Part shown: piece after piece, positions 1 to 64,000 of the stretch
How the letters are laid out: each line of letters opens with the position of its first letter
Numbering within the stretch: position 1 is the stretch's first letter
Assembly: GCA_018902385.1 (NCBI GenBank)
Contig: JABSSW010000015.1
Location: 62,001-126,000, forward strand
Source of the DNA: Physcia stellaris
Lineage: Eukaryota; Ascomycota; Lecanoromycetes; Caliciales; Physciaceae
Length of the DNA: 64,000 bases
Reading direction: 5' to 3'
Translations under genes and position numbers: made by a program
Notes under the pieces: model-generated
What the model saw: the letters and a program-made list of their open reading frames with translations, nothing else
Databases searched by the model: none
What the model was told of the DNA's origin: nothing

Positions 1-20
1 TCTTGTCGCTGATGGTATGA

Positions 21-1076
21 ATTGTAGTAAGAGACAGATTCTGCCTTTGGGCCTGGCCAGCGATCACATATGTCTCCACACTGGTGGTCCCTCGCGAAGT
101 ATACGAGTCGGACTTCAGGCCCGATCAGTCGAAGAACGACGGTAATACTTCCCACTTATTTGGTCATACTCGAATTACACTACGCACCAACAAGATCACG
201 TCTCATAGTGTTCATATGTCGCTGTGGTACTCGAGGCTCGCGGCCTCTGATGAAGACTACGCAAACTACTTTGGGTTCTCAAAGGACGAGAGAGATATTC
301 CACGAGTCGAATATTCATATGACCCACTCGTTGCATCGGAGATAGAGTCTCTTTATTCCCAACTCCCCTTCTCTCTCGCCGCAGCTTACGAATTGTGCAA
401 GAGAGGTGGTGTTTCGCAGAAGTGGTATCTCAATTCTGTTCGACTGCGGCGAAGTGATCTCGAAACACAGGTGTTTCGAAATGGTCTGAGTATGCCTGCT
501 GTGTCGATCGGCAATGCAGCTCATGCTATCCCTGAATTATTCTCACCCGGGGACATCAATCACGCCATGATGGACGCATTTGATCTCAGCTCTATGTTTA
601 TCGACAGATACGAGGACGATGAGCTGTTCGCCCGTATCCCTGGAGACTACTACGACATCAAATTTCGCGGCTGGCAGAAGCTGCATTTCAATTGGGGCGC
701 AAGATGGCATCAGGAGCATGGCCTTACTTACGACTCTGGGGATGAAAGGTTCAAATGGGTTAAATTAACAAGGACCGCTCGTTTAGAGGAACGAGAGATT
801 ATGTCCGAAAGAGAATTCAAGGACCTTACGGATGGTGACCGTGGCGCCATACAGCGATACAAGGAATCGGAGATCGCGAGATGGGCTGTGATCCAACAGA
901 GGATACGAGATCGATTCCAGCGAAAGAAGATGTTCACCGTCCCGTCAGGCGTAGAGCCAACGGAAATTGTATTGCGCTATCTGGACTCGAGGTCTCAGTC
1001 AGGCAAAGATGCACAGGAGGTCAGAGACGAAGACCAGCCTTCGAAGAACGCAACTTCTTCCGAGCCTGGAACTTAG
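21..1076 (+). CDS. FAD-dependent monooxygenase, C-terminal part (gene enters from the left edge)
   Basis: The open frame runs from the window edge to a stop at 1074-1076. It carries the C-terminal FAD-binding signature of aromatic-ring/secondary-metabolite monooxygenases near 511-590, where 'IGNAAHAIPE' is followed by 'GDINHAMMDAFDLS'; this corresponds to the GD(A)AH...G.N.a..Da.dL motif that binds the FAD pyrophosphate and ribityl chain. The N-terminal Rossmann GxGxxG motif is not in the window. An in-frame TGA at 18-20 means the upstream coding part must join by splicing; an AG near 43 is a possible acceptor. The tail after about residue 250 is charged and low in complexity. Such enzymes often sit in secondary-metabolite clusters, but no synthase gene is visible here. 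The family call is fairly sure; the substrate is unknown. Confidence 0.75.
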   Translation: MVVRDRFCLWAWPAITYVSTLVVPREVYESDFRPDQSKNDGNTSHLFGHTRITLRTNKITSHSVHMSLWYSRLAASDEDYANYFGFSKDERDIPRVEYSYDPLVASEIESLYSQLPFSLAAAYELCKRGGVSQKWYLNSVRLRRSDLETQVFRNGLSMPAVSIGNAAHAIPELFSPGDINHAMMDAFDLSSMFIDRYEDDELFARIPGDYYDIKFRGWQKLHFNWGARWHQEHGLTYDSGDERFKWVKLTRTARLEEREIMSEREFKDLTDGDRGAIQRYKESEIARWAVIQQRIRDRFQRKKMFTVPSGVEPTEIVLRYLDSRSQSGKDAQEVRDEDQPSKNATSSEPGT

Positions 1077-2108
1077 ATTTAGAGGACGACTCTTTTGCGA
1101 GTGTTCCATCGTTTGGCTCGCTGCTCCAGCCACAATCAAAATCGTCACTATGGATGTCTTGCACTCACTGTTTTCTCGTCTGCTACGACTGCGCAGACAA
1201 CGCGAAGATTCTTTGATTGTGATCATTCACGTTCGATGTCATCTCCGATGTCAACGCATCATTACTGGTAGTTTGTCTAGCACTCATTTACTAACAAGAT
1301 GATTCGAGGTTCTCTGAATAGCTTCACGGTAACTTTTTGCGACTCCGTAGAGCTTGTTGCCATTGGACCTCGTAGAGCTCATTAAGTGGCTGTTACGGTG
1401 ACGTCCCCCGATATGCAATGCGGGCGGCAACTCAAGCTCCGCGGCACTATCAACAAATGCTTGATCCTTGACAACCCTCGGCTCCCGAGTCCGACGAAGT
1501 CTCCAGGACCAGAGATGAGCTGTATCGATCAAGTAACAACCATGGCAAGGGAGCCGACGTGGACTGATTGAAGCATTATTGAGGACCTTTTCCAGTTCAC
1601 GGTAGCTAGAACGACCATGGCCTTAGCGCCGGCCGACGACGATACGGCACACTTGAAGGCAACCCGATGAGAATGCAAGCATATTGACCGCTGCCTCTGC
1701 GACGTTGCAGCCTCAGCGAGTTGTACGGAGTGGGCAATTGTCAATGGGCTGCGACAAAGCGGAGGATTCTACCAACTGCAGGTGTGATTCAGAATTGAGC
1801 ACAATCCACTAACATGAACCAAGCTCCTCCCTACCACGGAATCGCGGGGGAATAGGTTGCAGTCTCTGAAGCGATAACCTCTCGGCATGATCTACGGACC
1901 ACGACTACGGCTAGCGTCGCTGGCGACTCTTCCACACGCTTTACTCGCTCCAGCACTCCGCAAACGCGTACTTCTCCTCGCGTCCGCTCACAAATCCTAC
2001 ACCCATCGCGATCAAGACCTGCTGCATGAACCTCGATCCCCAAGCCCAGCGACAAGACATCCACTTCCCTCTGCCTGAGTCAGCCCTACTAGCCCCAACG
2101 ACGTCACG
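1077..2108. other. Gene-free stretch
   Basis: About 1 kb between the monooxygenase stop and the decayed gene that follows. Short overlapping frames occur on both strands, but none has a recognisable domain, a credible start context or clear splice signals. I see no repeat or RNA gene. Confidence 0.5.
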
Positions 2109-3048
2109 ATGCAGGATTGGTTCACGTTCATCAACCACCTCTATCCCCAAAACGCATGCAGCCCGCGAGCTCCCAGGTCCGCAAGGGAAGAAGCAGCACT
2201 GCCCGAGAAACGGTCTTCTCACGGCTCCTCCATCTCCATCAGCCGACACCCATTAGCCACGTCCGCTCGCTCGATGAGCCGTTCCTCAAGCACGTCAGTC
2301 CAGGTTCAAGAGATGAGTGAGCGGGATAGGGTCATAGATGCAGTCATCCCAAAATGGAACGAAGGCTTTTCCTGCCCCGCGGCCTGAAGATTGAGAGGGA
2401 ACGGTCCCGCTCAGCGAGCACAGCTGGAAAGAGCAACAGCGCGGGAAGTAGGGAAATCGCCGACCGCGTGGCCAGTGGTATCGAGAGTTTCCAGTCCCAA
2501 AGGTTTACCAAGACCCCAACTCCTCTAACCCAGTCAACGCCCCAGAAGCCATACATCGCGAAGCCCCCACCACCAATCCAGCTTCCGCGCAGTCTCCATC
2601 CAACCCATCCACCGCCCCAAAACCACCTCCAACATCCCGCCGGGAACCACACCCCAAGAACCAGCACTCTACAACGCAATCTCCAAGCGCATGACCAGTC
2701 TCCTGCTCCAGAGCGGCGTGTGACGCTCTATTGTCGACAGCACTCTCGTCAAACAGCCCATCGACCCCAACACTCGCACCCCTCGCTGTACAAAACCGTG
2801 GAAGAGGGGGTGGTAAGATACATATTGCATTGATGCAAAGTGCTCCGGGTATAGATGCTAGGAATGGACGTGAATGGGAAGGAGAAGATGTCGCTTGTGA
2901 AGGCTGTGTAGAGGGCATTGTGAGCATTGTGGAGATGATGTTGGATAGGGGGCGCATGTTGGGGGTGGAGTGTGATGGGGTTACTGCTGCGGAGAAGGGG
3001 CTGGGGAAGATTGCGGAGATGATGTCGAGGAGTCAGGAGAGGGACTAG
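2109..3048 (+). pseudogene. Decayed host gene, family not named
   Basis: Protein-like segments lie in order but in different frames. Frame 0 from ATG 2109 gives 'MQDWFTFINHLYP', a Ser-rich stretch and 'DAVIPKWNEGF'. The next frame then gives 'FLPRGLKIERERS' from about 2366. The join falls in the T4 run at 2367-2370, where one more T would restore 'WNEGFFLPRG'. Further on, 'ALYNAISKRMTSLLLQSG' (about 2665-2720) and 'VEGIVSIVEMMLDRGRMLGV' (about 2908-2965) lie in other frames. At least three frame changes are needed, so this is probably a pseudogene; an error-rich assembly or unrecognised introns could explain part of it. I know the WNEGFF.PRG pattern from unnamed fungal proteins but cannot give a function. 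Confidence 0.45.
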
Positions 3049-3599
3049 GGAGCCGCCTTGGGCGAGTTGATGCTTGGTGACGTGGGTGGGGATTGGACGA
3101 GTTGATGCTTGGTATGGTGGGTGGGGACTGGGGGATTTGATGCTGGTGTGTTGGGGACTGGGAGTGGGGGTGCTGTTGATGTATGGGTGAACGAATGGGG
3201 TAGATCTCATACATGTATCTGGCACTTGGTTCCATACATGCTCTGCGTATATAGGGCAGATGGGCCTAGCTCAGCACTACACTTCCCAGTAGCAGAACCC
3301 CATATTTCCTTTCACCCATACAGTTTCTATTTCTCGGGATCTTGGCTTTTAGTCGAGGGGAGCACTTCAAGCATTACCATTGCCTGCTTATGTTACTCTA
3401 CCATTTCTTCGTGGAGAGACATAGCCAGAAATGTTCTCGAAGGAAGCGAAAGAGTCTTGACCTGTCCTATGAATTGAGCATGCCTAAGCCATAGTAGTGA
3501 AGAGATTCGTGGGGGATAGAGCTGAGGTGGGTCACTAGCTGCATTCATCTGTCATATGTGGATGGGAAGCAGGAAGGGAAGAGAGGACGGAAATCAGAG

Positions 3600-5000
3600 A
3601 TCAGACAAGAAGAAGAAGGAGAGAACTCAGATTACGGCTACCGAGGTAAATAGGAGTGTCATTTCATCTATGGTAAGAGATTACCAGCCCTACGATCTGA
3701 ATACGAAGCTGAAGGAAGCTTTGATCCCGACGACTGAAAGTGGCTGTTTCTTCTATTTCCTCGGTCCACAGGCAATGGAAAGATTCAGAAAGTTGCATGG
3801 CCTTCCCATAGAGCGATGCGATAGCCTGTTATCAAACTCACGATGAAATTATCCAACCACTCGGTAATCACAAAGAAAGATAGTAAACGTAGAAGGATGC
3901 ACAGAAGATTCTTTTGGGTGAAGAGAACCAAAGGCGATCCTGAGAATAGCATAAATGGTATGACAAGAATACTCAGGGTCGTTGCGATATGGCAAAGGGA
4001 AAGCAGAGCGTATAAACATTCGGTAAAACGTTGTCTGAAAGACATGTGCAGGGTTTTTCGCCATATATATACCAGCCCATTGCTGTGGCAGTTTGAATTC
4101 GACCAACGTGCTGTGTCCGTGAATTAGCTTTGTGCAGATTCGGAGAGAGCATATTACCAATCGACCTTGCTGCATGGTATACGCTTAATATGACTCTGGT
4201 ACTTGTCCATACACTGAAGAAATGGTTGAGAAAGCTAGGAACTTAATAAATATCAGCGTACATTTCATGCAGCACCAGGCTTTGGGCAGCTTACACAGTA
4301 TACCTATTTTGGCAAAGAGGTACTAACAGGTCTCGAAACAGGTCAACAATCCCCTCCGTGCAAATAGGTGTCCCAGAGGCGGTTAGTACGGTAGGCAAAG
4401 TAGCAAAGAAGGGAGACAAGGCAGGAGGAGGAGGGAAAGGGAGGACAGTGAGGCAACGATATTTGATGCGAGCAAGCTCAGAGACGTCTGCTTCAGACAT
4501 TGCGTGTCATGGAAGGATGTCGGAACCATAAAGAGCAAGGGGCTTGTAGATTGCAATTGAAGTTGAAGGAGAAATGCATATCCGTATTTAAATAGCTTGG
4601 GGTCATCAGGACTCAAGGCAACACAAAAACCTCATCTACCGATGAGCGGAATTGACGCAGAAGGAGACATGCACATTCTTTTCGGAAGAACCCCCGTCAG
4701 AGCTGCCTGCTGAAAAGGCATCCTCCAGCAGATTGGATGGCGCCAATGGCTCCCATCTGTCTTGCTTCGAGGTGCGAGCACGACCAAGAGAGCGAATTCA
4801 TAGTCATTCGAGTAGGATAACAGCAGGTAGCTCTCGACCACTTGCAATTTTAAACGAGCATCGACACCCGAGTGAGAAGATAAAGCAATGAGGAGAAGCT
4901 TCCAACATTGGTCGATGTTCCAAACTGCCCTGGATGAACAGGGTAATCCTTGGCGATAGAAGAAGCCGTTATATTGATCTCAGAGGGAGAGGTAGCGCTG
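3600..5000 (-). pseudogene. Relic of a family-2 glycosyltransferase (fungal membrane GT2)
   Basis: Read on the minus strand, the parts of a fungal polytopic GT2 appear in the right order but in shifting frames with in-frame stops. 'LEARQMGAIGAIQSA' (about 4775-4730) resembles the segment after the DxD motif in which the new VG.(V)GT.Q motif lies. A decayed 'SSVDEVFVL' follows near 4640. The best-kept part, 4045-3785, encodes an 86-residue membrane segment containing 'HIATTLSILVIPFMLFSGSPL' and 'LLSFFVITEWLDNFIVSLITGYR', the usual C-terminal transmembrane bundle of these enzymes. A trace of the following cytosolic 'F.(P)SGS' motif lies near 3740. Intact relatives are about 500 residues and synthesise an extracellular polysaccharide needed for hyphal growth. 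There are too many breaks for sequencing error alone. Confidence 0.42.
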
Positions 5001-5208
5001 GCAATGGGCATGCTGAATTTGTGAAGAAGCTCTCTGAAGTGTAAGGTCTCCCTGGCTCTGAGGAAAACAGAATGCCAAGGCTTTCAGGGTCTAAAGGTTT
5101 TGATGTCCTGCTGTTGCGCTGCTCTCACAAGCCATGCGATAGAGTGATTGAAGGTCTAGTAGCGCCAATTCTCTTTTGTATTTGTCTACCGTCATTCTCG
5201 CCTTTGGC

Positions 5209-6689
5209 ATGGCAGAGTATCTCAAGGGTCTTTTCGGAGCTGGGAAAGCAGCACCTCCGCCTTCCCCTGCAAGCGACGACTCAGGTAGACGGCCTAGGTG
5301 GTCTCCGGCTCAAATGTAATAGCCATTCTAACTTGCAGACAGACTTCGCAGATTATGCTGGAGTTCCAGACCCATCTCCTGCCTCAATATCGCCTGTGAC
5401 TACTGCCTCTGCGAGCGCGCAATCCGCCGCCCCAACATCATCTCTTACACCTATTGCCTATACGAAATGGTATCGCGTCTGGGAGAGGACAAGTCCTCGT
5501 GATTTCTACCAAGAAGCGTTCATAATACCATTCCTTCTCGTCATCTGCGGTTTGCATTACTGGGGTCGTCGCACGAATCGAGCAAAAGCGAAAGGATGGA
5601 TGAGGGCACACGCGCCAGAGCTGGAGAAGGAATACTTCACTGTCGGCTTCGTTAGTCGGAAGACACCATCAGTAGATGAAGTGCAAAGTTCGGGCCTCGC
5701 GAAAGCAATGGCTGCTGAAGATGTTGTTATCCCGCAATCATTACTGAAAGAGAAGACAGCCTCCGAGTTCAATACCTACGCAACTGGACGACAAAATGTC
5801 GCATTCATGGATATCAAACTTAAGCTTTACAAGCGATACAATCCGATGACGCTACTCGTCGAATTCATTCTCAGCTTTCTGTTCGACAGCGCGCAGCCAC
5901 CCGCGGAGCGAATGGAAGCCACGGCCTACACTTTTGACGGAAAAGAAAAAGACCTTGTACCAAGAGCTAAAGATGGTCCGGAGGTAAGGGGGACACAATC
6001 TTCGTACGACAACTTTGTGTTTGCGCTTGTGAACAAAGATCTCATGCGCTCTTTGAGAGAGGACCGGTACGACATCTCACTCACAAGCACGAAAGACAAC
6101 GAGAAGCTGCCATCTTGGGTGACAACGATGAGCGAGGCTGCCGAGATCACCCAGCACATGATTACGCCAGATGTTGTCAAGGCAATTGAAAAGGCCGGAG
6201 ACGCATTTGAGTACCTCATCGTCACAGATCAACCCCTGGACAAACCCACCAAGTAAGGCATTTGACCCTGCAGTAAATCATTCCAATGACTTACCGATCT
6301 GTCTTAGGCTGAATGAAACAACATCGAAGAAGCGTCTCTCCTTGTCACTACGCTTGCCTGCATCGGCGTCACCTGATGCCTACAAGTCCACATTGCCTCT
6401 GTTCAACTACTTCCTACGCCTGCCTGATAACCTCGCAGCAGGTGCGCATTTCCGTTCCGAGGTGCAGCGAAAGATCCGCAATACGCGGGAAGCCGAAATC
6501 ACGAAGATCAAGAAGACGGACGAGACCGAGAAAGCTGAAGAGAGGCGACTCGAGAGCGAAAAGAAGAAAAAAGAGATGCGGGACAACAGGGTGAAAGGTC
6601 TGAGTGCTGAAGAGCAAAGGAAGTTCCTGGAGCGGGAACGGGAAAAAGGGCAGAAGAAGCAGGAAAAGAAGATGTCCAGGAAGGCATGA
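5209..6689 (+). CDS. CCDC47 / DUF1682 family ER membrane protein
   Basis: Three exons: 5209-5284, 5343-6252 and 6308-6689. The introns are 58 and 55 bases, with GT...AG ends and matching phases. I chose ATG 5209 because it gives the typical family start 'MAEYLKGLFGAGK' and splices onto 'DFADYAGVPDPSP'; a longer upstream frame exists but looks like read-through. One membrane segment ('FIIPFLLVICGLHYWG') precedes the long cytosolic DUF1682 domain. The C-terminal tail is an extreme Lys/Glu/Arg coiled coil ('EEQRKFLEREREKGQKKQ'), a family hallmark. The human homologue CCDC47 belongs to the PAT complex, which assists insertion of multipass proteins beside the Sec61 translocon. That role here is inference from homology. 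Confidence 0.9.
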
Positions 6690-7068
6690 TCAAGAGGAAG
6701 GCCGAGGACAGCAGGTTGTTCACAGCTGCAGCGCCTGTTCCTGCAAATAGGATAGTCCAGTAGGAATTCATAGCGAGTCATGTATGTATCGAAACTTATT
6801 TGAATATATTGCGGTGCTACAGCACTGACCACGTCTTATCTCTTCGACAACCCGAACAAAACATGAGGCATCATAGGGAAACTAAGATCAACATGACAGA
6901 GGAACGCGAAATAATAGTGGTGAAATGCAACAAGATACGGAGTATCCTCCGCAATTCCCATGCGTTGCCCTGCATGCGGCAGGATTCCGTTGAACATCGT
7001 CATGTCACTGACATCACAGCTTGAGTACCGCGACCAAAACGACTTCCAAGTGCTTTGCAATTTTCCAC

Positions 7069-8129
7069 ATGATCAGCTCAAAATTTCTACGTCTACCAGC
7101 ACGAACAATTTTCAGGAATACTAAACCAACACCCACACAACCTCGCTGTTCTCCATATCAGACTTACCCTCGATTATTCACTACCTCACTCCCAGTCAGG
7201 ATGTCCAACAACAATGATCAGTTTCAACTTGGCAACCTGTTCGATGTCAAAGATAAAGTCGCCCTTGTTACTGGTGGAGGCTCCGGCATTGGCTTGATGG
7301 TAAGAGAATCCGCAACATTTGGAAGTGACTTACTAAACCCACCAAGGCTGTACAAGCCCTTGCCGTCAATGGAGCAAAGGTGTACATCGTCGGCCGTACC
7401 GAAGACAAACTTACCACTGTGGCTGAAACGTATGGTAAAGGCATCTCCGGCCAGATCATCCCTCTAGTTGGCGACATCACGGACAAGAAAGACATCCTCC
7501 GCCTAGCCAAAGAGATCGAATCCAAGGAGAAATGCCTGTGCATCCTGATCAACAATGCCGGTATCCAAGAGACTGGAAAGATCAACCCCGGAGGCGAAAC
7601 AGCTGAAGAGTTCCGTGACAACCTCTTCCACTCCGAAGGCCAAGAGTTCGACAATTGGACCTCCGAGTACAAGACCAACGTCGCACAGCTTTACTTCATG
7701 ACTGGTGCTTTCCTTCCTCTTCTCCAGCGCGCATCTGAGCACCAACACGGGTACTCAGGCACGGTCATCAACATCACTTCCATCTCCGGCATCGTGCTGA
7801 AATCCCAGGGACATTTCTCGTACAACGCTAGCAAGGCTGCTGCCATTCACTTGACCAAGATGCTAGCTTCGGAGATCTCAAACCAGGGCATGAAGATCCG
7901 GATCAACTCCATCGCGCCAGGTGTGTATCCGAGCGAGATGACGGCACAGGAGAGTGGGGAGGATCAGAAGAGTTCATTGCCGAAGGACAAGTATAGCCAT
8001 CTACCGTCGGAGCGACCTGGGAATGATAGGGATATGGCGAATGCGATATTGTTCGCCGCAACAAATCAATACTTGAACGGACAGATCGTTCCTGTCGATG
8101 GAGGGTATCTGCTTAAGTTTGGTTCTTAG
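7069..8129 (+). CDS. Short-chain dehydrogenase/reductase, possible mitochondrial presequence
   Basis: Two exons, 7069-7299 and 7347-8129, with a 47-base intron. The classical SDR signature is complete: the cofactor loop 'TGGGSGIG', 'NNAG', the catalytic Ser in 'NITSISG', and Tyr/Lys in 'YNASK'. The C-terminal 'PVDGGY' is also usual. Two starts are possible. ATG 7069 adds 44 residues that are Arg-rich with no acidic residue, as in a mitochondrial targeting peptide. ATG 7201 ('MSNNNDQFQ') gives the standard length of this family of fungal NAD(P)-dependent oxidoreductases. The substrate cannot be read from the sequence. Confidence 0.88.
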
Positions 8130-8822
8130 AAGAGGGTGCAAGATGGTTCCATATAAGAAAAACTATCAGCGTCAGTGAGCTCATGAGTAGGGAAAAGACG
8201 CGCAAAAAGGAAGAAGCATCTACTCTAAATCGTTCTTGAGAGATATGAAAAAAGTTCAAGGCACACAAGCTCCCAAGCCGTGAACCCAGTGCCGCAAGTG
8301 TTTTCACATGTGAAAGAGGGACCAGCTTAGTCATTTCCAGTGGCGGCGGCAAGGTTCACTAAGCGAAGAGCCAAGACCAGCCACTTCTTCTGGCCGCATA
8401 GAGGACGCGACAGACCGCACATCTCCCGTTTCGACGCCCCCTTCTTGTTCGCCATGAACGAATGATGTCTTTTCCATGAAGAAACCTGCTTCGTGTTCGA
8501 GATTTCCGATGATGCAGCCTGCCTCCTAGCGCTTGCTTGAGTGGATCCTGTCGCGGTCTTTTATGGATTCGTGGTGGCGGGCCGCAGTGAAGACATACGA
8601 GATGTCAAGAATAGCACCGAGGATTCATCATCCTCCAGATCCTCAACCTCTCCTTACTATCTTCAAAGGCTCACTGAGTCTCGCTCCTTCGAAACATCTT
8701 GTTGTGCTATTCTGACACTGCTGTCTTGCTTTGGACAAGACATGACCATTCGCTTACCATTCCTACTTTAATATCCTCTCCTCTACCCTTTGTCAACACT
8801 CTCACCCTCTTTCTGTCCTACT
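8130..8822. other. Intergenic stretch with no gene seen
   Basis: About 690 bases between the SDR stop and the PLC-like gene. The last 150 bases are C/T-rich, as in many fungal 5' leaders. Short frames at 8533-8770 look like chance. Confidence 0.5.
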
Positions 8823-9981
8823 ATGATGTACAGCTTCATATCGTTACTCTCGCTACTTCCTTTAGCGTTTGGTGCTGTCTTGGTGCCTAGAAACTCATCT
8901 GCAGTCGCATGCAACAATTCCCCAGATCTCTGCGCCCGGTCATACTCGAATATCACTCAGCTTGGCGCTCACGACAGTCCTTTCCTAAAAGATGCCTCTA
9001 CCGACAACAGCTCGTCTGGCAATCAGTATGTCTTGAAGATTGGATGTTGCGAACCTTTGCTAACATAACCTTAGACTCCTTAATGTTACTCTGCAACTAG
9101 ACGCTGGCGTTCGCATGCTCACCGCACAAGCCCACGACAACAATGGAGCCTTACACCTCTGTCATACAAGCTGTAGCCTGCTAGACGCCGGTCCCGTCAG
9201 CGACTTTCTGTCGGAGATCAAGAGCTGGATGGACAAGAATCCGAACGACGTGGTTACAATACTGATAGTGAACTCGGACCACGCCACAGCAGCCACCCTA
9301 CATCAGCAGTTTGTGGCAGCAGATATTGTCAAGTACACCTACACCCCTCCACAGAACACTGCACCAATTCAGACCTGGCCGACGCTTCAAAGTCTCATTG
9401 CCAGTAACACCCGCCTCATAACCTTCGTCGCCGATATCGACCCCTCTACCACCTTAGCCGCAAATGCTCAATATCTACTGAATGAATTCACTTTCGTATT
9501 CGAGAATCCATTCGAGAACACCTCCGCCACCAACTTCTCCTGTGTAGCAGACAGACCATCCGCCGTCCAAGGCGGTACCTCTTCAGCTGTAGCCACAGGT
9601 CGGCTGTCCTTGGTCAACCATTTCCTGGACATCTCACTGGCCTTTGGTATCGATGTGCCGGACATCGCAAACGCTCATCTCACCAACGCGAATAGCGGAG
9701 TGGTGGGGAATCTAGGGGACAGCGCAAGAGAATGTACAACGGCGTTTGGGAAGCAGCCCAATTTTCTCCTAGTCGACTTCTTCGATCAAGGGAATGCTAT
9801 TGAGACAGTGGATAAGCTCAACGGGATCACACCTGTGGGAAGGAGTGATGTGAATGGAGTGACGGATACACAGAAGAGTTTGAGCAACGCCGGATCGGGA
9901 AGAAACGGGCTGGTCATCAACCCATTGGGAATTTTGGTGATACTCGGAATCGGGGCGCAACTAATGCTAGGATTGTGTTGA
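8823..9981 (+). CDS. Secreted, probably GPI-anchored PLC-like phosphodiesterase
   Basis: Two exons, 8823-9025 and 9075-9981, with a 49-base intron (GTATGT...TTAG, phase 2). The first 18 or so residues after the double ATG form a signal peptide ('[17 protein letters not shown]'). The fold is the TIM-barrel PI-PLC-X-like type: the first active-site His lies in 'LGAHDSPF' and the second in 'LHLCHTSC'. '[13 protein letters not shown]' is the usual fourth strand. Paired Cys residues fit a secreted protein. The last 20 residues are hydrophobic after a Ser/Gly/Asn stretch, as in a GPI-attachment signal. Fungal members are often described as PLC-like phosphodiesterases or membrane-anchored cell-wall proteins; whether this one cleaves lipid is unknown. 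Confidence 0.85.
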
Positions 9982-10174
9982 GGAATCATGGGGAGTGTAT
10001 GCCTTTAGAATTTGCATAGCGTGGGGATAACATACTGGGATTGGGTACTGCATAGCGTGGATATTCATGAAAAGCATTGGGAAAGGAGTATCATAATGAC
10101 ATAGAAAGGCATGGCAACGTGTAGGAACTGCATAAATCAATCCGATTCATCGTACAATCACTTCACCATGTCGG

Positions 10175-10804
10175 CTACTTCTCATCCTTCCCAAGCAAGT
10201 CCTCCACAGCTTTCACTTTGTCCCCAAATGATTGCTTCTTATCCGTTCTGCCAAAATAAATGTCAGTACGCCACGTGACAAACCATATCAAGGTCTCTTT
10301 GCAGGCTCACCTCGAGCCGACTCGGATGTCAGTCTGTATTCTCATGATCCCTTTCTCGTGTAACATGACATGCGCCTGACCGATGAGCCGCATCACGTCG
10401 TCCCAAGGTCCTTCTACATACTTCGTCAGCTCCAAGCCTCAACATCAGTCATGCATAACTCTATTCTTGATCTGCTACATCACTAATTCTGACAAAGCCT
10501 CGAGAGGAGTCTAGAAGTGATCAATGACGATGAAGAGGAGGCGCTCACCAACAGTCGTCCCAGCAGAATGCATCGAGTAACTCAATCCACTCTTCTGCAT
10601 CAGGCGCTGCACGTCAGCCACTTCTTGGGAGACGGATGCTGTCGGTGTGCCGATCTGATTATGTATGTGTCAGACCATGCTTTCGTCAAGAAGTTATGTT
10701 GCAGGTCTTGGAGCGATCTATTGGCGTACAGGAATAAGACAAAAGTCCGCGACGCATGACTGTGGCGTTTTGAGGGTATTCGGGTCTGGGGAAGAATGCG
10801 CCAT
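10175..10804 (-). CDS. ECM15/UPF0045 thiamine-binding-like protein
   Basis: A four-exon gene too fragmented to show as one long frame. Exons on the minus strand are 10804-10730, 10654-10549, 10413-10311 and 10247-10175. All three introns have GT...AG ends, and the joined product is 118 residues. It reads '[19 protein letters not shown]' across the first join, then '[15 protein letters not shown]' across the second, and ends '[14 protein letters not shown]'. This is the whole UPF0045 fold (ferredoxin-like, about 100 residues). Yeast Ecm15 and the bacterial relatives MTH1187/YkoF bind thiamine-like ligands as tetramers. The cellular role in fungi is poorly defined. Confidence 0.86.
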
Positions 10805-11342
10805 CGTGGATGTTATAATCATATGCCTCTGCTTACTGCTACAGTGACAGGAATTGGAGTATCAAAATCTAAAGATTTGACATCCGTCAGTGGCTGCCTT
10901 AGTTTTTGAGATGGCAACGGGCGGCTTTTGAATTTTACGTATCTCTCTGGGATCCTTGCTTTCAATCTTCAACTCTCAACGGCAATTGCATACATCTCCT
11001 CTCCTTGCGCTTCGCTAAGTACTTTGTAGTCTTACTTCGTTGCTTGCTGTGTCGATCGCTTTCATCTCTGCTTTGCTATCTGTGTCATCACTTTGCACTG
11101 CCTGTTCTTTAAACTCTTCTTACTGTGTTGGACTATTCCTAGTTTTTGATCACTTGCTTTTGGATCAATTGATTTATGCGAGGGCGGAATTCTGATTTGC
11201 ATCGCAACAGTAGTTTAAGAACCGGTGGCTGTTGTCTTTTTTCTACGTACTGCGTTGCATTTGGGACGATTGGGCTTTCAAGACCACAAGACCACAAGAC
11301 CAATATCAATCAGTACCTACGACCTCAGTAACACAGAACCAT

Positions 11343-12481
11343 ATGGAGCCTCTTGATCTGTTCACCCTCGACACCCGCTCTGGAGTCCGCCTCTCCTATC
11401 TAGCAGAGGGAGCAGCAAACATAGTCTACCGACCCATCCTACCACCAGCAAGCCCAAGCACAGAAGCCGACTTCGACTTCCCAGTCGCTCAATCCGACGG
11501 AGAAACACCAGCAACACCGCCCCCAACAGAAACACCGACACTCACGGCAGACCCACGTCTAGAAGGCAAACTAATCCGCCTCCGCAAAGATCTCTCCACC
11601 ACGGTACCGGTCACCGAATCCTGGGCCCATTTCCACAACGTCGTCAGCCCGCTATTCCTGGACAATCAGCTCGTATCGCCGACTCTATTCCACATCTCCC
11701 GCCCCGTCATCCATGCCCTAAATGCGGACCTTCGCGCCATGGAGCGAGACGGGAGACGACCCGCGAAACGCCACGGCGTCTACGTCGACGAGAGCGAAAT
11801 CTACGGCACCCTCGTCCCAGACATGTCCTCGGACGCGCGGAGCACGAGCATCGAATTCAAACCCAAATGGCTGCTCCAAAGCCCCAGCGCGCCGGCAGGC
11901 AGCAAACGGTGCCGGACCTGCGCGCTGCGGGCCATGAAGGCGCGAACGAGCAGAAACGCGCGGGATGCCGGCGGCTTCTGTCCCCTCAACCTGGTGTCCG
12001 GCGACCGGGGCAAGGTTTCCGGGGTCGTGGAACAGCTGCTTGCCTCGGCGCGGTTCTCGGATCTGGATCGCTTGCGCGTGGGCGATCAGCTGATGCGCTG
12101 GCTGCCGAAATCGCTGCTGCTGCAGCGCTTGACGCAGTTGCAGGATACGTTGGATCCGGTCGGTGTTCTGGAGGCGGATTTGGAGGCGCAGCCGTTTTTG
12201 ACCGCGATGACGTTGAGGGATTGTACGCTGTTTCTCAAGGTGCGTTGGCCCGCTCCGGGGATCTCTGTTTGCTGATATTTTTTCTGGAAATGTAGATTCC
12301 GCGTTCTTGCTCTGGGGCTATCGAGGCAAGGATTGGTGATCTGGATCTCAAGTCCGGTCGGGAGGGGAAAGGTGAGTATTGGAGGGGGACGGAGAGGCGG
12401 TTGATTGAGGAAGGTTGGTATACGTGCACTGAGGCTGGCGGTCGAAGGAGAGAGGGCAGTTGTTTTCTCGGTGCATCGTGA
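11343..12481 (+). CDS. IPK1: Inositol-pentakisphosphate 2-kinase
   Basis: Two exons, 11343-12239 and 12296-12481, giving 360 residues; the 56-base intron ends in TGTAG. The start is ATG 11343 ('MEPLDLFTLD'), preceded by a C/T-rich leader. The hallmark box 'EFKPKWL' (residues 171-177, the EIKPK motif contacting nucleotide and phosphate) is followed by the Cys-rich 'RCRTCALR' segment found in the family. An earlier 'IRLRK' near residue 79 fits the N-lobe lysine. The enzyme phosphorylates Ins(1,3,4,5,6)P5 to phytate (InsP6), acting in mRNA export and phosphate signalling. The Ala/Pro/Thr-rich insertion at residues 36-70 is poorly conserved. The second exon is confirmed by a lysine-to-isoleucine join without frame loss. 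Confidence 0.85.
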
Positions 12482-14020
12482 GATTTGACAATATATCCAG
12501 TTGAATATATCAGAACAACATCGCATTGCCAGCGCTACAGCAAGCTTGACTGTCTCTAACCATCTCCCTTTTTTTTAATCTGCCCTCCTTTCTTATTTGC
12601 GGTCAGCAGCTCCAACTCATTCCCTCCCGTCCTTCCTCAAAAAACTCCCCCGAACCCATCAAAAACGACAAACAGTCTCACATATCCCGAACCTCGAGAC
12701 GCCCGACAAAGCATTTCATTCTAAAGTTGAGATGAGAAGATTCATCGTTATGGCGTGCAAGGAGTCTATCCCTTCTCTATATCCCTATCCTCATATTTTA
12801 TCTTTACTACCCGACTAGTCTCATTCAAAGGCATTGCCTCAGTTTCGAGACTACGGAAATCAAGACTGAGAAGGAAGGAGGGGTGGTGATGACAATCGAT
12901 GGGATTTTTCCTTTTTTTTTTTTCTGGTTGCTCTGTACACAACTTTTGGGGGCGATCTGCATAGATACACAACTCCCGAATATCTTGCGAGAGAAAAAAA
13001 AAACGGTGGCGTTGAGATTTCCATTCGTTTGGGCTTGTTCGTTGTTTGATCGTATCGATGGATGGAACAGGAAATGTTTCGTGCTATTTTCGTTTATCGA
13101 TGGTGTTGAAAGGGAGAAAAGACAAAATAGACCAGGCAAGCGCGAGACAGAGAATCCGTTGTTTCTAGTATCTGAGATGCGTGCGATGGTTCCAGGAATA
13201 TTGGGAGAAAGGTGATGGTATTCGACATGCAACTAGTGGAAAGGAGAGATCTGAGAGCGGGAAGGGGTTATTGAAAGATGAAAAACGAAGCCGAAATATT
13301 TTGGAAAAGAATGATTGAAGTTGGATGAACTGTATTGATGGGAGTAAAAGAATTTTGGTGTCACTTTTTGTAGAGGGAATAGTCGAAGTCATTATTCTGC
13401 CTTTCTCATCTTCCACCCCCTCCCTCTCAATCCCATCCTTTCACAAAACATCACTGCACTTTTCTTCCCCTAATCCTCCAAAAAATCAAAGCACAACAAT
13501 TCGAAACTATCTCTTCCACTCCCATGGCATATCTAGGGTTATTCCTCCCAACCAATTGAACGGAGTCGCTTCGAGTCCCAGAGGTTCGACTTGGGGATGA
13601 GGGGGCTGCTGGTGTGAAGGGGGTGGGATGGGATAGGATGAAAGGGGATATAAAGCGCCGATAAAGATATGAGGAGCGGGATGTAGATAGATCTTTAGTA
13701 AGTATACCATCTGATGGCTTTAAAGCCAGCCAGCATTCGTGAAGAGAGAATGGACGTAGAGATAGAGAAGAAAAGTAGACACGGGACTGGAGAGTCAGAT
13801 TGGGGATGGGAAGAGCGTGGGGGAAGGAAATGTTACATAGAAAATATAGGAAATAAAAAGGTAGGATCTGAATCAGAATAGAAAAGGAATCTCCAATCCA
13901 ATCTCCAGACATCTCCTCAACTCAACGCAGTCCAGCGATATCCCCGATCTCGAAGCCAACAGAAATCAAGATCCCCAATTGGGGCCGCGAGATCAATAGA
14001 TTTATAAGGCCCTTATACAA

Positions 14021-14069
14021 GATCCCTCCCCTTCCCCTTCCCTTCCCCCTCCCCTCCCACCACTCCAAA
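14021..14069 (-). other. Potential G-quadruplex (C-run tract on the plus strand)
   Basis: The plus strand has about seven runs of three to five C separated by one or two T or A. The minus strand therefore reads as closely spaced G3-G5 runs, which meets the usual G3+N1-7 quadruplex pattern. No gene overlaps it. Confidence 0.4.
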
Positions 14070-14810
14070 TCCTCAAACTCATCCAACGCAACCCCCACCA
14101 ACACCTCGCACCTCGCCCCCACCCAACTTCCCCGCAGCACCAGTCAACGCCTGACTCACAGTGCTGGACCGCACCTCCCTCATGACCACCGAGCCGGTTC
14201 GGGGACCGAGGAAGCAGACCACCCGAAAAAAAAAACAAAATCCAACGAAGGAAAAGGAGAAAGTGAAAGGGGAGGGGGGGAGGTTGCGCCATTTTGCTTC
14301 TTGCTGGCTAAGGTGGAGGGAGATGCCTGTTTGTAAGTGTCTGGGACGTTGGGGGTAGGGATGTCGGGCCTTTCCGGAGTTGTATGCCCCTCACCCCCGC
14401 TGGATGAGGATGAGATTGGGGGTTACTCCCCTAGCGAAGCGGCGGCTGAGAGTTAGTGATTGGTTGCGCGGTGATGGGTGGGAGATTTGTGATTTTGGGG
14501 AGTAGGTAAGGAGGAGAAGGAGTCGTGGATGGCGAGAAATGAGGATGTTGAGAGCTGGGAGGGAGGGAGTGAGGGAGGGAGGAATATTAATGCATGATGG
14601 TGGTCGTGAAAAATTGAGATGGGGTTGGGGATTGAGACTGCTACGAGAGATAGTTTGATGGATCTTTCCTCTACTGACTGGGAAGGGAGGACGATAGATT
14701 GTAGTAGAAAGAGAACTGAAAACAACCTAGATAGATCTGGTGAGCTGAGTGATTCTTTGAACTGATATATCTTCATATATGCTTTAAATAAGCACAGCCG
14801 TTTCGAAGCT

Positions 14811-14850
14811 CATATTAGGGTGGCTCGGATCATATTAGGGTGGCTCGGAT
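14811..14850 (+). repeat. Perfect tandem duplication of a 20-base unit
   Basis: Two identical 20-base copies lie head to tail (14811-14830 and 14831-14850). Each contains one TTAGGG. Two isolated units do not make an internal telomere tract. Confidence 0.8.
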
Positions 14851-15304
14851 GTCCTTACAGAACATGGGTAAATCCTTACAAGGCGCACTTCCACGCTAAG
14901 AGTCGATGAGAGGCTGTCGGAATTAATAAGGTCATGAACGTAGAATGACTGATAGATTCTTTGGGGGCGGAGCCATCCAATTTGGGCACGGCCATAACAT
15001 AACGTAGGTATACACCACGGTTGAGGATGAAATCACGTGACCTCTTTTCGGGCGAGTCTCTGAATACACATGACGATCTGGCTGGCAGTCTGCCCATGAT
15101 CAGAGCGTGTGTAACCTGGCTATGAAGGCCTCCGAGAGAACAAAGGTCCAGGAAGACAATCATTGTTCAGTCCCTAAGCACCGTAGAAGAAGGCCCAAGT
15201 CCTCGTCCAGCTGACCTGAGTCCATAAGCACTTTGATTTCCTATCCTGCATCATTGAACAGCAGTTTTAATCTGGGCATTCGACCAAATGCGTTCTCTTT
15301 GAAG

Positions 15305-18144
15305 CTATGACACCGTAGCAAGACTTAGCCGCTCGAGTCTTTCCTGTGCTGCGTCGACAAGCGCTGACCTACGGAGGGAAACTGTCAGTAAGAATACCGT
15401 AACTGGAGTTGGGGAGGAAGAGCCATATCATACTCTCTTTCTAATAGATTCATCACCTGGCCAACTTTCGCCTTCCGCAGGTCAGGTGGGATTTCCTCCT
15501 TCTGGTCATCATCGTTCTTTACTAAATTGTCGGAAGTTTCCTTGGCTCGAGGGACCATGTCTGCTACAAGTCGTTGCGCCTAAAACATACATCTTAGCAC
15601 GAGTCATACCAACTGATCGGACTCTACCCTACCTCATCATATCGATACCAAAGTGCAGACGAATACTGTCCTTCGTCATCCGGCTTCTCATCAGGTTCCA
15701 GAACCGATCCGCTTATCTTGTCGACCTCAGCTAACAATGCTTTTTCATGATCACTGTGTGGTTTGCGATTGTACTTGCGAGCGTTCATCGAGAGCTTCTC
15801 AAATCGAGCCGTAAGCTTTTCTTGCCTCGCTTGCGCATCTTGCAGGCGTCTCTCAACCGTGGCGTTGGGCTTCTCGTCGCTATCAGCTGCCTCGCTTGCA
15901 ATACCAACAACCTCTTCTTTACGCCTTGAGATTTCTTTGACTCGCTCGATCTGTTCCCTCAACTCGTCTTGGAGACGTTCGCAACGTCGAAACAGGTCTG
16001 CGGCTGAAACGCCGAGTGTATGGGTTTCTTCGCTTAGTACGCGATGCGCTTGAGTCATGAGGTCGAGTGTCGCAGAGGATAGACGGATCTCATCTTTCAA
16101 GGCTTTCTTGTGTCTATTCTGGACATGACTGTTGAAGAATTGCGGTAAGGTGGATTGCGCCCATAGTGAGGATGGCGGAACATATGGTTGACGAGCAGGA
16201 CCAAGCGCGGCTGTGCTCGTTTCTTGAGGCAGATCGTAGGTTGTTTGAACTCTAAGTTCGTTCTCAGCCGTATCGTCAGGCTTATCCAAGATTACACCAT
16301 GAGGCACGCCGTTGTCTGCGGTGAGGAGGAAGTAGCCGAGATCCGAGTCCTGGAAGACTACGGCTGCAGTTGGCTCGTGGCTGGAAAACTCATCATCCTG
16401 AAGGTCGAGTATCCGCTCTCGCAAAGTTTCCGGCCCGTCCGTGAGGATATCGACACGAAACTCAGTGCCAGTGCTGGCAGTACTCTGAAGCTCACTCTGC
16501 AGGCTTTGAACCCACGCTTCAAGTGAGAGATAAAAGACGCCTTGGCTATGTGTAACGAAAAAGGAGTGTTGAGAATTGACATCAATACTAAATGTGGGCC
16601 ATTCGGTCTCTTGCGCATGGTCGGGCCTCATAGTGTCTACCACCTCGAGTAGAACAAGCGATGGATCATCTGGGATCGTGAACGCCGGGTTACGCCTTTT
16701 GGGTAACCACTGAGATTGAACACCGTCTATATCTAGACATATATTGACGCGACCGTTCCTGGTCACAAGACATACGATAGAAGCTGCAAGGCCGGTTTCT
16801 TCGTCCATACCGAGTCCAGAATCATTATCTGAACCCTCGCCATCCATAAGATCCTCAACATCCACTGTGGCTGGTATGACGTGGATATCCGATATTTCTG
16901 GGTTCTCATTGTACTCATCTCCGAAAATTTGGAAAGGCCCTTGTAGTTTTGGTGTCGGGCTTGGTTTAGACGGCCTGCAATATACTTCAGTATCAGACAT
17001 TGATCCGTCATTTTTAAGGTAAGGTTCCTGGCCATCGAGATCTGTTATCCACTGGTATTGATCGTTACATTGCTGCATCTCCTCAGGGGCAACCGAGCTA
17101 TCCTGCATGAACGCCATTTTTGATACCGCCTGTGCGGATAGCGAAGGCAGCGTTGTCGAAGATGGCTGCCATTTCGAGGGAAGTAGCGGGCATAATGCAT
17201 ATACATCTCCTTCCTTCATGGCAATCCACAATGTCATTGCACACCAGGGGGACTCGTCGCTTGAGCCACTGCCACCAAAGCAAGCGGAAGCAACCTCCAT
17301 CCCTACCGAGTCTAGTGAGAAACTCCGATTGGCATTTGATCTATTGGGTGTGAAATCTTCATTTGTCGATCTTCCAACTGCAAGCTTCTTCAGGTCGATG
17401 GCAAGAGACGGAGTGCCAAAAGACATGTAGTCTCGGAAGTCAAATTCCCACAACCGAATGACAGCATCCGCGGTGACTGTGACGAAGCAGCTCCCACCGA
17501 CACCACAAGGATGCCATAGAGCACTAGCGATTGGAGGTTGTGCTAAGACATGCGTTGTAGGAGCTACCATTCTTGTCTTGAGTTTGATGGGTTTATTATC
17601 ATCCTGACCGAGCTGGGAAGGATGGGGGAGGGTCGCGATATGAACGGTGTGAGATGTGACAATGGCAAGAAGGTTTCCATTTGGCGACAGTGACAGTTGC
17701 TTTATTTTCTCGGCGATATTAAGGTGGAGTTCCTGCTCCAGAATGAGCAATTACGGTGCATTTCAAGTGCCAGACTCACCCTAAAGCCAGTCGCTGTCTG
17801 GTGTGCTTCCTCCGCAGAATCATCACGCTCGGCGTCTTTTTAGACCCCTGGCCATGTATGTTTTGCTTCCGCGCCCTCTCCTTCTCGGTATAATCATCCT
17901 TCAACATACACAAATCCGCCCATCTTATTTTATTGTCGGCTGCAACAAAGATTTCTGTACCCCTTCTAGCGACGATTTTCTTTGCGCCCAGGTACGGGCG
18001 GTCGACATTCGCGTTTGAAATATGTCCAGAGCCTCGGCGTTCTCTGTGGGGGGAAGAAAGAGTTGATTGGGGTCCGTCGAATATGTGGAAGCCCGGTTCA
18101 GGCCTTGACAGCCAGGGCGGTGTGTAGCTGATAACTTTTGGCAT
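15305..18144 (-). CDS. NUP82: Nucleoporin Nup82
   Basis: Minus-strand exons are 18144-17780, 17732-15633, 15579-15434 and 15368-15305. The start 'MPKVISYTPPWLSRP' is typical of mould Nup82. The N-terminal half is a beta-propeller ('LSLSPNGNLLAIVTSHTV', 'ALWHPCG.GG', 'IRLWEFD'). The C-terminal half from about residue 600 is the coiled coil that ties Nup82 to its Nup159/Nsp1 partners on the cytoplasmic face of the pore, where it supports mRNA export. One oddity: exon 1 leaves frame at the T5 run 17837-17841 (A5 on the coding strand). One more A would give an acidic stretch ('DAERDDSAEEAHQ') that splices in phase onto 'ELHLNIAEKIKQL'; as written, it does not. Since everything else is intact, an assembly homopolymer error is likelier than loss of an important gene. 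Confidence 0.87.
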
Positions 18145-18405
18145 GACTGGAGTAGCTGTGAGGATTAGATCCACGACATTAGTGAGTAGGAGAAGTAGGC
18201 GTAGAAGTACAATTACTTTGCAAAAGAACCAAGCTGATAGCTGATAGAGTGACTTTAAAACATTTCTGGAACACGCGCCGCGTTTTTGCCAAGCTTTGGC
18301 GGGATCCCGCCTTGGCCGTTCAACCTTGGGCCGCGGCATTAAATATTGGAACAGCCTCTCGAGCGTCTGTCCAACACAAACATCACACCTTCACAGAACT
18401 CAACA
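18145..18405. promoter_or_regulatory. Shared divergent promoter NUP82 / CBC2 with adjoining palindromes
   Basis: Only 261 bases separate the two start codons. A 5-base stem with 3-base loop (18288-18300, GCCAA...TTGGC) runs directly into a perfect 14-base palindrome GGCGGGATCCCGCC at 18298-18311. The sequence CTTTGGCGGGA resembles an E2F-type site (TTTSGCGS) from other eukaryotes; a fungal factor for it is my guess. Confidence 0.45.
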
Positions 18406-19174
18406 ATGCCAGGACCACTACGAAGCACCGTCGATCGGCTTGATAGGCCTAGTGCATATTATCTTGGTAAGGTAAGTCATACCTCCTTTCTTCATGCCTG
18501 GACTGCCGTTGAGCCCACTAACACACTCATATTCAGAACAAGAAGCGCAAGTACCACAGAGACCGCGATGATCGTGATGATCGTGATAGAACACCCGAAG
18601 AACAGGAAGACCCTTTGAAGGATGCAGCTACCCTTTACGTCGGCAATTTGTTTGTTACAATTTTCGCATGGCTCGGTTGAGATCATGTGCTGACTGGGCC
18701 AAGATCATTTTACACGACAGAGGAGCAGATTCATGAGCTATTTGCTAAGTGCGTATCCGCTTCTCCTTTTAATCGAAGAGGCTTACTGACTTCCTTAGAT
18801 GTGGTGAGATCAAACGACTTGTGATGGGCCTGGATCGAAACCACAAGACACCCTGCGGCTTTTGCTTCGTCGAATATTACAGCCATCAGGATGCGCTGGA
18901 CTGTATGAAGTATATCGGAGGGACCAAACTTGACGAACGGATAATTAGAACAGATCTGGATCCTGGCTTCCAAGAAGGGAGGCAGTATGGGTGGGTTACT
19001 ATCATCACTGTTGCTTTGTTACGGTCTTGACTAAAGTGGAACAGACGTGGCAAGTCAGGTGGCCAGGTTCGTGACGAGTACCGGGATGACTACGATCCGG
19101 GTAGAGGTGGCTATGGTCGAGCGATCGATGCCGAGCGTGTGAAGGAGGAAGAGGAGTATGGTAAAGGTAGGTAG
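18406..19174 (+). CDS. CBC2: Nuclear cap-binding complex small subunit (CBP20)
   Basis: Five exons: 18406-18471, 18537-18649, 18704-18748, 18799-18990 and 19045-19174. All splice in phase at GT...AG. One RRM covers most of the protein: RNP2 is 'LYVGNL' and RNP1 is 'CGFCFVEY'. The N-terminal '[12 protein letters not shown]' and C-terminal '[25 protein letters not shown]' are the signature segments that order around the m7G cap. The subunit pairs with CBP80 to bind capped pre-mRNA in the nucleus. The second exon adds an Asp/Arg-rich insert ('DRDDRDDRD') just before the RRM. The gene shares its promoter with NUP82, another mRNA-export protein. Confidence 0.93.
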
Positions 19175-19310
19175 CCTGGCACGGCAAGGTCAAAACCTCC
19201 TGTCATGCGATGGAGCTTTCCGCGCTCTGGTATGTCCGAATATTATGCTATATCAAGACTTTTCTTTAAAGCTTCCCGCCCAAGTGCAAGCGAACCGAGA
19301 TGAAAGACCT

Positions 19311-20214
19311 CTATGTGACCGAGGCCATGATCCGTTCCTGCAATCCACCGGATTTCCTTGCTACAGCCTCCCTAACCTGCTCTAACCACCAAACATGGAT
19401 TCTTGCATCTTCAGTCAACTCAGGGTGGAAGCTAGTCCCGAAGACGTTCCGCTGCCGAACAGCAACGATGTCCCCAATCTCATCATCCAACCCCATCATG
19501 GCGAATTTCTCCTCTAGCATTCGGCTTCGACCTGGTAATCTTGCCATAACCTCAACATTATCCAGATCCCGCTCGCTCGGATCTCGTGCCGGCGCTACTA
19601 TAGTGTCCCTCAGAAGAGTCTCGCTCAATTGCTCTCCAGCCGCTGGAGGTAATATCTTTTCCACGACCGGAGCTCTGATAAACACTCCAGGAAAAGGTGC
19701 AGTGCCATCAGCTTCTCCAGTGTTGTGAAGAAAGGGAAGATCTATTTCGGCCTCGAAGCTTTCGGTTTGTCTACCAAAGTAATTACGATTCACCCTTACG
19801 TCTAAACCGCCAATGAGATCCTGGCCACCTTTCTTTGTCCGAGTCGCCGATTCAGCTAGCAATATCAAACCAGCGCAAGTTCCCCATGTTGGCTTTCGAT
19901 GAACTCTGCACAGTCAAAGGAATCAATGTCGGCCCCAAATCATCCGTAGGACGCAAAGAAACCTACTTAACAAAATCCCGCAAAGGCTCAAGAAGACCGG
20001 AGCGAGCTGCCACCAAGGCTACAGTAGTACTCTCGCCACCAGGAATAATCAATGCATCACACCGAAGGAGCTCTTCAGGTGTCCGTACTTCGATAAAGTT
20101 CCAATCGATATCTGTATTAGTTTTCAATCGTATAGCAGCAACACGCAGGAGTTTCAGATGCTCGTGAAAAGCGCCTTGAAGCGCTAAGACTCCAACATTG
20201 ATGCTTGCAGTCAT
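19311..20214 (-). CDS. PDX2: Pyridoxal 5'-phosphate synthase glutaminase subunit
   Basis: Two minus-strand exons, 20214-19967 and 19905-19311, join in phase 2 (AA|A) to give 280 residues. It is a class-I glutamine amidotransferase of the PdxT/SNO group. The start '[19 protein letters not shown]' matches the family N-terminus, 'IIPGGEST' is the oxyanion/ammonia-channel motif, '[12 protein letters not shown]' holds the nucleophilic Cys, and '[12 protein letters not shown]' holds the catalytic His-Glu. It feeds ammonia to PDX1 to make vitamin B6. Length is slightly above the usual 220-260, mostly from an insert between '[11 protein letters not shown]' and '[15 protein letters not shown]'. It is divergent from the thiolase gene, with 282 bases between starts. 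Confidence 0.93.
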
Positions 20215-20304
20215 CGAAATCAGGAAGTGAAAGACTTGAGCGACACGACTCCAATGTATCCATCGACAGACCACTGGTGCCACTGCTGACAACTTTCGTA
20301 CAAG

Positions 20305-20310
20305 CCGAGG
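20305..20310. promoter_or_regulatory. CCGAGG, a possible fatty-acid response element upstream of thiolase
   Basis: CCGAGG is the reverse complement of CCTCGG, the site known from Aspergillus for the fatty-acid regulators FarA/FarB (Ctf1 group). It lies 187 bases before the thiolase start. A six-base match is weak evidence alone; the fit to the gene's function makes it worth listing. Confidence 0.35.
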
Positions 20311-20496
20311 GAAGCCGCGTCGGCCCGAGCTCCCTAGCGTTGTTTGCCAGATCCGATCCTCAGTCCCGACCGCAAGTACTGGACAGCCTGAGAAGTGGAA
20401 CGGGGAAAGCAGTGCTCTCATACGGTGCATCTGTGTTGCAATGGCTGCATCTTTGTGTTTGGTTCCTTGATCCTTGTTCGAGAGCGCCATACACTT

Positions 20497-21828
20497 ATGG
20501 CTTATTCGTCAAAAGGATTGAAAAGCATAGTCCAGAAACACCCAGGCGATGTGGTCATTCTTTCCGCCCTTCGCACGCCGATAACGCGCGCCTACAAAGG
20601 AGGCCTACGCAATGCCTACCCTGAACAGCTGCTCGCAGCGGTACGTCTCGATCGTGCTCAACCTTACTTTAGACGGCATGCACAATTCAAGGAGCAAAGC
20701 ATTGACAGGGCAGTTGCTTAGGTACTTAAAGCCACCCTGACTGCAAATCCGAACCTTCCACCCGATCACATCCAAGATATCTCAGTTGGCACTGTACTTT
20801 CCGAGCTTGGTGGCTCGAAAGCTAGCCGTATGGCAGCTTGTCATGTCGGATATCCCCACACCACATCATTGCATACCGTCAACCGGGCCTGCGCCTCCTC
20901 CCTCCAAGCCGTCACTACCATCGCAGATGCTATCGCGATGGGCCGCATACATTGTGGTATCGGTGCGGGAATGGAGAGCATGTCTCGGAACTACGGATCC
21001 AAGGCTGTTCCTGTGGAGCTGTGGCCGGAGCTGAAAAGTTCGCCCTCGAAAGAGGCAAGGGATTGCATAATGGCTATGGGCATGACAAGTGAAAACGTAG
21101 CAGAGCGCTACGGAGTGTCACGAGGAGACCAAGATGAATTCGCAGCCAATAGCCACCGGAAAGCTTCGAAAGCGCAAAAGGAAGGATTATTTGACAAGGA
21201 GATTATTCCAGTGCAGGTTTACAATCCTCCGGCTGAAGGATCACAGGACGGTCAGGAGGTCAAGCTCGAAAAGGAGACGGTAGTAAGAGATGATGGCATC
21301 AGGCACAATGCGAACGTGGAATCAATGGCAAAGCTGAAGCCTGTATTCAAGCCCGACGGAGCTTCGACAGCAGGCAACAGCTCTCAAATCTCGGACGGTG
21401 CAGCCGCGGTCTTGATGATGCGCCGATCTACCGCGAGTGAGCTTGGCCTCTCGTCAAGTATCTTGGGTAAATGGGTGTCATCCCAAGTAGCAGGGGTGGC
21501 GCCAGATGAGATGGGGATTGGTCCTGCTGTTGCTATTCCCAAACTTCTTGATGCTACCGGTATCAGGGCAGAGGATGTTGGGATCTGGGAGATCAATGAG
21601 GCATTTGCCAGTCAGGCACTCTATTGCATCAGGAAGCTAGAGTTGGACAGCTGTAAAGTCAATCCGAAGGGCAGTGGTATTGCCTTGGGCCATCCACTGG
21701 GTGCAACAGGTGCGAGACAGGTCAGCAGTCTGTTTCCCGAAATGGAAAGACAACAGCAAGAAGTTGGGGTTGTGAGTATGTGCATAGGGACTGGCATGGG
21801 CATGGCAAGCCTTTTTGTTAGAGAGTAG
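20497..21828 (+). CDS. 3-ketoacyl-CoA thiolase (beta-oxidation type)
   Basis: Two exons, 20497-20640 and 20722-21828, with an 81-base phase-0 intron, giving 416 residues. The start 'MAYSSKGLKSIVQ' with 'DVVILSALRTPITRAYKGG' is standard for the group. Active-site boxes are complete: the acyl-accepting Cys in 'NRACASSLQA', 'INEAFASQAL', 'GHPLGATGAR', and the second Cys in 'CIGTGMGMA'. The enzyme cleaves 3-ketoacyl-CoA with CoA in the last step of fatty-acid beta-oxidation. I see no clear PTS1 at the C-terminus (ends 'FVRE') and no good PTS2, so the compartment is open. Regulation by fatty acids is suggested by CCGAGG in the promoter. Confidence 0.9.
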
Positions 21829-22318
21829 TCTTACTGCACATAAATCTGGCGAATGAGATTCATCGGAATTTGTGGACAACACTACTGGTCTGACGTAGAG
21901 TAGTGCAAGTGTGCAACGAAGTTGAAGTGGCGTCCGTTGGCGTCCGAGACGTCTCCGTTCGATCTCGCTTATCTGAAACAAGTAGCTTGAGATCTAGTCG
22001 GGTTGGATCGAGACTCCGCAGCTGCTGTAAGTTGTCGTTCGCAGCGAACGGCTGGAGTTGGGGATTGTAGTGTCAGGCTTCGTTTTTTTGAAGAGTACAA
22101 GAATGAGGGGGATTTCCTCGTGGTCTGTGTAATGCTCGAGAGGCAGTTCTGAATTACGAAAATGTTTGCCACTCTCGGATTAGGCACCCCAATTCCCTCT
22201 AGCGTCCCAGGCAGCAGCAAAGTGGTAGAATCACAACTTGCCGGACTTTGTTTTCCTTTACCACAGTATTTCTCTTCATCTCTTGAGCTGGCAATACTGT
22301 TCTATTGCAAAGCGCATC

Positions 22319-25300
22319 ATGGATACTTTGCGCCATTCTCTGCTGCCACGGCGCTTGACCCAGATATACACAGATACCAAGAGGAGTTACGAGCATGTCG
22401 TGCGGACCAGTCAAACTAGAAGCAGTTCTCAATCTTCCTCTACAGATCGTAGATTAAGAATACAGAAAGATAGATTGATCGCTTGGGGTTTGGAATGGGC
22501 AGATTCAAGCACGAGTCATGCAGGAGATATCGACGACTCGCTCGATCGTGCAGGGATCAGCGACCTTGTGGAGAGTATCATGACCTCGATCAATGAATTA
22601 CTGGATGAAGCGGAGCGACTTCAATCATCTACAGCCCGTACTTTGCCCGGCTCTTTCCCAGATGACAAGGCGGTGGTGAGGGCGGAATTAAGCCAGAGCG
22701 ACCGAGATACAGCTCGCTTGGATGATATAGTCAAGGACCTCACGACGTCAATAGATACATTATGCGATCTCTCGCGATCACAACAACATCTACGCCAATC
22801 ACTCATTTCGCCCAAGATCAGCCACGTTCGGGTCGAAGAAGAGAAAAGACGCATGAGGAATCTAAGCGAAAGTTCGAAGCCTTCCCTCTCATCAGAGCAG
22901 CCAGGCCCGACCTCTGATCTCGGTTCCCTTCCAGCAAGATACATTCATTTTGATTTACTAAGAATCCCCCAAAGTCTGACAGCAGGGCCGTCGCCACCAT
23001 CTTACGAGACAGTGGCAGCCAGCTCAGATGATCGAAAATCCGCTTTTCTAAAGAACGGCTGTTCTGAGACACCTGTAGTACTTGAGTATACCCCTTTACT
23101 GGATGTTGCTTCGAGTACTGAATCCCTAGCCCGACGAGGGAAAGAATTGGCAGACTGTCTACGGGCACCACGACGGAGCCCAGACGGTCGAGAGGTATAT
23201 GTTGGGGCCATGGAACTACTTGGATGGTTCCAGGATCCTCTTCAATCTCGATATGGCTTAGTATACAAAACGCCAGAAAATGCTGCCCATGAAAGGTCAA
23301 GTCACCAATCAATGTCTTCGATAAGCCAAACCCGGAAATCGGAAAACCTGTTGGCTTTCCTTCAACACGGCGGAAACACCGATGGCATGAATGTACCAAG
23401 TCTTGAAGACCGGTTCAGGCTTGCTTACAACCTAGCTTCAAGCCTGCATTACTTCCATACGCAGGGGATTACACATCGTAATCTTAACAGCAATAACGTT
23501 ATGTTCTTCTTCAACGACTCTCCAGCAAAGGGTACTAAAGAGCCGGAGCCATGGAAGGAGGGAGTCATCAGGAAACCATTCTTGGCTTCCTTTGACCAAT
23601 CTGATGAGGACGCGCACGATGTCCGAGAGGAACCCTTCATTTCTAGCATATACCGTCATCCGCGTATGATCTGTGGCCAGCGAAGCACATACAGACCAGC
23701 ATACGATCTGTATAGTCTGGGAATTATACTCGTGGAAATTGGTCTTTGGATGCCTATCAGCCGGCTTTGGAAAACCAGGTACTCGCGTTCCGACTTCAAA
23801 GTGAGACTTCAGAGTGTATACATCAAAAAGCTGGTTGCAAAGTGTGGTACTACTTACATGCGCGTTGTTGAGAGCTGTCTAAGAGCGGCTGACACAAGCA
23901 GCCGCGATCCTTCACGGGCACGATCAAAGACTGACATCTACTGGAACGTCATCAAGCCACTCGAACGATGTTGCATGCTGGACCAAGAGGAAGATGAACC
24001 ACATGACTTTGACACCAGTTTTGTCGACGCTAGGAAGCTTTCTGATTATCAAGGACGCATTGACGAGCAGCATGCAACCGCAAGCCCAGTATTGAGGGAG
24101 ACCTCTGTTCCCAAAACCGAGACATTTGAACGGCCTGCAGAGCCATTAGTCAGAGAAAGCACGGAGAGTCTACCAATCACCGGCGAAGAGAACGAGGTTT
24201 CGCCACAAGGAAATCAGGAAACCAAAGCTGGCAAAGCCCCATGCAAATGCAAGGTCTGGTCACACGAATTGCCAAAGGCTTGCTCAGCTTACTGGAACTC
24301 AACTATGTGCCCAAAGCTAGATCGCATTCTTCAAAAGGTCATTGATCGCTGGGAGTCCTACAGCATTGATCTCTTCATGTCCGGCGAAACCCCAGAAGCC
24401 GCCCGGCCAACTATCTACATGATGTGTGCCAGTACAGACAAAGCTCGTAAAGCCCTGCAGTACTTGAATAAAGACAGGAATCTCTTCGATATCAAAGTTG
24501 TCAAGGGCCAAATCTCCCGCTCGAAAGCCGGCAAACGAAGAAGACCAGCAAAGAAAGGTAAAAAACGAGCTTCAGCGCAAGTAGCTCCAAAGGAATCATG
24601 CTGGCGCCGGTATCAGCAACGGCCGGCATGTGGCGCATCCATCGGAGCCTACATGGATAATCATCACTTACCACCTGTGTCCTTTGGTGGGACGGTGCTA
24701 GTAGATGGGGAGCCATATGGAATGAGTGTTCATCACATGCTTGAAAACGAGGAAATCGATATGGGTCTCGATCAGATTGTAGACATCGATCGCTCCATGG
24801 CCCCAAGAAATGAAGCAATTGACTACGATGAAAGCTCCTCGACCTTCTCACTACAGCCAGAGGAGTTGCCTGAAGCTTTGTATCCCTTCGAAATTGAAGA
24901 CGACGATGAGGAAGGATACCAGTCCGAGGGTGATGCGGATGCTTGGCTGTCCGAGATCCTGGAGTCTGAAGATTTCGAGCATCGTGATAGCGATGACGAG
25001 GAAGTAGACATGGGCGATACTGATGGCATTGATCCTGGTGACGGCGAAGCATTAATTGTGACTCAACCAGCGATTGACGACGTTGACGAAGGCTTCTTCC
25101 CTAATGAAGATGACATGGATGAAGAGCATCTCTCATCCCACAGTCTCGGATGTATCCATGCTTCATCCGGTATCAAGCGCTCAAGGCGAGGCGCTATCTC
25201 CCACGAGATTGATTGGGCACTTATCAAGATGAAGACCCACAGGATACAGACTCGGAATATCATCGCTGGAGGAGCGCGGCATTGCACTGCAAAGCCTGCT

Positions 25301-26116
25301 GCACCTCTGTCGAGCAGTGACAAAGATGCTTCCTTTCCGTCCGAAGTGGTGAAGACAGAGGAGCTAGGCGGCCTTCAAGTGCATGCGATAGGGAGGACAA
25401 GCGGACTACAAGCCGGCAGAATACTGCCGGCAATGAGCATGATCAAAATGCCAGGCAGGATCTCATCTTCGCAGAGCTGGACCGTGATGGGTAATTTCGG
25501 AGGTAAGCAGTCTCTCCCACATCCTCTATTCTGCAACCAGCTAACACATCGACCTACAGCCGGCGGCGACTCGGGTGCCTGGGTAATCGACAACGCCACG
25601 AACCGCGTCTGCGCCCACGTCCTCGCTTTCTCGGAACGCAACAACTCGGCCTACATCTCGCCCATGGAGATCCTCCTCGAGGACATCTCCCGCAAACTCA
25701 AAGCCCCCGTTACGTTACCAGCCCACCCATGCACTTCATCTTCCGTGTCCCAGCCACACCAACAATCCACTTCAACGCCACCACGCACAGCATCCAGACC
25801 CCCATCCGCCGCCGCAGCGCCCTTGAGGTCAGGCTACTCCCCACCCGCCACCCCGCCCCCAAGCCCCCCGGTAGCGACGTCCCCGGGTCCGAGTCTGGGC
25901 GTCGTAAGGGAGATGAGCGGTCTCAGCCTCCTTGAAAAGGAAAAGGAGGATGAGAATCACGAGAGGGGATGCGAAGGTGCCTTGAAGCAGGTTGCGGCGA
26001 ATACGGCGATATATAGACCGCCGTGTATTGGGGAGAGGATGGATAAAGATAGGGGCGTCACGGGCTCGACGGCCTTGAAGAGGAGGAGTGGGGGGTGCTG
26101 GCGGGTGGTTGAGTGA
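22319..26116 (+). CDS. HeLo-like + pseudokinase + trypsin-like protease fusion protein
   Basis: ATG 22319 ('MDTLRHSLLPRRL') gives about 1246 residues. A 57-base intron at 25503-25559 is a multiple of three, so the frame stays open without splicing, but removal gives 'FGAGGDSGAW'. The N-terminus (about 1-110) is helical with 'RLIAWGLEW', as in HeLo-like domains of heterokaryon incompatibility and cell-death proteins. Residues about 300-560 look like the kinase fold found beside HeLo domains: 'ITHRNLNSNNVMFF' replaces the catalytic HRD Asp with Asn, and 'YDLYSLGIILVEIGLW' is helix F. This is presumably a pseudokinase. An acidic Ser-rich linker separates this from a chymotrypsin-like domain with a likely triad His805 or His806 ('SVHHM'), Asp965 ('IDWALI') and Ser about 1066 ('GDSGAW'). 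The tail is Pro/Ser-rich. Domain calls come from motifs I recognise; the biological role is unknown. Confidence 0.75.
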   Translation: MDTLRHSLLPRRLTQIYTDTKRSYEHVVRTSQTRSSSQSSSTDRRLRIQKDRLIAWGLEWADSSTSHAGDIDDSLDRAGISDLVESIMTSINELLDEAERLQSSTARTLPGSFPDDKAVVRAELSQSDRDTARLDDIVKDLTTSIDTLCDLSRSQQHLRQSLISPKISHVRVEEEKRRMRNLSESSKPSLSSEQPGPTSDLGSLPARYIHFDLLRIPQSLTAGPSPPSYETVAASSDDRKSAFLKNGCSETPVVLEYTPLLDVASSTESLARRGKELADCLRAPRRSPDGREVYVGAMELLGWFQDPLQSRYGLVYKTPENAAHERSSHQSMSSISQTRKSENLLAFLQHGGNTDGMNVPSLEDRFRLAYNLASSLHYFHTQGITHRNLNSNNVMFFFNDSPAKGTKEPEPWKEGVIRKPFLASFDQSDEDAHDVREEPFISSIYRHPRMICGQRSTYRPAYDLYSLGIILVEIGLWMPISRLWKTRYSRSDFKVRLQSVYIKKLVAKCGTTYMRVVESCLRAADTSSRDPSRARSKTDIYWNVIKPLERCCMLDQEEDEPHDFDTSFVDARKLSDYQGRIDEQHATASPVLRETSVPKTETFERPAEPLVRESTESLPITGEENEVSPQGNQETKAGKAPCKCKVWSHELPKACSAYWNSTMCPKLDRILQKVIDRWESYSIDLFMSGETPEAARPTIYMMCASTDKARKALQYLNKDRNLFDIKVVKGQISRSKAGKRRRPAKKGKKRASAQVAPKESCWRRYQQRPACGASIGAYMDNHHLPPVSFGGTVLVDGEPYGMSVHHMLENEEIDMGLDQIVDIDRSMAPRNEAIDYDESSSTFSLQPEELPEALYPFEIEDDDEEGYQSEGDADAWLSEILESEDFEHRDSDDEEVDMGDTDGIDPGDGEALIVTQPAIDDVDEGFFPNEDDMDEEHLSSHSLGCIHASSGIKRSRRGAISHEIDWALIKMKTHRIQTRNIIAGGARHCTAKPAAPLSSSDKDASFPSEVVKTEELGGLQVHAIGRTSGLQAGRILPAMSMIKMPGRISSSQSWTVMGNFGGKQSLPHPLFCNQLTHRPTAGGDSGAWVIDNATNRVCAHVLAFSERNNSAYISPMEILLEDISRKLKAPVTLPAHPCTSSSVSQPHQQSTSTPPRTASRPPSAAAAPLRSGYSPPATPPPSPPVATSPGPSLGVVREMSGLSLLEKEKEDENHERGCEGALKQVAANTAIYRPPCIGERMDKDRGVTGSTALKRRSGGCWRVVE

Positions 26117-27071
26117 GTCATTGCATCGCGGTGGGGAGATCGTCTAGTCTAGTCTTGGAAGTTGCATTGTTGGTGTTTGATTGAGCTGGTTTATCAAGAG
26201 AGTGTATATCCATCCAACGGTGTCTTATAGCATGAGATTCTTGATGTATCAAGCATTTCCACGACCGGGATCCCAATCCCCTTTTTTTCTTTTTCATTCT
26301 CCCCTCGTGACTTGCAAAGAAAAACCACGCGATGCCACCACCTCACCTGGTAATCACGTGATTATTCTCCTGCAGGGGTTTCAATATTTTACAAGATAGG
26401 AAAGTTTGGTTCTGCTTCTTCTGGGCTCTTTCTATTTTGGGTTTGAGTTGGGATTCTTTGCTTCGAGTTCAGGGCTTTCTCCCTATGTGTATGTATAATC
26501 CATTTACCAAAAATTCCCACCCTTCTTCTCGATCTATATCCTTCGGGGCCGCTATCTCACTCCTGACACTTTTTCGAGGACGGAGAGCATGCTCGTCCCT
26601 GTGGTTTCGATGCAGGGTTACTGCGCTCTACGTCTATGCTCTGAGTGCATTACATAGAAGCTGAGAGTTGCGACGTAGAGAGCATGGGGGTGTGGAGGGG
26701 GGAGGGGTGGCGAAAGTTGAGGAAAAGGTTCAAAGAACAGTCGTACAAAATGGGGCCACCAAGTCGCGATATCTACAATGGGTATTTGTAAAGCTGACTG
26801 CCGATTGATGGGGTATGGATGACCGATGATGGAATAGAATTTGTGCACTGGTGTTTTCCTGCCTAGTTTGTTTGACTTTGTTGACATATCGAGGAAAGGA
26901 AGGGGAGAGAAGGAAAAGAGAAAGAGAATATCCCGTGGCGAAGACAGTCCTGTGCGTGCTTAAGTCACCTTGCTGAATGATAATCACTAGCATTCCTGGG
27001 TATAGAATGTGAGAGTGGAGATACCTAGCTCCCATAATGAATGAGGTGTGGTGAACGACGGCGTTCTAAAG
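26117..27071. other. Gene-free stretch
   Basis: About 950 bases after the fusion gene with no frame I can support. It has T-rich and A/G-rich tracts but no repeat that I could detect. Confidence 0.5.
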
Positions 27072-27392
27072 TTAGATACTCAAGTCTCTGTGCCCACAAC
27101 GGAACAGTAATTCATCAGGAGATATCTCGACAAGCACCGCCCCTCGCGCAAATGCCATTGTATGCTCAACATCCTCGCACCACCTTATGATGCCGACACG
27201 AAGGGGGACATCAGCTACGGCGAATGTTGCCTCTGCGTCGCACATGGATGGTGGATAATCGCTACTATATTTCAGCAGATACGTATTCAGTCTTCCTTGG
27301 TCGACTATGTGACTTTGAGCTTCATGATATGTTTTGCACTCTGCTGAGAGGGAGAACCTAGGAAGGCAATGGGCGCCGTTGTAGCTTGCCAT
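27072..27392 (-). CDS. Short hypothetical frame, doubtful
   Basis: A 106-residue open frame starting 'MASYNGAHCLPRFSL'. It lies just downstream of the F-box-like gene on the same strand and could be a leftover 3' exon of that gene or chance. No motif was recognised. Confidence 0.2.
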   Translation of the reverse strand: MASYNGAHCLPRFSLSAECKTYHEAQSHIVDQGRLNTYLLKYSSDYPPSMCDAEATFAVADVPLRVGIIRWCEDVEHTMAFARGAVLVEISPDELLFRCGHRDLSI

Positions 27393-27660
27393 GAGACTCA
27401 GACATAGGTGCGCTCAACAGAACGACAGAAGATGGAACGCAGGCTGGTCTGTGTCGACTGTTACTAGCGCTGTTAAGACTGCTCTGGCTGGAAATGCGAT
27501 CAAGACCTTCATCAAATTGTGGAGTGGGCTCTTTTTCCATTACCGGGGAAGTGGTCAGATTTTGACATCAACCCATATCAACGAATGAGCAACACCTAAT
27601 GCATTTGCAAACACGCGGAGAGAAATCTGCCTGGATAGCGGATACCAGTGGAGTGGATAC

Positions 27661-28929
27661 TCACGGTTGGCTCATCATGATCTTCCCAACTCTCTGCCTC
27701 GTTTCGTCTGAGCCAGCGATACCGCATCCGCGCGTTCTGCGCCGTGACTTTGTTTCGAAGCAACTTGAGAACACCACCTTTTCCAACCCTCTCACCATTT
27801 CGAAGGCTTCCAATAACTCATTCGCCAGCTTATCTACACGTTCTTCTTGCAGGGGTAACAGCCCTCTGCAATTGTGAGTCGTGATGCGTACTTCGACCAA
27901 TCGCTTGCTCCTGTTGAGTGTTTCACATAACCTGTCGGTATTGAGAAGTTAGCATCGAAGTCTAACAATGGAGATTGACATATGTAACATGTCCAATAAA
28001 AGTTTATACACTTAACAGCCCCTAATTGTCACTCTACACTGCTGAAAGAAACGAAATGGTCGGAAATTACCCACCTTCTGACCAGTGCTCTGAGGTGACG
28101 TGCCTCGCTGTAGCTTCTGACAAGAATCCTAATGTCGACTTTTCTCAGATTTTCAATCGGCCAGGAGTCCAAGTCGGTCTTTAAGAAGAGTGACAATGGT
28201 CGTGGTTCAAAATTGTTGCTGTATATCTCGATGCCGAATTTATTTTCTTCAAAGAACACTTCCATTGCTTCGGCTTTTACTGCTTTGCTGACAGCGAAAA
28301 CGCGCACATCAAGTGGATCGGCTCGCCAGTAGTAAGTTCCAGCAGATCGGTCGTCGCCCATATATGCAACAAGACTCGTTTTGCCGATAAGCAGTCCTCT
28401 AAATAGAAAGACGAAGACTCGTCGGCGAAGTTCCGTGGGTAGATCCATGAGCCGAAACGGCTTCTCGGGGACCGGCAGGAATTTTCCACCACAGCCTCGC
28501 GGATGATCTCTGCGATAGCGGTTCCATAGCTGGACCCCTCGTCGAAGACCATTATAGTCCGGCAGTGGGATACGAAAAAGTCCATCTATCATATCATTGG
28601 TGTTGGTGTAGTTGGATCCATCCTCGCTTACGGATGGCGAGAGAGGTATTGGCTCCTTTGCATATCGATCTCGTTCGTCTGGCGTTAGGCTCCTCCAATC
28701 ATAAATTGAAGACAGGGAAGATCCTTGCCCTACTCAGAAGACTTAACATAGTGGGAAATAGATTTCGAGACAACGCTATATACTTACTGTCGAGATCTAA
28801 CAACCATTCGGAGGATGGTCTGGTTTCATCATTTCCACGTTGCGGGGGTTGCCAGTTTGCAACATGACGTCTCCATCTATCAACCCTTTCTAGCACACGA
28901 GCACGCTGAGCAAGTCTCTCGGAAGCCAT
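27661..28929 (-). CDS. F-box/2EXR-like fungal protein
   Basis: Read on the minus strand as exons 28929-28788, 28669-28075 and 27931-27661, joined at GT...AG in matching phases. The second exon holds 'KPFRLMDLPTELRRRVFVFLF', the F-box-like/2EXR opening (FR.LDLP.ELR..v) of a very large family of fungal proteins with diverse C-terminal parts. After the join ('RALVRRLCETLNRSKRL') comes a helical region with 'VDKLANELLEAFEMVRGLEKVVF'. The N-terminal start is uncertain: ATG 28929 is the first in frame, but an acceptor-like AG just upstream could mean another exon. The 3' end is also uncertain; a 34-base candidate intron after 'MMSQ' could extend it to 27555 but is shorter than usual. Function unknown, possibly substrate recognition. 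Confidence 0.6.
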
Positions 28930-29601
28930 GTCAGCGTACAAGCGTTCTTGGTGTTCTTCGGTCGCACCCTCTGTCACTCTTCAAGGCCGTAATTTCTGTA
29001 TCAGTCAATCACCCATGAAGCGAAGTTAAAATCTGTTTTAACTTGATGTAGGGTCTAGTAGGATCTTTCTAGTCTGGAATAATGCCAAAGATTATCATGG
29101 CCATGGAGGAACTTACAATGAGCTAGAGCGTGAAGTTACACCTGTGTTTAGCCTGCTTCCACACTCTTCAGCCTGCCAGGGTCTCTGCCTTTTGGCAGCT
29201 TGTACAGGATACCAACCCAACTGGAGAGGTGTGGCTGGCATTATATATCCTGATGTTTGCCCTTTATGGGCCTGGCATATCAAAGACAAGATGCATATAG
29301 CCCATGTAGCAATGGACCAGCCTTACTGGATAGCCTGGGACAAAAGCATGCAATTTGCCGCCAGACCTTGCTGACATCTCTTTATTTTGTCAAAGTCAGC
29401 GTCCAGGATCCTTGCACTGCGCCATTCAGACATGAAGACCACAATGTTAATTGCTTATTGGAGTGACAAGACAAGGGGTTTATAGAGAGAAAAGGATATA
29501 CATGCTGACTAAAGGAAAGCGTCAACAGTAATTAGATGAGGTCTGAACAGGGAACTGGACGCGATGATTGGTTTGATCCCATTACCAGTTTGTATCCATT
29601 A
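28930..29601. other. Intergenic stretch
   Basis: No supported gene between the F-box-like and LRR-like genes. Both neighbours are on the minus strand, so this probably holds the leader of the first and the trailer of the second. Confidence 0.45.
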
Positions 29602-31151
29602 TTAAAAGGCGAATGGAGCGGCCGGTGCATTCATGGTTTTCACCGCATCCTCAATCCACCATCCTTCCCAACCTCTGTCGAAAACGACCTTCTTGGTCCG
29701 TACATTACCAGCTCCTCTATCCGGGTGTGATCTTTTCGCAGCTTTGAGGAGCGTATCGACTGTTGCTTCCGCCACAGAGATGCTGTTCTCTACTTTAGCC
29801 CACGAATCGAGCTCTTTCCTTGTGGCTTGCAAATCCTCCCTCGAGCGATCGCTACTCCAGAGCGAATATTTATATTCGAAGAGTTGGCGCCACTCATTGG
29901 ACTCCGTCTCCAAACACTTTGGTATCCAGCCCTGACCGATTTTAACCGTCTCAAGTGCTCGCCAGGCACCAGCCCAATCTGGCCCGTCTGACCGCCCCAA
30001 TGCCTGCACCCAGTCGCTGCAGCCGGTAAGATCAAGCCATTGGAGACAATAAGTCGCTTTACTCAAGCGTCTTAACACACCAGCAGCCTCGCTGAGATCA
30101 CCGTCGAAGTGGCTGTAAAAATTGGATGCACCATAATCGATGTTACCTGCTGGTGACTCTCGGTAGGCCGTCTTTGAGTTTGGTGTGAGAGAAGGCGGTG
30201 GCCAGAATGCGAGAGAAAGATGGGTTAGAGTAGCAAGATGTGGTGACAGACTCAGGAGACCCTTCCAAGATACGATTGCGGGGTTCGAAAGGGAAAGATG
30301 GGTCAAAGCAGGGAAACGAGAGACAGACAGAGGCGCCGCCAGATGGTTGTCTTCGTCCCAGGACTCCGGAATGTCTTCCCCTTCTATTATAATCTCAGTG
30401 TCGCCTATCCGCTTCGCCAACACATCTTTCAATTCCCTTAGCTTTATGGCACGACCAACAGAGGTACCTAAATCGAGGTGTGTTACATGCTCACTTCCCG
30501 TGGCACCCTCGAGCTCTGATGCATCTAGAAATAAGACATGGAGACCCCCGCAGTCTATACCTCTATTGTTGTATGTAGAGATGTATGTGAGAAGGGTTTC
30601 TTTGTACCGTGTAGGTAGTGTAGCTAGGTAATATTGATCGTAATGACCGTGCCAAAGCCAGTTTTCGCGAGCGACTTTAAAGTAAGGTGTTCAAGTGAAC
30701 GCTCATAAGGTAAGTAAATGCCAGGTAGACTCCCTACGTGCTTGGTCAGCCTTTGGTCGGGGCCGGACGTCCTCGACGAGCTCGACGTCACTCCGCCTCG
30801 TCTGTCCAACCAGCTCTTCGGCGGCGGCGGCCCTGCGGGACCTCGAGTCCGCCTTCCACCAGAAACGTGCATACCTGGTCTTGGGCGTGGAGCCGGTGTA
30901 TCTGGGATATCGAGAATGTCCTTCAACGACGGATGAACGGTATGAGTACTGGGAGTCTCACGGTGACGTTCGGAAGCTTCAGGAGTAATTTGGGTCTGAC
31001 GAAGATGTCGTATTAGCTCATTGACAGAGTATGTCGTGGCTATTGAGCCGCTATTTGACAGCCTCGAGGCATCCTGCTTGCTGGAGGATGCGAGAGAGGG
31101 ATGAGGGACACTGGCGGGTTTGGCGTACTGAATAATTCTCTTCTTTGGCAT
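29602..31151 (-). CDS. Leucine-rich-repeat-like conserved ascomycete protein (frame broken once)
   Basis: The gene starts 'MPKKRIIQYAKPASVPHPSL' at 31151 and continues with a disordered Pro/Arg-rich segment. The 'PYERSLEHLTLKSLAK' segment is followed in the next frame by 'NWLWHGHYDQYYLATLPTRYKETLLTYI', then LRR-like units ('FPALTHLSLSNPAIVSWKGLLSL', 'LATLTHLSLAF', 'LQWLDLTGCSDWVQAL'). It ends with a basic 'HPDRGAGNVRTKKVVFDRGWEGWW' tail. Frames change at the T4 run 30662-30665 (A4 on the coding strand); five A instead of four would read 'SLAKNWLWH' without interruption. The rest is about 500 residues free of stops, so this looks like a homopolymer error rather than a dead gene. Conserved in ascomycetes in my memory; role unknown. 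Confidence 0.68.
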
Positions 31152-31514
31152 AGGCGAGCAGAACAGCTTCCTGGCAGAAGTCTCAGTCGACAGCTGTTGA
31201 GAGTCTCAGCCGGCCTCTTGTAGCGTTAAGGTCGCGAGGGTCGGTTCTTGAGTGATTCATAGCTGAGAGAAGGAAGTGCGGGGCTTGGCAAGCGTTGGTG
31301 GCGAAGGTGAGTCAGGCCACCCCACGTATGCACGACTGCGGATTGGATAGAGGATCACCTTGAGTGCTTCATCTCTTTGATTCATCGTAAAGTTTACTGC
31401 GCATTTCTATGTCTATCCCAATAGACCAAAAGAATAATATGTGCGCCTTCGCCATGCAGACTCGCATTGCCAATTCTTGCCCGAACCCCAATGCTTTGCA
31501 TCACGCCAGTCTTT

Positions 31515-33732
31515 TCAACACACTCTTCGCCTCCTTACCCTGCTCCCTCCATTTCCCAAAGCCTCTAAGCACACAGACTGTCTGCCTCCACCGCAAACTG
31601 GTTTCATCAGCACATGATCCAAACCCTTGACCTCCCACTTGCATTTACGTACCTTGTCCTTTTCCTTTCCTTCGCCCCCTTCGGCACTGCTTCCTTCTGG
31701 AAGAATACGAGGGAGTCTGACTGCAGAGATGGAAGTACTTCGACCGAGAGACATGGTTTGCAGATTGCCAACTCTCCGTATCACCCTCAGAGGCTCCGGC
31801 ATGTCGCTGCGTCTAAGTGCAGTCTCATCTAAAGACCGATGCGGACGGATGATGCTCGGTTTGTGACTTGGGGGGCTCAGATACCTGGCGCTAACGTCAA
31901 GGCGTTCGAGATGCGAATCTAGATCTCCACGAGAACCCAATGAGATCGACGATGTGCTGACATGCGGTGACGCGATAGGTAAAGCAGTACTGGAAGCTGG
32001 AAGAGACAGTGACGGTATTTGAGAGGTGTTGCCAGAGACAGGATGGAGACCAAGCGTTGGAGGGAAACAGTCTTCGGACAACCTGTCTGCGGAAAACCTT
32101 TCCTTTGATGAGTATAATGAGTTGAGTACCTTGGGTGGCACAGCGCTCACGCGCTCAGCGTCATGCATGTCGATACCAGCGCGCCCAGCGGATGAACGAG
32201 AAGCTATAGAACTCTGCATGCTCAAGGCCTGGGAGATAGCACCGTCAATGGATCCTCCATTTTCATACTCTTGCAACGAATTTGTTGAGCGTACCGATAG
32301 GCCTGCCCCAACGCTTCGGACAGGATCAGCAACATCGATATTGCGGGTCCTGCTTAGACGACGTCGAAGGCTTGGAAAGATGTTGTTGATAGAAGGTCTT
32401 GTAAACTTCTTCCTCTTCTGTGTGAGACTCTGCGATTGCTTCTTTGGAGGTACATATCCAGCCTGTTTCAGGTCGACAAGGCGTCTAGGTGGATTAGGAG
32501 CCCCAAAAAGGCCGTAACGTGAATCTCGCCTACTGATAAAGCCAAAGAGACTGTCAAACTCGACGGAGCCGCTCAGAGCAGTCGAGGACCGAAGATCCCC
32601 CAACGACGAAACTTCGAGTGATTGCATAGGAATTGGACTGGACTGGATGGCGCGCCTTGCGGCGCGCTGCCCTTGGCGTAGAGTCTCCGCTCCAGGAAAG
32701 TGACTATGATCTTGGCCAGATGCTATAATGGTTACAGTTGCTGAAGTCTGACGATTCGAGGACGTAAGCCTAGGATCGCCGGGCTGCGGTTGTCCAAAAA
32801 GGTCCTCAACCCAGATGGGAGTGCGGAACGAATGAGTAGGCATAAAGAACTGGGTGACAGTAGCCTATGGATCTTGGTGTCAGCTATTCCACAGTAGTCT
32901 AGGAAACACGACACCTAAAAAGTGCGTTCGGTTGAAGTAAAAGACACTCGTCTACCGCTCGCCAGATACACCACGGATTCGAATAGAGAAAAAGGCTTGC
33001 TCGGCTTACCCTGCTGGTCTCGGAGCTGTTTGCATGCCAAGCTGATGAGTCCATGGATTCACCCCTCCTTCTGCGCACAGTATCGTTTTCCGAGGTATGA
33101 TCATCGGCATCCCTAGGCACAGCCCCACTCATATACTTCACGGGTCCTACGGTGTGGCCGTCAGCGTGGGCTCCGTCGAATTGTTCGAGTTCGAGAGCCT
33201 CAGAATGAGAACTTGATGTTCTGCCATTCCTGCCTCGGGTGGACGCTGTATTGACTTGTTCGAGTTCGAGAGCCTCAGAATGAGAACTTGATGTTCTGCC
33301 ATTCCTGCCTCGGGTGGACGCTGTGTTGAGCCTACTCCTTTTCCAGAGCGGTAGACTCTGTATTCGGTTTTGGCGTAATCTCATGTGTTCATCTCGCGTG
33401 CTGCCATCATTCCGGAACGTCCGACGCACGTCTACTTTCCTGGTTTCCCGTTGTTGGAACGTCTTCTTGAACCTCCTCCCATGACGGCCGCGCGGCTTCT
33501 CATCGCGCTTTCTTCCGAAAACTGTCTTGATATAGTCCTTGATGAATTTCCACCTGCTCCCGTTGCCCTTCAGATGCCACCACCCCCAATTGTGACCTAA
33601 AACTGCAATAAGTGCAAGAACACTGACAGTGACCAGCGAGGATACGATTGCAATGCCAGATGATGACAGGACTTTTTTGTTCCAGGCAATAGCATCATCG
33701 GATCGAGGGTGAAGCTTCTTCGGTATGTACAT
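31515..33732 (-). CDS. Uncharacterised single-pass membrane protein
   Basis: Two minus-strand exons, 33732-33010 and 32864-31515, joined in phase 0 ('SETSR|ATVTQFFMP'). One membrane span near residues 25-48 ('IAIVSSLVTVSVLALIAVLGHNW') is followed by a very basic region ('RKRDEKPRGRHGRRFKK') and a long Ser/Arg-rich, probably disordered tail. Around the splice join the segment 'PTHSFRTPIWVEDLFGQP' is the most protein-like and may be a conserved core. The tail contains an exact-looking internal duplication of 25 residues. A short N-terminus followed by a span and basic residues suggests the tail is cytosolic. I do not recognise the family. Confidence 0.6.
33181..33330 (-). repeat. 75-base in-frame tandem duplication inside the membrane-protein gene
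   Basis: Two head-to-tail copies, 33181-33255 and 33256-33330, differ at two bases that I can see. Each encodes a 25-residue unit beginning 'NTASTRGRNGRTSSSHSEAL'. Being a multiple of three, it keeps the frame. Near-identity means it is recent or kept homogeneous. Confidence 0.9.
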
Positions 33733-35639
33733 GATGAGTTGGCGTATCGTCAGCGGAAGCCCTTGTGTTTTGTCGGACGATTGGAGAGTGTGAGAAATAG
33801 AGCCCGGTACTTTGAGAGTTAAAGAGAACACTTATCCAGCTCGTTCGGCAATCTGATGTTGAGAAGTGATGGTGCATGCGGCGGCTCAAGCACGTATTTG
33901 GATACTCTACGTCTAAGCGAATAATGATGCTCTCAAGTTCATGAATGACAGTGAGGAGGTCTTAGGAATGTAATAGAACGAAATGGCAAAGGGCACCCTT
34001 GTGCTAAAGCAGAGGTAGGGACGTGTAAGTGCTGCCAGATAAAATCGGAAAGAGCAATGTACCTTCCAAGGGAAAGCTATCTTACTCTTTGTAGTTGGGC
34101 GCAGGGCTGAAAATGCTCTGGATAGGTACGGTAGGATGGAACTCATTATTACAGCTACACGAAGATCTACTACTCGGGAAAGTCACCTCAGTGTCATGGG
34201 CTCTTACGTGGGAGCTGACACAAGAAGCCAGCAAGTGGACTGCTCAAAACGCCATCTACGAATCCTCTGAGGACTATTATTGAAATGATGAATGGGGTCC
34301 ATTTGATGTTAATCGACAGAGAGGGAGTCTTGTTACTCTCTGCCGCCCTTGCGACCTATGACCACCCCTAATATCCATCCAGATTTGAATTAGCAGTATT
34401 TGCCGGCAAAGATCATGCTTTAAGCATAACTATAGCTGGGACGATGCGCCGATGGCTCCGATTGCGGAGCGATACGTACATAAGGAATTTGAGGGTATGT
34501 CTAAAGTTGTATCATGGAGTGACTCGCACGTGGGATCCATGACTTCATCAAAGAGTGAACCATGGTTGAGGAAACGGCAGCGCTACCGAGTACCAGGATG
34601 CATTTACCGTTTTTTTCAAGGCCCCACATGGAGCTCGCTGCGTGGGTTGCATACTTGTGCGCCACAACCGATGCTTCCTGCAGGAAAAACCTGGTGCCGT
34701 AAGTGATAAACATGCTTTAATGTGAATCTTGTGCGACCAGGTTTTGGAGAGTCCCTGGCATTCTCTCAGCGGACTATGTCGGTAGATTGACGGCTCGGAG
34801 AAAGAAAGCCGGGGAAGCAGACAAAGCTGACAGGAGACTGGGGAGACAGGTCCAATTGACTGGAATAGGCAATTGAGTAACGTGTTTCATGCAGGAAAAG
34901 CCTCCAACCCGAATGATTCAGCCCCGAGTTGGACATAAAGGAGAGAGTCTGGTTTGGATTACCTCCGGAGTACTAGAGCACTGCCGCACTGCCGCACTGC
35001 ACACCATCTGCAGGCCAATGCAAGCCTATGCTGGTGCGATAAGCGAGAATTGTGGCGCCGGCCTAGCATCGTCTCCTTGCTATTGGACGAAAAATTTCCG
35101 GAGCCTCATGCGAGACTGGGTTTGACGTGGGTGGATTGGCCAGAACGTATTCATACAACCTCGACGGACATGCAGGTGCACCAACGAGGCGCCAGGGTAT
35201 AATACAAGGCGTGTGCTATTTGAAGACTTCTCAAGAAATCCTCAGGGAGAAACACCGACGATCAATAACAATCGCGGTGGAGCATTTCAAGATGGTACAA
35301 GGTCTCGGTATGTAGTAGAAATCGTTGTCAGGATCGAGGCAATCATGTCTTCTCCGTGGAGCAGTAACGGTGACAATTATTGTAGAAGGATCATGATGAT
35401 GGGTCGCACCTGGCAATTGTTGTCGGAAGGCAGATGACTGTGATCTGAGAGCCGTTGCTTCCATAGTAGAAGAGGAATAGTCGGATTCTATAAAAGAGAG
35501 CTCCTCTTCTGTGTACTTTGAGGGACGAAACATGCACTGTTAGATTAGTAATTGTATTGAGCCTCCACTTTGGAAGAATCGTATCTTGTGATATTTCCAG
35601 ATTCCTCTGATCAACAATCCATACAGAGAACTTCGCCAT
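33733..35639. other. Mostly gene-free stretch
   Basis: About 1.9 kb with no strong gene. A three-unit run of an 8-base repeat (GCACTGCC) lies near 34979-35001. One small minus-strand frame (listed separately) is the only candidate gene. Confidence 0.45.
35231..35533 (-). CDS. Small hypothetical frame, doubtful
   Basis: A 100-residue frame with an ATG at 35533, beginning 'MFRPSKYTEEELSFIESDYS'. The first 35 residues look protein-like and the start lies 106 bases from the divergent velvet gene. The latter half may run into an intron. No family recognised. Confidence 0.25.
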   Translation of the reverse strand: MFRPSKYTEEELSFIESDYSSSTMEATALRSQSSAFRQQLPGATHHHDPSTIIVTVTAPRRRHDCLDPDNDFYYIPRPCTILKCSTAIVIDRRCFSLRIS

Positions 35640-36354
35640 ATGGCTCCCTCTCAGGCTTCTGCGGTTCTTTCTTCGCCAAACTCCAGGGGACCGTACAGTC
35701 TCGTAGTGACTGTCGAGCCTCCTGCAGTTGTACGTCCCGGAGGTGCATTTCCATGCCCTGTCGTAGTGACTTTACAACCGCATCACAATCGTGAGTCTTC
35801 GGTTAGCCCTGGAACGATTATAAGAGCTCGCTCATCCTATCTTGGCAGGGAATGTGCATGTCGAAACGTTGGAAGACAGCACGTCGTGGGCAGCCGCCTA
35901 CCTGGTTGCAAATGGGGCCGCCGCCGCAACCAACATGGACGGACCCCCAATGGCAGGTTGCAATACGCCATTGACTGGATCATTGTCAGATACACCCCAC
36001 TCACCTTCTGCTGAGAATTCACAGAACCCAGGCAGCAGGTTCTTTGTCTTCCGCAATCTTGCAATAAATGATCCTGGGACGTACAGGCTGAAGATATGTC
36101 TTTTTCGGATGGCACCTACCGATTCACCTGGTTCACTTGGATCGGCTCGCCACATACAAAGTGTGGTGACAAGAGAGATTTTGGTGACAAGGTCGACACC
36201 TGAAAGACCCGTCCGTGAGTGATTCATTTTCTTGAATCTCGACTCATGCTAAACGTGACGTGTTGCATGCTGACGTCTGTAAGCACCTCAAACTCATGAG
36301 CGGCTGGGAAGGCTTGTTGACATGGGTATCCTTCGGCCATCAGACGTCAGATGA
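35640..36354 (+). CDS. Velvet-domain regulator, short form
   Basis: Three exons, 35640-35790, 35849-36214 and 36284-36354, splice in phase to 195 residues. The velvet core is recognisable: 'YSLVVTVEPPAVVRPGGAF' at the start, and 'FFVFRNLAINDPGTYRLKICLFRM' followed by 'ARHIQSVVTREILVTRS' near the end. The last exon encodes 'THERLGRLVDMGIL', equivalent to the 'e..lL..L...Gv.i' tail seen in other velvet proteins. Velvet factors bind DNA through an NF-kappaB-like fold and couple development, light and secondary metabolism. With no extra domains it is nearest to VelC/VelB-like short members; I cannot say which. Confidence 0.82.
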
Positions 36355-37248
36355 GTGGGCCAAGCGCCGCGAACGGGGAAGCACAATGACGTCATGTGCG
36401 AGAGACAGGAGTTTTTTGCTCGTTCATGGGTTGGCGTTTTGATGATTGAAGAAGAACTCCGACGAAAGACTGGAAATTGTAAGAATACTTCTGCCTTCAG
36501 ATGGTCTGGCTCTTTAAGGAGCTTGACATACATGACATAGGATTACATACATAAGTCCGAGGGTGTTGCACGGTCCATTACGATTCTGTAAAGTACCTCC
36601 GTTCACAGGGAAAGCAAGCATCTCATCATTTTCGTAAGGAAAGGTATCAGGCCGTTGAATTGGGATGCCAAGGATATAAAGTGGTACAGCAGCTAACTAG
36701 CACATGAGAAGTTAGGCCGTCTGGGCATCCACGTGATATGGTATTGTGACCTTCTCAACGTCAACCGATGCTTTTACCAGGTACCCGAGGAACATGGAGC
36801 TGCCTTGCAGTGGCGAATGATAAATAGCCAACACGGGTCCTTGGTACAAAGGGCAAGGCTACGCAATACCCACCAATATCGTGTGTCTTCGCAAATTGCC
36901 TTCATATCTCCACCATGGTCCTGAGAGATCAGAAGTTTCGATTCTGCCTTGACAATGTCTAAAAGCTGTGCGAGGTAGAGCCTCTCCTCAATGTCTCAGA
37001 TCGAGTCATAATGCCCATCTGTCCCATGTGGCTTATGATTTGGTAGCCACGAGCCCCAAATCACGATACACGCCCCGAAGGTATAAGAACAACCTGCTCC
37101 TATTGTTGGCACCTGCTGGGGCTTGGATCCAGCTACCTTGACTTCATTCTCTCTCCTGCAATAATGCAGCAGTCTTCCCAAGGTATCTACTAATCATCAT
37201 CTCATTCGTTTCCCATTATCTCCTTGTTCTTCGAACCTCTTCCGCACA
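36355..37248. other. Intergenic stretch, nothing recognised
   Basis: About 890 bases between the velvet gene and the next small gene. No long frame, repeat or RNA gene recognised. The last 60 bases are C/T-rich, as in a leader. Confidence 0.5.
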
Positions 37249-37863
37249 ATGCCCTCCTTGAGAAGCCGCCATTCATGGCCCCAGCTACGGAGATCTCATC
37301 ATAGCTATGTGGACAAAGCCATCGATTCTGACCCCTTTGCGTACTTCGTGTCGCCAGATGAAGATCGTGTTGTCTACATCGAAGGGAACCTCACGGCTGG
37401 TATCAAGAGCAAATCCCGATCGCGGTCATTGCCACCTTTCCAGTCAAGAGGGCCGCGACTCCATCTCTCCATCTCCACCACGACCAGATCTCCCACTGCA
37501 AGGCTCAAGCGATGGATCGAGAGGATGGAACAACAATACTTTCACCTTAGCCACAAGGACACAGACGTGCCGGATCCGATAATAAAAATCGTCAAGCCAA
37601 AGCCACAACCCCCAGTCCCAAGAACGGAGCCCGTGATTATCCCCATATCTCCGCCAGTAAGAGGGAGGAGAGATGCAAGAACAGGCTCCGGACAGCGGCG
37701 CACCCCGAACAATGGCCGAACGCCTCCACGCCGACCACGGGTGTGGAGGGAGCCAAGCGCTGAGATATGGTCAGTGCCCGAGGAGGACGAGGACATAAGC
37801 TTTGGCCTAGGGATCACGGTGTCACGAAGTCCGAGGTCGGATCGTCAGCAATCGAGAAGTTGA
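37249..37863 (+). CDS. Small basic unknown protein
   Basis: A single-exon frame of 204 residues with a good start context (CACAATG) and C/T-rich leader. The N-terminal third has a structured-looking 'DPFAYFVSPDEDRVVYIEGN'. The rest is Arg/Pro/Ser-rich and probably disordered, with 'ARLKRWIERMEQQYFHL' as a likely helix. I do not recognise it. Length, start context and lack of stops make it a probable gene, perhaps lineage-specific. Confidence 0.55.
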   Translation: MPSLRSRHSWPQLRRSHHSYVDKAIDSDPFAYFVSPDEDRVVYIEGNLTAGIKSKSRSRSLPPFQSRGPRLHLSISTTTRSPTARLKRWIERMEQQYFHLSHKDTDVPDPIIKIVKPKPQPPVPRTEPVIIPISPPVRGRRDARTGSGQRRTPNNGRTPPRRPRVWREPSAEIWSVPEEDEDISFGLGITVSRSPRSDRQQSRS

Positions 37864-38552
37864 GGGCAGATGCGGAACCCAAGCAAGGGTCCCATGGGGA
37901 GTCCTGTGCTGTTAGCCCAAAGCCTGCTTCACGACTCTTGGCAATAAGTTTACCACCTTGGGCGGAGGACCGGATCCCTCTTCCCGCAGAGGATGAAAGT
38001 GGTGTAAGGCTTGTAGGATCTCTTCACCACTTCCGAGACATACGCCTAGCTTCAGCAGCTGTAGTCCACACTTGAATTCCTTGCTTCAGCCTACCAACTA
38101 GAATGAAGTCCGTTTTGGTCATCTTGGCGTTGGCTTGGCTGAGTGTGGAGATAATTTGCAGATATCAACCGATCTGGTAATGTTAAGGAGCTCGACCATG
38201 GGATCAGTATCGAGTTTGGACCGTGGGATGAGCTCGTTGGTCGTGGGAGTCTGAAGGGGTGCGTACGTCAGGTGGAGGGAGGATGGGCTAGACTATCCGT
38301 CACTCGTTTCTCTTGCTGTTTCCTTCCATGGTTTGCTACCAGATTTAGTATCTCTGCCGTAGCTAGTCAGTCGCTCTTTGCTGCTTTTATAGTTCAATAC
38401 TATTCAGCCCTTCCATTGTGCCTCAATCCCTTTCTTCCGCCTCTCGGTTCTCTCCAAACGACATTGGTCGGTGGTGTTGACCACTTGCAAGCGATATAGC
38501 GTTGTACTTTGTTCGTTGTTCTTGCTTCGCCATCCTTTCATTGATAGCATCC
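37864..38552. other. Intergenic stretch
   Basis: About 690 bases between convergent genes. A short open frame continues at 37767-38075 in another phase but overlaps the gene before it and shows no domain. Confidence 0.45.
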
Positions 38553-39272
38553 TCACAAATACTTTCTCCCCGCCGCCTGCACCCTGGCCCTAAACACCGG
38601 ACTCCCCAGCGCAGCCTCCATACCTTGGAACGGATTCATAGTCGCCTTAATCCACCCCTCAAAGACTTCCCAAAAGAACAACCTGATCGCCTCCTCCGTC
38701 TGTGGGCTCGTGGGATTATTCGCGATCGACCCGGCTCCGGAGGTGCTCCCTTTGACGGTGGATGAGGAAGAGTAAGTGGAGGAAGAAGACAGGGAGTTGA
38801 GCGGATTGGAAGTGTAGGGCGTGAAGGGCGGGTAGGAGCCCGGAGAGGGGGAGAAGGCGGGGGCGACGTTGGGGGGATGGGGGAGGTGGAGCAGCATGAA
38901 GCGGATGGAGGTTGGGGTGAGGAAGGTGGAGATGTGGGAGGTGGAGAATTGGTCGGTGCGTTTGAGATACCTGGTCATACGAGACAGGTCAGCCATTGGA
39001 CAGTCCACAAATGTAGATATGTGCGTGGCGGCGTTCATCATAGCAGCTGTCTACTGTCGGTGTGGGATAGATTAGGGAGCGCCATACATAGCGTTGTTAC
39101 TCCACCGCGCCTCGTCCACGATGTCGAGGCTACTATGTACGATAAACGGATTCATGGCTCGAGCCTCAGAGCTGAAGCGAGCGACGCCATCGCCGCCGGC
39201 TTTGGAGGTGCCGAATTCGAGCTCGAAGAGAGGCGCGTCGCGGGTGTTGATGATGGAGAAGTAGTAAGACAT
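38553..39272 (-). CDS. TRS20: TRAPP complex subunit Trs20 (sedlin)
   Basis: Two minus-strand exons, 39272-39088 and 38970-38553, give 200 residues. The start 'MSYYFSIINTRDAPLFELEFG' is the standard sedlin opening; the join reads 'NNAMYLKRTDQF'. A Ser/Pro-rich loop ('SSSSTYSSSSTVKGS') replaces the usual short loop, then 'TSPQTEEAIRLFFWEVFEGWIKATMNPF' and 'SPVFRARVQAAGRKYL' close the fold. Trs20 is a longin-like core subunit of TRAPP, the exchange factor for Ypt1/Rab1 in ER-Golgi transport and autophagy. It is divergent from mL60, with 262 bases between starts. Confidence 0.93.
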
Positions 39273-39534
39273 GAGTTCGACCTTTGGGGAGTTGGTGGTC
39301 AAGATCAGGTCTTCATGTAGCTATAAAGCAGTATCTCAGTTCCATGGTGAGCGTCCAATGCGTAACGCGAAGGTAGAATTGATGCTGCAAATTCAGGGTT
39401 CCCTCTCGGCTCACAGCACAGCTCTGATTGGCTGTCGCAAAGCTCTCTTCGTCCTCCCATCTTCACCACCACCAGATAATAGTACCAGGAATTTCGAGCT
39501 CATCCATTTACCTTCTCTCACCCTCAATTCTACC

Positions 39535-40225
39535 ATGTTCGGCCCCTTCCGCGCCTCCTCTCCGCTATTAGGTGGAAAACTCTGGTAACCCCCTCCCACC
39601 CTCTCCTCCAGCTGCACCAGCTAACAACCGCAGGAAAATTCCATGGCGCCTCTCGACCCCCCAGAAACGAAGACAGCGGAAACGTATGTCTCAGCTCCTC
39701 GCCCTCTCCTCTTCCTACTTCTCCTTCCACCTCTACAACATTCTAATATCTCCATCTCATATATCAGGGTTACGGATAATCGACACAACAATCAGCACAG
39801 TCGAATCCTCGCTCGCCAAAGCAGGCTACACGTCCAAGCCCATCGTGCGGTGGCGGGAAGAAATGCCGACGGAGGCGGAGATGGTGCCGAAGGATAAGTA
39901 TACGGTGTTTGATCGCAAGGAGAAGAAGTATCGGAAGTCTATTCGCAGTATGTGTATTCCTATTTGATGATCCTTGGAGACGGAGGTATGGTGGAGGGGA
40001 GAGAAGAAAGAGAGGCGCTTGGGGGCTGTCAGACGACTATGCACATGAAGTGAACGCAAAGGAGACGGGACGAGCCGATACAAGTGCTGCAAGTATGGAG
40101 AGCGTGTGTTTTGGGGGATGTGAGGAGGGGCGCTTCAGTGAGATAAGTAGGCTGACTTCTTTATGTGAGCAGAGGTACCGAAGTGGACACGGGTTAGTCA
40201 GAGGATCAATCCGCCCGGTTTCTAG
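39535..40225 (+). CDS. MRPL31: Mitochondrial ribosomal protein mL60 (MRPL31)
   Basis: Four exons: 39535-39584, 39634-39683, 39768-39947 and 40173-40225, all with GT...AG ends and matching phases. The joined start is 'MFGPFRASSPLLGGKLWKI' and then 'PWRLSTPQKRRQRKR'. The middle reads 'PIVRWREEMPTEAEMVPKDK' and the end 'KVPKWTRVSQRINPPGF'. This is the small, fungus-specific large-subunit mitoribosomal protein known as YmL31/mL60. The third intron is long for this window (225 bases). The protein needs no cleavable presequence in relatives. Confidence 0.92.
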
Positions 40226-40827
40226 TGAGAGAGAATGAGATTCGGGAAGAAGAAAAATGCTGTATATTAGAAGCATTCGGGGAAAGCTCAAGGGTACTCA
40301 TGTAGAGCAAGCATTGGGTGGCGTTGTATGGGTTAAGAATATCAGCGTATTACTTTCTATCTCCTGCTCAAGACCGCCATCTCCATAGCCTCCTGTTATG
40401 ATGTCACGAGACTGGTAGATGATGCTTGAAGACGATAATTAAATCCGTATCATTCTGAGCCTGGCTAAAGTAACTAGAATACCGATCGATGGGGGATATC
40501 TCGCCAAAAACGAAAAACACTAGAAAAAAGCGAATGTGAATCCCGCATGTACGTAAAGTGAGGTGGAGAAGATACAAGAACAGAGCTCCCGTCGCTAAGA
40601 AACGCTCAGAAGCTGCCAGGGGTACGAAGCAGCCCGAAGATAAAACCCCCATGGACGTACGATTACCGAAGATATCTCCCACCACGCCCGGAAAGTCGAG
40701 AGATGAAGTAAGAGCCATATCGTCATGCGCTATTCCACCACTTGTCGTCTCTTCTTCTTCCATTCCTACCTCCCCCGTTTATTAATACTATTATCAACAT
40801 TCTGCTTTCCCCTTGACGTTCGAATCT
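40226..40827. other. Convergent intergenic stretch
   Basis: 600 bases between the stops of mL60 and the Ala/Ser-rich gene. No gene or repeat seen; presumably the two trailers. Confidence 0.5.
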
Positions 40828-43800
40828 TTACAGCTCATCTTTGACTCTTCCGGTCGCAGCTGCCGCTGCGCTACTAACGCTACTCGCCATGCCCTCAACT
40901 CCCTCCATAACTTTCTGCGCAGCTTGAGTCGCACCGGCCGGCATTTCCGCCAACCTGGCCTTCGCGCTCGCCACAACAGCCGCCATTCTCGACGATGCAC
41001 TCTCTACAGCACCTTGCTGAGGCCCATAGACAGCCTCGCTGATCTTAGCCTGCGAAGCTTCCATTGCCGAACTCGCCGCCGCCAGGTTCTCCGCCATCAC
41101 GGAGCTGGCAGCAGCCATATTCTCAGACATGACAGACGTAACGGAAGCGTAGGCGTTGGCGGCCGCGCTGGTTACCGAATCGGTGGCTTTGACAGAAGTA
41201 CCGTAGACAGCGGCTGAGATGGCTGCATCAGCTGATGAGGCCATGGCGTCGAGAGCGTTGCCTATTGAGTCGAAGTAGCCTTCTTCATTGCCATAGATTG
41301 CTTCGCTAGCTTTGGATTGAATGGAAGAGTAAGAGCTTGCTGCTGCGGAAGTGGCTTTTTCGTAGGTTCCTTTGCTTGTGCCGTAGTATTGGATGCTAGC
41401 GGCTTCAATGGCAGCGTTGACGTTGTTACTGGCATCATTCAGGATGGCTTCGAGGGTTGCAGGGGGTGTGAAGTATGTTGAGACGACAGAGGACGCTGAG
41501 GCGTAGGCTTCGCTAGCGTAGCTAGAGGCAGAGGATGCAGCGCTTTGGTGGTAACCAGTATGGTAGGCCGAGCTGAGGCGGTCCATGACGCTCTCTGTGA
41601 AGTCAGGCTCTTTGCCTTTAACCAATTCGGAGAACAGAGCTTGTACAGCAGCAAATTGTTCCGCCGCAGAGTCGGTGGCTTGAGAAGCATATTCTCCCGC
41701 TTGGGAAATGACGGATTGAGAGAACGGAGTCGGGGCGCCGTACACCTGCTCACTGGCTTTGGAGACAAGAGCTTCCCAGTTCTCAGAAGCTTGACTGGCC
41801 ACGGATTCACTCCAAGGCGTCTCAGACCCTACAACAGCGGTACTAGCTGCTCTTGTTACAGAACCTACCCTGTCAGACGCCACCGAGGCGATAGACTCGG
41901 CTTTGCCCATGGGAGAACCGTATATACCCGTACTAGCCGCGGCCGATGCCGAAGAGAGGTGTAATGATGCGGCAGATACAATTGAGCTGTAGTGTGATGA
42001 TGCAGAATCTAACACAGATTGGGCCGGTGATTTGCTTGTAACTCCCGCCGCAGAGCTCGCAGAGCCGAGGACAGCTTGAAGGTTTTCAGATGCTTGAGCC
42101 ATGATGCTACTGTACGAGTCTTGAGCTGCATTCAGAAGGCTTTGATACGCTGGAGTTGGTGTACCGTACAGAGATTCGGAGGCTGCGCTAGCAAGACTTT
42201 CATAAACGGGCGTTGGTGTTCCATAAACAGCGCCAGAAGCAGCGTTTAGAAATTCCGAATAACGTTCGTGGGCCAGACCAATCGCTTCATAATATCTGCG
42301 CTGGCCGTCCATAAAATACTGTTGATGGACAGGGGTGGGTGTTGCGCCAACAGCCGTTTTGATGCTGGAATACTGAGCCGAAGCAGAATTGAGACTGTCC
42401 GCTAGACGCGAAGATGCCATGGAAGAAATAGACTCCATCACCCCCTGGCTTGGCCCGTACACAGCTTGGCTAGCGGCTTTGGTGGCGGAAGCATGCTTCT
42501 CGCTGGCCTGGCTTAAAACTTCTGCGTATCTCTGACTCGCCTTGGCGAAGTAGGCCTGGTAGCCAGACGCCGAAGTACCACCAGCGGCTGTTTTTGCAGC
42601 TTCCAACTGAGATGAGGCAACTGCTAGAGCATCTGAATACTTTTGATTAGCAATAGACACTGCTGATTGCTGGGGGCTTAATGAGGTTCCGTAAGCAGCA
42701 GTCGAAGCTGTTGCCAGTGCAGCCTGCATCCGCTTGCTAGCAGCTCCTAGGGAATCCGAGTACACGTTCTCTATTGAAGAGAGCATTTGCTCGTGGATTG
42801 CCTTCGGCGTACCGGAGATTTGCTTGGATGCAATTGACTTGGCGTGCTCGTAATGATCTTTGGCTCTGCTCGAAGCTTCCATATAAGCAGAGGATGCAGA
42901 TTGAGCAACCGGTGTTGGTGTCCCGTAGATGATGGACGACGCACTACAGACGATGAATTAGCATGGATGATGAGTAATGGTGTGTGTGGACAAACTCACG
43001 CTGCGACAGCTTCAGCATACTTGCCTGCGGCCACGCTAGTGACACTTTCAGCAGTACCTTGCTGTGTGCCGTATAGAACACTAGAAGCTGCGGCGAAAGC
43101 ACTAGAATATTGTTCGTTCGCAACAGATGACATGCTTTCAACCGAACCCTGTGTGCTCGATGGCTTCAACAAGGCTTCGCTGACGGCTCTCGTAATGTCG
43201 GCATATTTATCACCTGCCTGATCGACCATGCTCTGGATCTTCTCCGAGTATGTAGCGTCCTCATCAACCACATCATCAAGAATGGGCTTCCGTTCTCCCA
43301 CTTTTTGAGCCATAGCCCCAGCGAAGATTTTTGATGAAGCTTTGCTGGCGACAGAAGTCGCGCTTGAGCTTGCTGAATTTGCAGCACTAGAGACACTATC
43401 TGTGAGGTGAGTAGATGATCCAACAACACCGTCAGAAACCACCGAAGCAGCTGAGGATGCACTTTGGGAAACCTGCGAAGCTGCGGACTCGTAGACCGGT
43501 GTTGATCGACCTACAACAGCTTGGCTTGCATCTTTGGCTTTCTCAGCTACCACATCTTTTGCCGAGGAGAGATAGTCAGCACCTGGAGCTGAATTACCTG
43601 CGATAGAATCGCTGGCAGAGCTGCTGGCATCCGAAAACTTAGAGCTCATCTTATCAGCCACACCAGGTTCGGTACCAGCGACATGAGATGAGAGGCTCGA
43701 AGCAGCATTGGAGGCTGATTCTTTTGCCAATGAGGTCGCTGATTCGACGCTGCCCTGGGATGTACCGACTACCTGCTCGCTGGCTGAGCTGACTTTGTCC

Positions 43801-45681
43801 ATTATTTTTTGGCCTGCATTCGCAGCTTGGGGTGGGACGTATCTGGTGCTGAAATCGTCTGAAGAATCCAGCGCTTGAATCTTCCACTTGCCAACCTCTT
43901 TCAAGCGAGTGAGTTCTTTCGCAGTCGCTTCAGCAACAGCCATTCCTCTCGCCTCAACGTCGTTACCAGCCTCCTTAGCTTTGATTATCCCAGGATTTGT
44001 CTTTGCGACTGCTTCAACTTCTTTCGTCCACTCATCAAATGTCTTTTTGACCTCGTGATACTTTGACCAGTCCTTGTATGTTACACCGTCCATCCAAGCC
44101 CATCTCATACCAATCTCTTGGAGGCCAAGGTCACGAATGTTATCAAGGACGTCGAGTGTTGAGGTTGAAGCTGCGGAGACTAAGGAATCTGTTTTCTCGT
44201 CGTACTTCTCCTTCCATATTCGCAAAGCTTGAGCTTTTTCACGTATGACTAAACCAGCTTCTCTTGTAGCCTGCGATAGTTTTTCTTCCGCTCCTGCCAA
44301 GTGCTTTTCTTGAGGATTCTCCGGCAGGGCCTTGACGAGTTTTCTTATGGTCGATTGGAATTTGGCTAACTCGGAAGTCGAAGCTTCCTCGAGTTGTATA
44401 ATCAGTGCTTCGCCAACCGCCTGTGCTTGCTTCTCGATTTGACGGTCTGTTATTTTCTTAACCCGTTCTTCTAGATCTTCAGTTCCTTTGTCTGCCGCCT
44501 TTGCAAACTTCTCTTGCCAGTTTTTCAGATCGCTAGCAATTTTCTCCCTTGTCTGCTCCGGCGTGAGCGAAGCCTTGCCTGATGATGCTTCTGTGCTAGT
44601 GGAGGAAGTAGGGCTCAAGGAGGCCGCTGTTGGGGTGGCAGCTACTGACGATACTGACGCAACGCTGGACGAGGAGACTGCTGACTGAGAAGAGCTGTAA
44701 AAGTAATGAAATTAGCTGGAGTGAAGTTTCGCGACGCGGACTACTCGCTCATGGCGCTTACCTAGTTGCTTCTTCCATGACAGACTGCATCCTTCTCCCG
44801 TCTCTATATCTCCCCAGACGCTCGCGGATCCTCGCCAATTGTGGCTCCACATTCTTACCATATAGTATGCGCATCTGTGGCCATAGCGTCCGATTTAAAA
44901 ACGTATTGCCCGAGTTCCAAGCAGATTGGGCATAGGGAAGACCAACATCCAAAGCGATCCCATGTCCGACAGTGTATGCCTTTTGGGCGTAGGGAAGTGA
45001 GGCGGTATAAGCAGGCACAATGTGCTGATGATAGACATCTAGTATCTGATCGCGGCTTCTGAGGTAGTATGGTCCAATTGCACCCGAGACCTTGCTAATT
45101 TGTGGTGCTAGTGACGAATCATACTGCCTTCTAATCCGTAACTGGACTGCTTCAAGCTGTGGTCTGAGCGTCTTTTCCCATTGGTCTTGTCCGTACTTTT
45201 CTACCTGTTCAACACCTGGAGCGCCGTACTGCCTGTACTGCTTTGTGCCATACTCGACGGACGGACTGTACACCTGCTCATTCAGTTTGTCCACGTACGG
45301 ACGCGCTGTGGCGACATATGGGGCGGCGTAAATTTTATAGTAAGGTTCCACATACGGACTGACATAGCTCCTGACTGTCAGATAGGGCTTGCAGATCTGC
45401 GAAGATGTTGGACCGAGCTCGGTAGGGGACGTAGGGCAGCGGAATAGTGCTATGAACACCGTATACCAAACTAGCAGCCTAGGCGAGTGGAAGTGTTAGC
45501 GAATCGTTGCTTGTCTTTGACGCGAGAGGATGAATCATATGTACCTCGCGACGATGCTGAAGCTTCGGGCTACCAGCCCCCTCGATGAGGACTTTATTGC
45601 TTGAGGCTTTGCAATCACTCCGTTTGGCCGACCATTGTGCTCCGGGGCCTCTTTCGGTCTTCCGTTCGCATGCTTTGCCAT
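40828..45681 (-). CDS. Large Ala/Ser repeat membrane protein with C-terminal KDEL ('hoxa13-like')
   Basis: Minus-strand exons 45681-45545, 45478-44762, 44694-43000 and 42943-40828 join in phase to 1554 residues. The N-terminus is short and polar ('MAKHANGRPKEAPEHNGRP'). A membrane span follows at the first splice join ('RLLVWYTVFIALF'). Next comes a Tyr/Pro-rich part ('YVSPYVEPYYKIYAAPYVA', 'YGKNVEPQLARIRERLGRYRDGR') that in other ascomycetes is often labelled 'transcription factor hoxa13'. A coiled-coil region and then about 1000 residues of Ala/Ser-rich helical repeats follow, spaced by 'YGTPTP'-like elements. The last four residues are KDEL. A span plus KDEL predicts a type II protein with its repeat region in the ER lumen. 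No homeodomain is present. Confidence 0.85.
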
Positions 45682-46176
45682 GGCAGACTGTTCCACTCCA
45701 GCAGCAAGACGAAATTTGATGCAGGAGAGCAAGCTTGCCCTAGAGCGGCTGAAGTATTGGAATTGGTGCAGGTTGAAAAGGAATCTGTGAAGCCTCCACA
45801 GATTGAGGATCTATGAGAATCTACAAGTAGTGGGAGGTATTGCTCATGTTGGTGGTGGAAATCATTAATGTAAAAGATTCAGCAAGTGAGATCAAGACCG
45901 TCCAGAACAAGGAATTGGCCGATCCTCGATGAAACAAGCGAGCCAGGGTTGATGGGAAGATGATGTCGAATCACCCTCTCTTCACATCTACTTTTCCTGA
46001 CTCATTCGAAAAGCATTACAACCATTCACATGGATTTTCACGTGTTTGAACCACTGTTAACTTATGTACCCCGAACCAACATGCAAACTTCAACCTGCTT
46101 CCCATCACTGCTTCCCGTTGTCTCAGCTATTCAGACCCCTGGCTAGTTCGGCCAAGCCTTCATTTTCCGCCAGAGG

Positions 46177-46200
46177 GTCTGAGCCAAATAACGGGTAAAT
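46177..46200 (+). repeat. Left inverted terminal repeat of the AT-rich block
   Basis: Begins GTCTGAGCC and ends CGGGTAAAT. It pairs with 57867-57890 read in reverse complement; mismatches at positions 7, 11, 13 and 15 of 24. Confidence 0.6.
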
Positions 46201-46595
46201 TTTGTTTTGAATTTTCTCGACTGCAATATTATTCAAAAAAGAATTCAACTAGTCAAAATTTCGTGTATTTTTTGAAAGATTGGACGAAATTTTGAAATAA
46301 CGCAATATCGATTTTGGCAAATAGGGTTAACATCGCACAATTTTTGAAATGAAGTCATCCGATCTTTTGACATGGGATAAGCAATATCGTGCTTTCAGAT
46401 CCATCGTCAAAACGTACTCTAACAACTCAAACTTTTGATGTATGCATTGTTACTTTTGTACAATTTATGTGCGAAGTTATGAAAAGATTATACCATGATG
46501 TTGTTGATTTTCACACGCTTAATGACCAAGTTTTATGACTATCCCGATATGACAAAAACAGTCTGGGTAATAACTTCGTCCCAGGTATTCGACAA

Positions 46596-46926
46596 TATCA
46601 TACTATTTCCATCTCTTTCAATATAGGGTTCAATCGACTGCTGTTTTCGGACATTCTTTTAATCAATTGTACAGTTCATCGCATTGAATCCCAGAAGAAA
46701 GCGAAGAAATATCATTGACTTAAGCGTTGACGAAGTAGTGTAAACAAATTGTTATTTCATCTCGTGTATTAAACACTATCATACTACTACTACCTCTTTC
46801 AATATAAAGTTCAATTAATTGCTATTATTGAAAATGTTTCTATTCAATTGTACAATTTATTTTATTGAATTTCAAAACGAAGAGAAAAACGACATCGATT
46901 TAGATGCTGATAAAATAATGAAAACA
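46596..46926 (+). repeat. Diverged tandem pair, offset about 181 bases
   Basis: Copies near 46596-46746 and 46777-46926 share CTTTCAATATA, CAATTGTACA and ATTGAAT segments in the same spacing. Where they differ the second copy mostly has T or A for C or G, e.g. TATAGGG versus TATAAAG. A one-base gap lies toward the end. Confidence 0.6.
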
Positions 46927-47406
46927 TGACATACAATTGAAATTTTGATAATCAATTTCACAAAGATGATCATAATTTCATGTATGTACATTTTTCATGT
47001 TTATGTTTATATCGATCATCAACTGTGCGTTCGGAAAATTCGATTTTTTTTTGTTGACGTTGACATTGACGAGAAGTTTTGTGACTCAGATTTCAAAAGT
47101 TTTTCATTTGAATTTTTTCATTGTATTTGTTCACGTTGACATCAAAATTCGCAACGTCGTTTTTGAGCAGATTTGCGGCGACGTAAGTCGAAAATTCACG
47201 TTTTTTCATATAACGCATGTCGCGTTTTAACAGATTTGCAATCATTGTTTGCAGATTTTCGATTATCGGCTTGACTGAATGATTGTTTCGATAATGACGA
47301 TGCAGAAAATCATGAATTTTCAGGCGAAATTGCAAATTATATGATATGATTAACGCAAGATTTTTAAGCAAATCGTCGAAATTTTTGATGAAATTTCGTC
47401 GAGTTG

Positions 47407-49568
47407 TCAGGTTTTTTTGAGAATTTCATTGAGATATTTCAGTAGTCGATTCGTTTCAAAGCATTTGTCATTTGAATTTTGCAGATTGACAAAATTGTTG
47501 ATCAACATTGTTTTTTGTAATATCACGTTCGATGTCTTTGAACAATACAAATGTATAAATCGAATTAGTTTCGTCGCGTAATTGAAAGTATTTTTTTTCG
47601 AAACTTGAAAGAAAACGCAAGTATTTCGTAAAACATGTTTTAGCAATCCAATATCACCGTATCTAATGGAGTGTCGCAGCTGAAAATATGATTCCATATG
47701 TCTAATAAAACGAAGATGATTTTCGAACACTTCGTTTTCGACCACGGGAACAGACTGAGCTTGGGAATTGAAGGAATGAACAGTGGCAATCAATTCATCC
47801 ACGAGACTTTTATAGTTCGAAAGTTTTAGCCGCTTGAGCCATTCCTCGAACTTGGAAGCAGACAGTATGGGGGCGAATTTCCATTGTCGATTGGAAGCAG
47901 ACCGTATGGGGGCAAGTTTCTCTCGTCGATTGTTGCACAAATGCATCGTTACAGCGGAAACTCTCTCTTGATAGGAATGAACCAAGAGCGCTTCCAGTTT
48001 AGTAAAGTCCTGACCGGTGTTTACGTTACTGCGTTTTCAAGCATCAGCAACAAATTGCAATGTGAATTCATTTGTCGATTTAAAATCATTTCAATGATTT
48101 TTATGAATCAATTTCAGAAAATTCAAGCGCAAATGTCAAAGATTCAAATTCGAAATCATTCATTTTCGAAAATCATATGATCTTTCGGCGTCACGCCGAC
48201 AGCTTTGCACTGCCAATATTCGCAATATGGTCTTCAAATCACCATAATAGGGCAGGAGAATATCGTCCCATATTGGATCGTTGGGATCCTTCTTCAACTG
48301 CCGTTCTTCAATGTCTTCGTGGATCAATATATTGCCTTCCGTCGTGCTTTCGTCTTGCTGCACGGGAGCTAAAGGATGCGATTTGGTTCTACTATATGCA
48401 ATTCGTTTGATTTCTGGCATCTTCATCAATTTCTTACATTCGTCGAGTCTTTTCTCCGAAAAGCCCTTGGGAAATGTTGTTTTCAGACTTTCATGAACGA
48501 AGTGCCGACGACTCTGAACAATGATAAGTAAACAATGACGAAAATCAAATACTGCGAGACAAACTTACTTGATGAAATAACTTTTTCGTGTCTGGATTGA
48601 CCACAACAATGTCCTGCACTCGTACTTTGTGATTCGGTCGCCACATGTCTTGTCGTAAACCTCCATCTGGAATCATAATGGCTTGAAATTGAAGAACGGT
48701 GGTGATACCGCGCTGAGTCTTTCGACTCCCTAATCTTTCGGCGGATTTGTGATCTACAAAGTCGAAATTGTCATAAGATTTCGCTTGTTTTTCACTAGAG
48801 GTGTTACGACAAATTTCATTTTCTTTCAATACGGTCAAATGTTTGATCAAATTTTGCGTCGTATTATAGCAAACACAAATGTTGAGAATAAACAATATGT
48901 CAATTATTTTTTTTTGATTTTTGAATTCATCAAATATAACGTCAGCGTTTTGATCAAGTCATTACATCGAGAATTTTGCATAGAGAACAGCAACATCGAC
49001 ATTCACATGATTTGTTTGATGCTTTCATGAGTATGAGTTGTGAGAACGGATGATTCGATGATTTAGCAACGGAATTCAAGAATTTCATCAAAAAAATGTT
49101 GTATTGCGTACGACATCAACAAGAAATTTCAGTCTATCGATGAAGTTCAGAATTTGAATATTGAAATCGAAAAATTTTCAACGAAAACGTTCACTGTTCG
49201 TCAGTTCGGTCAATTCTTTTCGGATTTGTCGTTGATATTTTGTTTTTCGTCGATTTTTAACATGTTGTTTCAATTTTGCATTTCAAGTCGAAATAAAGAA
49301 TTGTTTTTTTTTTTTTCGTTCAGCATTTTTGATATGCGAATTTTCGAAATTGTAACCAGTATCTGCGATATCGTTTTTCTGAATGATGTTTCGCCAGGGC
49401 ACGCAGCAGATGTTGCATGTCTAGATTTTTCTCCTCCATCATGTCCACGACGGACTGCAACTTGGATTCCTGTGTAGTGGGTGGCTTACGATCCGACTTT
49501 CGGGGACGTTTGCGCTTGGGTTGAGAAGGAGTTCGAGGGTCAATCGGTGTCTGAATACTTGAATCCAT
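47407..49568 (-). pseudogene. DUF6589-like gene relic
   Basis: Segments in order on the minus strand but not one frame. 49568-49320 encodes a basic start ('PSQPKRKRPRKSDRKP'). 48895-48545 contains 'YDNFDFVDHKSAERLGSRKT' and 'IPDGGLRQDMW'. 48429-48160 contains 'TTEGNILIHED' and 'LPYYGDLKTILRI'. 47985-47407 contains 'LRHSIRYGDIGLLKHVL' and ends 'CFETNRLLKYLNEILK'. This order and these motifs match my memory of DUF6589 proteins (YDNF..., YGD.KT..., AIR.GDIGRLEH.L..., E..N..LK). DUF6589 genes occur in many copies in some fungal genomes; whether they are transposases is not established to my knowledge. Introns could account for some frame changes. Confidence 0.5.
47852..47929 (-). repeat. 39-base tandem duplication within the DUF6589 relic
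   Basis: Copies 47852-47890 and 47891-47929 keep a GGGGG run and code for the related 13-residue units around 'APIRSAS' and 'APILSAS'. It is a G+C-richer island in AT-rich surroundings, so it has escaped most of the mutation. Confidence 0.75.
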
Positions 49569-49980
49569 GTTAAAGGCTTGAGCTTGCGCAATAAAGAGTT
49601 GTAATGATGAAAGCGAAATGTCTTAGAGGTCGTAGACGTGATGAAAACAAGACGAAAAGTTGCGATGTGAGGGAAGTCCGATTTCGTCTTAGCGTGAAAT
49701 CTGATATCAGACCAAATCCATGAACCTGATCCCCAGAACGCGAGCTTGTTCGCATACAACAAGCTGTTATTTGATCGGTTGACAGTCCTCTAATGATGTT
49801 GACCTTAATCTAGACTAATTGTACAATGACGACTATGTTGTCAGTAAAGCCACTTGGCGTTGTTCCGTATGAAGGTGGCGATTTGAAATATCTGATATTG
49901 TTTAATTTGAGAGAAAGAATGCTCATATAGGCACATGTCAAAGCCTACATCATCCAATACTCTTTCTGGTCCCCAAAACA

Positions 49981-50310
49981 CGAATCAAAATAAATTAATA
50001 GTTCAGTCCACGATGTCACTTGCGCTTTTTAACGTTAAGACAAAAATTGTACAAATGCAATGAATCAGACATATTTATAGCGAGTTTTTATATCACGTAT
50101 GTTAAATGATATGAGTAAACTCGTATGATTTTTACGAAGAACGAAAATTGTTGAAATCAAGATGTTGTTGCTTTTCCGAAACGTGAATCGGAATAAATTA
50201 ATTATTAAATTCACGATGTCATTTGAACTGCTTGATGCTAATGAAAGAATTGTACAAATGCAATGTATTAAACATATTTACAATAAATTTTTATATCATG
50301 TATGTTAAGT
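49981..50310 (+). repeat. Diverged tandem pair, offset 203 bases
   Basis: Copies near 49981-50107 and 50184-50310. Shared anchors at constant offset are AATAAATTA, CACGATGTCA, TTGTACAAATGCAATG and the closing TATCA.GTATGTTAA. Confidence 0.7.
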
Positions 50311-53300
50311 TATACGAGCAAGCGTTTAGCGATTTGCATAAAATTCTGACTGTATTTTTGCGTGCGCATAAATTTTCATTTCAATATCATTTTTGAAATT
50401 TTCATTCATCGATTTCTGCTCGTCTGATCGATGTTTGAGCGCTTTCAATGTTTGTTTTCTCGTTCGACTTGTCAATGACTCGTATTTTTGATGAAGAATG
50501 AATAAGAACAACGTGTTCGTATTGACGAATGAAAAAAAATAGAATCGTGACAAAATAAGAACGTTGTGATCGGAAAAATTGAAGAAAAAGAGAATAAGCT
50601 GAAAGAAACGATGAATAAGAAAAATAAAAAGACGAAAAAGATGTATCGACAAACTTCTTGAATTTTGTTGAAGAGAAAAAGAGAAAAAAAAAAAAAAAAA
50701 AAAAAAATGAAAAAAAAGAAACGCGTAGAACTTTTTGGATGACGCATCGTGTTTATATATGCAAATAAGAAATCAGTATTTTAATGAAGCGAATCTGACT
50801 GAATGATTTAGCGATTAGAACTGTAAGTAAGCATTTTTCATTCATGATCGTTTCATTCATAGTTGCGAATTCGAGTCGCGTGTGCAATGATGAGTATTTT
50901 CAGAATTTATTTCTGTGATAATTTCGAGAATTCTGATTCAATGAGGCAATATTCATTTCTGAGCACATGACAGAATTTCGAAATAATTGAATTGATAACT
51001 TGAAATTCCGATTAACATGTGGAATATCACAGAAAACATCATTTTTGATTGTTGTGACAATGTTGAAAATCAGAGTTTCGACGCGCAGAGTTCGGAATCG
51101 AAAGAAAAGATACTCGGGAATATTTGATTGAATAACTGTGAATGCGAAGAAATAAAGAATGAAAGCGAAAGAAAAAAATAATGATAAAATAAATCTGATA
51201 TGATTCGAGATCGAGATCGAGATCGAGAATCATGACAGAATAAAAATGAGTTGAATGAAAGATGAGAAGAATCGAGACGAAAAATCATGAAAAAATAAGA
51301 ACGATGTGATCGTATGAGCGAAGAATTTGAAAAAGAAAAAGCTGAAAAAGAAAAAGTTGAAAGAAAAGAAATTGAAAAAGAAAAATTGAAGAAAAAAAGT
51401 TGAAGAAGAAGAAGTTGAAGAAGAAAAATAGATTTCGCAAAAGAAAAAATCTTGTACAATTGTTAATCGATTTTTCGATGATTGAAATCTGATATCACTC
51501 ATTTCGTCGTGCTGAAAGAAAGAATTCGTTTTATCGTGACGAAAAATCTTGATCACTTTTCGACGTATGTGAAATTTACGACGTGATGAAAATTTCAGAA
51601 ACGCGTTGAATCGTGTCAGAAACACGTTTCTGAAACTCAGAATTTCGTATTACAGTTCATCGTCGTGCTGATGAAGAAGACATCGTGTAGAGAAAAATGA
51701 AAATGATGAAAAAAAATTAAAAAATAAAAAGAAGACGAGAAGTTGAGCGACGAAACGAAATCAATTTCGTCATATTTTCAATCTCAATATCACAATTTCA
51801 CGATCGTGAAACATTCTTGCGCATAATGAGAACAGTTGTATGAATCACTAAATCACTCATTCATTTAGACGATTAATCGGATGAAACTTTGAAACAAGAT
51901 TTTCGATTTGTGTACGATTAAGAGTCGTAAATGGTCGATCAATTCGACGCCGTTTTATATATTTTATTTTCAACAGTAATCGAGCAACAAGAATATGTTT
52001 TTGTTATCACATTTAGAATTTTGTATATTTGCGAAGAAAAATCATTTGATTTCATATTTCGTATCATGATTAACGTTATCAACAAAACGTCGATTTAATG
52101 CATGCATTTTTGTTTTTGTACAATTTAAGTTTTTCAATATTTAAGCAATAGACTTGTTCGTATATTTTTGTATTTTTCGAGATTTTTGCATTTCTGACGT
52201 ATAAACAAGAACAAGCAGTTTACAATTTCGTGTACAACGACAATTTACGGAAACGAATTTTCAACATCGAAACATACATATGAGCGATAAATAAAATAAA
52301 AATGAAAAGAAAATTTGAAAATGTATTGTTTCGATTTTATTTTTTCAGGTTTCGCGTTTCATTTTCATCGTTTGATTGCTGAAAAGACTTGATATGAATT
52401 ACAAAACGATGTTTTACAATCGCGAGAAAAGCATGATTGTTTCAAAAAAATTCAAAAAAATTCATAATCAAACAACATTGCAAAAATCTTTTTGCAATTT
52501 CGTATATAACGGAAAATGCAGTGAGATCGACACACAACATGATTATTTTCGAAACAAAAATTCAGTTGTGTTCAGTTTCATTTCAAATTACAGTTTCATT
52601 TCATTATTTCTCGTTTTCGTCGTTTGATTCGACATTTCTCATTTGAATGTTCGGAAGCGATGCTTTCGTCAACGTTTCATACATTTTTTTGTCTGATTCT
52701 TTCGGTCAACACAGTTTTCAGCATTTTTTTCCGTTTTCATTCAAAAACGTCTGGTATTTTTTCTTATAAATCAAAGAAGTGAGTTTTTTTCAGATTTTTT
52801 TAAAAACACATTTACAATTCTTTTTGCGACGCGAAAGCGACGCGATCTTGAAATTCAGATTGTAAATGTTTTGTAAAGCGAAAGTTCGAAATTTCTGTTT
52901 TCTCAATTGATGCGAAAACAACGATTTGAGATTCGATAGAATCGAATCGTTCGATTTCGAAATTTTCAAATTCGAAATCGTCGAAATTGTCGTCGTGCTC
53001 AAAATGAGTTTTTGTGTTCATATTCATAAATTCGTTTTCATTTTGAGACAGAAATAATGACTCATTTTTGTCGACATTGAAGTCGATTTTTTGCAATCGC
53101 TCGCGATTTGTCGTAAATTGATTGATGAACAGTTTTTGACGATTTGATTGTCGTTGCGAAAAACACGTTTCGGAATTCGACAATGTTGTTTTCACAACAC
53201 TGGTACGAGTTCGCGTGCTTCTGTCATGCACAGAAGAATTTTTAATTTTGAAAAAAATCGAAAGCATCATTTTTGCGATCGCAAACGATATTTGAATGTC

Positions 53301-54059
53301 AATTGAATTTAAAATCGAATCAAATCAAATACAAATTTGAGATTGAAGAGTTGCATATTCAACGAACACTGGCTTTCTCTATGTATGTACGTGCAGTTGC
53401 CGCACGTCTCAAGCTGATTTCTGATTTGACGACATAGGCGAAAAATCAACTGGATTTGATTTTGTTCAGTTTGAGCGCAACGAATGCACGTTTGAGTTGC
53501 ATTTCGATCAATCGTTTAAAAACTTGTTAAACGATCGGTTTTTTATCAAAAAAAGACATGTTTATTTGAATAATCAAAACGTCGAATTGCTGCGATTGAT
53601 GAATGTTGTCGAAATCGATGCGATTGATGAAATGCAGAAAAACGATGTGTCTGTCGAAAGCATTCGTAAATTGCGATCGTTTCATTGATGTTATGCGATT
53701 TTTGAATTGAAATATCATCATCGTCAATCAAATTATCATGATGATTTCAAAATTCAATTCACGACGTCGAAATCAACGTCGATGACATCGTCATCGAATA
53801 CGTCTGAATACACATTAGAAATTGCATATAGTTTCGAATGTCAATGATACATTTACAAATAATCAGAAAGTTCGCGTTGCGCGACATGATTGTGATGCTA
53901 AAACGAAAAAAAAAAAAAAAAAAAAAATCGAAATTCAAATAAATAAAAATGATTTTGCAAACGACGTTAATGATGAATATGTGTTGATGAATGATTTTCA
54001 TATCAAAACAATAAAATCATCGAAGTCACAAAAACAAACAATATCGTCATACATTCGTA

Positions 54060-54760
54060 ATTTCGAAAAATAATAATAAGCATTATCTGATGAAATAGAC
54101 AGATTTATATTCTTGTACAATTAATTTGTATTGACAAATAATCTTATTTATATCGAATTTTTTATCATTTGATTTGAATATGTCACGCGAAAACGAATAT
54201 TTTCGACGACGACGATGTTCGAAATGTCAATATTTAAAATTACGCAAAATTAAAAATCAATTTTTCGAATTTCGTCAAAAAAACAACGATATTAACACAA
54301 TCAAATCGTTTCGAATAAAAATAACAAACATTATTTGAATTAATGAACGATTGTGTGCGTTTGTACAATTCATTTGTATCGACAAATAATCGTATGTTTG
54401 AAAAATTGATAACAATCGATTCACTTTCGTCGTGCGAGATCGAATATTCTCAACGAAAGCGATATTCAAAGAGACAGTGACTAATATTTGATAAAAACTC
54501 AAAATGTTTAATTTTCAGGCATCAATACGATGTCAGACAATATCGCCGAAATCACATCGTTTCGTATAAAGACAACAAACACAATTCGATCGAGTAAACG
54601 GTTTTGTGCTTTTGTACAATTCATTTTTGCTGACAGATAATCTTATTTCAAGAACATTGTTTATTTTTGATTATTTTCGTTGAACGATAACGAACGATCT
54701 CACGAATATCAGAAATTGAATAGTTGCGAAAGATGATAAATTCACGATTTCGAACGAGAA
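54060..54760 (+). repeat. Three diverged tandem units of about 250 bases
   Basis: TTGTACAATT followed by a related 'GACA.ATAATC' segment recurs at 54113, 54361 and 54612, spaced 248 and 251 bases apart. The second and third units also share the preceding 65 bases (ATCGTTTCG.ATAAA... AACAAACA...). Confidence 0.65.
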
Positions 54761-56035
54761 CATGATCACAATACAAAAGCAACATGACTTTTAAGTTCGA
54801 TGAAAATTGCTTTTAATTTATTTCGAATCTGTTCGTGAACGAGATTTTCTATTTACATTATCGCTTATAGCAGATAAGGAAAATCGAGTCGATGCAAATT
54901 GCGAAAATTGCGATTGAAACATCGACTGTTGACTTTCATCTTCTTTTATCGTGAAAAGTGAAAACGAAGAAAAATCTGTTGATTGCGAAATTTTTTGCGA
55001 TTGTGATTTTGATTTCATCGTCAACGAAACGTTAAACGCTGAAGCGACTTTTTTTTTGCGTTTTTTGATATTTTTTTCCGATCGACACATTTTTGCTAAT
55101 CAATCAAGTTTTTCGTTGCTCATTATGTTCTCGAATAGATTTTTCAATTTCAGTTTTTTTTTTCATTCGGCAATTTTGTTTTTTTGCGAATTTTCGCGTC
55201 AAGATCAGCTCGTCATGTTATTCAAGTTTCGTTGTCTGATTTTTTTTTGATTTCGAAGACTGATACACATATTCACAATTTCATTTTGATACAATTCTTT
55301 ATTGGATCAATTTTTGCAATATCGCAACAGAAAGATTTCGATCTGTCAAAAATTCGACGAATTGAATGATAATTTTCAAAAATCGATCAGAAAATATGAT
55401 CGATCCGAACATGAAAATATGAGAATTCGCATATATTTCTCGAGTTTTTTCATTTTTCATAAAGTCAATTTCTTGATAAAATACGCATGAAAAACAATGT
55501 CGAATTTCTTGAACTCGAAATAAGATCGATGTTTCGAAATATGATCCGGAATGCAAAATGAACAGCACATCGCGAATTTGATTAGTTTTTTTCTTTTCAT
55601 ATTCGACGTAAGTTTCGTCGTCGTATCGCTTTAATTCGCACAATTTATTGCAGAAAGAATTGATTAAATCGATGTATGTCGATATTTGCTTTTGACGTTG
55701 TTGCGCATTGCGAGCAGATTTCGTCGCTTTGTTCATTGATTTGATTCGGAAATCAGTAACGTTGCTTTGATCGAATTCATATTCGCTATCGTTTTGCTCG
55801 AATATGTAAGTTTTCAACAATGAATTTCGATTTTTTTTATTTTTTCTGATTTTCGATAAATCGGTTTTGTCATAAGCTCATCGAGAAATCAACAGATAAC
55901 AGAATTCAGAAGAAATTTGACGAGCGTTTCGGTTTTTTCTTTGAGTCAAAACGTGTTTGCTTTTAGAAATTATTCAATTACAAATGATTTTGATATCTGG
56001 ATTATTCGCGTTCAATTCATATGTTTCGTTAACGA

Positions 56036-57102
56036 TCAAAAATCGAATTGATGAACTAAGTTCAGAAAAATTCGCTTGATTCGGTTTTTCGAACGTATCA
56101 GCAATTCTTTTTCGTCGTCAATCATGTCCGCATGATACGCTGCTATCCAACGTTTGGCGACGGGAGGGTAATTCCATTCGGGAAACCAGACGTCGGTTGC
56201 AAGTTGAACGAACTTCTGTATTTCCGATTTGCTGTCGACATAGAAAACCGTCTTGGGAATGCTATAAGGATCAGTCGCATGGATCGGAAAGAAGCGACGA
56301 AGATCTTCGAAATTATTTTGATTGCCTTCGATAAATATAATATGCATACTGATCTCCGGTCTATCGATAGATGTTTTGATTATTCGGCAATTTTCGAAGT
56401 TAGCGTTTCTTTTTACGACGGTCAGCGTATTTTTATTCAGAATAACGGAAATGTCAAAATATACACATTCGAAAAAATCGACTTTTGAGCACATGAAGCT
56501 CGCTGAATTCTGAGCGAAAATTTCGTCAATCGTCAATCAAATGCAATTCATTTACGATCACAATTATCAAACGTTTTCGAAATTTCGGTTTTTTGCAAAT
56601 GTTTTCGTTGAATTCGGTCGAGAATATGTATTCGAAATTGATGAACACTGTTCATTGTCAGCAGGAGTTTTGACAATCGATTGAAAGTTTCGTATCATGA
56701 ATATACATTTCGGCAGCAATTTTTTCACGATTCGATTTGAATTTATGATTTTTATCATAGACGAAAGATCGAGTTCGAGAAAATTTATTGATTTTTTCGT
56801 ATTGTTGTTTCGCAATGAATTTCAGGAACACAATCATCAACACGATGTTCGTATTCCGAAAATGTAGCAGAATAAAACATATTGAAAATCAAATTTTTGT
56901 CGAAGTTGATTTTCGTTATCAAAATCAAAGATTTTTTGAGACACGCAACGGCATGTATGATTTTTATTTGTTTTTTTTTTTTTTTTTTGAAATCGGATAT
57001 TTCAGAAATACGAATAGCAATTTGATTTAAGATTATGTTTTCGAGTTTCGTATTATTTGAAATCGAAAAGATTTTTGTTGAGAAATTGTGTTCGTTCGTC
57101 AA
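56036..57102 (-). pseudogene. RecQ-like DNA helicase relic
   Basis: On the minus strand, 57102-56785 has a worn P-loop region ('ITKINFDKNLIFNMF', compare TGFGKSLIF). 56843-56567 has 'AKQQYEKINKF' and a decayed 'KIAAEMYIH' (compare 'eeQaekI' and the sPE motif region), in different frames. 56536-56036 is one open frame of 166 codons with 'IDRPEISMHIIFIEG', 'IPKTVFYVDSKSEIQKFV' and 'RWIAAYHADMIDDEKELL', the spacing seen at the start of the second RecA-like domain of fungal RecQ-type helicases. Such helicase genes are common in fungal subtelomeres and repeats. Motif I is destroyed, so it is not active. Confidence 0.6.
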
Positions 57103-57500
57103 AGATTTCGATCATTTTGACTCATTATCATAAACATTCTCGTCTGGTTTTTGTACATGAGAAATCGGAATTCACAGATCGCGATCGTGCGTATCGTTTG
57201 AAAATGTTGTTTTCGCGTTGAATCTTTGTCAATGAATTTCATTGACTGAATGTAAAAATTCGAGAATTATGAAATGAACTGATCGTTTCAACAAACATGT
57301 CGATGTTTATTGTGATATCGTAAAATCGTTTAAAAAATTGAAACGCGAAAGTCATGATATATAGCAAAAAAATCGATAATAGTATGCGTAAAATGAAATT
57401 TTCTGATCAATTGCGCATTCGAGAATTGCTTTGAAATGATGATTTTGAGATTGAATAAAATTTGTTTTCGCTTTGTTTGCGATACGTCAGTTTCAATCAT

Positions 57501-57850
57501 CACGTTGTTTTAAAGAATTATTTTTGTGAAATTTTGTAGTTCGATATCGAAATAATGATTTTCTCGTTTTCAATTAATTGTATTCGATGTGAGTTGTGCA
57601 AGAAAAAGTTTCGAAAAGTGTTGAATTTGATGATTTATGATCTGAAAAATGTGACGAAATATGCCTGTCGCGTTGTCTCCCCGAATTTCGCAATTGAATT
57701 GAACAACAAACACAATGTATTATGAAGTTATTTTTGTGGGACGTTGTAGCCCGATATCGAAATAGCGGTTTCCTCGTCTTCAATTAACTGTATTCGGCTT
57801 GGGGTGTGGAATAATGAACTTCGCAAAGTGCTGAATTTGGGTGGTGACGC
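57501..57850 (+). repeat. Ungapped duplicate pair at the right edge, offset 210 bases
   Basis: 57501-57640 and 57711-57850 align without gaps. In the 110-base core (57521-57630) 84 bases match. Of 26 differences, 18 are T or A in the inner copy where the outer copy has C or G. Confidence 0.85.
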
Positions 57851-57866
57851 GAAGGTAAATACGGTT

Positions 57867-57890
57867 ATTTACCCGATTTCTGGTTCAGAC
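57867..57890 (-). repeat. Right inverted terminal repeat of the AT-rich block
   Basis: Reverse complement begins GTCTGAACC and ends CGGGTAAAT. Mate of 46177-46200. It lies 16 bases outside the duplicate pair. Confidence 0.6.
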
Positions 57891-58364
57891 GTGTAGGTAA
57901 GAAGCCCGAGCCCTGTGACGCTTCGGCTACACGGCCCGAGACAAGCTTCCCGCCCGTTGCGGGAATTCGACGCGTGAGCTGATTGTCTGACACGTGAAAA
58001 TCTTTGTCATTAGGTCCCTCGGTTCTTGGTATCTTGGCACCTTGGCATCTTGGCATTCATGACATTCAATGTCTCACTGAAGTTCACCTTGATAGCTCTG
58101 GTATAACTCCTTTAAACCTATCCTTTCTTTGCCCTCACCTCTTTCACACTTCAACCGTTGCTCCGCCCCCTCCACCTTGATGTCCGAAATGGATACTACG
58201 CATCGACGACTACTCCAGTAGACTATCCATTTGAAAGCCGCCTAAGGAACGCCTAAGGTTTATGCTGGCAACGAAGCTAGCCGAACTCAAGATTTGGATG
58301 ATATTCTAATTCAGATGTTCTCTCGTTTTGGCTGAAGAATGATACTATAGACGTGGATAGCAAG
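57891..58364. other. Leader region of DOA10
   Basis: 474 bases of normal composition between the AT-rich block and the DOA10 start. It contains a short triplicated CTTGG motif (about 58026-58050) and C/T-rich stretches. No gene seen. Confidence 0.45.
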
Positions 58365-61300
58365 ATGGAGAACACCGGAGGCGAGCCCGAGGTGGCAGCA
58401 AAGCCAGATGTCATGAACGACCCTACTTTCGACACAAACTCAAGGAACAAGGGGAAAGCTATGGAGGACTCCGACACGTGTAGGATATGTCGCGGCGAAG
58501 GGTCCAAAGAAGAGCCCTTGTTCTATCCCTGCAAGTGCAGCGGCAGCATCAAATTTGTTCACCAGAACTGCCTAATGGAATGGTTATCACATTCGCAAAA
58601 GAAGCACTGCGAACTATGCAAAACGCCCTTTCGGTTTACCAAGCTGTACAGTCCACATATGCCAAACTCGGTGCCTCTGCTCGTCTTCATACGGCAAGCT
58701 ATTGTTCATGCCTATAAAAGTATTCTATCATGGTGGCGATTACAGTTGGTGCTCTTCGTTTGGGGAGCATGTTTACCGTATGTCATGCGGACTATATGGA
58801 GGGCTCTCTTCTGGTTTGGCGATGGAGGATGGGTCACATGGCAAGAGATGGAACGCCGTGCTACAGCAACTGCACAGCAGTATGTGGATAATCTTGCGGC
58901 GACAGGCACGACACCAGCAAATCTGAACCACTTTACGTCAAGGGATGCTGCGGCTTCGGCAGTGGTGTCCCACTTCAACAATGCAGTGCCGTCGATCCTT
59001 CAACCCATCTCCTCCACCTCCAGTTTCTTCAGTGGAGGGCCGTTGCTTTTCAGACTTGGTAGAAAGCTGATGCGAACTATGGTAAGAAAAGTCTCGAATG
59101 AGACTATTCATGCCGCACCAGCCCGAGTCTCGACAAATTTTAGTACTGGTGTGAGGCTAGAGAATCACTCCTCTTTACTTTCCAACGTCAGCTTCCTGAA
59201 ATCCTTAACACGATTTCCTAAGTTTAATGGAATTCTCATCGATATGATCGAGGGGCAAATCATCACGTTGTCGATCGTGGTAGCTTTTATACTGATCTTC
59301 CTCATTCGTGAATGGGTCGTGCAGCAGCAACCAGCTATGGCTGTCGCAGCCAACGCCGCGCCCCAGGAGGCGCAAGCAGATGCTGTGGAAGAAGATAATA
59401 CTGCCAACAACGCACAGGGGCTTGAGGACGTGGAGCAGACTCTGCTACGGGCGGAGCTAGAATCAAGCTCCTCAAATGATGATACAAACCTAACATCAAC
59501 GGTGGAATTAGGAGTACATCAAAACCCTGCTACAGTGAAACCGAGCATTGAAGATAGGTTGAAATGGCTAGATGATCATGATTTCCCGCGTGACCTGCTG
59601 GACCTCCCAGGCACGTCCAGCGATCATGCCGACGATCTAGAAGGTCAAATGAGAGATGAAGCTACGACAGGCGAGGACCCCAAAGCATATGAAACAGAAG
59701 GCCCTGGAACCTCTTCTATCGAGTCACGACCCAGCATGCCTACAAGAGAAGCTCTCGGTAGAGCTGCAGAGGTTCGTCGTACGTTGGAGGGAATTTCTGC
59801 AGCCGGAGGACAGAAAGACAGGCATTCCAATATGAAAGTCTTCACGGATATCTGGATACGTGCTGGAAACAGACCGGGTGAGGTGCTCCGAATCATTGAT
59901 CGAGAAGGCCGAAACGAAGAACTTAGCTGGATAGTAGCGGCAATGAAAAGATTGGAGCATAGTTCCGCATCCAACGATCGCGAGAATGCACCTCCAGCGG
60001 ACCCTGAGCAGCTGGTTCCCGAGGAGAACAGGTCATCTCTAAACAGCGTTGGAGAAGTACGCATTCCAACATCGAATTCATCCTCGCCCAAGTTATCCGC
60101 GACATGGGACGAGGAACAAGCAAGTCGGATCTCTCCAGTGGATGATATAGGTACTATACCACAGTCTTCTGGTGCCGAGAGAGGCCAGCTGAAGACCGGC
60201 GCAGTGCTTTCTCCATGTAGTGATAACCTAAATCGGAACGAAGAAGACGTCTCCTTCGGTCTGCGGGATATCAGTAATCAACAATTTGATGGCTCAGCAG
60301 ATTACGCAGTGTCTCACAAAGATGATTCTGACAGCTCTTTCGTATTACTTTCAAACAGCTCACAGCAGGAACTGCCTGCGAGCAATCAGCCCGAGGATAA
60401 CCCGTTCGCACCAAGTTTGGAAGACTATCCACAGCCCAACGTACCAACAGCGATAGATGACGCCCCTACTGGTGATATACTAAGGCATCTCATCGACCAA
60501 GAACAAAACTTGGCTGGACTGGTAGACGAGCGTAATAATCTTATGCGCGAAGGCAACGACCTTCCAGCCACAGATGGACAGCTTGGCTTGCCTAATCTCG
60601 TCGCTGATCCAGTGATTGATAGATCCAGCCCGCCTCGCGGCTATCTCGATCGCATCATGGACTGGATTTGGGGCACACCGTCAACAACGGCAAGTCCTAC
60701 CGATGTTCAACTGGCAGATGAGGAACATGTTGTCGCTCAGGTAGAAGAGGAAGCTCCTTTCGTTCCTATCGCTCATGGGAGACCTGTCTTTGAGCAGGAT
60801 GGGGCCCCAGGTCAGGATCCAGCACCAGTGCCAGCCCCTCAGGATAATGCTGTTGCAGCTGCTGCCGCTGAAGCCGGACTTGATGCGAATGGTGCTGAAG
60901 CGGTGGATGATGCAGAGGACCTAGAGGGCATAATGGAGCTCGTGGGACTACAAGGGCCAATGTTTGGTTTGATCCAGAACGCCATTTTCTGCGCGGTGAT
61001 AGTCGCAGTCACCGTAGCGCTAGGTATCTGGATTCCCTACATTTCTGGAAAGGTATTTCTGATATTTCTGGCCAACCCTGTCTCACTGATGTTCAAAATG
61101 CCTCTTCGCTGGGCTTCAACAACTGCAGACACGTTAGTGGACATCTGTATCTTTAGTGCCGGATGCAGCTTTTACTGGACGGATACGGTCATCAGCTTCG
61201 TCTGTCGCCCAGTGACACGGCTCATTCCCCAATTAGCAATCATCACTGAGCAGTCAGCCCTTACTGAAGCAGCCAAAAGTTATGCCGAGAGCGCACTAGA

Positions 61301-63644
61301 CAGGCTGGCAAGGACTCTGGTCGCCACAAGTGGTAGCTTTCTAGAATCAGACGTCCCAACCTTCTCGGTGGTTGCACACGAATCCCTGCTAGCAATCAAG
61401 CAAGGCCTATCCTCATCTCTCATGACTTCATTCGAGATCTTGGCTGGCTTGAGCAGTATATTGTCAAAACACCAGGTCATTGAGCATGCTACGTCTTTGG
61501 CACATCGTGCCGGCGATATTTTTACCGCCTGGAAAGGCTCTATCGTCAATGGGATCACGGGCTGGAAGTTCTCCACACAATCGATCTCCCTCAACAAGGT
61601 TCTTCAGGTCAATCTTAACATACCTCAGCGAACAGCTCCTCTAGACTTTAATCTAGCCTATTGGAATTCGAAAGATCGAGTTCTAGCGATCTTGCTCGGC
61701 TATACCCTTTTCGCCTTGATAGGAGTTGCATATCTCAGGATCAGGGCGTCCTTGCGCGGCAAGAATGCAGCTGGCCGAGTTGAAGGCAGTATTGCTGATG
61801 TCCTCTACCAAGCCGGCGGCGTCTTGAAAGTAATACTCATCATAAGTATTGAGATGATTGTGTTTCCTCTTTTCTGTGGCCTGCTGCTCGACTTTGCTCT
61901 ACTGCCACTCTTTGGCGACGTCACTTTCCTGTCGCGACTCAATTTCGGCTTGGACGCTCCATGGACATCGCTGTTCATCCATTGGTTCATTGGAACATGT
62001 TACATGTTCCACTTCGCGTTGTTCGTATCCATGTGTCGCAAGCTCATGCGAACCGGCGTGCTGTACTTCATCAGGGATCCAGACGATCCAACCTTCCACC
62101 CTGTTCGGGACGTCCTGGAACGCAATCTCTTTACCCAACTTCGAAAGATCATCTTCAGCGCTGTAGTATATGGGGGTTTGGTAATGGTTTGTCTTGGTGG
62201 CGTTGTTTGGGGAGTCTACTATGCATTTGAAGGCGTTTTCCCTGTCCACTGGTCACCCAACGAGCCGGTTCTAGAGTTCCCCGTGGACTTACTCTTTTAC
62301 AACTTCCTCATGCCTGTGGCAGTGAGGTTCTTCAAGCCTTCAAATGCTTTGAACAACATGTATGGCTGGTGGTTTCGGAGGTGCGCAAGGGGACTTAGAC
62401 TATCACATTTTCTGTTTGGTGAAAAGAGGGCAGACGAAGAAGGCCATCATGTTCGACGGACCTGGCAAGACTGGCTTGATGGAAAGCTGGGCGATCCATC
62501 CAAACCAGTGACAAACATTGAACAGCGAATTATCCAGGAGAATCGCGAGGTGCCTGCTTACTTCCTTCGGGATGGTCGCTATGTCCGCGCCCCAGCATCA
62601 GATCAAGTCCGCATGCCAAAGGGTACTCATACCTTCCTCGAAGTTGACGAGTACAACAATCGGGTTGACAAGCGCGAGGACCCAGAACAGGGTACACATG
62701 GCCGTAAAAACGACCAATTCACACAAATCTATATCCCGCCCTTCTTCCGCCTTCGTATCAGTATCTTCATCTTTCTGATCTGGCTCTTCGCCGCTACCAC
62801 TGGCGTCTGCACAACCGTTCTTCCTCTCATCCTCGGCCGCCGTATCTTCGCGTACATCGCACCCTCTCACCTCCGCATGAACGATATCTATGCCTATTCA
62901 ATCGGTATCTACATTCTCGGTGGCTCACTCTACATCTGTCTATATGCCGCGAAAGCCCTCACCTACGTGCGTTCTGCCTCCCAGAGCACAAACTCTCGGA
63001 CCCGCTCCGTCTTCCGCCGAACACAAAGTCAATTGTACCGCCTTCTCCGCATTCTTTACACGTATGCATCCTTCACAGTCTTTCTTCCCGCCCTATTTGC
63101 TCTCCTCATCCAAGCTTACTTCATCGTTCCGCTACACACCTACTTTGGCACGGTCAGCGACATGCACACCATTCACATCATGCAGGACTGGACCTTAGGC
63201 GTGCTCTACATCCAAGCCATAGGCCGCTTGATCCTCTGGAACTCGCCATCTCGGCCTGCTGATGCTCTCCGAAGGATCGTGCACCATGGGTGGCTGAACC
63301 CAGACGCACGGCTCGCGACCAGGGCGTTCATTTTTCCTGCTACAATTCTCTTGGTCTTCTTGCTCGCACTTCCGCTGACATTGGGACGTATCGTCAATGC
63401 ACTTTACTTCCCGGGCGCCGAGGAGGAGGTGATGAGAACGCTGGTGTATCGCTACAGCGCCCCTGCCATTCTTGCTCTAGCGGTCACTGCTGTCGCGCTT
63501 TCGATACTGAAAGGGGCCTTTGATGCGTGGAGAGGCAGGATCAGGGATGAAGTCTATCTGATTGGAGAACGGCTACATAACTTCGGTGAGAGTCGACGGG
63601 TGAGGAAGGCAGCGAAGGGGCGCAGGGTCGATGTGAGGGCTTGA
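58365..63644 (+). CDS. SSM4: Doa10/MARCH6-type ER membrane ubiquitin ligase
   Basis: A single exon of 1759 residues from ATG 58365. The N-terminal RING-CH (C4HC3) domain begins at Cys39: 'CRICRGEG', 'CKCSGSIKFVHQNC' and 'CELC' have the exact RING-CH spacing. A first membrane pair ('LFVWGACLPYVMRTIW') comes next, then a long acidic, poorly conserved loop (about residues 330-860), the conserved central membrane domain ('LFFIHWFIGTCYMFHFALF'-type segments near 61975-62025), and several C-terminal spans. Doa10 polyubiquitinates misfolded ER, cytosolic and nuclear proteins with Ubc6/Ubc7 for proteasomal degradation (ERAD-C). It is longer than yeast Doa10 (1319 residues) mainly through the acidic loop, as in other moulds. 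It sits 475 bases from the edge of the AT-rich block. Confidence 0.95.
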   Translation: MENTGGEPEVAAKPDVMNDPTFDTNSRNKGKAMEDSDTCRICRGEGSKEEPLFYPCKCSGSIKFVHQNCLMEWLSHSQKKHCELCKTPFRFTKLYSPHMPNSVPLLVFIRQAIVHAYKSILSWWRLQLVLFVWGACLPYVMRTIWRALFWFGDGGWVTWQEMERRATATAQQYVDNLAATGTTPANLNHFTSRDAAASAVVSHFNNAVPSILQPISSTSSFFSGGPLLFRLGRKLMRTMVRKVSNETIHAAPARVSTNFSTGVRLENHSSLLSNVSFLKSLTRFPKFNGILIDMIEGQIITLSIVVAFILIFLIREWVVQQQPAMAVAANAAPQEAQADAVEEDNTANNAQGLEDVEQTLLRAELESSSSNDDTNLTSTVELGVHQNPATVKPSIEDRLKWLDDHDFPRDLLDLPGTSSDHADDLEGQMRDEATTGEDPKAYETEGPGTSSIESRPSMPTREALGRAAEVRRTLEGISAAGGQKDRHSNMKVFTDIWIRAGNRPGEVLRIIDREGRNEELSWIVAAMKRLEHSSASNDRENAPPADPEQLVPEENRSSLNSVGEVRIPTSNSSSPKLSATWDEEQASRISPVDDIGTIPQSSGAERGQLKTGAVLSPCSDNLNRNEEDVSFGLRDISNQQFDGSADYAVSHKDDSDSSFVLLSNSSQQELPASNQPEDNPFAPSLEDYPQPNVPTAIDDAPTGDILRHLIDQEQNLAGLVDERNNLMREGNDLPATDGQLGLPNLVADPVIDRSSPPRGYLDRIMDWIWGTPSTTASPTDVQLADEEHVVAQVEEEAPFVPIAHGRPVFEQDGAPGQDPAPVPAPQDNAVAAAAAEAGLDANGAEAVDDAEDLEGIMELVGLQGPMFGLIQNAIFCAVIVAVTVALGIWIPYISGKVFLIFLANPVSLMFKMPLRWASTTADTLVDICIFSAGCSFYWTDTVISFVCRPVTRLIPQLAIITEQSALTEAAKSYAESALDRLARTLVATSGSFLESDVPTFSVVAHESLLAIKQGLSSSLMTSFEILAGLSSILSKHQVIEHATSLAHRAGDIFTAWKGSIVNGITGWKFSTQSISLNKVLQVNLNIPQRTAPLDFNLAYWNSKDRVLAILLGYTLFALIGVAYLRIRASLRGKNAAGRVEGSIADVLYQAGGVLKVILIISIEMIVFPLFCGLLLDFALLPLFGDVTFLSRLNFGLDAPWTSLFIHWFIGTCYMFHFALFVSMCRKLMRTGVLYFIRDPDDPTFHPVRDVLERNLFTQLRKIIFSAVVYGGLVMVCLGGVVWGVYYAFEGVFPVHWSPNEPVLEFPVDLLFYNFLMPVAVRFFKPSNALNNMYGWWFRRCARGLRLSHFLFGEKRADEEGHHVRRTWQDWLDGKLGDPSKPVTNIEQRIIQENREVPAYFLRDGRYVRAPASDQVRMPKGTHTFLEVDEYNNRVDKREDPEQGTHGRKNDQFTQIYIPPFFRLRISIFIFLIWLFAATTGVCTTVLPLILGRRIFAYIAPSHLRMNDIYAYSIGIYILGGSLYICLYAAKALTYVRSASQSTNSRTRSVFRRTQSQLYRLLRILYTYASFTVFLPALFALLIQAYFIVPLHTYFGTVSDMHTIHIMQDWTLGVLYIQAIGRLILWNSPSRPADALRRIVHHGWLNPDARLATRAFIFPATILLVFLLALPLTLGRIVNALYFPGAEEEVMRTLVYRYSAPAILALAVTAVALSILKGAFDAWRGRIRDEVYLIGERLHNFGESRRVRKAAKGRRVDVRA

Positions 63645-64000
63645 CAGATGGACGACTAGGATGATGCGTTTCTCTAGAGATTGGGAACCAGCCGTTTCGA
63701 TTGTAGGAGCAGGGGGCAAATTGGGTCTTAGCGTCGACCCGTTGACGTGGAGGTGGTCGGTTGGCGTTCGGTGGGAGTGATTCTTGTATTCTTTATTTCT
63801 ATTGCTTGGGCACGCTATTGTTTAAACATGACGATTCTATCCTTTGTACACACGGATGCCCGGCTGGATGGAGTGAGACGTGCAGTATCCCACACCATTC
63901 TGAACTCCAGGTTGTGATAGCCTCACAATAATCGGACCTTTTCCCCTCCGTCATTCTCCTTTTCCTAGTCCCGTCATTAGTATGATACAGAATAGTCCCG
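63645..64000. other. Trailer after DOA10, no gene seen
   Basis: 356 bases to the window end, G/T-rich after the stop, with no frame or repeat recognised. Confidence 0.5.

Follow-up and report, generated by a model that had tools for sequence, protein, structure and literature searches.

RIP in ascomycetes offers the closest described counterpart to the mutation pattern reported here, and its sequence context differs among species. According to the excerpt of PMC5496416, RIP in N. crassa acts in the order CpA>CpT>CpG>CpC, and RIP in T. reesei affects CpA and CpG about equally, CpT next and CpC last. Excerpts of a survey whose table covers ten fungal genomes report CpA, CpT and CpG signatures, with a CpT signature beside the CpA one in Botrytis, Sclerotinia and Magnaporthe (PMC4352252); in the excerpt of another study, CpT-to-TpT was the dominant change in RIP-capable controls (PMC7882544). 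Hypermutation at CpG or TpCpG is described for Microbotryum and other Pucciniomycotina (excerpts of PMC12730594 and PMC4352252). Going by these sources, CpT-type and CpG-type signatures are already known, and CpT targeting alone is not new.

The locus analyzed here lies in a window of 64,000 nucleotides from Physcia stellaris (GCA_018902385.1, contig JABSSW010000015.1, positions 62,001 to 126,000 of the forward strand); all positions below are those of the window. As a sequence-only reading had claimed, an 11.7-kb AT-rich block stands out, with a G+C content of 0.329 against 0.504 and 0.509 in the flanks. The block shares with ascomycete RIP the C-to-T (G-to-A) change on both strands, the broken transposon frames and a context set by the 3' base. 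Unlike RIP in N. crassa and T. reesei, the change struck CpC and CpT and nearly spared CpA and CpG. CpT-to-TpT is a main change here as in Botrytis, Sclerotinia and Magnaporthe; in the excerpted account of those fungi, however, CpT goes together with CpA and CpC is not named, whereas our block shows little change at CpA and about as much at CpC as at CpT. The hypermutation of Pucciniomycotina, as excerpted, is likewise RIP-like with another context, and the block differs from it in retaining CpG at 1.03 of the flank frequency and in showing no 5' effect. We did not find a CpC-plus-CpT pattern sparing CpA and CpG in the literature searched; a Coccidioides review (PMC9409882), whose excerpted text carries the terms "CpC dinucleotide" and "repeat-induced," could affect the novelty of the pattern.

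The AT-richness of the block is the product of context-specific C-to-T hypermutation, a feature that was absent from the sequence-only reading; it is the more informative one and our strongest and least expected result. The block/flank frequency ratios are 0.19 for CpC, 0.47 for CpT, 0.93 for CpA and 1.03 for CpG; per kb, the observed/expected value of CpC is 0.09–0.21 from 50 to 56 kb, where CpT is low and CpG is high, up to 2.84. Both RIP indices are negative, TpA/ApT being 0.44 and (CpA+TpG)/(ApC+GpT) being 1.37 (thresholds ≥0.89 and ≤1.03, respectively, in the excerpt of PMC3828140). To fit the composition, we then simulated C-to-T change with the host flanks as starting sequence and left the rate free for each base following C. 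The best-fit rates for the whole block were 1.19 for CpC, 0.96 for CpT, 0.07 for CpA and 0.02 for CpG, and this fit lowered the divergence from 0.33 to 0.006; C-to-T change at CpC and CpT alone, starting from the flanks, recreates the block composition. Factors for the 5' base, when freed, came to 0.97–1.02, that is, no 5' effect, and deaminases or UV damage reading the 5' base were rejected on this basis. In three sub-blocks, the CpC/CpT rates were 0.64/0.75, 2.14/1.00 and 0.95/1.00. The CpY rate far exceeded the CpR rate in all three and CpC exceeded CpT in the middle one only; CpC and CpT are best called targeted about equally. The same procedure recovered the rates of simulated CpA-type RIP, and an unmutated 12-kb flank piece, which belongs to the flank source and so is not a fully independent control, was fitted at 0.01 or less. 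C-to-T transitions are concentrated in the affected DNA, as expected of RIP, in both the fits and the repeat pairs described below; the CpA preference, the raised TpA/ApT and the lowered second index also expected of RIP are lacking, with the CpA rate at 0.07.

The mutated segment and the internal repeats that allow a second view of its context are as follows:

46187..57735, both strands: hypermutated segment (C-to-T at CpC and CpT), the maximal-scoring segment, supported by context fits and repeat pairs
46575..46926, plus strand: tandem pair close to the left end (46575-46746 and 46756-46926), 70% identity
49973..50321, plus strand: tandem pair on the upstream side of the DUF6589 relic (49973-50118 and 50176-50321), 76% identity
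54030..54702, plus strand: repeat of about 250 bases in three copies, one pair of which was used in the C/T comparison
57494..57839, plus strand: tandem pair close to the right end (57494-57629, mutated, and 57704-57839, with far weaker mutation), 74% identity, G+C 0.27 versus 0.40

The comparison of four repeat pairs assumes no starting sequence; sites were counted where the next base was unchanged. C/T differences were found at 12 of 12 CpC, 40 of 51 CpT, 29 of 63 CpG and 17 of 78 CpA sites, or 52/63 for CpY versus 46/141 for CpR (Fisher p 2e-11). One third-copy comparison and one 39-base duplicate were left out of these counts, and the pair at 54 kb consists of overlapping copies of the three-copy repeat, hence some sites were counted twice. 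In the right-end pair, one copy of which is much less mutated, 13 of 16 CpY and 2 of 24 CpR sites differ. At CpG, the differences in two pairs (7/9 and 5/5) lie above the prediction of the fit, an excess to which slower CpG decay or misalignment may contribute.

The limits of the mutated segment were obtained with a likelihood scan that was trained on the block interior and the flanks and returns the maximal-scoring mutated segment. The sequence-only reading had placed both composition edges within about 30 bases of the inverted repeats; this is borne out on the left, where the segment begins 10 bases from the end, and fails on the right, where it stops at 57735, 155 bases inside. The final stretch before the right end is far less AT-rich, and G+C is 0.51 in 57751-58000. 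Mutation strength is uneven, with 46-50 kb and 56-58 kb weaker than 50-56 kb. The scan found no second mutated segment in 1-46186; to the right of the block it is unable to separate a segment, and the right flank is normal in 1-kb windows. No strand-coordinated tracts were found, the dispersion being 1.63 in the block (78 windows) versus 4.63 in the left flank (307 windows).

At the limits of the block lie the inverted ends:

46177..46200, plus strand: left terminal inverted repeat, 20/24 match with the right copy, assessed with shuffle, composite and gapped controls
57867..57890, minus strand: right terminal inverted repeat, on the same basis

The identity proposed in the sequence-only reading, 20 of 24 bases between 46177-46200 and the reverse complement of 57867-57890, was reproduced. 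When the two 120-base windows at the edges were dinucleotide-shuffled 5,000 times, 20 matches never occurred and 19 occurred twice. Composites assembled from real pieces of flank and block reached 20 in 3 of 3,000 cases, in 1 of 3,000 with at least 8 matched G/C; in an earlier, smaller composite set with varied orientation, 3 of 300 were as good as the 24-base ends. Gapped local alignment of 300-base windows chose the same 24 bases, in register, at a score that is unremarkable for DNA this AT-rich (593 of 2,000 control pairs as high). No further copy of either 24-mer with at least 17 matches was found on either strand of the whole window. The inverted ends are probably real, on their position as much as on the quality of the match. 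The block thus has the inverted repeats at its limits that are expected of a TIR DNA transposon, with the gapped control giving the weaker result. The target-site duplication also expected of such an element was not found: nothing close in register flanks the block ends at 6–11 bases, and a wider search at 6–12 bases with up to one mismatch gave no in-register repeat, only off-register ones of at most 6/7. The left neighbors of the block are minus-strand open frames without Pfam domains, and on the right lies a MARCHF6/Doa10-type ubiquitin ligase gene (58353-63644, plus strand; RINGv and MARCHF6_C). The proteins encoded in the flanks suggest a filamentous ascomycete as host.

AcademH DNA transposons, which occur in animals and fungi, combine inverted ends with a helicase, and they are to our knowledge the nearest named group with a helicase in fungi. 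Inverted ends are what the block has in common with them. Their target duplications measure 9 or 10 bases in the excerpt of PMC10045372; such a duplication was sought at the block and not found, and for this reason we do not assign the block to AcademH.

The coding remains inside the block all lie on the minus strand:

47404..48510 (approximately), minus strand: DUF6589 gene relic, probable transposase by inferred function (PF20231 match)
49323..49622, minus strand: open frame, stop to stop, candidate start of the DUF6589 gene as read by eye
53312..53515, minus strand: short Cys-rich piece, DUF3716-like (24.1 bits, cut-off 22)
56039..56536, minus strand: open piece with helicase-like strings, a candidate picked by eye, no profile match

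Of the two gene relics in the sequence-only reading, the DUF6589-like one was confirmed on the minus strand at about 47404-48510. It matches positions 23-369 of 410 of PF20231 (DUF6589) with an E-value of 3e-39 and 135.3 bits in a single minus-strand frame with stops read as X, and two of its open pieces exceed the Pfam cut-off individually. The open frame at 49323..49622 matched no Pfam family above cut-off. We suggest that the DUF6589 gene is probably the transposase of the element. TGA accounts for 5 of the 6 stops in the DUF6589 stretch at 47400-48600; this fits CpY mutation, but we do not count it as evidence, as TGA predominates among the stops of all three minus frames anyway (108/191, 104/157 and 112/188). 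The other relic, a RecQ-like helicase, was not confirmed: no helicase family appeared in the six read-through frames, and 56039-56536 had no Pfam or PDB sequence match. This piece and the next frame contain strings that we take, by eye, to resemble helicase motifs. Two single-sequence structure models were poor (mean pLDDT 36.8 and 37.7), and a fold search against the PDB with the model of 56039-56536 (mean pLDDT 36.8) returned nothing at E 0.001. Besides DUF6589, Pfam found in the six read-through frames of the block only DUF3716, which in the whole-frame read scored 11.1 bits, below the cut-off of 22. No relatives of 48163-48564 or 56039-56536 were found among viral contigs, and no mention of DUF6589 or DUF3716 in the literature searched.

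A short palindrome also marks the block:

46456..54619, unstranded: span occupied by the ten TTGTACAA palindromes, which may bind protein

TTGTACAA occurs 10 times in the block, where about 0.9 would be expected, and 0 times in the remaining window; part of this excess arises because 6 of the 10 sit within tandem repeats. The sites link the left part of the block with its middle and could be protein-binding sites.

Based on these results, we propose that the block is the relic of one TIR DNA transposon of about 11.7 kb with a DUF6589 gene, inactivated by a CpY-directed, RIP-like host defense; we give this reading a probability of about 0.6. The DUF6589 transposon would have inserted between two fungal genes. 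A host process would then have converted C to T before a pyrimidine on both strands, beginning at the left end and stopping just short of the right one, with the same change on the opposite strand appearing as G-to-A after a purine. The target may have been repeated DNA, and the mutator may be a repeat-sensing enzyme, most likely one in a RID- or DIM-2-like pathway of cytosine methyltransferases. In APOBEC-type deaminases it is the 5' base that is read; since the preference here is for the 3' base without a 5' effect, as RIP contexts are described, a methyltransferase-linked RIP-like process is favored, and a RIP-like process with a changed context preference is our best reading. The CpY pattern is known from one locus, and we put it forward tentatively, at slightly short of even odds, as the mark of a mutator, directed at transposons or repeats, that turns C into T only when a pyrimidine follows and is a near mirror of Neurospora RIP. 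The missing target duplication, the gapped control of the ends, uneven mutation strength, a right limit 155 bases short and the excess CpG differences in the repeat pairs are points against the proposal as a whole.

That the block is a single TIR element, as the sequence-only reading had it, is the likeliest reading and a probable one: rare ends placed at the edges, the composition switch on the left, a continuous mutated segment and the ten TTGTACAA sites all agree with it, and what it lacks is a target duplication. We infer a single insertion. The same missing duplication would fit a composite block, in which at least two related or nested elements were fused by deletion or nesting, the outer ends came from different insertions and the same hypermutation followed; a DUF6589 element spanning 46.2 to about 50.4 kb with a second piece to its right would be an example. 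Tandem repeats bearing TTGTACAA flank the DUF6589 relic at 46.5-46.9 and 49.8-50.3 kb, and mutation strength shifts near 50 and 56 kb, as such a fusion might leave them. Against it, the outer ends match one another, no internal copy of the ends reaches 17/24, and TTGTACAA is present at 51.5-54.6 kb too, so that we regard a composite as unlikely, while deserving serious consideration. We think it improbable that the ends are a chance match and the block a hypermutated repeat island with limits other than those of the ends. The gapped control (593/2000), the missing duplication and a right mutation limit 155 bases inside would all suit such an island, but ends as good arose in 0 of 5,000 shuffles and 3 of 3,000 composites, and the left end lies 10 bases from the computed edge.

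As to the mutation itself, canonical CpA RIP was the explanation expected first, being the usual cause of C-to-T change in fungal transposon relics (excerpt of PMC2621366), and it is ruled out by the indices (0.44 and 1.37), by a CpA frequency still at 0.93 of that in the flanks and by the fits: in the three sub-blocks, a CpA-only model left divergences of 0.108, 0.232 and 0.168 versus 0.0005, 0.0008 and 0.0034 with free rates. Methyl-CpG decay is ruled out as well by a CpG frequency of 1.03 of that in the flanks. Only if the element had started out with a composition very unlike that of the host could either process still account for this block, and we regard the pair as hardly credible. Guanine may have been the altered base instead, as CpY-to-TpY equals RpG-to-RpA on the opposite strand; RpG-to-RpA change confined to the block could come from mispairing of O6-alkyl-guanine or from an enzyme that acts on guanine, and SN1 alkylating agents have their hot spot at G preceded by a purine. 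Chemical damage is not expected to halt at element ends, however, and 1-46186 holds no such segment while the right flank is normal in 1-kb windows; we judge this route very unlikely.

The RIP indices in common use respond to a gain of TpA and a loss of CpA, and a loss of CpC and CpT escapes such tests: compared with the flanks, CpC in the block is down by about four-fifths and CpT by half, yet the block is RIP-negative on both indices. If our reading is true, a CpY mutator kills transposons while CpA and CpG are kept, invisible to surveys of fungi based on TpA or CpA. If the pattern is genome-wide, species deemed to be without RIP may possess a strong RIP-like defense, and the sequence preference of the responsible enzyme would be a natural experiment in reading the base 3' of C. 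In DUF6589 research, the block offers a candidate for a full-length element whose ends are defined, and this could help to decide whether the Pfam family is a transposase.

The strength of CpY mutation (C-to-T change at CpC and CpT on both strands) is not uniform across the AT-rich block at 46177-57890, the probable relic of a single DNA transposon with terminal inverted repeats: CpC and CpT are better kept in islands at about 47.8, 48.3-48.7, 49.3-49.9 and 56.0-56.5 kb, and from 57.75 kb onward, than elsewhere in it. The palindrome TTGTACAA occurs 10 times in the block (range 46456-54619), where an order-3 model expects about 0.9 sites, and is absent from the rest of the window. Since CpA and TpG are its only dinucleotides open to C-to-T change, it lies out of reach of CpY mutation.

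On the plus strand, 50500-51900 holds many GAA and AAA runs, which translate as a charged, coiled-coil-like stretch. Tandem arrays lie within it at 51320-51429, and 50491-50653 and 51284-51442 are 62% alike; a Pfam search of the read-through plus frames (stops read as X) matched no family.

By eye, we found an inverted repeat spanning the left edge, TCAGACCC (46131-46138) and GGGTCTGA (46175-46182). The left end of the block might accordingly extend further out; the pair is probably due to chance.

Mid-block and to the right of the block lie, respectively:

53312-53515, minus strand, Cys-rich DUF3716-like piece
58353-63644, MARCHF6/Doa10-type ubiquitin ligase open frame, starting 463 bases right of the block

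The latter is transcribed away from the block, which may divide a shared promoter region.
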